Source of the DNA: Candidatus Brevefilum sp.
GTDB lineage: Bacteria; Chloroflexota; Anaerolineae; Anaerolineales; Anaerolineaceae
DNA length: 40,203 nt
NCBI GenBank assembly: GCA_019428905.1
Contig: JAHYJN010000022.1
Location: 1 to 40,203, forward strand
Direction of reading: 5' to 3'
The translations under genes were made by a program, and so were the position numbers. Positions 1 through 40,203 of this stretch are shown one piece after another; positions within the stretch are counted from its first letter, which is position 1, and each line of letters starts with the position of its first letter. The notes beneath the pieces are model-generated. The model saw nothing but the letters and a program-made list of their open reading frames with translations. It was not told the DNA's origin and searched no databases.

Positions 1-1
1 G

Positions 2-478
2 ATGGTGTTGGGATATTTGAACCGGGCCCTGCGTCCGGGTGGTGAGGTTGGCGCACTGGAATCCTGGGCGCGGTTGGTGTTTCCCCTGGGGCTGATCCTG
101 ATCATCCAGTCGATGATCGCGTTGGGGTTGGTTGGTTGGCCGGGTGCCCTTACCCTCGGTGTTTGGTGGCTTCCCATGGTCAGCATTGTTTTGATTATCT
201 CAGCAGTGATTCTTGTCCGGCGTTTTGGCGCGGGTCTGCCCTATTTTCAACTCCCAGCCAGCAGTGGTGTTCGAAAAGTCATGGATTGGCTGTTTCCCCG
301 TTTGGATCCCATTTTCCGTCTGGAATGGGTTTACCGTGTGGTCTGGCATATCTTCAATTTTTTTGGAAAGATCCTGAATAGCTTTTCTGGCTTGTTGGAG
401 GGTGAAGGTGGGGTATTGTGGACGATCCTGATATTGGTCTTGCTGATCACCCTTTTGACCAGCGGAGGGGCTAACTGA
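2..478 (+). CDS. C-terminal part of NuoL-like proton-translocating membrane subunit (partial)
   Basis: The window opens inside this gene, so only the last ~158 residues are visible and the first ATG in view is probably not the true start. The visible part has a hydrophobic pair near residues 25-70, an amphipathic stretch with LDPIFRLEWVYRVVWHIFNF around 100-120, and a final membrane helix ending in LLITLLTSGGAN. This lateral-helix plus last-TM arrangement resembles the C-termini of NuoL/Hyc-type antiporter subunits. The next two genes follow almost without gaps, the third being a clear antiporter-like subunit, which supports a multi-subunit ion-pumping membrane complex. Which complex (complex I-like, hydrogenase-linked or Mrp-like) cannot be told from this end alone. 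Confidence 0.6.
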   Translation: MVLGYLNRALRPGGEVGALESWARLVFPLGLILIIQSMIALGLVGWPGALTLGVWWLPMVSIVLIISAVILVRRFGAGLPYFQLPASSGVRKVMDWLFPRLDPIFRLEWVYRVVWHIFNFFGKILNSFSGLLEGEGGVLWTILILVLLITLLTSGGAN

Positions 479-479
479 G

Positions 480-1088
480 ATGGAGGTAATGTCCACTTTC
501 GCATTCGTCCTGATTGTGATCACCGCCATGGCGATCTTGATCTTCAGGGATTGGCGGATCAACGCAGGGGCCTTAGCGCTGCAATATTTGGCCGCTTTTG
601 CATTGGTTACACTCTCCTGGCCAATTGGCTTGGCAATTGTTAAATTGATTACGGGATGGATGGCAACAGCTGCGATCGCGCTCACCTGCTTGCGTCAAAA
701 AAACACCAAAGATTCCATTGAGTCTGGGGCAAGCCTGGTTTTCAGGGGGTTGTCTGGCTTACTAATTATCCTGCTGATCTTCATCCTGACGCCCACCCTG
801 CAAGCACGGGTGTTCCCCCAGGTCGATTTGCTAATTCTCCAGGGTGGCTTAATGCTCGTGGGTATGTCCTTGATGCAGCTAGGGACCAACTCGGAGCATT
901 ATTTGGTTGTCATCAGCCTGCTCAGCTTTCTGGCTGGGTTTGAGGTGATTCATGCTGCCTTAGAACTCTCAATGTTGTTAGCAGGTTTGATGGTTGTTGT
1001 AAACCTTGGTCTTGCCCTGGTGGGCGTTTATTTTATGATCAGGGTTGGAGAGCCAGACGAATCTTCGGAAGATGAGGCGTTGGCATGA
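480..1088 (+). CDS. Small polytopic membrane protein of the ion-pump operon
   Basis: 202 residues, almost all hydrophobic, with about six predicted membrane helices and a short acidic C-terminus (GEPDESSEDEALA). I do not recognise a named family. Size and place between two antiporter-type subunits suggest a NuoJ/NuoK- or HyfE-like small membrane subunit, but this is inference from context. The ATG at 480 sits 9 nt after a GGAGGGG sequence in the end of the previous gene, and its stop overlaps the next start by ATGA, so the three genes look translationally coupled. A second ATG at 489 is possible but has poor Shine-Dalgarno spacing. Confidence 0.7.
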   Translation: MEVMSTFAFVLIVITAMAILIFRDWRINAGALALQYLAAFALVTLSWPIGLAIVKLITGWMATAAIALTCLRQKNTKDSIESGASLVFRGLSGLLIILLIFILTPTLQARVFPQVDLLILQGGLMLVGMSLMQLGTNSEHYLVVISLLSFLAGFEVIHAALELSMLLAGLMVVVNLGLALVGVYFMIRVGEPDESSEDEALA

Positions 1089-2497
1089 CTCTCACCACCC
1101 CCATGATTTGGATCATCCTACCGCTGGTTGTGGCAGCTGTGTGTGTGGTGTTGAACAAACGGCGTGTGTTTGGGCTCATCCTAACAAGTATCACCGCCTT
1201 TGGATTAGCATTGCTCGCGGCGTTTTTCCCAGAAGAAATGGCGCTTTCAATTGGGCCGTTGGCGTTGGTGTTTGAAGACAGCCTTACTATCCTGGGGCGT
1301 CGGATCACCCTCGCATATGAAATGCTGCCGTTCATTGCGTTCATTTTTGGCATGCTGGGGTTATGGGGGTTGAGCAGCAACTTGCCAGGTGTCCCTGAGA
1401 CTTTCCGTCCCATCGGGCTGATCATGACGGCCTCCCTGACCGCTGCCATGGGCGTGGAGCCCTTTCTATATGCAGCCCTGTTAATTGAGACGGCTGTGCT
1501 GGTGTCCATCCCAATGCTTGCTTCCGCTGAGCAGGTGAACCATCGAGCGTTATTACGTTACCTCAGTTTGATGACCATTGCCATGCCGTTGATATTAATT
1601 TCGGGCTGGCTGTTGACTGGGGTCGTGATTCTACCCCCTGAAAGCCCGCTCATCGGTCAAGCGGCGATGCTGTTGGGTCTTGGATTTGCACTGTGGTTAG
1701 CCGTATTTCCCTTTCACAGCTGGGTACCGATGGTCAGCCATGGAAGTCATCCGACAGTGGTCAGCTTTTTGCTGTTTATCTTACCAACGACCATCCTGGT
1801 ATTTGGGCTGAATTTTTTAAATCGTTATTCTTTTCTGAGAACATCGGAAGAGATTTTCAACATCCTCCGCTTGGTTGGTACGGTGATGATCGTCTTTGGC
1901 GGCGTGTGGACGGCACTTCAGGATGATCTCAAGCGGGCATTTGGTTTTGCAGCCCTGGTAGAAACCGGATTTTCCCTCCTGGCTGTTGGTTTTTCTACTG
2001 AGGGTGGGTTGCGTTGGATGCTGATGTTGTTCCCAGCCCGCGCCTTAGGTTACTGGTTATGGGGTTACGTACTTACACGCTTTGAACATCATAATGGTTC
2101 GTTGGAGATCAGCACTGTCAAAGGTTTTGCACGCAGTTATCCCCTGCTTTCTGTGGGCTTGCTGCTCGCACAATTAAGTGTTGCCGGTTTACCTTTGTTG
2201 GCTTCATTCCCGATCAAGATTGCCTTGCTCACCCAGACAGCAGGATCAGGGGGCGGTGTGGGAATATGGTCTTTCTTTGGCAGTCTTGGCTTGTTTTTGT
2301 TTACAATCCGCCTGTTATTGTATTTTGTGATGCCGCTGGATGATGAAATCGACCGATTATGGCCGACTCTCGAGAAAACATCTGAATTCTTACCTGTATT
2401 GGTGCTCGTGCTCGTTTTGGTGCTGATTGGATTGATGCCCAACACCTTCCTCGCGTGGATCGCCAATATCTTGACCGCTTTCCCCCAATTGCAGTAA
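1085..2497 (+). CDS. Proton-conducting antiporter subunit (NuoN/NuoM-like)
   Basis: 470 residues with roughly 12-14 membrane helices. The central part carries the hallmark of the proton_antipo_M family: VFPFHSWVPMVSHGSHPTVV (about residues 207-226), followed by GGVWTALQDDLKRAFGFAAL, which has the conserved Lys/Asp pattern and the 'D-x-KR-x-AF' helix-break motif of NuoL/M/N and MrpA/D. In the family these subunits move H+ (or Na+) across the cytoplasmic membrane, driven by a partner redox module. No redox subunits are in view; they presumably lie upstream of the window. The start overlaps the previous stop (ATGA). The last helix region is a run of VLVLVLVLVLIGLMPNTF. Confidence 0.85.
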   Translation: MTLTTPMIWIILPLVVAAVCVVLNKRRVFGLILTSITAFGLALLAAFFPEEMALSIGPLALVFEDSLTILGRRITLAYEMLPFIAFIFGMLGLWGLSSNLPGVPETFRPIGLIMTASLTAAMGVEPFLYAALLIETAVLVSIPMLASAEQVNHRALLRYLSLMTIAMPLILISGWLLTGVVILPPESPLIGQAAMLLGLGFALWLAVFPFHSWVPMVSHGSHPTVVSFLLFILPTTILVFGLNFLNRYSFLRTSEEIFNILRLVGTVMIVFGGVWTALQDDLKRAFGFAALVETGFSLLAVGFSTEGGLRWMLMLFPARALGYWLWGYVLTRFEHHNGSLEISTVKGFARSYPLLSVGLLLAQLSVAGLPLLASFPIKIALLTQTAGSGGGVGIWSFFGSLGLFLFTIRLLLYFVMPLDDEIDRLWPTLEKTSEFLPVLVLVLVLVLIGLMPNTFLAWIANILTAFPQLQ

Positions 2498-2634
2498 TAT
2501 CCACTAGGGTAAATTCATTCATCCCTGGACCATTCCGGGCGGAAATGGTGGATTTCCTGTATAATGCATTAACAACGAACTTGAATTAATCCCTTAATAA
2601 ATGGTGGGGTTTTTACTGACCCCAAGGATGATAG

Positions 2635-3825
2635 GTGACGATGATAGACGACACACAAAACCTGGCTCAACTTGAAAAGCGTGTGGAGTGGCTGGATAAC
2701 GAGCGCAGAAACGACAAAACGGCGATTGCTGGGATGCAAAGCAAAATTGATAACCTGGGCACAGAAAATTCCACGCTGCGGATGCGCATTACCGATATGG
2801 AAAGTGAAATTGCCCGTTTAAATACCCTGATAGGCCGGGTGGAACAATTTGAAATTAACGTGAGCGATGTACGTTCAGATTTAAGCCGTCAAATCGAAGA
2901 TATTAAGGATGCTTCACAAGGAAAATTTATCCAAATTGACAAGAACGATCAACGCATCGATGATGTGAATTTGGATGTAGCCGAGTTGCGGAAAAAGATT
3001 GGTACTTATGAAAAATTTCCAGATCTGGTCGAAGACCGCAAACAAGAAGACATCCGGCTGGCCAGGCTCATCGAGGAATTAAAAGCTCAGGTGATCGATA
3101 TTTCTCGTTTTGACGAGGATTACAAACGTTCGCTGCGTGTGATGGAAGATAACCTGCGGCAGGAAGCCAAACGGTTGACCGACTTCCAAGGTGAGATCAC
3201 AGCCATTCGTAAGCGGTTGGATGAAACCCGCGGAAAACAAGACCTGGTAGGCGACAGCATGCGCAAACTTGAAATTAGGATCAAAGAATTGTTGGATGCA
3301 GAATCAGAGCGCCAGGAGGAGCAGACCGGCTTTATTGAAAAAATCAATGTGGCACAGGTTGAGCGAGACCGCCTTTTCAGATCTTGGTCTGAGCGTTTCG
3401 TTACGATGGAAACCATTACACGTGACCTGGAAGCCGAGGTTTCCGGTTTAGAAGAGACGCATTCAGCTGTTAAGAAATCCCTGGCTGCGTTGGATGAGGT
3501 GACCCAACGCTTTGACCGCCGGGTGAATGAGATCACCGAGGTGCAGCGCCTGAATGAAGATCGTTTCCGCCAGGAGTGGACCACCTTTAAATCCGATGAC
3601 CAGAAACGCTGGTCAAACTACACCCTGGCCCAGGATGAGCAGCATCGAGAGATGAATCGCGACCTGACCAGTTTTGGCGACCGGATCTTAAACGTGGAAG
3701 ATGTGTTGGAACGCATCCAGGACACCCTTGAACAATTGGGTAGGGAGGACATCAAACGCATGCAAGCCCAACTGAGCACCATTCGAGAATCGATCGAGGC
3801 GTTTAACAAAATTTTCAAAGATTAG
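2635..3825 (+). CDS. Long coiled-coil protein of unknown function
   Basis: 396 residues, highly charged, with heptad-like patterning along nearly the whole length (for example QLEKRVEWLDNERRNDKTAI at the start and DRILNVEDVLERIQDTLEQL near the end). No signal peptide, membrane helix or catalytic motif is visible. This looks like a cytoplasmic structural or scaffold protein; resemblance to SMC-type coiled coils is compositional only. Start: GTG at 2635 with AAGG at 2624-2627 upstream; ATG at 2641 is the alternative and differs by two residues. A TATAAT hexamer at 2560-2565 could be a -10 element, without a clear -35. The next gene, selB, starts 20 nt downstream, so the two may be co-transcribed. 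Confidence 0.7.
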   Translation: MTMIDDTQNLAQLEKRVEWLDNERRNDKTAIAGMQSKIDNLGTENSTLRMRITDMESEIARLNTLIGRVEQFEINVSDVRSDLSRQIEDIKDASQGKFIQIDKNDQRIDDVNLDVAELRKKIGTYEKFPDLVEDRKQEDIRLARLIEELKAQVIDISRFDEDYKRSLRVMEDNLRQEAKRLTDFQGEITAIRKRLDETRGKQDLVGDSMRKLEIRIKELLDAESERQEEQTGFIEKINVAQVERDRLFRSWSERFVTMETITRDLEAEVSGLEETHSAVKKSLAALDEVTQRFDRRVNEITEVQRLNEDRFRQEWTTFKSDDQKRWSNYTLAQDEQHREMNRDLTSFGDRILNVEDVLERIQDTLEQLGREDIKRMQAQLSTIRESIEAFNKIFKD

Positions 3826-3845
3826 GTACGAACTGGGAGGATCGA

Positions 3846-5726
3846 GTGCAGGTCATCGGCACCGCGGGTCACGTAGATCACGGTAAATCAACCCTTATCA
3901 ATCGCCTGACCGGGATCAACCCCGACCGGCTTAAAGAAGAGCAGGACCGTGAGATGAGCATCGAACTCGGTTTTGCCTGGTTCATGCTGCCGAATGGCGC
4001 TGAAATTGGCATTGTGGACGTGCCTGGTCATCGGGATTTTATCGAGAATATGCTGGCAGGGATTGGCGGGATTGATGCCGTGCTATTCGTCGTCGCTGCG
4101 GACGAAGGTGTTATGCCGCAGACCCGGGAACACCTGGCTATCCTGGATTTGCTGCAAGTCCCGGCAGGCGTGGTTGCCCTGACCAAGGTTGACCTGGTCA
4201 CCGAACCGGGCTGGTTGGACCTGGTGGAAGCGGAATTACGCGAAACGCTGTTGGGGACCGTGCTCGAAAATTCACCGGTTGTGCCCGTCAGCGCCCGGAC
4301 GGGCCAGGGCATCGATCTTCTGGTGCAAACCCTGCAAGAGATCCTCATCCAGCACCCCCACCGACCGGATTTAGGACGTCCGCGTTTACCGGTTGACCGG
4401 GTGTTTACGCTGCCGGGCTTTGGTACGATTGTGACCGGCACACTGCTTGATGGGACCTTATCTGTCGGTGATGATGTCCAAATCCTCCCGCGGGGGGTGA
4501 AGGGACGGATCCGCGGCTTGCAAACCCATAAACAGGCTGAGCAAAGCGCGTTTCCGGGCAGTCGCACAGCGGTAAATGTCAGCGGGGTCAGTGTGGATGA
4601 GGTTGCCAGGGGTGACGTACTGGCTCATCCCGGTGATTACCGGACAACAAAAATGATGGATGTGTTTTGCACCCTGTTACCGGATACTGAGGCACCTTTG
4701 CGGCATAACACGGAGATCAAGCTATTCCTGGGCGCATCCGAAGTGATGGCCAGGGCGCGTGTACTGGGTGTCCAGGAATGCCCGCCTGGTGGCGAAACCT
4801 TTTTACAGCTTATGCTCAAAGAACCGATGGTTGCCTTGAGGGGTGACCGCTTCATCATCCGCCGTCCATCGCCGCCCGCGACGATCGGGGGCGGGCAGGT
4901 CGTTGATCCGCATCCAGTGCGGCGCCATCGGCGTTTCAACAGCGTGCGGTTAGACGAATTGGAACGCCTGTTGATGGGGACACCGGAGGATATCTTGCTC
5001 CAGACTGCACTCAAACTGGGACCAACCTCCTCGAACGAATTATTGGCGGCAGCCGGACTTGAAGCTGAACCAGGAAAAGCGGCATTGGCTGTACTGGTTG
5101 ACCAGGGCGCTCTGGTGTTATTAGGTGGTGGGCGAGTGATCGTGCCGCAAGGCGTCCTTACACGCTTGAAAGAAGATGTCGGATCGCAACTCTCGGATTA
5201 CCATCAGCAATTCCCCTTGCGGCTCGGTATGCCGCGTGAGCGTTTAAAATCTCAGATTGCCTTGGATCCTAAAACCTTCGATGCGCTGATCGCCTGGATG
5301 GGGGGTGAAGGGATATTGGTCGAATCAGGGGCGGACCTGCGGTTGAGTGAGCACCAGGTCAAGTTTTCAGCGGCACAACAGGCGCAAGTTGATGTTCTGT
5401 TGCGAGAATTTGAGGCCCAACCTTATTCACCGCCTTCTTACAAACAAAGTAGTGAGCAGGTAGGGGAAGAAGTCCTCAGGGCGTTAATCACCCTGGGACA
5501 GCTTAGCAAAATCGGTGAGGATGTGCTTTTACTGCCTCAAATATTCAATGAAATGCGTCAGACGGTGATCAACCAGATACAACACTCCGGCAGTATCACC
5601 CTTGCCGAATTACGAGACAGGTTCGATACCAGCCGTAAATACGCGGTTGCGGTTTTGGAATTTTTAGACCAGGCTGGGGTCACCGTTCGTCGCGGGGATG
5701 CCAGGGTTCTGGCACGTAAAAGCTGA
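3846..5726 (+). CDS. selB: Selenocysteine-specific translation elongation factor SelB
   Basis: 626 residues, the usual SelB length. The GTPase domain has G1 GHVDHGKST (residues 8-16), the SelB-type switch region ADRL-like [20 protein letters not shown] (about 24-43), G3 DVPGH (58-62), G4 TKVD (113-116) and a VPVSART G5 stretch. It is followed by EF-Tu-like beta-barrels ([12 protein letters not shown]) and a C-terminal winged-helix array, with [18 protein letters not shown] near the end typical of the SECIS-binding module. SelB delivers Sec-tRNA(Sec) to in-frame UGA codons with a SECIS hairpin. The start is GTG at 3846 after GGGAGG. selA, selD, selC and any recognisable selenoprotein gene are absent from the window, so the partners must be elsewhere. 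Confidence 0.95.
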
Positions 5727-5871
5727 TCAGTGGGGTATTTCAATTAGGGCTAATTGGCGACCTTCCCATTTTAAGTAGTAATTCATCCATTCTTTGATCT
5801 GCGTGGGATATTAATTACGGTAAAATAAATTGTCAATCATATTTCCCAATCGCAAGGAGGACCTTAAAACT

Positions 5872-6810
5872 ATGAAATGGAAAATCTTACTCACAGACGG
5901 GCTTGCCCCAATATCTGACCCAGATTTACTGGCTTCAGTTGAGCTGATCGATAAAAAGGGCGTTTCTCCGGAAGAGCTGTTAGACATTATTCCTGAAATG
6001 GATGCGGTGATTGTACGCGGCCGCACAAAGATCACGGAAGCTGTACTGGCAGCTGGCGAAAAGCTTAAAGTGGTCGGTCGTATGGGTGTAGGGGTCGATA
6101 ATATTGACCTGAAGGCTGCTGCAGCGCATGGCGTGACCGTGGTCAATGCACCGGTCGCCACCACCGTATCCGTCGCTGAGCTGACCTTGGGGCTGATGCT
6201 GAGCCTGATCCGGGAAATCCCGAAAGCGGATTGTGGGATGAAGTCTGGCGAATGGCTTAAGAAGGAACTGGTTGGCACCGAACTCAACGGCAAGACACTG
6301 GGCGTGATTGGTTTTGGCAACATTGGTGAGACGGTTGGGCTGCTGGCGCAAGCGTTTGGGATGCACGTCATTGCCTATGACCCGGTCAGACCGCCAGAAC
6401 AGATCCAGGCTGCGGGTGCAGAAGCCGTCAGTTATGAGACGCTGCTTGAACGGTCTGACATGATCACCATGCACATCCCGCATATTGCGTCGACCCACTA
6501 TATTGTTAACGAAGCGGCGATTAACAAGATGAAGGACGGCGTGATGATCATCTGTGCCGCACGCGGTGGTGTGATTGAGGAAAGCGCCCTCCTGGCAGCC
6601 CTGGATAGCGGCAAAGTCGCTGGTGCGGCCCTGGATGTGTTTGAAAAAGAGCCGCCAGGCGCCGATCCGATGCCAATGCACCCCAAAGTTGTGGCTACAC
6701 CGCACATCGGCGCTCAGACCAAAGAAGCGCAGTTGCGAGCTGGCTATGATATTGTGTCAGAAGTGGTAGCTGTGTTAGAAGAGAAACCCCTGCGCTGGAA
6801 GATTGTTTGA
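5872..6810 (+). CDS. D-2-hydroxyacid dehydrogenase, 3-phosphoglycerate dehydrogenase-like (short form)
   Basis: 312 residues from the ATG at 5872, which has AAGGAGG at 5854-5860; an upstream in-frame ATT at 5830 is not needed. The Rossmann motif GFGNIG lies at 147-152, followed by D170. The catalytic trio of the family is visible: R231 in CAARGG, E260 in FEKEPP and H278 in TPHIG. It uses NAD(H) to oxidise a D-2-hydroxyacid; the best guess is 3-phosphoglycerate, feeding serine synthesis. It ends just after the catalytic domain, so it lacks the regulatory ACT domain of long SerA forms. Hydroxypyruvate/glyoxylate reductase is an alternative. A carboxypeptidase gene follows 22 nt downstream. Confidence 0.85.
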   Translation: MKWKILLTDGLAPISDPDLLASVELIDKKGVSPEELLDIIPEMDAVIVRGRTKITEAVLAAGEKLKVVGRMGVGVDNIDLKAAAAHGVTVVNAPVATTVSVAELTLGLMLSLIREIPKADCGMKSGEWLKKELVGTELNGKTLGVIGFGNIGETVGLLAQAFGMHVIAYDPVRPPEQIQAAGAEAVSYETLLERSDMITMHIPHIASTHYIVNEAAINKMKDGVMIICAARGGVIEESALLAALDSGKVAGAALDVFEKEPPGADPMPMHPKVVATPHIGAQTKEAQLRAGYDIVSEVVAVLEEKPLRWKIV

Positions 6811-6832
6811 GCCAGACGCTACTGAGAAATAA

Positions 6833-8362
6833 ATGAAAAGTATGTCAGAAAAGGTCGAACATTCGCCGAAAATGCAAACATTATATGAGCTTGTCGCAGA
6901 ATTAACAGATCTCTCTCATATTATGGCCGTTTTAGGGTGGGATCAGCAAGTTGTAATGCCGCCAGGCGGCGCAGAAGAACGCGGTTTGCAGTTAGCAGCA
7001 TTAGGCAAGATCATGCATCAGAAATTTGCCACTGATGAGGTTGGTCAATTGATTGCTGACCTGGAAGCAGAAGTTGGTGATCTCTATGCGGAAACGGACG
7101 AAGCGCGCTCAGTGAAAGTTTCCAAAAAAACTTATGAGAAACAGGCCAAAGTTCCATTGCGTTTATTGATGGAAAACATTCAAGCCACCACAATGGCTCA
7201 TGAAGCCTGGGTCAAGGCCAAAGCCGCATCCGATTTTTCGATCTTCCAGCCCCATCTTGAAAAAATCGTTGACCTGCGCAAGCAGTATGCTGATCTATTC
7301 AAACCCTATGACCATATCTATGACCCATTGTTAGACGATTTCGAACCCGGGATGAAGACGGCTGATGTGAGGGAAATTTTCGAAAAATTGCGTCCGCAAC
7401 AGGTCGCCCTGTTGCAGGAGATCGCAAAGAAAGAGCCGGCAGATAACGCCTTTATCAAGCAGCATTATAAAGATGAATATCAAGAACTCTTTGGGCGCTT
7501 TGTGATCAGCCGCTTTGGTTATGACTGGACTCGCGGTCGGTTGGACGTGGCGCCGCATCCCTTTACGACAGAATTTGGTTTAGGGGATGTCCGCATCACC
7601 ACCCGTTACCTGAAAGAGGATGCCGGATCTGCCCTGTTTGGTACCATGCACGAATCCGGGCACGCCATGTACGGCCAGGGTGTGCCTGAAAAATATAAGC
7701 GCCATCCTTTGGGCGGTTCGGCCTCCCTTGCCATCCATGAATCCCAATCCCGCTTGTGGGAAAATATCGTCGGCCGCAGCAAAGAATTTTGGTCCTTTTT
7801 CTACCCATCTTTTCAAATGCTCTTCCCAGATTACCTTGCTAATGTTAGCTTGAGTGATTTTTACCGGGGCATCAACAGGGTTGAGCCATCCTACATCCGG
7901 GTTGAAGCGGACGAAGCCACCTATAATCTGCATATCATGCTCCGTCTGGAGATTGAAATTGGCCTGATGGAAGGCACGATTGAAGTGGCAGACCTCCCAG
8001 AGATCTGGAACAGCAAGATGGAAGACTACCTGGGGATAACCCCGCCAAACGATGCCAAAGGGGTACTGCAAGATGTCCATTGGAGCGGCGGGATGATCGG
8101 GTATTTCCCGACCTATGCCCTCGGGAATTTGGCCTCTGTGCAGTTATGGGATAAGCTTTTGGAAGAGAACCCCAATGTGCCTGACGAGATCGCACAAGGT
8201 AAGTTTGACACTATCTTGGGTTGGATGCGTGAACATGTCCATCAATATGGCAGCAAATACGAACCCCAAGAGATCATGCTCAAAGCCACCGGCAGTAAGC
8301 TCACCCCGGAGCCTTATATCGCCTACCTCAGAAAAAAATATTCAGAGATATATGATCTTTAA
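6833..8362 (+). CDS. Carboxypeptidase Taq, M32 family metallopeptidase
   Basis: 509 residues, the normal length for M32 enzymes. The zinc site HESGH is at residues 273-277 (H273, E274, H277) with the third ligand E303 in the family signature HESQSRLWEN. The substrate-binding motif VADLPEIWN and the late GYFPTYALGN motif, both typical of M32, are also visible. No signal peptide, so it is a cytoplasmic exopeptidase releasing C-terminal residues from peptides. The ATG at 6833 is used; ATG at 6842 is equally possible and neither has a strong ribosome binding site. Close spacing to the dehydrogenase gene suggests co-transcription, and a strong hairpin follows the stop. Confidence 0.93.
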   Translation: MKSMSEKVEHSPKMQTLYELVAELTDLSHIMAVLGWDQQVVMPPGGAEERGLQLAALGKIMHQKFATDEVGQLIADLEAEVGDLYAETDEARSVKVSKKTYEKQAKVPLRLLMENIQATTMAHEAWVKAKAASDFSIFQPHLEKIVDLRKQYADLFKPYDHIYDPLLDDFEPGMKTADVREIFEKLRPQQVALLQEIAKKEPADNAFIKQHYKDEYQELFGRFVISRFGYDWTRGRLDVAPHPFTTEFGLGDVRITTRYLKEDAGSALFGTMHESGHAMYGQGVPEKYKRHPLGGSASLAIHESQSRLWENIVGRSKEFWSFFYPSFQMLFPDYLANVSLSDFYRGINRVEPSYIRVEADEATYNLHIMLRLEIEIGLMEGTIEVADLPEIWNSKMEDYLGITPPNDAKGVLQDVHWSGGMIGYFPTYALGNLASVQLWDKLLEENPNVPDEIAQGKFDTILGWMREHVHQYGSKYEPQEIMLKATGSKLTPEPYIAYLRKKYSEIYDL

Positions 8363-8383
8363 ATGTTGAACACGACAGATTTC

Positions 8384-8415
8384 CCGGGGTTGTCCGACAA
8401 TCAGGATAACCCCGG
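8384..8415 (+). terminator. Probable terminator hairpin after carboxypeptidase gene
   Basis: CCGGGGTTGTCC, an 8-nt loop, then GGATAACCCCGG: a 12-bp GC-rich stem with one G-T pair, 21 nt after the stop. The downstream tract is only moderately T-rich (TCTGTTGATGG), so termination may be inefficient. Confidence 0.5.
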
Positions 8416-8475
8416 TCTGTTGATGGATGTTTTAACTGCGAAAATTTTTGGTTTATTGTGTGAAGAGCGGAATGG

Positions 8476-9246
8476 ATGAAATTGCATTGGACGCAGAACT
8501 CGATTAAGAATCATCTACAGCGATCCATCTTGCTCGTGTGCTGCCTGGTCTGCTTCGGTTGGCTAGTTTCGAATCCTGGAATAGCGCAGCCTGTTGAGCC
8601 AATCATGATCGTCAGCCCGGGAGATGGCTCGGTTGTGACGGCGCCGATTGAGCTCACAGCCATGGTTCAACCCGGTGCAGATGGCCTGGTCCGGGTGTCC
8701 CTGTTTGACAAGCAGGGTGGGTTGCTGGCCAGGCAAGTAATGCGGTTGAGTGAGTCGAACTCGGATGCACTGGAATGGACGACACGGCTTGCGTTTGAAA
8801 TTCCAGTTGAAATCACCCCGGCGATCCTGGTGGTGACTACCCTGGACCAAGCTCAGCGACCGATTGCTGTACGGACCGCGGGATTGAGTCTGAAAAGTGC
8901 TGGGTATGCGAAAATTGAGCCCACCGACTTTACAGGACCCTGGTTGCAAATTGACCAACCTGAACCCGGAACGGTCATCGATACATCACCCCTGGTTGTC
9001 AGGGGTCAGGTCAGCCCGATTAATGACTATCCGGTCATTTTTTCCCTGGTCACCGAGCGGGGAGGGGCGATTGTTGCCAGGCAATTGGCTGTTGAGACGC
9101 CGGGTGAACCCATCGATTTTGAGATTGTACTGCCTTTTACCCCCACTTCAACCATTCGTAATATGCGACTTACCATCCGGCAAGGATCAAAGATCAACGG
9201 TGTCTACGCCATCCTTGACAGCTTGCCGATCAGCATTGAACCCTGA
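8476..9246 (+). CDS. Secreted protein with tandem Ig-like (Gmad2-like) domains
   Basis: 256 residues. The N-terminus has basic residues and a hydrophobic core (SILLVCCLVCFGWLV), ending near NPGIAQP, a plausible signal peptidase I site. The rest seems to be two related beta-sandwich units, about 40-145 and 150-255. Each begins with a phrase of the form 'I-x-x-P-x-x-G-(S/T)-V-(V/I)-x-(A/T)-(S/P)': MIVSPGDGSVVTAPIEL, and LQIDQPEPGTVIDTSPLVV. This opening is typical of Gmad2 and other bacterial Ig-like folds used in cell-surface proteins. No catalytic motif is visible. It stands alone between two hairpin-rich spacers; its partner or ligand is unknown. Confidence 0.65.
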   Translation: MKLHWTQNSIKNHLQRSILLVCCLVCFGWLVSNPGIAQPVEPIMIVSPGDGSVVTAPIELTAMVQPGADGLVRVSLFDKQGGLLARQVMRLSESNSDALEWTTRLAFEIPVEITPAILVVTTLDQAQRPIAVRTAGLSLKSAGYAKIEPTDFTGPWLQIDQPEPGTVIDTSPLVVRGQVSPINDYPVIFSLVTERGGAIVARQLAVETPGEPIDFEIVLPFTPTSTIRNMRLTIRQGSKINGVYAILDSLPISIEP

Positions 9247-9407
9247 TCTGTAAATCCAGCAAACTGATTTACCAAGCCGCCTGAAATAAGTCCTTTTCAC
9301 ACGCGAAACAGCTGGTCGGGATGCTTAACCGGGAATAATTGTGGGCGTTGTCACCACTTGCGAACGTTCTTTAAGTGAGCAAAGAATCCTAATTGTCGGA
9401 GGTCTGC

Positions 9408-10403
9408 ATGCGCAAAAACTACGATGTCATCATCATTGGCGCCGGTATTGTCGGCAGCATGGTGGCACGTTTTCTATCCAAGTACCAGTTGGAGATCCTG
9501 TTAATTGAAAAAGAAGTCGATATTGGCATGGGCGCCAGTTCGGCGAATTCAGCCATCCTGCATGCCGGGTATGATGCCCTGCCGGGGAGCAATAAAGCGA
9601 TCACCAATGTCATGGCTGTGGAAATGTGGCCGGAATTATCTGAAGAGCTTGGGATTGACTACAGCCGCTGCGGGGATTATGTCGTGGCCGTTGATGAGGC
9701 GGATGTCCTGGTTCTTGAAGAATTGTTAGAACGCGGCAGGCAAAATGGCGTGCCGGGGATCGAGATCATCAGCGGTGAAGAGATGCGTCAGCGAGAACCC
9801 CTGATTAGGCCGGATGCGGTTGCTGCCCTGTGGGCGCCTACTGGCGCCATCAGCGATCCCTTTGCAGCGACAGTCGCTGCTGCTGAAAACGCGGTGATGA
9901 ATGGTGTTCACCTGATGCGTAACACTGCCTTTGAGGATTTTATCATCGAAGGGAACCGCATCCTTGGTGTGCGTACCAACCAGGGTGATTTTTTATGCCG
10001 TTGGGCGGTCAATGCTGCGGGGCTTCACGCCGATGAGGTCATGCATAAAGCCGGGGTCCGACCCGAATTTGTGATCAGACCCCGCCGGGGAAAATATGTG
10101 ATCCTTGATAAGGCTGATTTCCAACTGACCCGAGCAACCGTCCTGTTCCCGACCCCGACGGAAAAAGGCAAGGGCATCCTGGTGGCCGGCACCTTACACG
10201 GCAATATTATCGTTGGCCCCAACGCCAATTTTGTCGACTCTAAAGAAAACAAAGATATCACCCGGGAAGGCATCCAGGAGATTTGGGAAGGGGGCAACAA
10301 ACTGGTCCCTGCCATTCAACGCAAGCACATCATCGCTGAGTTTGCGGTTTTGCGGGCAACGGGCAATGCCCCGTCGCCCCAATCGAAGAGCGGGTTTTGG
10401 TGA
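9408..10403 (+). pseudogene. GlpA-like FAD-dependent oxidoreductase, 3'-truncated by a deletion
   Basis: The reading frame codes for 331 residues from the ATG at 9408, with GGAGG at 9398-9402. DVIIIGAGIVGSMVARFLSK is the FAD-binding Rossmann start, followed by IEKE and the GlpA/LhgO-type signature SSANSAILHAGYD. The family normally continues past LRATGN with a conserved DFIIE-like segment and a C-terminal redox (BFD-like [2Fe-2S]) domain, for about 480 residues. Here, after LRATGNAPS, the sequence changes to PQSKSGFW and stops. Immediately downstream, in another frame, lies the tail of a different protein. I infer that a deletion removed the gene's last third. The surviving product would lack the C-terminal domain and is probably inactive. 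An assembly error is the main alternative. Confidence 0.75.
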
Positions 10404-10552
10404 CCGTTGAGGACCAGGATGGTGAAGTGGTGGCGAAAAAAGCAGCAGCCTACGCCCGTCCAGGGGAGATTTTGACCCTGGCGATTAAACCCCAGGCATA
10501 CGACGCTGTTTATAAGGCGACTTCGCTTACCGTTAATGTCCGGAAGCGGTAA
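10367..10552 (+). pseudogene. 3' remnant of FAD/NAD-dependent disulfide-type oxidoreductase
   Basis: In the frame starting about 10367, overlapping the end of the truncated GlpA-like gene, about 57 residues can be read: APIEERVLVTVEDQDGEVVA, then a segment containing YARPGEILTLAIKP, ending SLTVNVRKR and TAA at 10550-10552. There is no start, and an in-frame TGA lies just upstream at 10337. From memory, the FAD reductases that sit between GlpA-like and DUF1667 genes end in a similar beta-rich tail with a 'PGE-(M/I)' motif, so this is read as the leftover end of that middle gene, most of which is missing. The 32-nt gap to the DUF1667 gene fits that operon. Identification rests on context and a short match. 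Confidence 0.55.
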
Positions 10553-10584
10553 AGTTATTATTCGTATGATGGAAAGGAAATAGC

Positions 10585-10974
10585 ATGGCTGAAATCAGTG
10601 AGATTATCTGCGTCACCTGTCCGCAGGGCTGCCTATTGAAAGTCAAACATGAAGGCAACCAGGTCCTGGATGTTTTGGAGAGCGGGTGTAAGCGGGGTAA
10701 GGAATATGCCATCTGCGAACTGCAAGACCCACGTCGGATGGTGGCTTCAACGGTACGGGTTAGGGTTGGTATGCATCCCCTGGTGCCGGTGTATACCCGC
10801 AGTGCCTTCCCAAAACCTTTGATCCCGAAACTTGCACAAGAATTACGGGAGGTGGTGGTTGCTGCACCGGTGGAGATTCAACAAGTGGTCCTGGCGGATG
10901 CGCTGGGTACTGGCATTGATATTATCGCCAGCCGGAATATGCCCCCAAAAAAGCGAATAGTGAATAGTGAATAG
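10585..10974 (+). CDS. DUF1667 protein, cysteine-rich partner of GlpA-like oxidoreductases
   Basis: 129 residues. The N-terminal half has the DUF1667 signature: C9, C12 and C16 in ICVTCPQGCLL, C35 in SGCKRG and C44 in YAICEL, followed by DPRRMVASTVRV. This family is typically the third gene of a GlpA-like / FAD-reductase / DUF1667 operon, where it is thought to be a small metal- or FeS-binding subunit. The gene is intact and has a good ribosome binding site (AAAGGAAA), but the two upstream genes are broken, so it may no longer have a partner here. The last residues (about IVNSE) and the stop lie inside a GAATAGT tandem repeat, so the C-terminus has been re-written by the repeat. Confidence 0.85.
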   Translation: MAEISEIICVTCPQGCLLKVKHEGNQVLDVLESGCKRGKEYAICELQDPRRMVASTVRVRVGMHPLVPVYTRSAFPKPLIPKLAQELREVVVAAPVEIQQVVLADALGTGIDIIASRNMPPKKRIVNSE

Positions 10975-10982
10975 TGAATAGT
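10955..10982 (+). repeat. GAATAGT heptamer tandem repeat (4 copies)
   Basis: Four perfect copies of GAATAGT run in tandem, followed by a degenerate GAGTTGT. The stop codon of the DUF1667 gene (10972-10974) is inside the array. The pattern suggests slippage-driven expansion at a gene end. Confidence 0.9.
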
Positions 10983-11103
10983 GAGTTGTGAGCGGTGACC
11001 CATCCTAATTAGTGTTTACAGAAAGTAGCAGGTAAAAGGCACATCGCTGTTTTTTCCAAAATTCGCTCAGCGCATCTATATGTCTTTTTATCCTAATTAG
11101 CAA

Positions 11104-11137
11104 AAATCCCTGGGTTGTAATGTTTTTCCAGGGATTT
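11104..11137 (-). terminator. Intrinsic terminator of the L,D-transpeptidase gene
   Basis: AAATCCCTGG and CCAGGGATTT form a 10-bp stem around a 14-nt loop. On the minus strand the stem is followed by a T run (GGGATTTTTG), the right form for a gene ending at 11177. It may also work on the plus strand (ATTTATTG). Confidence 0.75.
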
Positions 11138-11176
11138 ATTGATTCTAAAGGTCAAAGTTTATTTTTATAGGAAGAG

Positions 11177-12346
11177 CTACGGTGCACCAGGGCCGTAATA
11201 GTTGGGGTCGGTGGGGGTTTGCCCGCTGGGGTCGTGCACCCACACATAGTCACCCTCTTCAGCCCATTCGAACAGCCATTTTGCATCGCCTGGGGAGAGA
11301 TTGATGCAGCCGTGTGATTGGGGGTAGCCAAAATATGTGTGCCAGTAGGCGGTGTGAATGGCCCGTGCCTGGTCGTAATACATCGTCCAGGGGACATCCT
11401 CCAGGTAATAAAAATCTGACTTGTCTGCCTCAAATGAACCTTGCATGGTTTCCAGCGGTTTCTTTTGATAGATGGTGAATACGCCGGGTTGGGTAAAGAA
11501 GGGATCTAAGCCTGAGGCCATGATCGTGGCAAATAATAACTGTCCGTCTTCATAGGCCATGATCGTTTGCTGGAAGAGGTCCAGTTCAATCCAGCGGTTG
11601 GACTGCACGCCCTCTGGTGGGGTCGGTCTCAAGGTCACCACACGGGCTTTTTGGCTGTTCACCCATTCTTCAGGTGAGATCTTGTACCAGAAAAACCCTT
11701 CAGCTTTCACGGTCTCAAAGACTTGAATTTTAGTGGCACGAAGATATGCCTTACCTGTTGTTCGTGCTCCAAAAGATGGCGCTGTATAACTACCCGTCGG
11801 ATCAATGATCCAACCAAAGTCGCTTTTAGGATTTTCAAAGAATTCCAGTCCCTGAAAATTGGTGTGTGCAGCCGGTGTGGCTCTGATCCACTCTCCGCTT
11901 TTGAGCATGACATAAGTTTTTCCATTGGCGTCGGGTTGCTGGTAGATGTAGCTGACAAACCGCAGTCTGCCCCGGTTGATATAGCGGGAAGGATTGGTTC
12001 CTGCCACAGCATCCTCAAATGAGGCATAGATGGGTGCAGGCTGATCGTCTGGCAGGTTGATCTTAGCCACAAACACGGGCATCTGACCCATCTCAGAGGG
12101 CGGTGTGGCTGCTGGCAATTCCCGCGGCGGATAGGTAAACCCGGCCGCTTTCATCTCAGCGATGACCTGGGCTGGCCCATACAGCAGGCAGCTGCCATCG
12201 ACGGGCATGCCGGGTAAACACAGCGGCAGGCCAAAATAATCGTCACCAACATTCGAAATGGGACTCGGTGCTATTTGGGCGAAAACGCCCTCAGCAGGGA
12301 GGCTGATCAATACAAACAGGATGGTTACCAGTAAAAGTCGTTTCAT
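11177..12346 (-). CDS. Secreted L,D-transpeptidase (YkuD family)
   Basis: 389 residues. The N-terminus (MKRLLLVTILFVLISLPAEG, then VFAQ) is a clear Sec signal peptide. The catalytic motif is near the end: YPQSHGCINLSPGDAKWLFE, with H345 and nucleophile C347, matching the YkuD HG-x(4)-HGC-(I/V)-N pattern; the first His of the pattern is likely in IHTAYWHTYF. These enzymes form 3-3 cross-links or attach proteins to peptidoglycan. The ~220 residues ahead of the catalytic domain contain no LysM that I can recognise. The start has GAGGAAC just upstream. It is a single-gene unit with a terminator at 11104-11137. A YkuD-type enzyme agrees with a peptidoglycan-containing cell wall. Confidence 0.92.
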   Translation of the reverse strand: MKRLLLVTILFVLISLPAEGVFAQIAPSPISNVGDDYFGLPLCLPGMPVDGSCLLYGPAQVIAEMKAAGFTYPPRELPAATPPSEMGQMPVFVAKINLPDDQPAPIYASFEDAVAGTNPSRYINRGRLRFVSYIYQQPDANGKTYVMLKSGEWIRATPAAHTNFQGLEFFENPKSDFGWIIDPTGSYTAPSFGARTTGKAYLRATKIQVFETVKAEGFFWYKISPEEWVNSQKARVVTLRPTPPEGVQSNRWIELDLFQQTIMAYEDGQLLFATIMASGLDPFFTQPGVFTIYQKKPLETMQGSFEADKSDFYYLEDVPWTMYYDQARAIHTAYWHTYFGYPQSHGCINLSPGDAKWLFEWAEEGDYVWVHDPSGQTPTDPNYYGPGAP

Positions 12347-12489
12347 TGTTCCTCATTTTGAGTTCAAGGACAATTATTTTACCCAATATTTTATGATTTG
12401 GGATTAAGCGCAAATAGGGTAAGGTCACCAAATCATGCGGTCAAACCAACCCATTTACCATGTGCCATCAAATATCATTGATAGGACGA

Positions 12490-13305
12490 TCAAATTGTGA
12501 TCGTTTCGCCGATCTTTAACAGGCTGACGGTCTGACCATAACGCATACCGAGCCTCTTTAGCCGGTCAAAACTGCGCCGGGAAAGGGTATGGGGACGGGC
12601 ATCCTCACATCGCGGACGGAAGAAGTTGTCCCAATGTGAGAGGTAGACCCGTTTTGCGCCTGTTGCGAGGACCGTCTGCTGATAAAGCCGGTCAAGGTAG
12701 GCCGTGGGCATTAAATCCAGCCCGCCAATTCCCATCACCACACACGCAACATCCACATCCTGGTAAGCGCCAGGCTCGAAGCCGGCGCTGCCAAACACCA
12801 GTATGCTGTCAACCTGGATGGCATACACGGTACCGCACTGGTATTCCCAAAACCAGGCCGGCGGTTGCAAGAGCTGTGAGATCTGACCTGTTTTGGGCAG
12901 CATCCATCCAAAGGGCGGTGGAAAAGTGATATGTCGTGAGGGATGAAAACGGATCTGAAATGCGTCAATCGAATATTTAGCCCCTGGCGTGATCGGCACT
13001 AAAAAGCTGTCGTCCAGGGGGTACCCCCGGATCAGGTTGGCACCCGATTTGGAACCGAAGCACCGCCCGCCGGCCTGGTGGAGGACCTCGGCTGCATCGA
13101 GGGCGTGATCATAATGTGTATGGGTAAAGAGGACGGCATCCAGGCGAGCGATACTGGCTAACCCTGCCTCAACGGCTATTGGGTCAGGTTGGATTTTTCC
13201 CAGCAGGCTCAACAAACTGGGGCGTGTGAAATGTGGGTCGATCAATAAGGACGCCCCAGATTTGGTCAGTAGGAGGGTGTTGGTGCCGAGGTAAGTTAGC
13301 TCCAT
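12490..13305 (-). CDS. Metallo-beta-lactamase-fold hydrolase (UlaG/YtoP-like)
   Basis: 271 residues, beginning MELTYLGTNTLLL, the usual first strand of the fold. The zinc-binding motif HTHYDH is at 62-67 (H62, H64, D66, H67), with LIDPHF at 22-27 and a late YLSHWDNF that may provide a metal-binding His. The fold is certain but the substrate is not. Members of the L-ascorbate-6-phosphate lactonase/UlaG-like branch (with the LIDP strand) act on small cytosolic molecules. No signal peptide is seen. It lies 8 nt after the PhzF-like gene and is probably co-transcribed with it. A T-rich stretch, but no convincing terminator, follows. Confidence 0.85.
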   Translation of the reverse strand: MELTYLGTNTLLLTKSGASLLIDPHFTRPSLLSLLGKIQPDPIAVEAGLASIARLDAVLFTHTHYDHALDAAEVLHQAGGRCFGSKSGANLIRGYPLDDSFLVPITPGAKYSIDAFQIRFHPSRHITFPPPFGWMLPKTGQISQLLQPPAWFWEYQCGTVYAIQVDSILVFGSAGFEPGAYQDVDVACVVMGIGGLDLMPTAYLDRLYQQTVLATGAKRVYLSHWDNFFRPRCEDARPHTLSRRSFDRLKRLGMRYGQTVSLLKIGETITI

Positions 13306-13313
13306 CAGTGCAT

Positions 13314-14105
13314 CTATACCAAGAGCTGTGCTTCAAAGACGATCACGGCTGCCCCCCTGATCTTAACGCGTTCATCCTCCATCTGCAGGTGGAGCGTGCC
13401 CCCGCGTTGGGAAGCCTGGTAGGCGGTGAAGGTTGTTTTCTTGAGCTTTTCAGCCCAGAAGGGCGCTAACAGGCAGTGGGCAGAGCCGGTCACCGGGTCT
13501 TCATGGATGCCGAGTTGGGGTGCAAAAAAGCGTGAGATGAAATCAATCTCGGGGTCTTTGCTCCTGGCGGTGATGATCACCTCCGGCATGTTCAGCTTTT
13601 TAACGGCAAGGATGTCGGGTTTGGCTGTGCGGATGATCTCTTCATTTTCCGCTTCAAACAGGTAATAAGGGCCTGACCAGGCAGCGTCCCAGGGGGTAAA
13701 CCCGAGCGCTTTGTCAACATTACTTTCATAGGATATCCGCCGGTAACGCATTGCTGGGAAGTCCAATTCAACCTCTCCATCCACCCAACGCGCGTAAAGA
13801 TCGCCGCTGCGGGTTTTGAATAGGATCGGTTTTTCTCTCAAAGCCGGGTTCCTTTCAAACAGCACTTTGGCACTGGCCAGGGTGGCATGCCCGCACAGGT
13901 CCACTTCTTGCTTGGGGGTGAACCAGCGCAGATGCCAGCCGCCGCGAGCTGGCGCAATAAAGGCGGTTTCCGAAAGGTTCATCTCCCGAGCTACAGCTTT
14001 CATCCATGCGACCTTTGTTTGGCGTTCCACAAGGCAGACGGCAGCTGGATTGCCCTTGAAAGGCTCATCGGTAAAAGCATCAACCTGGTAAAGTACGTGT
14101 GTCAT
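13314..14105 (-). CDS. PhzF-family isomerase/epimerase
   Basis: 263 residues from the ATG at 14105, preceded by TGGAGG; a longer frame to 14153 lacks a good start signal. It begins YQVDAFTDEPFKGNPAAVCL, the PhzF opening, with the catalytic glutamate in MNLSETAFI, then WFTPKQEVDLCGHATLASA and a late HEDPVTGSAHCLLAPFW, all diagnostic. The family has two pseudo-symmetric diaminopimelate-epimerase-like halves and performs cofactor-free isomerisation or racemisation. There are no phenazine genes nearby, so a phenazine role is unlikely. It lies upstream of the metallo-beta-lactamase-fold gene. Confidence 0.93.
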   Translation of the reverse strand: MTHVLYQVDAFTDEPFKGNPAAVCLVERQTKVAWMKAVAREMNLSETAFIAPARGGWHLRWFTPKQEVDLCGHATLASAKVLFERNPALREKPILFKTRSGDLYARWVDGEVELDFPAMRYRRISYESNVDKALGFTPWDAAWSGPYYLFEAENEEIIRTAKPDILAVKKLNMPEVIITARSKDPEIDFISRFFAPQLGIHEDPVTGSAHCLLAPFWAEKLKKTTFTAYQASQRGGTLHLQMEDERVKIRGAAVIVFEAQLLV

Positions 14106-14222
14106 GTCTGACCTCCAATTGATCCCATCGCACGATCTACTGATTCCTAACACCGAAGGCCGTGACGGCTTTTAAACCAGGTCCAATTCCGGTTAAGGTA
14201 AGGAATCCTGACAAAATCATAC

Positions 14223-14228
14223 TATAAT
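14223..14228 (+). promoter_or_regulatory. Candidate -10 box upstream of glycyl-radical enzyme gene
   Basis: A perfect TATAAT lies 35 nt before the ATG at 14263. The hexamer 17 nt upstream (AAGGAA) is a poor -35, so an activator would be needed if this is real. Confidence 0.3.
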
Positions 14229-14262
14229 TCTCACAGCACCTAAACACCCGAAGACGCTCAAC

Positions 14263-16782
14263 ATGGGAAAAAATTCGCGCACAAATCAGTCCGCATATGC
14301 CATCAAAACCCCGCAAAATCTCTCTTCCCGCATTCAATGGTTGCGGGATTATTATTTTTCAGGGGTCGGACGAAGCTGGAATAATGAGGCTACCTCCTGG
14401 ACGACTGGCACATCCTGGGATTTCCAATATGAAGAATTTAACTTTTATATTGTGCCAGAGACATATGCCTTTTTCCCGACCTTCAGGGCGGCTTTTAAAC
14501 AGAATGCCCGCCTGGTTGAGCTGCACCCGGATTTTTGGAAGTGGTCGATCGCTGAACGTAAAGCCTGGTTTCTGAAACAGGTGATGGTCAAGTACCTCCC
14601 CCAGGAAATCCTGCCCGGCGACCTGATTGCTGGCGCACGCTTCAATATTCAGACCTCGACCTGCTTAGACGAATCACAGGCTAAGGCCTACCTGGAGACG
14701 ATCGAAGGCGAGCATGGCCTGCGCAGGTCTGTGTTTGACTTTCATAACCATGGTTATGGAAATGCAGGCTGTACCAGCGGTCACCTGATCCCCGATTACC
14801 CCAGGGTAATCGAAGCAGGGTTTTCTGGTATTCACAGCGAACTGCAGCGTTTTTACAACGCACTCTCGAAGCAGGAAAAGCATGGACCGAAGGGCGCACA
14901 ATTGCAGGCGATGTTGACCGCGGCCAGCATTCCCCGTGAACTGGCAGGAAAGTACCGTGACCTGTGCTCATCTTTGGCTGCTGCGGAAACAGACCCAGTG
15001 CGCAAGCTGGAACTAGAGGAAATGGCGCATAACCTGGCGGTCGTCCCCTGGGAGAGGCCGCAGACCTTCTGGCAAGCCGTGCAAGCCTTGTGGCTGACGC
15101 ATATGCTGGTGATGGCGGATGAAAACTATCCCGGCCCCGGTACCTCCTTCGGACGGATTGATCAATACCTGTACCCCTTGTGGCAGCGCTCCCTGGATGA
15201 GGGCATGGACCGCGAGTTTGGCAAAGAGATCTTGAAGTGCTTCTGGATCCACGCCAATACCGCCTACGATTTCATGATCCGCACCGGCGGCAACCAGGGC
15301 ATAACAGCTGGCTATGGGCAGTTGATCACCATAGGCGGGTTGGGGCCTGATGGCGAAGACATGACCAATGACCTGACCTTTGCCATCCTGGAAGTGATCG
15401 ATGAGATGTCACCGATCCTGGAGCCCAAGCCCAATGTCCGTCTCCACCGTCAGTCGCCTGAACCGCTGATGGATCAGGTGGTTGACATGGTGGCAAGCAG
15501 CCAGGGTGCGCCTTTTTTGTTGAATTTCGATGAACGTTCTATGGCGGGTATGCTGCTGCAGGCCAAACGGGCAGGGATTGAAGATCTGATCCACGCCGGC
15601 AATGTCCATGATTATGCCCCGGTGGGCTGCTTGGAGAACACCATGTGCGGTAATGACCGGTCGGGCACGGTTGATTGCAACCTGAACCTGCTTAAGGCTG
15701 TCGAGCTGACCCTGACCGGGGGATATGACATGCATCCCTATACAGATCCCATGACCGGTAATACCGATCTGCAAACCCGGTTGGGACCCGATACGGGCGA
15801 CCCCACTCGTTTTACAACCTATGAGGCATTTTGGGATGCCTATGTTCAGCAAACTGACTTTATTATCCAGCACATTGTGGATTTGTATGACCGAACTGAA
15901 ACCCTGCGGGCGACCTATTCCCCCACGCCCTACCTCTCCACCCTGGTGCGCGGTTGTGCTGAACAGGGCAAGGATGTGACCCAGGGCGGACCGCAGATCC
16001 GGTTTGTGACCATCGAAGCGGTGACCTTTGCCAGTACGGTTGATTCCCTGCTGGCGGTCAAATACCTGGTGTTTGATCAGGAGGTCTGCAGTATGGCTGA
16101 GCTGATCCAGGCATTGCGGGATAACTGGGAGGGACACGCTGTGCTGCAGGCGATGGCAGTCAATAAAGCCCCCAAGTACGGCCGCGATGACGACCAGGCG
16201 GATGCCATGGCGCTGAAGGTGATGCAAACCTGGACAGACCTGACCTGGCAGCATCGCACCACGGTCACCGACCGGCAGTTCAGACCCGGGATGTTGAGCT
16301 GGAATTACTGGATTGCCGATGCGGATATTATGCCGGCCAGCCCGGACGGACGCAAGAAGGGTCAATTCCTGTCAAACGCGATCTGCCCGGTCAACGGCGT
16401 TGATATTTACGGACCGACCGCGAACGCCAATTCTGTCGGTAAAGCCCTGGGGGGCAAAGCCCTGGCTGGCGAAGGCGATTGGGAGGATTACATCAACCTA
16501 CTGCCAAACGGCGCCAGCCACACGATGACGTTCAACCCATCATTGCTCCGTGATCGGTCTCATAAAGACAAGTTTAAGGCGTTCCTGCGGGGTTATGCCG
16601 AAAATGGCGGTACAGCGCTGCAGATCAATATCTTGGACCCGGATATGCTGCGCGATGCCCAGCAAAACCCTGAAAACTACAAGCACTTGCTGGTGCGGGT
16701 GACAGGATATAACGCCTATTTCACATCCATTGGCAAAGAACTGCAGGATGAGATCATCGCCCGCGAGTCCCACCGGATGTAA
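14263..16782 (+). CDS. Glycyl-radical enzyme of the pyruvate formate-lyase superfamily, C-x-E dehydratase/lyase type
   Basis: 839 residues, normal for the superfamily. The thiyl-radical loop is YAPVGCLENTMCGNDRSGT with C456 and E458. A glutamate two residues after the catalytic cysteine is the mark of dehydratases and C-S/C-N/decarboxylating lyases (glycerol, propanediol, hydroxyproline, choline, isethionate types), not of pyruvate formate-lyase, which has two adjacent cysteines. The glycyl-radical motif is RVTGYNAYF with the radical glycine at G815. Substrate-defining residues do not let me assign a known reaction, and CGNDRSGTVD after the loop differs from the GCVEPQ-type loops I know. There are no shell proteins, so it is not microcompartment-encoded here. 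Its activase is at 17512. Start: ATG at 14263, with weak Shine-Dalgarno. Confidence 0.9.
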   Translation: MGKNSRTNQSAYAIKTPQNLSSRIQWLRDYYFSGVGRSWNNEATSWTTGTSWDFQYEEFNFYIVPETYAFFPTFRAAFKQNARLVELHPDFWKWSIAERKAWFLKQVMVKYLPQEILPGDLIAGARFNIQTSTCLDESQAKAYLETIEGEHGLRRSVFDFHNHGYGNAGCTSGHLIPDYPRVIEAGFSGIHSELQRFYNALSKQEKHGPKGAQLQAMLTAASIPRELAGKYRDLCSSLAAAETDPVRKLELEEMAHNLAVVPWERPQTFWQAVQALWLTHMLVMADENYPGPGTSFGRIDQYLYPLWQRSLDEGMDREFGKEILKCFWIHANTAYDFMIRTGGNQGITAGYGQLITIGGLGPDGEDMTNDLTFAILEVIDEMSPILEPKPNVRLHRQSPEPLMDQVVDMVASSQGAPFLLNFDERSMAGMLLQAKRAGIEDLIHAGNVHDYAPVGCLENTMCGNDRSGTVDCNLNLLKAVELTLTGGYDMHPYTDPMTGNTDLQTRLGPDTGDPTRFTTYEAFWDAYVQQTDFIIQHIVDLYDRTETLRATYSPTPYLSTLVRGCAEQGKDVTQGGPQIRFVTIEAVTFASTVDSLLAVKYLVFDQEVCSMAELIQALRDNWEGHAVLQAMAVNKAPKYGRDDDQADAMALKVMQTWTDLTWQHRTTVTDRQFRPGMLSWNYWIADADIMPASPDGRKKGQFLSNAICPVNGVDIYGPTANANSVGKALGGKALAGEGDWEDYINLLPNGASHTMTFNPSLLRDRSHKDKFKAFLRGYAENGGTALQINILDPDMLRDAQQNPENYKHLLVRVTGYNAYFTSIGKELQDEIIARESHRM

Positions 16783-16795
16783 TCGTGACAAGTAG

Positions 16796-17350
16796 GTGAT
16801 TGTGCTGTATGAAATTCAGTATCACTCTCGATCTCGTCGCCTAACCGGCTGGGATTACGCCAGCCCAGGTTTGTATTTTGTGACGATCTGCACCCAGGGT
16901 CATCGGTGTTGGTTTGGGGAGGTTAAAGGCGGGAGGATGTACCTAAACCGGTTAGGTGAGATCGTGAAAGAGGAAATCTGTAAGACTCAAATAATTCGCA
17001 GTAATGTCATTCTTGATTCATGGGTAATCATGCCGAATCATTTACATCTGATTTTATGTATCACATCAGAGGATCACGTAGAGACGCCCCGCCGGGGCGT
17101 CTCTACGGAGGATAATCGAAGTTGGAAACCCGGTTGCTTAGGCGCGATTGGAAATCAATTCAAAGGAGCTTGTACACGTAGAATTAGAAATGACCTCAAC
17201 CCCGCGTTTGCCTGGCAACCGCGTTTTTATGACCATATCATCCGCACTGAACGCGATCTTGACAATCTGCGATGGTACATTTTACGCAACCCCAAAAACT
17301 GTCGTAATGATGAACAGCATGATGACGGAGTTTTGATAATCGATGGTTGA
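16796..17350 (+). CDS. REP-associated tyrosine transposase (RAYT, Y1/HUH family)
   Basis: 184 residues from GTG at 16796, 13 nt after the glycyl-radical gene. The HUH motif is in VIMPNHLHLIL (H82, H84), followed by the helix with the nucleophile Y161 in WYILRNP; QPRFYDHIIRTERDL upstream of it is characteristic of RAYTs. These single-strand transposases move or maintain short palindromic repeats. A 31-nt palindrome sits within its own coding region (17077-17107) and adds about 11 residues between HUH and the Tyr helix without breaking the frame. The gene interrupts a glycyl-radical enzyme/activase pair. Whether the enzyme is active is not visible. Confidence 0.9.
   Translation: MIVLYEIQYHSRSRRLTGWDYASPGLYFVTICTQGHRCWFGEVKGGRMYLNRLGEIVKEEICKTQIIRSNVILDSWVIMPNHLHLILCITSEDHVETPRRGVSTEDNRSWKPGCLGAIGNQFKGACTRRIRNDLNPAFAWQPRFYDHIIRTERDLDNLRWYILRNPKNCRNDEQHDDGVLIIDG
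17077..17107 (+). repeat. 31-nt palindrome (GTAGAGACGCCCC family) inside RAYT gene
   Basis: Two 14-nt arms, CGTAGAGACGCCCC and its exact complement, surround a 3-nt GCC loop. A 29-nt core is identical to the intergenic copy at 21710-21738. It lies in frame within the RAYT coding region, encoding about residues 94-105 (roughly HVETPRRGVSTE). Confidence 0.95.
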
Positions 17351-17511
17351 TCCTCGGACAACGTCTGGTTATTCCACAGCGACGTTGCAAGCAACGTAGC
17401 AGCGAGGTGTTCAGCAAAGCGAAACAGAATATTTCAGTGCAATTTCTCCCAAACAAGGATCACTCTCAGCGATCATCTGTGGTGATAAATCTACTGTAAC
17501 CAAGAAAATCC

Positions 17512-18501
17512 ATGCAGACCTCAACCCCATCTATGCCTGATGCCAACACTGCCTTGATCCTGCACCTGCAGCGCCTTTCCACCGAAGACGGTCCTGGCAT
17601 TCGCACGACGATTTTCTTCAAAGGCTGCCCGCTGCACTGCTGGTGGTGCCATAACCCAGAATCGATCTCGCCGCATTCCCAGGTACAGTGGCTTGAAACC
17701 CGCTGTATTGGCTGTGAAACCTGCCTGGAGGTTTGTCCAAACAGCGCATTAACCCGCCAGGAAAATGGTGAAATCTTCCTCGACCGGGTCAAATGCCGGG
17801 GATGCGGTGTGTGTGCTGAAGCCTGTCCTTCAACCGCGCTGGAACTGCTAGGCGAACAGGTGACTCTGGATGAGCTGCTTGCCGAATTGCTTAAAGACCG
17901 CGCTTATTTCGCTGCCAGCGGCGGGGGCGTCACTGCATCTGGTGGGGAACCCACCTTGCAGGCCTCATTTGTCGCCCAGCTGTTTGACCGCTTGCAGGCT
18001 GGGGGCGTCCATACTGCGCTCGACACCAGTGGGGCTTGCTCACTGGCTGCCCTAGAGAGCATCCTGCTGCACACGGATTTGGTGCTGTATGACCTGAAAT
18101 TAATGAACGACGTTCACCACCGGCGGGTGACCGGCCAGGGAAACCAGCGCATCCTGGATAACCTGGTGTCAATCATTAAATTGATCCAAAAGAATAACCT
18201 AAGCACCCGCCTGTGGATCCGCACACCCCTGATACCCGGTATCACGGATCAGGTGGGCAATCTGGATGCGATTGGCGGCTTTTTACACACCGACTTGGAC
18301 GGAGAGGTTGAACGGTGGGAATTATGCGCCTTCAATAACCTGTGCCAGGATAAATACCGCCGGCTTGGCCTGGCGTGGGCCTTTGCAAATAGGCCGCTGA
18401 TGACCCAACTGGAGCTTGACCGCTGTGAAGCAGCCGCCAAAGCCAGCCCGTTTGATGCTGACCGTATCTGGGTGACCGGGGCTGCCAAAGTTGAACAATA
18501 A
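17512..18501 (+). CDS. Glycyl-radical enzyme activating protein (radical SAM)
   Basis: 329 residues. The radical-SAM motif CPLHCWWC gives C39, C43, C46, the CxxxCxxC form found in activases. It is followed by two ferredoxin-like clusters: C65, C68, C71, C75 (CIGCETCLEVCP) and C95, C98, C101, C105 (CRGCGVCAEACP). This insert is found in activases of dehydratase-type glycyl-radical enzymes and absent from PflA, which fits the C-x-E type of the enzyme at 14263. It makes the glycyl radical by SAM cleavage. Start: ATG at 17512 with a weak ribosome binding site. Now 729 nt from its target gene because of the intervening RAYT. Confidence 0.95.
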   Translation: MQTSTPSMPDANTALILHLQRLSTEDGPGIRTTIFFKGCPLHCWWCHNPESISPHSQVQWLETRCIGCETCLEVCPNSALTRQENGEIFLDRVKCRGCGVCAEACPSTALELLGEQVTLDELLAELLKDRAYFAASGGGVTASGGEPTLQASFVAQLFDRLQAGGVHTALDTSGACSLAALESILLHTDLVLYDLKLMNDVHHRRVTGQGNQRILDNLVSIIKLIQKNNLSTRLWIRTPLIPGITDQVGNLDAIGGFLHTDLDGEVERWELCAFNNLCQDKYRRLGLAWAFANRPLMTQLELDRCEAAAKASPFDADRIWVTGAAKVEQ

Positions 18502-18533
18502 TGCGCTGATTTACAAACAAAAGGAAGAACAAA

Positions 18534-19379
18534 ATGAAATACACCGTAGAGCAACTTTCACAAGATGAAATTAGGGCATTCGAGCCGATCATCAAGATCG
18601 GTCTGTTGGCGACGATCACGCCGGAGGGCTTACCGCATATCACGATGCTTTCATCACTGAAGGCTGCAGGTGAGCACTCCCTGTGCTGGGGCCAATTCAC
18701 CGAGGGGATGAGCTTTCAAAACGTGCGCCAGCATCCCAAAATTGGCTGGCTGGTGATGACACTGGCAAAAGACTTGTGGCGCGGGCGGGCAGATTTCACC
18801 CATACCGCCACCACCGGGCCGGATTATGATGCCTATAATAACACCCCCATGTTTCGCTATAACGCCTATTTTGGCATTCATACGGTCTATTACATGGACC
18901 TGGTTGGGCATACCGGAAAGCAAACGCTACCGATGGGGGCTGTGATTTTCTCAGCGATTAAAACAATGATTGCCAAACCCTTCTTCCACCAGAAAAGCCC
19001 CCAAATCCTAAATGCGTGGACCAAGACGTTGTTTAATAAACTGGATAACCTGAAGTTCCTGGCTTACATTGCAGATGACGGTTACCCGGTGATGGTTCCG
19101 GTGATCCAGGCCCAGGCAGCAGGTGGTGGGCATTTGATCTTCAGCACCGGCGCTTTCACCGATGAATTGAAGGCGATCCCCAAAGGCGTACCCATGGCGC
19201 TGTTTGGGTTATGCCTGGATATGACCGATGTGCTGGTGAGGGGTGTCTACCAGGGCCTGCGCTGGGTGGGGCCGCACCGCTGTGGTGTCTTGCAGGTGGA
19301 TTGGGTGTATAACCCTATGCCCCCAGTGCCCCAGCAAATTTACCCGCCGCTGCCGCTGGAACCGGTGCGCGATTTCTAA
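18534..19379 (+). CDS. Pyridoxamine 5'-phosphate oxidase-like flavin split-barrel protein
   Basis: 281 residues, good ribosome binding site (AAAGGAAGAACAAA). The N-terminal ~100 residues look like the split-barrel of the PNPOx-like/FMN-binding family: IKIGLLATITPEGLPHITML, then WGQFTEGMSFQNVRQHPKIG. A second half (KFLAYIADDGYPVMVPVIQA) has similar character, suggesting two barrel units. Function unknown; such proteins bind FMN, F420 or haem. It is 32 nt after the activase gene and 20 nt before an esterase gene. It may support the glycyl-radical pathway, but there is no direct evidence for that. No signal peptide is visible. Confidence 0.7.
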   Translation: MKYTVEQLSQDEIRAFEPIIKIGLLATITPEGLPHITMLSSLKAAGEHSLCWGQFTEGMSFQNVRQHPKIGWLVMTLAKDLWRGRADFTHTATTGPDYDAYNNTPMFRYNAYFGIHTVYYMDLVGHTGKQTLPMGAVIFSAIKTMIAKPFFHQKSPQILNAWTKTLFNKLDNLKFLAYIADDGYPVMVPVIQAQAAGGGHLIFSTGAFTDELKAIPKGVPMALFGLCLDMTDVLVRGVYQGLRWVGPHRCGVLQVDWVYNPMPPVPQQIYPPLPLEPVRDF

Positions 19380-19399
19380 CACGAAAGGTGAACCAAATT

Positions 19400-20224
19400 A
19401 TGCCACTTCATTTGACACATTACCCGGCGTTAAAACTGGACGGGTTGCTTGAACGGGATGTGTGGGTGTGGACGCCGCCTGCTTATCAGGCCGAACCGAC
19501 CAACCGCTTCCCTGTGATTTATATGCATGATGGGCAGAACTTGTTTGAGCCCGAAAAATCCTACACCCACGTCACCTGGGGCGTGGCTGAGGCGATCACC
19601 CGCTTGAGCCAATGGGGCTTTATCCGACCAGCGATCGTGGTTGGGATTGATAACACTGAAAAACGCTTTAGCGATTATTTGCCCGCCAGACCGTTTACCT
19701 CTCCTGAAGGAATAGCCTTACTTGAAAAATTAGCGCAGGAAGACCCCCAAACCTTTCAAAACTTGACAATCACCTCTGACATTTATTTAAAGTTGATCGT
19801 GGAAGAGATCAAACCCCGCATCGACCAGCACTTTCGCACCAAACCAGGTCAACAGGATACGATGGTGATGGGCTCCAGCATGGGGGGGCTGATCTCACTG
19901 TATGCATTAACGGAATATCCAGATGTGTTTGGTGGGGCGGGCTGTTTTTCGACCCATTGGCCGGTTATGCGTGGTTTGACGCTGCCCTATTTGCGAGATC
20001 ATTTACCTATGCCAGGAAAGCACAAGATTTATTTTGATTACGGCACGGGGGGCTTTGATGCCGAGTATGAACCTTATCAGCAGGCGGTGGATGCCGTCAT
20101 GCGCCAAAAAGGGTATAAGCATGGTGTGGATTGGCTGACCCGCTGCGCACCCGGTGCAGACCATCATGAAACCGCCTGGCGCAGCCGGATTCACATCCCC
20201 CTGCGGTTTTTTCTTGGATATTAA
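19400..20224 (+). CDS. Esterase, putative esterase (enterochelin-esterase-like) alpha/beta hydrolase
   Basis: 274 residues from the ATG at 19400, preceded by AAAGGTG at 19384-19390; GTG at 19388 is the alternative. The nucleophile elbow is GSSMGGLISLYAL, the acid is probably one of the Asp residues in YFDYGTGGFDAEYEP, and the His is in GADHHETAWRSRIHIP. FPVIYMHDGQNLFEP near residue 40 is typical of the putative-esterase family (PF00756 type). No signal peptide. It is the last gene of the glycyl-radical-enzyme run, ending at the shared terminator at 20274. Substrate unknown; it may hydrolyse an ester or thioester related to the pathway. Confidence 0.85.
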   Translation: MPLHLTHYPALKLDGLLERDVWVWTPPAYQAEPTNRFPVIYMHDGQNLFEPEKSYTHVTWGVAEAITRLSQWGFIRPAIVVGIDNTEKRFSDYLPARPFTSPEGIALLEKLAQEDPQTFQNLTITSDIYLKLIVEEIKPRIDQHFRTKPGQQDTMVMGSSMGGLISLYALTEYPDVFGGAGCFSTHWPVMRGLTLPYLRDHLPMPGKHKIYFDYGTGGFDAEYEPYQQAVDAVMRQKGYKHGVDWLTRCAPGADHHETAWRSRIHIPLRFFLGY

Positions 20225-20273
20225 ACCGCATTCAGCAACAGCTAAGTCAGCAATCTATCAGGCTGGTTGGATC

Positions 20274-20305
20274 AAAAAAACCCATCTCATTTGATTGAGA
20301 TGGGT
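20274..20305. terminator. Bidirectional terminator between convergent genes
   Basis: CCCATCTCA (20281-20289) and TGAGATGGG (20296-20304) form a 9-bp stem with a 6-nt loop. The preceding seven A's give a U run for the minus strand, and TCTCTGTTTG follows on the plus strand. It separates the esterase (+) and the baeRF-type gene (-). Confidence 0.8.
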
Positions 20306-20341
20306 CTCTGTTTGTAAAAAGATGATTTATCGGAATACGGG

Positions 20342-21439
20342 TCAATAGCGCAGGATGGCGGCGATATGGCCTGCCTTCGCGAGGGTTTCGTTATCTAAAA
20401 TGACTTTAGCCTCCGCATTTTTCTTGAGTGTCTCCTGGACAGCCATTTCGACAGCATGCTCGATGCGATCAAAGCTGCCGCCGCAGAAGGGGCATGTTTT
20501 TAATTCCTGCACGGTCAGGTAGCCGCAGCCGTTGCAGCGATAACCGGCTTGCTCAAAGTCCTGCAATACCAATAAGGTCTTAACCCGCCCTTCGTGGATG
20601 GCGTTCAGGGTATCGATCAGCCCTGTAACCCCGTTGCTGCCCTTGGCAGCCAGGGTGACCGCCTGGTCGACCAAGGCCTGGGTGATCCTTTTTTGTGCAG
20701 CCATTGCTTCCTGGGTTGCCTGCTGCAGCACCTCCTGGTGATGGGCGCTCATGCTCATCGAGAAATCACTCACCACCAGCGATTGCCAGGCCTTAGGCAA
20801 ATCATCTTTGAACCGGGCAATGTTGTCATCAGTGCCGCCGATCATAATGCGTCGGATGTGGTGGTGGTTAAAAAAAGCTGTGGCATAATCGATTACTTCT
20901 TTAATATTACGCTCAATGATGTTTTCCACCTTGCCGCTCGGGTCTGAGCCGCCTTTGCGGCCAAACATAGCATCCCCGCCGCCGCGTTTGAGCTGTTTGA
21001 CCTCGTCACCCAGTACACCTTCCATTTCGACTAAATCACCCATATGGAACGAGAATAAACGGGCGCCCTGTTTATCGACCAGAACGACGCCCCAACCTGT
21101 AAAAGCATCCACTAGATGCGCTAACGGGCGAACGATAGGCATATCGCCCATAAATACCTTGTCTGGCACAGGTAAACCGTACTGGAAAGTGCGGAAGAAG
21201 TTAGCAGCCTGATTTGAGAAAATAACGATACCCTTTGCCGCCCAATCGTATTCATAGTTGATGAATTGCTCGACAACCTGGACGTCTTCCGGGAGGTCAA
21301 CCGTTTTGAGTAAATTGCGAAGCTGAATCTTTGCGGCTTCAGCTTGGACTTGTGTGGGATCTGTGTTCAGGTAAACACTCAGTACCCGTCCTTCCGAGGA
21401 ATAATCCAATAGCGCCTTCAGGTCTTTATCGGAAAACAT
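20342..21439 (-). CDS. baeRF-family protein (probably family 10) with C-terminal zinc ribbon
   Basis: 365 residues from the ATG at 21439. The upstream ATG at 21451 lies in the GGAGG that precedes 21439, so the shorter start is preferred. The sequence has the two-domain pattern of archaeo-eukaryotic release-factor-like (baeRF/VLRF1) proteins: LSVYLNTDP near the start, a central FFNHHHIRRIMIGGTDDNIA, and a C-terminal zinc ribbon C302-x2-C305...C316-x2-C319 (CNGCG, CPFCGG). VLRF1-type domains resemble eRF1 but the role in bacteria is largely unknown; ribosome quality control and peptidyl-tRNA release have been proposed. It stands as a single gene. Confidence 0.7.
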   Translation of the reverse strand: MFSDKDLKALLDYSSEGRVLSVYLNTDPTQVQAEAAKIQLRNLLKTVDLPEDVQVVEQFINYEYDWAAKGIVIFSNQAANFFRTFQYGLPVPDKVFMGDMPIVRPLAHLVDAFTGWGVVLVDKQGARLFSFHMGDLVEMEGVLGDEVKQLKRGGGDAMFGRKGGSDPSGKVENIIERNIKEVIDYATAFFNHHHIRRIMIGGTDDNIARFKDDLPKAWQSLVVSDFSMSMSAHHQEVLQQATQEAMAAQKRITQALVDQAVTLAAKGSNGVTGLIDTLNAIHEGRVKTLLVLQDFEQAGYRCNGCGYLTVQELKTCPFCGGSFDRIEHAVEMAVQETLKKNAEAKVILDNETLAKAGHIAAILRY

Positions 21440-21545
21440 GGTTGCCTCCATTCGTATAATGAGATTTTAAGGTAAGTGATTGATCGAAATGATCAACGAT
21501 CTATACTTGATTTTAACGCAATTGCCTGTAAATATCAAAAAAAGA

Positions 21546-21593
21546 ACTGCTCAGGGTGCGAGGGAATCAAGATCCAGCACCCTTCAGAGCAGT
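21546..21593. repeat. Imperfect inverted repeat ACTGCTC-AGGGTGC / GCACCCT-GAGCAGT
   Basis: The arms are 21546-21559 and 21577-21593, with a TCA bulge in the second arm. It could be a dispersed element or part of the upstream region of the minus-strand gene at 21439. No T-run follows. Confidence 0.55.
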
Positions 21594-21709
21594 CACAATC
21601 AATCCGGTAAAAAAACCAAAAAAGACTGTTTCAAAAGTAAAGGAAACAGCCTCATTTATTATTTAATATTAATCAGCCGAGTTGTGGGGAGGTTATCCAC
21701 AATTGATAT

Positions 21710-21738
21710 GTAGAGACGCCCCGCCGGGGCGTCTCTAC
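21710..21738 (+). repeat. 29-nt palindrome, second copy of the GTAGAGACGCCCC family
   Basis: Identical over 29 nt to the palindrome inside the RAYT gene at 17078-17106. Here it is intergenic, without adjoining similarity, so it is a dispersed repeat rather than part of a transferred gene. Confidence 0.95.
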
Positions 21739-21817
21739 GCGGTGCGTTCGTTGATTTTGGTCAAATTAGTTGTTTTCGTTGTGCTTTTGAGACAGTCCCT
21801 ATATCGGTCAGATGTTT

Positions 21818-23020
21818 TTACTGTGCCCTAGAGGGACGCTCACCCAAGGTCACGGTGAATACCATTTCCTCGCCATTTCGGAGGACGGTCACATCCATGG
21901 TTTCCCCGGGTTTTTTATTGAGCATCATGTAGCTGAGAAGTTCACTGAATTCGAGCACTTCTTGCTGGTCGACCTTGATGATCAAATCACCGCCGCCGAA
22001 AAAGCCGGCCACAGGCGTGGGTTGAGTCCCTGCCCGTAAGCCTGCCTGGTCCGATGGTCCGCCGGGCACGACTTCGACGATATAGGCGCCGTTGGCCTGG
22101 GGGAGCCCCAGGAACTCAGCCTGTGCCAGGGTCAGTGAAGGCAGACTGGATAGCCCTAAGTAGGGATAATTGTAGGTTTGACCTTCTTTCAGCGTCGGCA
22201 CGACCAGGCGCAAAATATTGGAGGAGACGGCAAAGCCAATACCTGTATTCGAAGTGCTCCCCAGGGGTGTGCCTGCCCCGGTCTGCAGGGCGCGGTTGAT
22301 CCCAATCACCTCACCGTTGAGGTTCAGCAGGGGACCGCCCGAGTTGCCGGGGTTGATGGTGGCGTCGGTTTGGATCAGGTCGCCGGCTGAAAAGAACGCG
22401 CCAGCTTCCGTCTGCCGGATAGATTCTAGCGTCCTACCCCGGGCAGATACGATCCCCACCGTCATGGTGCCGCTTAAGCCGAATGGGTTCCCGATCGCAA
22501 CTACGGTTTGGCCCACACGCAGCTGATCAGAATCGCCTAACGGCAGCGGGTGCAGATCCTCAGGTTCCACATCGACCTTGATCAAAGCCAGGTCGGAATC
22601 CAGATCTTCGCCGATCACCTCGCCATAGACCTTAAGCCCGCTTTGGAAGTGCACTTCAACCTCCTGGGCAAACTCAACCACGTGGTAATTGGTGACGATG
22701 TGTCCCTCGCGGTCGATCACAAACCCAGAGCCAATCCCCGAGCCTAATTCAGCATAAACCTGGATCGACACCACGCCCGGGCTGACCGATTCGTACAGCT
22801 GTACCAGTGTGTCTTGCAGCAGGACTTCGTTGGGTACAACAAATGTCATTGGCGGGGGTTCAGTGGTGGGTTGTTGTGTTTCAACCACGGCGCTTAAATC
22901 GCCATCTTCAGCTTCTGGTGTGAGGAAAAATGAGGTCCTCACACCCGGGATGGAACAGGCTAACATGGCCAGAACCAAGACACCGATCACCAACCATAAT
23001 TTAAATTGAGTCGTTTTCAT
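21818..23020 (-). CDS. HtrA/DegP-like serine protease, lipoprotein, with PDZ domain
   Basis: 400 residues. The start MKTTQFKLWLVIGVLVLAML then C22 forms a lipobox (LAMLAC). The catalytic triad is H113 in VTNYHVV, D143 in DSDLALI and S227 in NPGNSGGPLL. A single PDZ domain follows, about residues 295-395, with the YLGL-like carboxylate loop at PYLGLSSLPS. The Thr/Pro-rich linker (TTEPPPMTF, 52-60) lies between the anchor and the protease domain. Such proteins degrade or refold misfolded proteins at the outer face of the membrane. AAAGGA upstream supports the start. It is not visibly in an operon. Confidence 0.95.
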   Translation of the reverse strand: MKTTQFKLWLVIGVLVLAMLACSIPGVRTSFFLTPEAEDGDLSAVVETQQPTTEPPPMTFVVPNEVLLQDTLVQLYESVSPGVVSIQVYAELGSGIGSGFVIDREGHIVTNYHVVEFAQEVEVHFQSGLKVYGEVIGEDLDSDLALIKVDVEPEDLHPLPLGDSDQLRVGQTVVAIGNPFGLSGTMTVGIVSARGRTLESIRQTEAGAFFSAGDLIQTDATINPGNSGGPLLNLNGEVIGINRALQTGAGTPLGSTSNTGIGFAVSSNILRLVVPTLKEGQTYNYPYLGLSSLPSLTLAQAEFLGLPQANGAYIVEVVPGGPSDQAGLRAGTQPTPVAGFFGGGDLIIKVDQQEVLEFSELLSYMMLNKKPGETMDVTVLRNGEEMVFTVTLGERPSRAQ

Positions 23021-23234
23021 TGTGAAATCCTTTCCGGATTATATTACCCCGAAAAAGTAAGACAATTCTTAACAAAATCTATGAAGTTAATCGCATTTGG
23101 AGATGGGACTTATTTGGAGTAACAAGGATCTATCATAAATCACTCCCCTGAATTGTTTGTAACGATGGGCAAATAAGTCAATGGGGCAGGCGTATGTGCA
23201 ACCCCGGATTTTTTATGCGTGTCCAAATTGCAAT

Positions 23235-23672
23235 TCATTCCCCAGAGGTTTCGGTTTTAAAAGCATCTGGCAGAAGGCGGGTTCCGAGGATGGCGGGCAT
23301 GACGATAATCAGTGAATACAACATCAGCATACTGGACACCAAATAAAACATCATATCTGTTGGTGGCCGTTCACCTGACGCCAGGCCGGATGCTACTGCA
23401 AGCGCCTGGCCCCCGAAGAGCAAGATGACCATTAACGCCAGGGACCAAGCAATCGGTTTGATCATGCTCCTCAGCCGAATGGCTGCCCACAAAAGCAACC
23501 CGCTGCCAAGGATAGAAAACAGGCCAAGTTCTGCGGGCATCATGAAATCAAAACGAAATGATTGTTCGCTAATTGAACCAATCACAGCAATGACCAATGT
23601 CGCAAGAATGGGGAACCAGGTTAAGATCACCCCAAGGATCACCAGACTTTTCGTGAGAAGGCACCTTTTCAT
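23235..23672 (-). CDS. Small membrane protein, unknown
   Basis: 145 residues from the ATG at 23672, with GGAG 7 nt upstream; the frame can be read to 23723 but that segment lacks a start signal. Four hydrophobic segments are apparent: about 8-30, 45-65, 70-95 and 108-130. No family signature seen; RLRSMIKPIAWSLALMVILL is an ordinary membrane segment. It lies 214 nt upstream of the HtrA gene, on the same strand, but with too much space to claim an operon. Confidence 0.6.
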   Translation of the reverse strand: MKRCLLTKSLVILGVILTWFPILATLVIAVIGSISEQSFRFDFMMPAELGLFSILGSGLLLWAAIRLRSMIKPIAWSLALMVILLFGGQALAVASGLASGERPPTDMMFYLVSSMLMLYSLIIVMPAILGTRLLPDAFKTETSGE

Positions 23673-23813
23673 TGACGGGCTCCAATGTTTATCAATGTGA
23701 TCTATTTGAATTTCATTATACATGAAGAAAATTGTATGGCTTAAGGTTTGTTGATTGTCAGTATTTTTTCGTGATAGATCGTGGCTAAAACCACCCTATA
23801 GATAACTCGGAGC

Positions 23814-23842
23814 TTGACGCTTAAATCGGTTTATGCTACTAT
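23814..23842 (+). promoter_or_regulatory. Sigma70-like promoter for LysM lipoprotein gene
   Basis: TTGACG (23814-23819), 17 nt, then TACTAT (23837-23842), close to consensus. It is ~70 nt ahead of the ATG at 23912, on the same strand. Confidence 0.55.
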
Positions 23843-23911
23843 CGTAATAACAGAATATTCAGATAATTATTATCTTATCAAATACCATGCACCTGAGAAG
23901 GAGATGCGCCG

Positions 23912-24517
23912 ATGTTAAGAAAACTTTTACCCACAACCGTGTGTGTCATGATCTTAACCCTGCTGCTCTCAAGCTGTAAATTGCCAGCTTCAACCGCACC
24001 GGAGATCCCGGATGAGGAATTGATGACCACACCCATCTTAATCGTGACGGATTCTCTGGGCATGACCACCCAGGCGCCCGAGGAGAAAGCCCCTGGTGAG
24101 GGGACACAGGAACCAGGTGAAGATTTCTTCGCTGAGCCCACCAGCACGCCATTGCCGACGGTGGTGGTGCCCACCGTGACCCGGCCTGCGGAATACACCC
24201 TGATGCCAGGCGAATTCCCGTTTTGCATCGCACGCCGGTTTAATTTAGACCCGCAGCAGCTCCTGAGCCTGAATAATTTAGGGCCGAACGATTTGCTTGA
24301 TCCGGGCACAGTCCTGCAAATCCCCCAAACCGGTACCTGGGTAGGTGAGGGTCGCGTCCGCAATCCACACCCAACGACCCACACGGTGGCCGCAGGGGAA
24401 ACGGTTTATTCGATCGCCTGTTTTTATGGTGATGTCTCACCGGAGGCGATCATCGCTGTCAATGGGCTCGAGGAACCCTTTAACCTGACGCCAGGTCAGA
24501 CCCTCAGTATCCCTTAA
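23912..24517 (+). CDS. Lipoprotein with two LysM domains
   Basis: 201 residues. MLRKLLPTTVCVMILTLLLSSCK has a lipobox (LLSSC, C22). A Thr/Pro/Glu-rich linker fills 23-92. Two LysM units follow, about 95-138 (YTLMPGEFPFCIARRFNLDP) and 157-200 (HTVAAGETVYSIACFYGDV); each ends in an 'L-x-P-G-x-x-L-x-I-P' phrase. LysM binds peptidoglycan GlcNAc, so the protein likely links the membrane and wall, in line with the YkuD enzyme nearby. No catalytic domain. A good ribosome binding site (AAGGAGA) precedes the ATG, with the promoter at 23814. Confidence 0.93.
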   Translation: MLRKLLPTTVCVMILTLLLSSCKLPASTAPEIPDEELMTTPILIVTDSLGMTTQAPEEKAPGEGTQEPGEDFFAEPTSTPLPTVVVPTVTRPAEYTLMPGEFPFCIARRFNLDPQQLLSLNNLGPNDLLDPGTVLQIPQTGTWVGEGRVRNPHPTTHTVAAGETVYSIACFYGDVSPEAIIAVNGLEEPFNLTPGQTLSIP

Positions 24518-24647
24518 TCCCGGGCTTTTGGGTTTCGTTTCCGTACTTGATTGTTAATTGCTGCGCTGATTTGTGTGATCCGAGCGCAGCAGCTTTTCTG
24601 GAAAACCTTCGTTTTGATTTGCAGTTTATCACACTCAAAGGAGTCGG

Positions 24648-25184
24648 ATGACCTACCGCACGCTGTATCGAGAAAAACAATATTCTGGCCCAATATTTGA
24701 TGTTGCCAAAGTCTACCTGCAATTACCCAATGGTCGCGAGCGTGCTTATGACCTGGTTGAGCATGCTGATTCGGTCGCGATCGTGCCGGTTGACGCCAAT
24801 GGTCACATCTACTTTGTTACCCAGCACCGGGTGGGGTCCGGTGGGCTATTGCTTGAACTGCCAGCGGGTGTGCTTGAAAAAGGCGAGGACCCACTGGCCT
24901 GCGCCGAGCGGGAGATCCGCGAAGAGATCGGTATGGGGGCTGAAGTCCTGAGGGAATTGGGCGGGTTCTACCTGGCCCCGGGATATACCGATGAGTATAT
25001 GACGGTTTACCTGGCAACGGGGTTGCATCCTTCTCCTCTGGAACCGGATGAGGATGAGTTTCTCAACTTGGTCACCATGCCTGTCGAAGAGGTTTATCAA
25101 AAGGCAATGGCGGGTGAGATCCAGGACGGCAAGACCCTGGCAGCTTTGCTGCTGGCCATGCCATTGATCCGGACAAATGTGTGA
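24648..25184 (+). CDS. NUDIX hydrolase, ADP-ribose pyrophosphatase type
   Basis: 178 residues, with AAAGGAG 5 nt ahead of the ATG. The NUDIX box fits G-x5-E-x7-REUxEExGU exactly: G74, E80, R88, E89, E92, E93, G95. The pre-box ELPAGVLE is typical of ADP-sugar pyrophosphatases. It would hydrolyse nucleoside diphosphate sugars such as ADP-ribose to AMP and sugar phosphate, in the cytoplasm. No clear operon partner. Confidence 0.92.
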   Translation: MTYRTLYREKQYSGPIFDVAKVYLQLPNGRERAYDLVEHADSVAIVPVDANGHIYFVTQHRVGSGGLLLELPAGVLEKGEDPLACAEREIREEIGMGAEVLRELGGFYLAPGYTDEYMTVYLATGLHPSPLEPDEDEFLNLVTMPVEEVYQKAMAGEIQDGKTLAALLLAMPLIRTNV

Positions 25185-25237
25185 AGTTTATTGATGCACT
25201 TTCAATCAAAATAGCTTGATATTGTTGGGATGATGCC

Positions 25238-25297
25238 TGGTAACTACTCAGCGTTGGGGGCCGCCTTTCAGCGGCAGGGCTGCCAGAGCAGTTACCA
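25238..25297. repeat. 60-nt multi-hairpin element
   Basis: Outer arms TGGTAACTACTC (25238-25249) and GAGCAGTTACCA (25286-25297) pair at 11 of 12 positions. Inside is the hairpin GCCGC-CTTTCA-GCGGC and the self-complementary GGCA/TGCC arms. It could be a dispersed palindrome or a structured leader of the PFOR gene. I do not recognise a known riboswitch. Confidence 0.55.
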
Positions 25298-25326
25298 TCC
25301 CTGTTTGGTTAATATGACAGGTTTCA

Positions 25327-25357
25327 TCGATGAATATGAAGGATATTACCTCATCGA
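25327..25357. promoter_or_regulatory. Inverted repeat upstream of PFOR gene
   Basis: TCGATGA (25327-25333) and TCATCGA (25351-25357) are perfect inverted arms, with inner AATAT/ATATT arms around GAAGG. It sits just before a TATACT hexamer, where a repressor or activator might bind. The assignment is speculative. Confidence 0.35.
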
Positions 25358-25491
25358 TTGTCAAAATCAGGTTATACTTAACCGTTGGATTAAACCAGAA
25401 AACGGCGCTTGTCTTTGATAGAAATTGGGAAAATCCCGTTCTCAGAACGTTGAGCTTATCTAAAAAATTACAATAAAAAGGAGTAGTGTTT

Positions 25492-28400
25492 ATGAAACGC
25501 CATATGATAATGACTGATGCCAACGAAGCAACGGCCTGGGTCGCTTACCGCTTAAACGAGATCATTGCGATTTACCCAATCACACCCTCGTCAGGGATGG
25601 GTGAATTTGCTGATGAATGGGCTGCCCAAGGCATCCCAAACATTTGGGGCACCGTCCCAGATGTGACAGAAATGCAATCTGAAGGCGGCGCTGCGGGTGC
25701 AGTGCACGGTGCGTTGCAAGCAGGTGGGTTGACCACCACTTTCACCGCCTCGCAGGGGCTGTTACTGATGATCCCCAACATGTACAAAATTGCTGGAGAG
25801 CTGACATCCACCGTGTTTAATGTGAGCGCTCGTTCTATCGCTGCCCAGGCGCTGTCGATTTTTGGGGACCATTCTGATGTGACGGCGGTACGGGCGACCG
25901 GTTTTGCCCTGTTGGCCAGTGATTCAGTCCAGCAAGCACAGGATATGACCCTGATTGCCCAGGCAGCCACACTGCGCTCCCGAGTACCTTTCTTGCATTT
26001 CTTTGATGGCTTCCGCAGCTCGCATGAGATCACCAAGATCGAACGGCTTGATGAGGATGATCTGCGAGCGTTGATCGATGATGACCTGGTTACCCAGCAC
26101 CGGGCGCGTGCCCTTTCATCGGACCACCCGGTGTTACGCGGCACAGCGCAAAACCCGGATGTGTTTTTCCAGGGTCGGGAGACCGTCAATCCCTTCTATG
26201 CTAAGACCCCCGAAATTGTTCAGGAAGTTATGGACCAGTTTGCTGAGCAGGTGGGGCGCTCCTACCACCTGTTTGATTATGTGGGTGCACCTGATGCCGA
26301 GAAAGTACTGTTGTTGATGGCATCTGGTGTTGAGACTGCCGAAGAGACCGTCAGGGCATTGATGGATGATGGTGAAAAAGTTGGGGTGGTCGCGGTCAGG
26401 TTGTATCGACCCTTCTCTACCCAGCACCTGATGGAAGCCCTGCCCAGCACGGTTAAAAGGATTGCGGTGCTTGATCGCACCAAGGAACCCGGCGCGGGTG
26501 GCGAGCCACTTTACTTGGATGTGGTGAATGCAGTTAAAGAGGGCGTGGAATTGGGGATTGGGCCTTTTGAGACAGCGCCAAAGATCATTGGCGGTCGCTA
26601 TGGCCTCTCATCTAAGGAGTTTACACCAGCGATGATCAAAGGTGTCTTTGATGAGATGGACAAGGATACACCTAAAAACCACTTCACTGTTGGTATTTAT
26701 GATGATGTCTCACATACCAGCTTGGACTGGGACCCGACTTTCGAGGTTTTGGGCAAAGATGTGATCCAGGCGATGTTCTACGGCCTTGGTGCGGATGGTA
26801 CGGTGAGCGCCAACAAGAACTCGATCAAGATCATTGGTGAAGAAACCGATAACTACGCCCAGGGTTACTTCCAATACGACTCGAAGAAATCCGGCGCAGT
26901 CACCGTCTCGCATCTCCGCTTTGGGCCAAAACCCATCCGGGCGCCCTACCTGATCGCTGAAAATGAGGCGAATTTCCTGGCTTGTCACCAATTCAGCTTC
27001 CTCGAAAAATTTGACATGCTCAAGTATGCTCGACCCAAGGGGATCTTCTTGCTCAACAGTATCTACGGGCCAGATGAGATTTGGGAAAACCTGCCGGCTA
27101 AGGTGCAGGAAGCATTGATTAAAAAGGACCTGCAGTTCTATATCATTGATGCGTATGAAGTTGCCGGGAAGACAGGCATGGGTCAGCGCATCAACACCAT
27201 CATGCAAACCTGTTTCTTTGCCATCAGCGGGATTTTGCCCAAGGAACAAGCGATTGATCAGATCAAGAAATCGATCAAGAAGACCTATGGCAAGCGCGGC
27301 GATGCTGTTGTTAAACAGAACTATGCAGCCGTTGACACCGCGCTGGAACATATGTTTAAAGTTGAAATCCCCGCTAAAGTGACCAGCACCGTCCCCATGC
27401 AGCCGCCTGTGCCAGCAGGTGCACCTGAATATGTCCGTGAGGTGCTCGGCAAGATTATCGATCGGCGGGGTGACGATGTGTTGGTGAGCGAAATGCCCGT
27501 TGACGGTTCTTTCCCAACCGCAACCACCCAATGGGAAAAACGCAATGTAGCCCTTGAGATCCCCGTCTGGGATCCGGACCTGTGCATCCAATGCGGTAAA
27601 TGTGCTTTTGTGTGCCCACATGCCACAATCCGCACCAAGGTTTACCAGGACTCTTATCTTGAGGATGCGCCTGAGACATTCAAGCACATCAATGCCAAAT
27701 TTAGAGAATTCCGTGAGGGATGGTCATTCACCGTCCAGATTGCCCCTGAAGATTGCACCGGATGCGGGTTGTGTGTTGAAAACTGCCCGGCCAAAGATCG
27801 GGAAAATCCGAGCCGCAAAGCGATCAACATGGCACCCCAACCCCCACTGCGAGAACAGGAAGCGGAAAATTGGGCTTTCTTCGACTCGATTCCCTACCCA
27901 GATCGCAGGAGTTTTGAATCGCACACTGTTAAGAACTCACAGCTGCTAGAGCCGTTGTTTGAGTTCTCAGGTGCTTGTGCTGGCTGTGGTGAAACGCCTT
28001 ACATCCGCTTAGCAACCCAGTTATTTGGCGATCGGATGATTGTTGCCAATGCCACTGGTTGTTCTTCGATTTACGGCGGCAACATGCCAACGACACCTTA
28101 CGCGGTCAACGCTGATGGGCGCGGTCCTGCCTGGTCGAATTCCTTGTTTGAAGATAATGCTGAATTTGGTCTCGGCATGCGGCTGACCATCGATAAATTT
28201 GTTGAATTAGGGCATGAACTGGTCGAAAAACTGGCAAATGAAGTCGGTCGAGATTTGGCAGATGCGATCCTGAACGCCAGCCAGAAAACCGAGGAAGAGC
28301 TTCAAGCCCAGCGGGAACGGGTGGAACAGCTCAAGGGTAAACTGGAAGCTTTGAATACGCCAACAGCCCGCAACCTGCTTTCAATTGCCGATTATCTTGT

Positions 28401-29073
28401 GCGCAAGAGCGTATGGATCATCGGCGGTGATGGTTGGGCTTACGATATTGGGTATGGCGGGCTTGATCATGTGCTGGCCTCTGGCCGGGATATCAACATC
28501 CTCGTGCTCGATACCGAGGTTTATTCCAACACCGGTGGTCAATCCTCAAAGGCAACCCCACGCGCGGCAGTTGCAAAATTTGCCGCTAACGGTAAAGATC
28601 TGCCCAAGAAAGACCTGGGGATGATGGCCATGTCCTACGGTTATGTTTACGTGGCACGGGTGGCGATGGGCGCCAGTGATCGTCAGACCCTGCAGGCCTT
28701 CCGTGAAGCCGAGGCTTACGAAGGCCCGTCGCTGATCATCGCCTATTCCCACTGTATTGCCCATGGGATCAATATGAAACTGGGTCTCAAGCAACAGGAT
28801 CTGGCGGTGAAAGCCGGTCTGTGGCCGATCTACCGCTACAATCCTGAAGCGGCTGCACAAGGTGTGAACCCCTTGACGATTGATTCCAAAGAGCCAACTG
28901 TACCGGTTGAAGAATATGCCTACAACGAAACCCGGTATCGCATGCTCCTGCAGAGCAATGAGGAACGTGCAGAAATGTTGATGGCGAAAGCCAAAAAGGA
29001 TGCTGCCAGCCGCTGGAACCTGTACCAGCAAATGGCTGATATGCATTACAAAGAACCCGAAACTAAAGAATAA
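25492..29073 (+). CDS. nifJ: Pyruvate:ferredoxin (flavodoxin) oxidoreductase, single-chain
   Basis: 1193 residues from the ATG at 25492, with AAAAGGAG 8 nt upstream. All domains of the single-chain enzyme are present in order: N-terminal pyrimidine-binding part with IYPITPSSGMGEFADEW; gamma-like part (about 415-620); ferredoxin-type domain with C698 of CIQCGKCAFVCP and C755 of CTGCGLCVENCP; then the TPP-binding part with CAGCGETPY, GDGWAYDIGYGGLDH (from about 979) and SNTGGQSSKATP. It converts pyruvate + CoA to acetyl-CoA + CO2 + reduced ferredoxin, a central anaerobic step, oxygen-sensitive. The terminator at 29105 separates it from the next gene, although readthrough is possible. Confidence 0.97.
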   Translation: MKRHMIMTDANEATAWVAYRLNEIIAIYPITPSSGMGEFADEWAAQGIPNIWGTVPDVTEMQSEGGAAGAVHGALQAGGLTTTFTASQGLLLMIPNMYKIAGELTSTVFNVSARSIAAQALSIFGDHSDVTAVRATGFALLASDSVQQAQDMTLIAQAATLRSRVPFLHFFDGFRSSHEITKIERLDEDDLRALIDDDLVTQHRARALSSDHPVLRGTAQNPDVFFQGRETVNPFYAKTPEIVQEVMDQFAEQVGRSYHLFDYVGAPDAEKVLLLMASGVETAEETVRALMDDGEKVGVVAVRLYRPFSTQHLMEALPSTVKRIAVLDRTKEPGAGGEPLYLDVVNAVKEGVELGIGPFETAPKIIGGRYGLSSKEFTPAMIKGVFDEMDKDTPKNHFTVGIYDDVSHTSLDWDPTFEVLGKDVIQAMFYGLGADGTVSANKNSIKIIGEETDNYAQGYFQYDSKKSGAVTVSHLRFGPKPIRAPYLIAENEANFLACHQFSFLEKFDMLKYARPKGIFLLNSIYGPDEIWENLPAKVQEALIKKDLQFYIIDAYEVAGKTGMGQRINTIMQTCFFAISGILPKEQAIDQIKKSIKKTYGKRGDAVVKQNYAAVDTALEHMFKVEIPAKVTSTVPMQPPVPAGAPEYVREVLGKIIDRRGDDVLVSEMPVDGSFPTATTQWEKRNVALEIPVWDPDLCIQCGKCAFVCPHATIRTKVYQDSYLEDAPETFKHINAKFREFREGWSFTVQIAPEDCTGCGLCVENCPAKDRENPSRKAINMAPQPPLREQEAENWAFFDSIPYPDRRSFESHTVKNSQLLEPLFEFSGACAGCGETPYIRLATQLFGDRMIVANATGCSSIYGGNMPTTPYAVNADGRGPAWSNSLFEDNAEFGLGMRLTIDKFVELGHELVEKLANEVGRDLADAILNASQKTEEELQAQRERVEQLKGKLEALNTPTARNLLSIADYLVRKSVWIIGGDGWAYDIGYGGLDHVLASGRDINILVLDTEVYSNTGGQSSKATPRAAVAKFAANGKDLPKKDLGMMAMSYGYVYVARVAMGASDRQTLQAFREAEAYEGPSLIIAYSHCIAHGINMKLGLKQQDLAVKAGLWPIYRYNPEAAAQGVNPLTIDSKEPTVPVEEYAYNETRYRMLLQSNEERAEMLMAKAKKDAASRWNLYQQMADMHYKEPETKE

Positions 29074-29104
29074 GCTTTGGGAGCGCAGATAAAGTAAGTA
29101 TAAT

Positions 29105-29138
29105 AAATGGTGATGGACGCAGGTTCATCACCATTTTT
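29105..29138 (+). terminator. Intrinsic terminator after PFOR gene
   Basis: AAATGGTGATG and CATCACCATTT pair over 11 bp around a 10-nt loop, followed by TTTTTG. It is a textbook rho-independent terminator, 32 nt after the PFOR stop. Confidence 0.9.
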
Positions 29139-29183
29139 GTACGCAACGAAATACCGGATTCGCAATTTATCACTGGAGGAACA

Positions 29184-30188
29184 ATGACGGATTTAACCAC
29201 CCATTACCTTGGACTTGAACTTAAAAACCCGCTCGTAGCATCAGCATCTGCACTGTCGAAGAAGACCAGCACCGTAAAAAAGATGGAGGATGCCGGGATC
29301 AGCGCGGTGGTGATGTATTCGCTGTTTGAAGAGCAGATCACCCACGACAGCCTGGCATTCAATTATTATATGGAACGCGGCACGGAACGTTTTGCCGAAT
29401 CCCTGGACTACTTCCCGAACCTTGATCGTTATAATGTCGGCCCTGATGGTTATTTGGAACGCATTCGCCAGAATAAAGAAGCGGTGGATATCCCCGTCAT
29501 TGCCAGCTTGAACGGCGTTTCGAACACAGGCTGGGTGGACTACGCTGAGAAGATGGCCCAAGCAGGCGCGGATGCGCTGGAATTGAATGTGTATTACATT
29601 CCCACCAACCCGGAAATCACCGCCAGGGAGATGGAAGACAATACGGTTGACCTGGTGAGGGCAGTCTGTGCTAATGTTGAAATTCCTGTATCGGTGAAAT
29701 TAAGCCCGTTTTATTCGGCACTGCCGAACCTGGCCGAGCGCCTGGTGAATGCCGGTGCGCAGGGTTTGGTGCTCTTCAACCGTTTCATCCAACCGGATAT
29801 TGATGTGGAAAGCATGGAAGTTGATCCAACCCTGCACCTTTCCACCTCAGAGGAACTGCTCCTGCCGCTGCGCTGGATGGCGCTCCTGTATGGGCGGATC
29901 GATGCTGACCTGGCACTGACCTCTGGTGTGCACACCGGCTTGGACCTGGTCAAAGCGGTAATGGCGGGGGCAAATGTGGCCATGGTCGCCTCGGAGTTTG
30001 TGGCGAAGGGTGTTGGGCGAGCTGCCGAGATGCTGGCTGAAATGGAAAACTGGATGACGGCCTATGATCACGTCTCGGTCGAAAAGATGCGCGGCAGTGT
30101 CAGCCAGCAGCATGTGGAGAACCCGGCCGCGTTTGAGCGCGCCAATTACATGAAGGCTTTGCAATCTTACGATAATAAGCTGCCGTAA
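29184..30188 (+). CDS. Dihydroorotate dehydrogenase-like flavoprotein
   Basis: 334 residues, GGAGG-type ribosome binding site ahead of the ATG. The TIM-barrel features of class-1 DHODs are visible: GLELKNPLVASASALSKK at the start, IPVIASLNGVSNTGW, ALELNVYYIP, IPVSVKLSPFYSAL, and a C-terminal ALTSGVHTGLDLVKAVMAGA phosphate-binding part. The FMN site seems to be kept, but the catalytic base loop differs from genuine PyrD and the gene is in no pyrimidine operon. Family members often sit beside PFOR genes in anaerobes, and their role may be ferredoxin- or pyruvate-related rather than orotate synthesis; this is inference. Start and length are certain. Confidence 0.85.
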   Translation: MTDLTTHYLGLELKNPLVASASALSKKTSTVKKMEDAGISAVVMYSLFEEQITHDSLAFNYYMERGTERFAESLDYFPNLDRYNVGPDGYLERIRQNKEAVDIPVIASLNGVSNTGWVDYAEKMAQAGADALELNVYYIPTNPEITAREMEDNTVDLVRAVCANVEIPVSVKLSPFYSALPNLAERLVNAGAQGLVLFNRFIQPDIDVESMEVDPTLHLSTSEELLLPLRWMALLYGRIDADLALTSGVHTGLDLVKAVMAGANVAMVASEFVAKGVGRAAEMLAEMENWMTAYDHVSVEKMRGSVSQQHVENPAAFERANYMKALQSYDNKLP

Positions 30189-30201
30189 ATATTAATTGTA
30201 G

Positions 30202-31257
30202 GGTGGGGTGTGTTTTTCACCCCACCATGTTTTATATTATTGATTTAATGGTGCGGTCACCCTCACGAGCTTCGGGCTCTGCCCACCTCCGTTTCGCTTG
30301 GGGGGTTCCGCTGCGCTCCAGGCAGGCAACCAAACCGCACCCTACGCTGGTAATAAAAGTTGAACCGTAGGGTGGGGTGCGTTTTTCACCCCACCAACGT
30401 CTCTCATTGTATAATGACTTTATGCCTGAATATCGACGTATAAAAATTGAAGGAGGTACTTTTTCACCCTGGTTACTTATCAAAGAAAACCTCTTTTCTT
30501 ACATGAAGTGGCAATTGAACTTTTCTTTGAATCCCTTTATCATGTAAGGAATTATCACCCATTTTCTGCTTTAGCTCATTGCATCCTACCCGACCATGTC
30601 CATTTGTTATGGGAAATGCCAATCAATGATGCGAATTATTCAGTAAGGATAGGTGAAATCAAGAAAAGGTTCTCGAAACAATTCATTGCTCAATTTGGAA
30701 ATCCATTCTTGGTTACAACCACACAAAAAAAACGTGGTGAAACTGGCATATGGCAAAGACGGTTCTGGGAACACTTTATTCGTGATGAAGAAGATCTTAA
30801 ACAGCATATCGATTACATCCATTACAATCCAGTTAAACATGGTCTTGTAAATAAAGCCAATGAGTGGTCTGCATCAAGTTTTTTTGATTATGTAAAAGCA
30901 GGTTATTACAATGATGATTGGGGGCAAGGAATACCCATTGAAAAAAAGCCTAACTACTTTGGCGAATGATAAACGTTTAATATGACAACGTTTTATGGTG
31001 CGGTCAAAACCAGACCGCACCCTACGATGAAAATAAAAATTAATCCATAGGGTGGGGTGTGTTTTTCACCCCACCATTATTTGTGTTTTGATTTACTGGT
31101 GCGGTCAAAATCTGTAGGGTGAGGTGTGTTTTTCACCCCACGATTATTTATGTTGTTGATTTATTGGTGCGGTCACCCTCACGAGCTTCGGGCTCTGCCC
31201 ACCTCCGTTTCGCTTCGGGGGTTCCGCTGCGCTCCAGGCAGGCAACCAGACCGCACC
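30202..31257. repeat. Array of two alternating palindrome modules flanking a RAYT gene
   Basis: Module A is GGTGGGGTG-loop(T-rich, 7 nt)-CACCCCACC, at 30202-30226, 30371-30395, 31051-31075 and (one arm degenerate) 31118-31142. Module B is a GGTGCGGT ... ACCGCACC pair, at 30250-30341, 30997-31021 and 31166-31257; a half copy is at 31098-31105. The long B copies share an almost identical ~90-nt sequence containing TTCCGCTGCGCTCCAGGCAG. Order: A, B, A, RAYT, B, A, half-B, A, B. Modules alternate and the transposase lies in the middle, like a REPtron/BIME. Confidence 0.9.
30422..30969 (+). pseudogene. RAYT transposase gene disrupted by a -1 frameshift
   Basis: The frame from ATG 30422 starts MPEYRRIKIEGGT, a normal RAYT start, and after 30464 the protein continues one frame over: FTLVTYQRKPLFLHEVAIEL, with the HUH motif in CILPDHVHLLW, RFWEHFIRDEEDLKQHIDYI, and NPVKHGLV. 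The two parts join if one T is added to the run of five T's at 30460-30464, so a single-base loss in a homopolymer explains the break. The tyrosine nucleophile is in YIHYNPV. It is the natural candidate to act on the palindromes around it. An alternative is a sequencing error or programmed slippage on the T run. Confidence 0.85.
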
Positions 31258-31356
31258 CTACGCTGGTAATAACAGTTGAACCGTTAAGTAAGGCGTATGA
31301 AAAGGGGGCTGTCCTAAAAGTTAAAATCCAAATGAATATAAACACTTATAAAAAAG

Positions 31357-31402
31357 CCTTCCCTATGCACCTAAAGGTGTTCCGCTACGCTCCAGGGGAA
31401 GG
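31357..31402. repeat. CTTCCC...GGGGAAG repeat, copy 1
   Basis: Arms CCTTCCCT / GGGGAAGG enclose CACCTAAAGGTG (a small hairpin) and TTCCGCTACGCTCCA. The last part resembles the central part of the long B modules. Confidence 0.75.
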
Positions 31403-31578
31403 TGGCACGCCGAAGGCGTGACGGCCTGCCCTGAGGCGGTACGCCGTGAGGGATGAGGGGCTATAAGATCTTAATCAATCAGATGTTTATTCGGCAGTAG
31501 AAAAAGGTTTCTCTTTATAAGAGAACTATTCTCTGAAATCATGTGGTTACTATCCCTCATCAGTCTGCTACGCAGACA

Positions 31579-31623
31579 GCTTCCCCCGCACCTGAAGGTG
31601 TTCCGCTGCGCTCCAGGGGAAGC
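31579..31623. repeat. CTTCCC...GGGGAAG repeat, copy 2
   Basis: Arms GCTTCCCC and GGGGAAGC pair perfectly; the interior (CACCTGAAGGTG, TTCCGCTGCGCTCCA) matches copy 1 at most positions. Confidence 0.8.
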
Positions 31624-31803
31624 CTTAAACCACCAGAACTGCGCAAATTTTATGTGGATAACATAAACATTTGACTTTAAGGAAAGTTAAAAATTGGCAA
31701 CCAAAATGATAAAGCTGATACCCAAGTTTCTCTGTTAATCAAAGTTTACCAATTCTTTGGGTAAATACACGATTTTCAGGATAATAATATGATAAATTCA
31801 GGT

Positions 31804-32265
31804 TTAAAAGGCGGGCAGGTGGCGATCAACGATCGCCTGGTGCTCTGGAATAAGTTCAGGTAACTGGTCTCTTGAGAAAAAGCGAGCCTCAGCAACCTCT
31901 CTTGAAGGTGCAAAAACTTGGTCGTCTTCCAGCTCTCCAGAAAAGAGCATCTCCATCCTGGCCATTTCTCTTGATTGGAAAACCTCAATCAGCTTCAGGT
32001 TTTTTATCTCAAAACCGGATTCTTCCATCAACTCACGTTGGATGGCCTGGTCTGGATTTTCTCCCCGCATCACATAACCACCCGGAAAGCCCCAAGGTGT
32101 ATTCTTGCGATATGAATGTTTAAATAAAAGGATTTCACCAGTATCGTTTTGGATCAAGATGGATGTGCCCACGACGAATTTTGTATTGAAAAGCCACATC
32201 AAACACGAGCGCATGGATTTGGTCAGGGGCAGGTTGCGCCATAACCAATACAGGAGTTGCTTCAT
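31804..32265 (-). CDS. NUDIX hydrolase, MutT-like
   Basis: 153 residues. The NUDIX box GYVMRGENPDQAIQRELMEE followed by SGF fits the consensus G-x5-E-x7-REUxEExGU. The leading FNTKFVVGTSILIQNDTGEI and HSYRKNTPWGFPGGYV are normal for the family. The long N-terminal extension (about 30 residues, hydrophobic/basic, MKQLLYWLWRNLPL) is unusual for a cytosolic NUDIX protein and may be a membrane-associating helix. Substrate not predictable. It is 28 nt downstream of an isoprenylcysteine-methyltransferase remnant on the same strand and could have been co-transcribed with the lost gene. Confidence 0.9.
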   Translation of the reverse strand: MKQLLYWLWRNLPLTKSMRSCLMWLFNTKFVVGTSILIQNDTGEILLFKHSYRKNTPWGFPGGYVMRGENPDQAIQRELMEESGFEIKNLKLIEVFQSREMARMEMLFSGELEDDQVFAPSREVAEARFFSRDQLPELIPEHQAIVDRHLPAF

Positions 32266-32292
32266 CAGTCCAATTTCCTAAGCACAATAAAC

Positions 32293-32424
32293 CTACCAAA
32301 CACCAGGAAACAACCGGTAGGGCACTTGCTGGGTATAGGCCTGGTAGCCTTCAAGCTTTTGCTGCAAGGCTCGATCTTCCAAACCAGTACGGATGACGAT
32401 GATGATTAGCGTTGCATCTGCCAT
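32293..32424 (-). pseudogene. C-terminal remnant of an isoprenylcysteine carboxyl methyltransferase-like gene
   Basis: Read on the minus strand, 43 residues from an ATG at 32424: a hydrophobic start (MADATLIIIVIRTGLED), then RALQQKLEGYQAYTQQVPYR and LFPGVW, stop. This is the end of ICMT/phospholipid-methyltransferase-like membrane proteins: R-T-x2-E-D-x2-L-x3-L-x-GY-x2-Y-x3-V-x-YRL-x-PG-x-W. The rest of the gene (normally ~150-200 residues with several helices) is not found upstream: there is an in-frame TAA four codons before the ATG. AGAGGA upstream could let it be translated as a micro-protein, though I read it as decay. Residue agreement is high. Confidence 0.75.
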
Positions 32425-32671
32425 GGGTTCCTCTACTTATTCCATGCTTCAAAGTTGACGATGTTTGATCTCTAAGCATTATACAACATGACCGAAATTG
32501 CCCCGTTCGTTTTTGCTGAAAATTTACTTTTCCGCCTATGCAAATGCAAATGCTGCACGCTACGGACCAACTTTATACATGACGTATATTTACGAGACAA
32601 CCAGATGTAAAATTTAGATATAAGAAATTAAAATCAACAAACAATCATGATTAAGTGAGACTGGAGAACAA

Positions 32672-33397
32672 ATGCAAAAAATCGTTATTCTTGGCGCTAC
32701 TGGCGGGATGGGGTCCGCCGCTGCAAGGCTGTTAACCGCCAAAGGGTACGCGTTGCACCTGGCCGGCCGTGATGAAATCATGCTGAAAGCGTTGGCTTCG
32801 GAGTTGGGCGCTTCGATGACCCTGGGCGATGTGACCGATCCGGCGCTGTTTGAGCGGGTGGCTGTAGATGCCGGGGATACCGTAAGCGGTCTATTGTACG
32901 CTGTGGGCACTTTGAACCTCAAACGCATCAATCGTTTGTCGGTTGAGGATTTCCACAAAGACTATCAAATCAATGCCATTGGTGCTGCTTTGGCCGTGCA
33001 AAGCCTGTTGCCGGCGTTGAAGAACAATCCGAGTCCATCTTCGGTGGTGTTTTTTACCAGTGTGGCTGCCGAGCAAGGCTTTGCATCCCATGCCTCGATG
33101 AGCATGGCCAAGGGCGCCGTGCGGGGGTTGACCCTGGCATTGGCTGCAGAGCTGGCACCGAAAATCCGAGTAAACGCCATCTCGCCCTCGCTAACGGCCA
33201 CCCCGATGGCTGAGAGCTTGCTCTCGAATGAGAAAATGGTGGAGGCGATCAGCAAGCTGCACGCCTTGGAGCGTCTGGGCACCGCTGAGGACATGGCGGC
33301 ATTGGCTGCCTTCTTGTTGTCGGATGAGTCAGGCTGGATTACGGGTCAGATCATTGGCGTGGATGGCGGCCGCTCAACCTTGCGCACGAAAAGTTAG
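32672..33397 (+). CDS. Short-chain dehydrogenase/reductase lacking the catalytic tyrosine
   Basis: 241 residues, with GGAG ahead of the ATG. Cofactor motif ILGATGGMGSAAARLL (GxxGxxG), then LLYAVGTLN in place of the NNAG strand, the catalytic Ser in VVFFTSVAAEQG, and the late IRVNAISPSLTATPMAESLL typical of the family. The tyrosine that should stand four residues before the catalytic Lys in Y-x3-K is replaced by Met (ASMSMAKGAVRGL). Related subfamilies with the same change exist, so it may not be a loss of function, but classical proton-transfer chemistry would be altered. It is 146 nt upstream of the photolyase gene. Confidence 0.88.
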   Translation: MQKIVILGATGGMGSAAARLLTAKGYALHLAGRDEIMLKALASELGASMTLGDVTDPALFERVAVDAGDTVSGLLYAVGTLNLKRINRLSVEDFHKDYQINAIGAALAVQSLLPALKNNPSPSSVVFFTSVAAEQGFASHASMSMAKGAVRGLTLALAAELAPKIRVNAISPSLTATPMAESLLSNEKMVEAISKLHALERLGTAEDMAALAAFLLSDESGWITGQIIGVDGGRSTLRTKS

Positions 33398-33543
33398 CAC
33401 GAAGTGGTTTAGGTAAACCTGTAAATGAACAGATCACAGCCCTCATGCTCTGTGGTCAAGCTGGAGACAACCTCAGATATAATTGGATTGATTGATCATT
33501 CAAGCGCATAATGTAATGCGCCTTTTGCTGAAATGAGCGGTAA

Positions 33544-35064
33544 ATGCCCCTCACGGTCTGGATTCTCGGTGACCAGTTACTCAGTCCACACCCTGCGCTC
33601 CAAAGCCTGGAAAAACAGGTCCTACGGCAGGAGATCATCCTCCTGCTGATTGAAAGCCGTGAGCAAGCCCAGCGTTTGCCCTACCATGCAAAAAAACTGG
33701 TATTGCTGTACAGTGCCATGCGGCATTATGCCGATGGATTGCGGGCCGCAGGCTATCGAGTGGATTACCGGGTCGCATCCAATATAACTGAGGCGATCAC
33801 TTCACACTGGCAAGAATTCCGACCAAACCGCCTGGTGACGATGGCAGCCAGCAGCGTTCGGGGGCGCAGATTTCAGCAGTCCCTCGCTCAGAAATTAGGG
33901 ATCGCAACGCACATCATCCCCAATTCGCAGTTCTTATCTGGTGTCTACGATCCGCTGCCGGATGTGGAACCCGGTCAGTTGGTGCGCCAGGAGCAGTTCT
34001 ATCGGGGCATGCGGCGGCAGTTTAAGCTGCTGATGGATGATCAGGGTCGGCCCGTAGGGGGAACATGGAATTATGATCAGAAAAACCGGCAACCGTTGCC
34101 GAAAGACCTTACCCCACCGGAGATGATTCGTTTCGAGCCGGATGCGCTGACAAAGCAGGTGATGGTTGAGGTGGGTCAATTCGATCATCTGACGGGTTCA
34201 GCAGCAGGATTTGACCTAGCGGTTACGCGTGAAGGCGCGCAACAAGCCGCTGATGATTTTTACACCCATCGCCTGCCGTATTTTGGCACCTATGAAGATG
34301 CCATGCGCCAAAGTGCCCCAGTGATCTTCCACTCAAAGCTGGCCGCGTACTTAAACATTGGATTGTTAACACCGCTGGAGCTTGTGCGGGCGGCAGAAGG
34401 CTGCTATTACGATGGCACAGCTGAGATCAACAATGTGGAAGGTTTCATCCGGCAGGTGATCGGCTGGCGTGAGTACATGTACTGGCAGTACCAGCGTTTG
34501 ATGCCCGGCCTGGGGGCCGAAAATTATTGGGGTTCGGCGAATCCTTTGCCAACATTTTTCTGGAGCGGCGAGACACGCATGAACTGTTTGAGACAGGTTA
34601 TCCAGCGAGTGCTGGATGCGGGTTACGTCCATCATATTGAACGGCTGATGCTGCTTTCGAACTTTTGTCTGCTGGCGGATATCCATCCCGATCAGGTCTA
34701 TGACTGGTTTAGCAGTGCTTTTATCGACGCCTACGAGTGGGTGATGGCCCCCAATGTGTATGGGATGGGTCTGTATGCGGATGGGGGCCAAATCGCCACA
34801 AAACCTTATATCGCATCAGCGAATTACATCAATAAGATGAGTGATTACTGCCTGGCGTGCAGTTTTGACAAGAACAAACGAACCGGTGAACATTCTTGCC
34901 CGTTTAATTTCTTGTATTGGCATTTCCTGCTCAAACATCAGGATAAATTGCGAAAAAATTACCGCATGGCTCGCATGCTGCATAACCTCAAATTTCTTGA
35001 TGATGATGAAAAAGCTGCCGTACAAGCTCAGGCGCAGCGGTTCGTTGGAGCAATGGATAATTAG
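33544..35064 (+). CDS. phrB: Iron-sulfur bacterial cryptochrome/photolyase (FeS-BCP, PhrB-like)
   Basis: 506 residues, close to the ~507 of Agrobacterium PhrB. The start TVWILGDQLLSPHPAL is the N-terminal alpha/beta (DMRL/antenna) domain of this family. The four ligands of the [4Fe-4S] cluster are all present: C348 (TRMNCLRQV), C436, C439 (YCLACSF) and C452 (EHSCPFN), with the same spacing as in PhrB. FAD-binding helix motifs EGFIRQVIGWREYMYWQYQR and NANVYGMG-like (VMAPNVYGMG) precede the cluster region. In the family this repairs (6-4) photoproducts under light. The next gene starts one base after the stop, and the SDR lies upstream. It is probably a light-related function in an otherwise anaerobic cell. 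Confidence 0.93.
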   Translation: MPLTVWILGDQLLSPHPALQSLEKQVLRQEIILLLIESREQAQRLPYHAKKLVLLYSAMRHYADGLRAAGYRVDYRVASNITEAITSHWQEFRPNRLVTMAASSVRGRRFQQSLAQKLGIATHIIPNSQFLSGVYDPLPDVEPGQLVRQEQFYRGMRRQFKLLMDDQGRPVGGTWNYDQKNRQPLPKDLTPPEMIRFEPDALTKQVMVEVGQFDHLTGSAAGFDLAVTREGAQQAADDFYTHRLPYFGTYEDAMRQSAPVIFHSKLAAYLNIGLLTPLELVRAAEGCYYDGTAEINNVEGFIRQVIGWREYMYWQYQRLMPGLGAENYWGSANPLPTFFWSGETRMNCLRQVIQRVLDAGYVHHIERLMLLSNFCLLADIHPDQVYDWFSSAFIDAYEWVMAPNVYGMGLYADGGQIATKPYIASANYINKMSDYCLACSFDKNKRTGEHSCPFNFLYWHFLLKHQDKLRKNYRMARMLHNLKFLDDDEKAAVQAQAQRFVGAMDN

Positions 35065-35065
35065 C

Positions 35066-35530
35066 ATGGCAAATTTTAATTCTCAGAAGTTGCATGTTCA
35101 GTTTAGTGATGGGATGCAGGATCCTTCGAGATTTTTACCCCGCTGTTACACACTGACCCATTCAGACCGGACGGGTGACCTGTTCCTGACGGTTGCGCCG
35201 GCTTATGACCGGGGTCAAATTTCAGGATGGTACACCAAATTAATGCGCGACGAGGTTGTGGGGGAATGGCAAGTTGGTGACTCCCCCAGCCTGCATCTGC
35301 ACTGCCATGTCAGCGGCGGGTTGGTGCTAGGATCGGCGCGCTGGCGTGATGCCATTTTCAGGCAGCACCTGCCGCTGGTGTTGGATGCGGTCTGTTATGG
35401 CGATCGGGACTATTTATCTGCGAACCCCGCGCTCTACGCAGCAGCAATTTTGGTCCACTTCCACGCCAAGCAAGCGACGCTCAACCGTGTTGAGCAATGG
35501 GGGCTGGTATGGAATCATTTAACTGCATAA
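35066..35530 (+). CDS. Bacterial STAY-GREEN (SGR) homologue, putative Mg-dechelatase
   Basis: 154 residues from the ATG at 35066, one base after the photolyase stop. Diagnostic segments of the Staygreen family: RCYTLTHSDRTGDLFLTV, LMRDEVVGEW, LHLHCHVSGG, RDAIFRQHLPLVLDAVCYGD and a late ILVHFHAK. H32, D34 and D62, the residues I recall being reported as important in an Anaerolineae SGR homologue, are all present, at the same numbers. Plant SGR removes Mg from chlorophyll a to give pheophytin a. The host here has no chlorophyll genes in view, so the natural substrate is open. The plant C-terminal Cys-rich motif is absent, as expected for bacterial forms. A longer in-frame reading from 34841 lies in the photolyase gene and is rejected. 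Confidence 0.88.
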   Translation: MANFNSQKLHVQFSDGMQDPSRFLPRCYTLTHSDRTGDLFLTVAPAYDRGQISGWYTKLMRDEVVGEWQVGDSPSLHLHCHVSGGLVLGSARWRDAIFRQHLPLVLDAVCYGDRDYLSANPALYAAAILVHFHAKQATLNRVEQWGLVWNHLTA

Positions 35531-35641
35531 GTTTAAAGTTTTAAGAATAAATGCAAGATCTGACCGCTTTTTGATGGAAAATGAGCGTTTGTTTTCCTCT
35601 ATGGTGACGGATTAAACGGTTTACCAGGTGTTCGAATATGC

Positions 35642-37231
35642 CTAGCGGATCACTAGAGGTAGATAATTCACATCATAATCGTAGGTGATAAATAACTCAT
35701 CTACAGTATCAACGTCTTGATCAGCGAGATACACAACGCCTCGATCATTGGGTGTAATCTGATATAAGCGGACCGAACCTCCGGGGACCATTTCAGGGTT
35801 AATTTTGTATGTTGTCCCACCTGTACTGGGGACAACATACAAATTAAAAACGCTGTCGATTTCCTGGTCAGCACGATAGACGACATTCTGGCTATTATTG
35901 GATATCCGAAAATTGCTCACATTTCCACCTGGGGGAAGATCCGTATTTAACCGCACACCCCAGTTGCCAGCCATATTCACAGCGAATAGTTCATTTACCC
36001 CTACAAAGTAGTAGCTTGCAATAAAAACAACACCTATACTGTTGGGTGAGATTTTAAAATTTATGACATCTCCTGTGTCAATCATGCCTTTATTAAGCCG
36101 TTCCTTTGTCCCGCCGTTAATTGAAACGGAATAGAGATCATAACGATTATCCATCTCAAGATCGCCCGAGAAAACCACCCATTGACCATCGGAGGATATT
36201 TCAAATAAATAAACGGATTTTAAAGGGTCAGCAAAAGTGTCAGTAATCAAGGGGATTCTGTGTGTGCTGCCATTGACAGGAGCCCGATAAAGCAGATTCA
36301 TATATCGGGTAGTCTCGTCTGCTTTGTATACGACATACGCGCTGTCTGGGGTAATTTGAAAACTAGATACACTTCCTCCTGCAACCAGAGTACCATTAAG
36401 CTTTATCGGTGACACAGGGTAACTTTCTATTGGGATTGAAAAAAGCTCATACCCACTACCGGTGTGCTTCCGATATATGACATACGCACCATCAGGGCTG
36501 ATCTTAACAAAGCGATCAATTTCACCAACTTCAAGTGATCGGGGTGTATGATCACCCACCAAACTGGCCTTGAAAAGCTCTTTGTTTCCGGGATTAGGCC
36601 ATGGGTCTTGCACGTAAATAACAGACTGATTATTGGGGGTGATCTCGTATTCGATAATCCCCACATACCATGCCGAGGAGATTGGCTGGATTGGGCCGCC
36701 AATTATCGGAACACGGTACAGCTTTCTCTGCCGGGTTTCTGAAGACACCAACACAAACAATACATTGGCAGAATCATTGGTGACCCGAATGTTTGATGGG
36801 TAAGAATCATCATATGCTTGGTTCAGTTCAATAGAAGGACCACCCCCGATAGGAACAGAATGTAAAATGATGCAATGATTATCACCTTCTCCATAGTAAA
36901 CAACGCGCTGACTATCTGGTGTGATTAAAAATCCACCTATACCACATTCGTCGGGCAAATCGATCGAAAGCTGCACACGCGGACCGCCCACCGTGCGGAC
37001 GCTGAATAGTTCGTTTTTATCATTTTCCAGCACGTCTCCTCTGAAAACAGTGTACTGCCCGTCCGGGCTGATCTTAAAATCAAGTACCTTTCCTCCCACG
37101 GTCAGATTCCCACTTATCTTGTTGTTGCGAATGACAGCATGGGCGATTTCGGTAAAAATGAGGAGCAGCAGCAGGACAACTATGAGCCCTAAGATAGGTG
37201 AGAAACGTTTCAGATAGGTATTTTTGAACAT
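35642..37231 (-). CDS. Secreted TolB/DPP-like beta-propeller protein
   Basis: 529 residues; ribosome binding site GGAGG 5 nt upstream. The N-terminal segment (about 12-35, LGLIVVLLLLLIFTEIAHAV) is a signal peptide or anchor. The rest is a repeated motif of ~45-50 residues: 'F-x-I-(S/T)-P-(D/N)-x2-x-V-V-Y' followed by 'L-(Y/F)-x-V-P-(I/V)-x-G-G', at least ten times (for instance LDFKISPDGQYTVFRGD, FRISNNSQNVVYRAD, YQITPNDRGVVYLAD). This is the WD40-like/PD40 pattern of TolB propellers. No peptidase domain is attached. Role likely binding or display outside the cell; the specific ligand is unknown. It stands alone, on the opposite strand to the SGR gene. Confidence 0.85.
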   Translation of the reverse strand: MFKNTYLKRFSPILGLIVVLLLLLIFTEIAHAVIRNNKISGNLTVGGKVLDFKISPDGQYTVFRGDVLENDKNELFSVRTVGGPRVQLSIDLPDECGIGGFLITPDSQRVVYYGEGDNHCIILHSVPIGGGPSIELNQAYDDSYPSNIRVTNDSANVLFVLVSSETRQRKLYRVPIIGGPIQPISSAWYVGIIEYEITPNNQSVIYVQDPWPNPGNKELFKASLVGDHTPRSLEVGEIDRFVKISPDGAYVIYRKHTGSGYELFSIPIESYPVSPIKLNGTLVAGGSVSSFQITPDSAYVVYKADETTRYMNLLYRAPVNGSTHRIPLITDTFADPLKSVYLFEISSDGQWVVFSGDLEMDNRYDLYSVSINGGTKERLNKGMIDTGDVINFKISPNSIGVVFIASYYFVGVNELFAVNMAGNWGVRLNTDLPPGGNVSNFRISNNSQNVVYRADQEIDSVFNLYVVPSTGGTTYKINPEMVPGGSVRLYQITPNDRGVVYLADQDVDTVDELFITYDYDVNYLPLVIR

Positions 37232-37759
37232 CCTAACCTCCGCTGTTCAGTTATTCAATTTGGTGTGATGAGTGAGCAGGGTTGATTTTAAATAGTATAT
37301 AAGAAAAATTGTCAAAATTCAATAATTTACTGGATATCTGGTATTTAGATTGTGCGTGGATAATTCAGGGCGTTGCCGCTGCATATCATTATGTACGGCA
37401 ATCGGGGTATTTTATTTATCCTAACCTCGATTTTGGGCATGATGTGTGATCTGGGAGTGATAAAAAATGATTAGGCTAACGGATTTATTGATTAGGAGGC
37501 GTAGATTTGTCAAAATAGTAGTAGAGGGTGTTGAAATTGATATTTTTCTCGATAAAAATATTTACCGTAGGGGCGGACCTCCGTGTCCGTCTAGCCCAAC
37601 TCGAAGAGCGCTTCGCACAGAGTGCTATGCAATGCAACCACGGCTCGACTCGAAGAGGGTTTCGCAGAGAGTGCTGCGCGAAGGGTTTCCCCTACGCATT
37701 GAAGAGAGTTTTGCGTGCTGATAGTTACAACGCGTTTTCGATCTAAACCATGCAACCCA
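37232..37759. other. 528-bp intergenic region with a MITE-like repeat
   Basis: AT-rich up to ~37560, then the repeat at 37566-37696. The frames of 72-84 residues at 37467-37746 cover the repeat and have no family resemblance, so they are rejected. No gene seen. Confidence 0.65.
37566..37696. repeat. MITE-like element, 131 bp, with CGTAGGGG terminal inverted repeats
   Basis: CGTAGGGG (37566-37573) and CCCCTACG (37689-37696) are perfect inverted ends. The left end continues GCGGACCTCCGTGTCCGT, a hairpin-forming phrase, and the interior contains two related units, CTCGAAGAGCGCTTCGCA and CTCGAAGAGGGTTTCGCA, about 55 nt apart. No obvious target-site duplication was seen. Confidence 0.7.
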
Positions 37760-39439
37760 TCAAGGTTGGTTTGCAATTAAGATGAATTGTTCCCAGGGTT
37801 CTAAATCAGGAATTTGATACGCCGTCAGGCTCCCATTCTCACCAAAAGTGATCTCACCAAATTCACCTTCACCTAAGAGCACCTGCAATGCGTATTGACC
37901 TGAAAGCGGGCTTTCTTCGATAGAAATCGTGCAGTCTTCCATTGGCCTGCGGGTGAGGTTGGCCAGGAGGATGATGGCCTGGTTTTCCTCCACGCGCAGG
38001 ACCGGGTAGAGCTGCCGACAGGTGGAGGTGAAGGGCAGGTAAGCGCCTGTCCGCAGGGCTGGGTGTCCATTCCTGAGGTGGACGAGGGTGCGATATTGGG
38101 TGAGCAAAGAGTCAGGGTCGCCATCCTGCAGGGCGACATTGACCTCCTGGTAATCATCGTTTTGGGGCTGCCAGGGCGTGCCCGAGGTAAACCCGGCACC
38201 AGGCTCGCCTGACCACTGCATGGGTGTGCGCAGCAGTTCATCGGGTTTATTGCCCAGCATGCCGATCTCCTCGCCATAATAGATAAAGGGGACACCCGGG
38301 CCGGTCAGGTAGATATAGGCAGCTGATTTGGCTTTCTGAAGGTCGCCGGTATATAAAGACATCACCCGCTGTTGATCATGGTTGGAGAGGAAGGTGCTGA
38401 AATGCCCATCAGGAAAATAGGAGAGGGTATCCAGGTAGGATTTGATGATACGGGAAGGATCTGGGGCAAAGATCCCGCCTTTGATATCCTCTGCCAGGTC
38501 AAACATGAACAGGGAGTCCATCCCATCGCCGTACCTGGCGGTAACTTGTAAGTCGGTCCATACCTCGCCGACGGTGAAGGCCTCGGGATTGATCGGCTTA
38601 TAAAAATCACGCCAATCTTCAAACCATTGGATGGTTTCTTTGGTATCCTGCTGGGCGACGCCGTCTGCGTATAGGTAACGGGCGGCATCCACGCGAAAAC
38701 CATCAACGCCCACTTCTTCCAGCCAGAATTTGGAAATATTGAGGATTTCTTCGGTGACAGCCGGGTTATCATAGTTCAGATCGGGCATGCCGCCCCAAAA
38801 GATACCGTAGTAATATAAGCCGTTGGTCGCGTCGCGGTGCCAGGCATTCTGAAACCAAGGTCCGGGGATTTGCGGGTTGGTCTCTGACCAGACGTACCAG
38901 TCATGGTATTCAGATTCTGGGTCACGCGAAGCCTCGAACCAGGGATGCTGGGTCGAGGTGTGGTTGATGACCAGGTCGATGATGATGTTAATACCGCGTT
39001 TTTCGGCTTCAGCCAGCAATTGTTTGAAATCATCCATGGTCCCGTAATCGGGATTGACCGCGTAATAGTCGGTGACGTCGTAGCCGTGATAGGAGGGCGA
39101 GGGGTTGATGGGCATCAACCAAATGCCGCCGATACCCAGGTCATCATGCGTGTCCGGGTTCCCATCATTCAGGTAGTCCAACTGCTGGATAATGCCCTGG
39201 AAATCCCCGACCCCATCCCCGTCACTGTCTTTGAAGCTGCGCACAAAGATCTCGTAAAAGACAACATCCTGCCACCAAGCTTCGGCTTCGGGTTCAGGTT
39301 CTGGGGTGAGGGTTGGCGTAGGTGCGGGTCGGGTTGCGGTAGGGGCTGGGGTGACCTCTGTTGTGGTTTGCGCATTGCATCCAGCGGCGAAGATCAACAA
39401 CAGACATAAACTAAGGGTCAATTTACGAGTGAGATCCAT
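37760..39439 (-). CDS. GH13 alpha-amylase-family lipoprotein
   Basis: 559 residues from the ATG at 39439; a longer frame to 39469 is less likely, as GGAG precedes 39439. MDLTRKLTLSLCLLLIFAAG then C21 is a lipobox (FAAGC). A Thr/Pro-rich linker (about 25-50) precedes the (beta/alpha)8 barrel: region I DLVINH, nucleophile D251 in GFRVDAARY, acid/base E292 in FTVGEVW, and D355 in FLSNHDQQRV. The C-terminal ~100 residues form a typical beta-domain. It hydrolyses alpha-glucosidic bonds at the cell surface, with alpha-amylase, alpha-glucosidase or oligo-1,6-glucosidase specificity; region I and the short barrel resemble the oligosaccharide-cleaving types. No transporter genes are adjacent. Confidence 0.95.
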   Translation of the reverse strand: MDLTRKLTLSLCLLLIFAAGCNAQTTTEVTPAPTATRPAPTPTLTPEPEPEAEAWWQDVVFYEIFVRSFKDSDGDGVGDFQGIIQQLDYLNDGNPDTHDDLGIGGIWLMPINPSPSYHGYDVTDYYAVNPDYGTMDDFKQLLAEAEKRGINIIIDLVINHTSTQHPWFEASRDPESEYHDWYVWSETNPQIPGPWFQNAWHRDATNGLYYYGIFWGGMPDLNYDNPAVTEEILNISKFWLEEVGVDGFRVDAARYLYADGVAQQDTKETIQWFEDWRDFYKPINPEAFTVGEVWTDLQVTARYGDGMDSLFMFDLAEDIKGGIFAPDPSRIIKSYLDTLSYFPDGHFSTFLSNHDQQRVMSLYTGDLQKAKSAAYIYLTGPGVPFIYYGEEIGMLGNKPDELLRTPMQWSGEPGAGFTSGTPWQPQNDDYQEVNVALQDGDPDSLLTQYRTLVHLRNGHPALRTGAYLPFTSTCRQLYPVLRVEENQAIILLANLTRRPMEDCTISIEESPLSGQYALQVLLGEGEFGEITFGENGSLTAYQIPDLEPWEQFILIANQP

Positions 39440-39870
39440 AATTTTTGGCTCCGATCGAATGTAGGTCAAGAGCGGTGGTAATCAGTCACATTTTATTGGA
39501 AGATTATATCCTGTTAAGGTGAGTATGAATTGGAAATTATGGGCACAGTATGCTGTGCCCAACCTTCTTATCGATTTTCACGGCTTAAAAGACACGCATT
39601 GTGATTTTATTAATGTTACTGGAAGGGTCAAATATTGAGCTTCAGGTTGTAGTGATTAAAAACAAACACCCCCGGCCGGCGTATACCAGGGGTGGAGGAA
39701 GATGTCACTGTTATGGTTGGTGTGCTATTTCACAACCGGAGGGCATTATAACATGTTTTCAATTTAAGACACCCAAAACCACGAAACTCTAACCAAATAT
39801 TAATGGTGGAAAATGCTTGTGGGATTCATCATGCGACCAGTTTCGATTGGGGGCTTTTAAAAAAGAAAAG
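39440..39870. other. 431-bp intergenic region between GH13 gene and tRNA-Asn
   Basis: No coding region found. It contains a short palindrome (39541-39560) and, at 39853-39871, a GCTTTT / AAAAGC hairpin with an A-rich loop, that could terminate the tRNA transcript. Confidence 0.55.
39541..39560. repeat. 20-nt palindrome GGGCACAG/CTGTGCCC
   Basis: GGGCACAG-TATG-CTGTGCCC, an 8-bp perfect stem with a 4-nt loop. It is one more distinct short palindrome of the kind scattered in the window. Confidence 0.65.
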
Positions 39871-39943
39871 CTCCTCGACCAGGACTCGAACCTGGAACCT
39901 AACGGTTAACAGCCGCTCGCTCTGCCAATTGAGCTATCGAGGA
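39871..39943 (-). tRNA. tRNA-Asn (anticodon GTT)
   Basis: The minus-strand sequence folds as a 73-nt cloverleaf: acceptor TCCTCGA/TCGAGGA with G as discriminator base, D arm GCTC-AATTGGCA-GAGC, anticodon loop CTGTTAA (anticodon GTT) on AGCGG/CCGTT, and T arm CCAGG-TTCGAGT-CCTGG. The 3' CCA is not encoded. The anticodon arm has G-T pairing near the end but is complete. Confidence 0.95.
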
Positions 39944-40068
39944 AGGCGTAGAGTATTATACGGAAAAGGGGAGAAAGTGTCAAGCAACTCGGGCGATTTG
40001 GTAGGGCAATCGCAAAGTGGGAGAGATGTATGTAATATCCTATTTCGTGCGTCAATAGAACGACATCT

Positions 40069-40093
40069 CCCTTCTCCCTCGCAGGGAGAAGGG
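40069..40093. repeat. 25-nt palindrome CCCTTCTCCCT/AGGGAGAAGGG
   Basis: Eleven-base perfect arms around a 3-nt CGC loop. Followed by GGATGAGGGTG, a phrase often found next to this kind of dispersed hairpin. It is not followed by a T run and is thus not a clear terminator. Confidence 0.8.
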
Positions 40094-40203
40094 CTAGGGA
40101 TGAGGGTGTTTACATAACTTACTTTAAGTCAATCCTGATGTTATTGACCGAATTAGGCTTAACCAATGAAAGTCGGCCAATGATTACGAGTGATAGACCC
40201 CCT

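Follow-up and report, generated by a model that had tools for sequence, protein, structure and literature searches.

Published work on AbSGR-h, the Mg-dechelatase homologue of Anaerolineae bacterium SM23_63 (PDB 7Y5Y), describes its activity and structure. In the portions drawn on here, this work leaves unanswered why chlorophyll-free organisms keep a chlorophyll Mg-dechelatase (PMC8531759; PMC11006732). The same question is raised by a locus of Candidatus Brevefilum sp., an apparently non-phototrophic Chloroflexota bacterium. The stretch of DNA analyzed, referred to below as the window, comprises 40,203 nucleotides (GCA_019428905.1, contig JAHYJN010000022.1, positions 1–40,203). It carries the gene of a STAY-GREEN (SGR) homologue and, in front of it, the following features; G168 and G200 are congeners of the host.

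31804–32265, minus strand: NUDIX hydrolase (PF00293, 73 bits; 62% identity to a G200 gene)
32296–32412, minus strand: remnant of an ICMT/PEMT-like methyltransferase, 39 C-terminal residues (tblastn to the G168 and G200 genes)
32672–33397, plus strand: SDR-family oxidoreductase, 241 aa (PF13561, 167 bits), 146 nt 5' of the photolyase gene
33504–33521, plus strand: hairpin-forming palindrome, terminator-like, in the SDR–photolyase gap (terminator scan)
33544–35064, plus strand: FeS-BCP type (6-4) photolyase/cryptochrome-like protein, 506 aa (PF04244, 183 bits; phmmer)
35066–35530, plus strand: SGR homologue of the Staygreen/Mg-dechelatase family (PF12638, 147 bits; 7y5y by sequence and fold)

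The SGR protein and its host

The original prediction placed a 154-residue Staygreen protein at 35066–35530. The reading frame begins with ATG at 35066, has its stop within these coordinates and encodes 154 residues, and all three Staygreen segments quoted in the prediction, TLTHSDRTGDL and HCHVSGG among them, are present. The Pfam Staygreen profile PF12638 matches the protein over positions 1–145 of 147 with a score far above its cut-off of 27 bits (E 4.6e-43), and no second PF12638 match occurs in the host genome, which is 92% complete and comprises 149 contigs totaling 3.04 Mb.

The closest solved chain is 7y5y (AbSGR-h; sequence E 3.4e-54, 55% identity), with the same fold and active site. 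H32, D34 and D62 had been expected at the numbers of a characterized Anaerolineae homologue, and alignment with 7y5y gives exactly this numbering. R26, Y28, T29, T31, T36, R61 and E63 are also identical, and R94 and D113 correspond to R95 and D114 of 7y5y. According to the part of PMC8531759 consulted, the D34N and D62N variants of AbSGR-h are soluble but inactive, and H32A is weakly active. In an alignment of 79 SGR rows, including the window protein and 7y5y (L046 was left out of residue counts and of the tree), H32 and D34 are found in 78 rows, the remaining row having unread bases at those sites; D62 is likewise found in 78, with V in the remaining one.

A single-sequence structure model of the protein was useless (pLDDT 34) and was replaced by an AlphaFold model with 32 aligned sequences as input (mean pLDDT 83.8). 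This model has the predicted SGR fold: a Foldseek search of the PDB returned 7y5y at the top (E 1e-21, TM 0.91, rmsd 1.4) and no other chain at E <= 0.001. Judged by its homology, the window protein is very probably a Mg-dechelatase. Its likeness to plant STAY-GREEN (SGR/NYE1) is one of membership in the same Pfam family; the same reaction is described for plant SGR and AbSGR-h in the consulted parts of PMC8531759 and PMC11006732. Plant SGR acts on the host's own chlorophyll during senescence, whereas the window's host has no bchL above cut-off.

The latter observation extends to the other SGR genomes searched for this gene. BchL/ChlL (TIGR01281) was above cut-off in none of 39 SGR genomes, the window's own included, absences that are provisional since many of these are drafts; weak matches below cut-off occurred in 36 of the 39, and one of 14 control genomes had a match above it. 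Thus, of the earlier claim of a Staygreen homologue in a probable non-phototroph, the family and the active site stand, and the lack of chlorophyll synthesis is supported by the bchL count.

Few Chloroflexota genomes carry SGR (4 of 400 sampled, three of them from the same genus as the host, the host counted). A pattern-based scan of genome contigs gave 40 SGR loci in Anaerolineae and other Chloroflexota, Asgard archaea, Bathyarchaeota and Firmicutes; none was found in a viral contig collection. Some copies are truncated or contain internal stops. A quick SGR tree mixes the phyla and has many weak forks.

The photolyase gene in front of SGR

The photolyase gene ends with TAG at 35062–35064, a single nucleotide before the ATG of SGR and on the same strand. 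This arrangement, which the original prediction does not mention, is more informative than the identity of SGR in a non-phototroph. By sequence, the photolyase is a member of the FeS-BCP (6-4) PhrB/CryB family (phmmer: 8ijy, E 4.2e-135; PhrB, 4dja, E 3.5e-118 over residues 4–505), and Cys residues in its C-terminal half are aligned in these comparisons.

The SDR gene further upstream may or may not lie on the same transcript. The terminator-like hairpin in the 146-nt gap could mark the end of the SDR transcript or be an operator, and its presence there means that SDR is possibly transcribed apart. In the whole window, the terminator scan gave 8 such sites against 3.8 ± 2.2 in shuffled sequences, and the promoter scan gave 5 sites against 3.8 ± 2.1. 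No clear operator was seen in the aligned upstream regions of the window and G168. Elsewhere, the host has a CarH-like gene, G000:C92, which scores 135 bits against a cut-off of 400.

Comparison with the congeners suggests that this arrangement arose in the lineage of the host. In G168 and G200, a whole ICMT/PEMT-like gene is divergent to SGR according to Pfam matches and locus maps, and no photolyase is found beside SGR. The window retains a remnant of this methyltransferase gene (tblastn: 72% identity, E 2.8e-13 to G168; 59%, E 1.6e-10 to G200). In G200, a NUDIX gene follows the ICMT of the ICMT–SGR pair; the window NUDIX gene is its homologue and therefore marks the old SGR locus. G168 has an SDR gene (68% identity) before a photolyase gene (56%) on another contig, without SGR after them. 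The simplest history for these three genomes would be the arrival of an SDR–photolyase pair in the space separating ICMT from SGR, by which ICMT was destroyed and SGR came to follow the photolyase.

On the 3' side of SGR, two apparently unrelated features are found on the minus strand: weak DPPIV/WD40-like propeller matches (35642–37231) and an alpha-amylase family protein (37760–39469). Elsewhere the host genome has two heliorhodopsin genes, one of which (L119, G000:C33:7292-8050) faces a convergent gene resembling that of the methionine sulfoxide reductase MsrB.

Light-related genes at other SGR loci

A photolyase or heliorhodopsin gene was present within the fetched flanks of 27 of 66 SGR loci, the window included, against none of 60 random stretches of 16.4 kb from eight SGR-bearing genomes. 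This control is partly circular, because SGR loci were themselves the source of the query families, and one photolyase query was introduced after the loci had been inspected; before that query was added, 24 of the 66 loci had one of five light families. The 27 loci are divided into 18 of 47 from Asgard archaea and 9 of 19 others, the latter set including the window and one Bacillota locus. Neither gene was seen in the flanks of the remaining 39, some of which are shortened by contig ends.

The set of 66 was defined as follows. L008, L012 and L014 (duplicates of L007, L006 and L005) and L084 (the same locus as L031) were dropped before counting, as was L047 (G434), where the contig ends within SGR; this locus has a peroxiredoxin gene and shows neither photolyase nor heliorhodopsin. 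L048–L077 were replaced by wider stretches, and G401 and G552 contribute two loci each. The SGR of G457 and G550, the second G413 fragment, one G445 fragment and the second G551 copy are outside the locus set, their genomes being kept in the Asgard counts. The Firmicute loci L033–L044 and L046 were run apart from the 66, which include the Bacillota locus L021. At these 14 Firmicute loci, L021 among them, neither photolyase nor heliorhodopsin was found.

Whole-genome counts are free of the circularity that affects the random-stretch control. Heliorhodopsin (PF18761) occurred in 19 of the 39 SGR genomes (Firmicutes 0/13, others 19/26) and in none of 14 controls. For the Asgard phylum, understood as the phylum of Heimdallarchaeote G413 with assignment taken from the loci within it, SGR was found in 49 of 227 genomes. 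Heliorhodopsin was present in 36 of these 49 carriers against 24 of the 178 others (p 1.7e-15), and in 30 of 40 against the same 24 of 178 when the nine discovery genomes were removed (p 4.6e-14); these Asgard counts are inflated by shared ancestry and transfer. A rough neighbor-pair check, which assumes that the order of genome handles follows kinship, gave 18 pairs for the association, 2 against and 10 ties. Class I photolyase showed a weaker association (10/49 SGR genomes against 8/178, p 0.001; a G591 match below cut-off was left out).

Physical proximity was also observed. Heliorhodopsin was located within 4.2 kb of SGR in 13 of the 36 Asgard genomes having both (0.14 expected), and in five of them it lies directly upstream of SGR on the same strand, with 61–166 bp between the matches. 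In G495 and G497, a convergent photolyase gene is 31–34 bp from SGR. UvdE, a YbgA-type DUF1722 protein, peroxiredoxin and photolyases matching PF00875 only are recurrent at archaeal SGR loci. A Bathyarchaeote locus (L023) has SGR, then MsrB, a DUF1722 protein and heliorhodopsin.

Class I photolyase (PF03441) was matched no more than twice in any of the 39 SGR genomes. Fourteen of these genomes, Chloroflexota and Asgard pooled, have a full-length copy, and in seven of the 14 it lies no more than 8 kb from SGR, where uniform placement would give 0.08. Each of the two SGR copies of G401 lies near a separate photolyase gene. The order of genes in L011 is a CarH-like B12 regulator, a DUF1731 epimerase, a small gene, a CrtD-like desaturase, photolyase, a small gene, SGR, an NmrA-DUF2867 protein and an MFS pump, where the CarH-like and CrtD-like matches are both below cut-off. 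In G402, G407, G406 and G011, the distance between SGR and a CarH-like gene (128–152 bits) is about 6–17 kb. Assignment of the CarH-like genes as CarH proper was rejected: the matches are under the 400-bit cut-off in all 39 genomes, and the L106 protein has only B12-binding domains.

The SGR of another locus, L015, is identical to AbSGR-h over all 147 residues compared, so that the assayed and crystallized enzyme has a counterpart in a photolyase-containing locus. This SGR closes a co-directional run with a photolyase, an NmrA-DUF2867 protein and a TspO-like protein. L015 has a class I photolyase about 6 kb upstream of SGR, whereas that of the window is of the FeS type and directly upstream. 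Among Chloroflexota, heliorhodopsin is present in 12 of 15 SGR carriers against 53 of 396 genomes without SGR, a comparison confounded by kinship, since heliorhodopsin is found in members of the host's genus and family whether or not they have SGR.

SGR is thus linked repeatedly to photolyase or heliorhodopsin in Chloroflexota, Asgard archaea and a Bathyarchaeon. Before inclusion of the PF00875-only photolyases, a minimum of 18 switches between linkage and its absence was counted on the quick tree; gain or loss of the linkage was thus frequent. These arrangements suggest that SGR enzymes encoded beside light-sensing and light-repair genes belong to the light response.

Several other genes were observed near SGR. 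A TetA-like MFS pump is present at 16 of the 66 loci and a TspO-like protein at 5. The MFS neighbors scored best on TetA models but far under cut-off, and their reading as resistance genes was abandoned for that of pumps. The TspO/MBR-like membrane proteins are encoded in the Anaerolineae loci L015 (5366-6148), L016 and L018 and the Asgard loci L101 and L103; against a Pfam cut-off of 24, L015 passes narrowly (27.3) and L018 misses narrowly (23.3), and neither Asgard homologue is matched by Pfam. A gene for a 200-residue SAM-dependent methyltransferase, which may be a pathway partner, is adjacent or close to SGR at 17 of the 47 Asgard loci (e.g., L078, L085 and L103) and is present in one of the 60 random stretches. 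Eight Asgard loci (L091, L092, L093, L094, L095, L104, L105 and L113) share a further gene near SGR or heliorhodopsin, the product of which, as tested for L091, matches ATP10 (PF05176). Tocopherol-cyclase-like proteins (PF14249) together with an MFS gene adjoin SGR in a marine-biofilm Chloroflexi locus (L005:12474-13298) and in a Heimdallarchaeote (L025:7000-7947). The SGR region of G011 contains a Rieske oxygenase and an MFS gene; the Rieske protein was considered as a plant-type PAO-like partner and rejected, because its match is to VanA_C, with none reported to a pheophorbide oxygenase family.

Proposed role and competing explanations

The window SGR could function as a Mg-dechelatase in a light/UV-stress program, probably acting on scavenged chlorophyll-type photosensitizers. 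Its activity is taken from homology and its role from synteny, and the probability of this reading is put at roughly 0.55. Photolyase and SGR would probably be co-transcribed, perhaps together with the upstream SDR gene, and SGR would act, presumably upon light induction, within the cell's answer to light and UV. By the scheme published for AbSGR-h, the likely one here, D34 would coordinate and destabilize the central Mg, and H32 and D62 would handle protons, yielding a free-base tetrapyrrole. Likely substrates are pigments of the chlorophyll type that the cell takes up, or adsorbs, from detritus; such pigments would be dangerous photosensitizers in illuminated sediment or mats, and their conversion may be photoprotective. 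Mg-free chlorins are themselves photosensitizers. Demetallation alone would therefore be no detoxification, and later export, breakdown or binding would be needed. The product might be exported or processed by the TetA-like MFS pump or the TspO-like protein encoded near SGR in relatives, both being candidates; TspO proteins bind porphyrins.

Against a light-response role stand the hairpin at 33504–33521, the unlinked SGR genes of G168 and G200, the Firmicute loci and the 39 of 66 loci with neither gene. Alternatively, the host could degrade detrital chlorophyll for C, N or Mg in sediment, so that the photolyase linkage would reflect an illuminated habitat without shared regulation. The origin of 31 of the 40 SGR loci from metagenome-assembled genomes, one of them from a marine rock biofilm, is compatible with such catabolism, as are the substrate specificity of AbSGR-h, described as low among chlorophylls in the consulted part of PMC11006732, and the Rieske oxygenase and MFS gene of G011. 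However, the linkage is gene-to-gene, with 1 to 300 nt in several genomes, for which habitat sharing alone is insufficient; moreover, the G011 Rieske protein is the VanA_C match described above, and no consistent catabolic partner was seen. This explanation is judged improbable. Much the same standing is given to the possibility that SGR travels in islands of rarely used light-stress genes, its position being functionally meaningless. The patchy distribution in Chloroflexota, the mixing of phyla with many weak forks in the tree, the several truncated or interrupted copies and the lack of an adjoining photolyase in G168 and G200 would all be expected of a hitch-hiking gene. Such passive transfer agrees poorly with the linkage of three photolyase types (class I, PF00875-only and FeS-type) and of heliorhodopsin in differing arrangements, with the 18 or more changes of linked state and with the five closely spaced same-strand heliorhodopsin–SGR pairs.

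A further explanation concerns the substrate: the native one could be another metallated tetrapyrrole, e.g., a mis-metallated porphyrin or a corphin/corrin intermediate, and activity on chlorophyll would then be promiscuous. The title of Obata et al. 2019 was counted in its favor. Ferrochelatase (PF00762) was above cut-off in 11 of the 39 SGR genomes, many of them drafts: its presence in 10 of 13 Firmicutes also speaks for such a substrate, but its detection in only one of 26 others makes a protoporphyrin-type substrate less likely there. No match above cut-off was found in the window's own genome or in the nine Asgard carriers tested, by which an endogenous protoporphyrin-type substrate is mildly disfavored. 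The nearly invariant active-site residues also argue against this explanation, which is considered rather unlikely. Scavenged chlorophyll-type sensitizers are favored instead, because bchL was above cut-off in none of the 39 hosts and ferrochelatase was not above cut-off in 25 of the 26 non-Firmicutes. Since SGR is repeatedly placed with light-sensing and UV-repair genes while the type of photolyase varies by lineage, a light-response role in non-phototrophs is the best explanation.

The genomic context of SGR, namely its linkage to photolyase and heliorhodopsin, appears to be new; SGR homologues of non-photosynthetic prokaryotes, like the activity of AbSGR-h, have been published before, as the consulted parts of PMC8531759 and PMC11006732 attest. 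Narrow literature searches joining photolyase with stay-green or dechelatase gave nothing relevant, the sole match for dechelatase and photolyase being, from the part seen, a mulberry transcriptome study. Searches joining heliorhodopsin with staygreen or stay-green, and stay-green with photolyase, light-inducible and bacteria, found no paper; a looser search had none with heliorhodopsin among the matches listed. In the part consulted, PMC8612252 reports heliorhodopsins near photolyase, UvdE and carotenoid genes, which also recur at SGR loci; its main text has no word beginning with "stay".

More broadly, and more tentatively than the reading of the window itself, the Staygreen Mg-dechelatase might be a conserved effector of heliorhodopsin-, CarH- and photolyase-associated light programs in non-phototrophic Chloroflexota, Asgard archaea and Bathyarchaeota, and Mg removal a form of heterotroph photoprotection predating its use in green plants. 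The gene-level link of SGR to photolyases and heliorhodopsin makes both light induction and the tetrapyrrole substrate directly testable. It offers a concrete genetic partner for heliorhodopsin, the function of which is unsettled, and would bear on the origin of the plant chlorophyll-breakdown enzyme.
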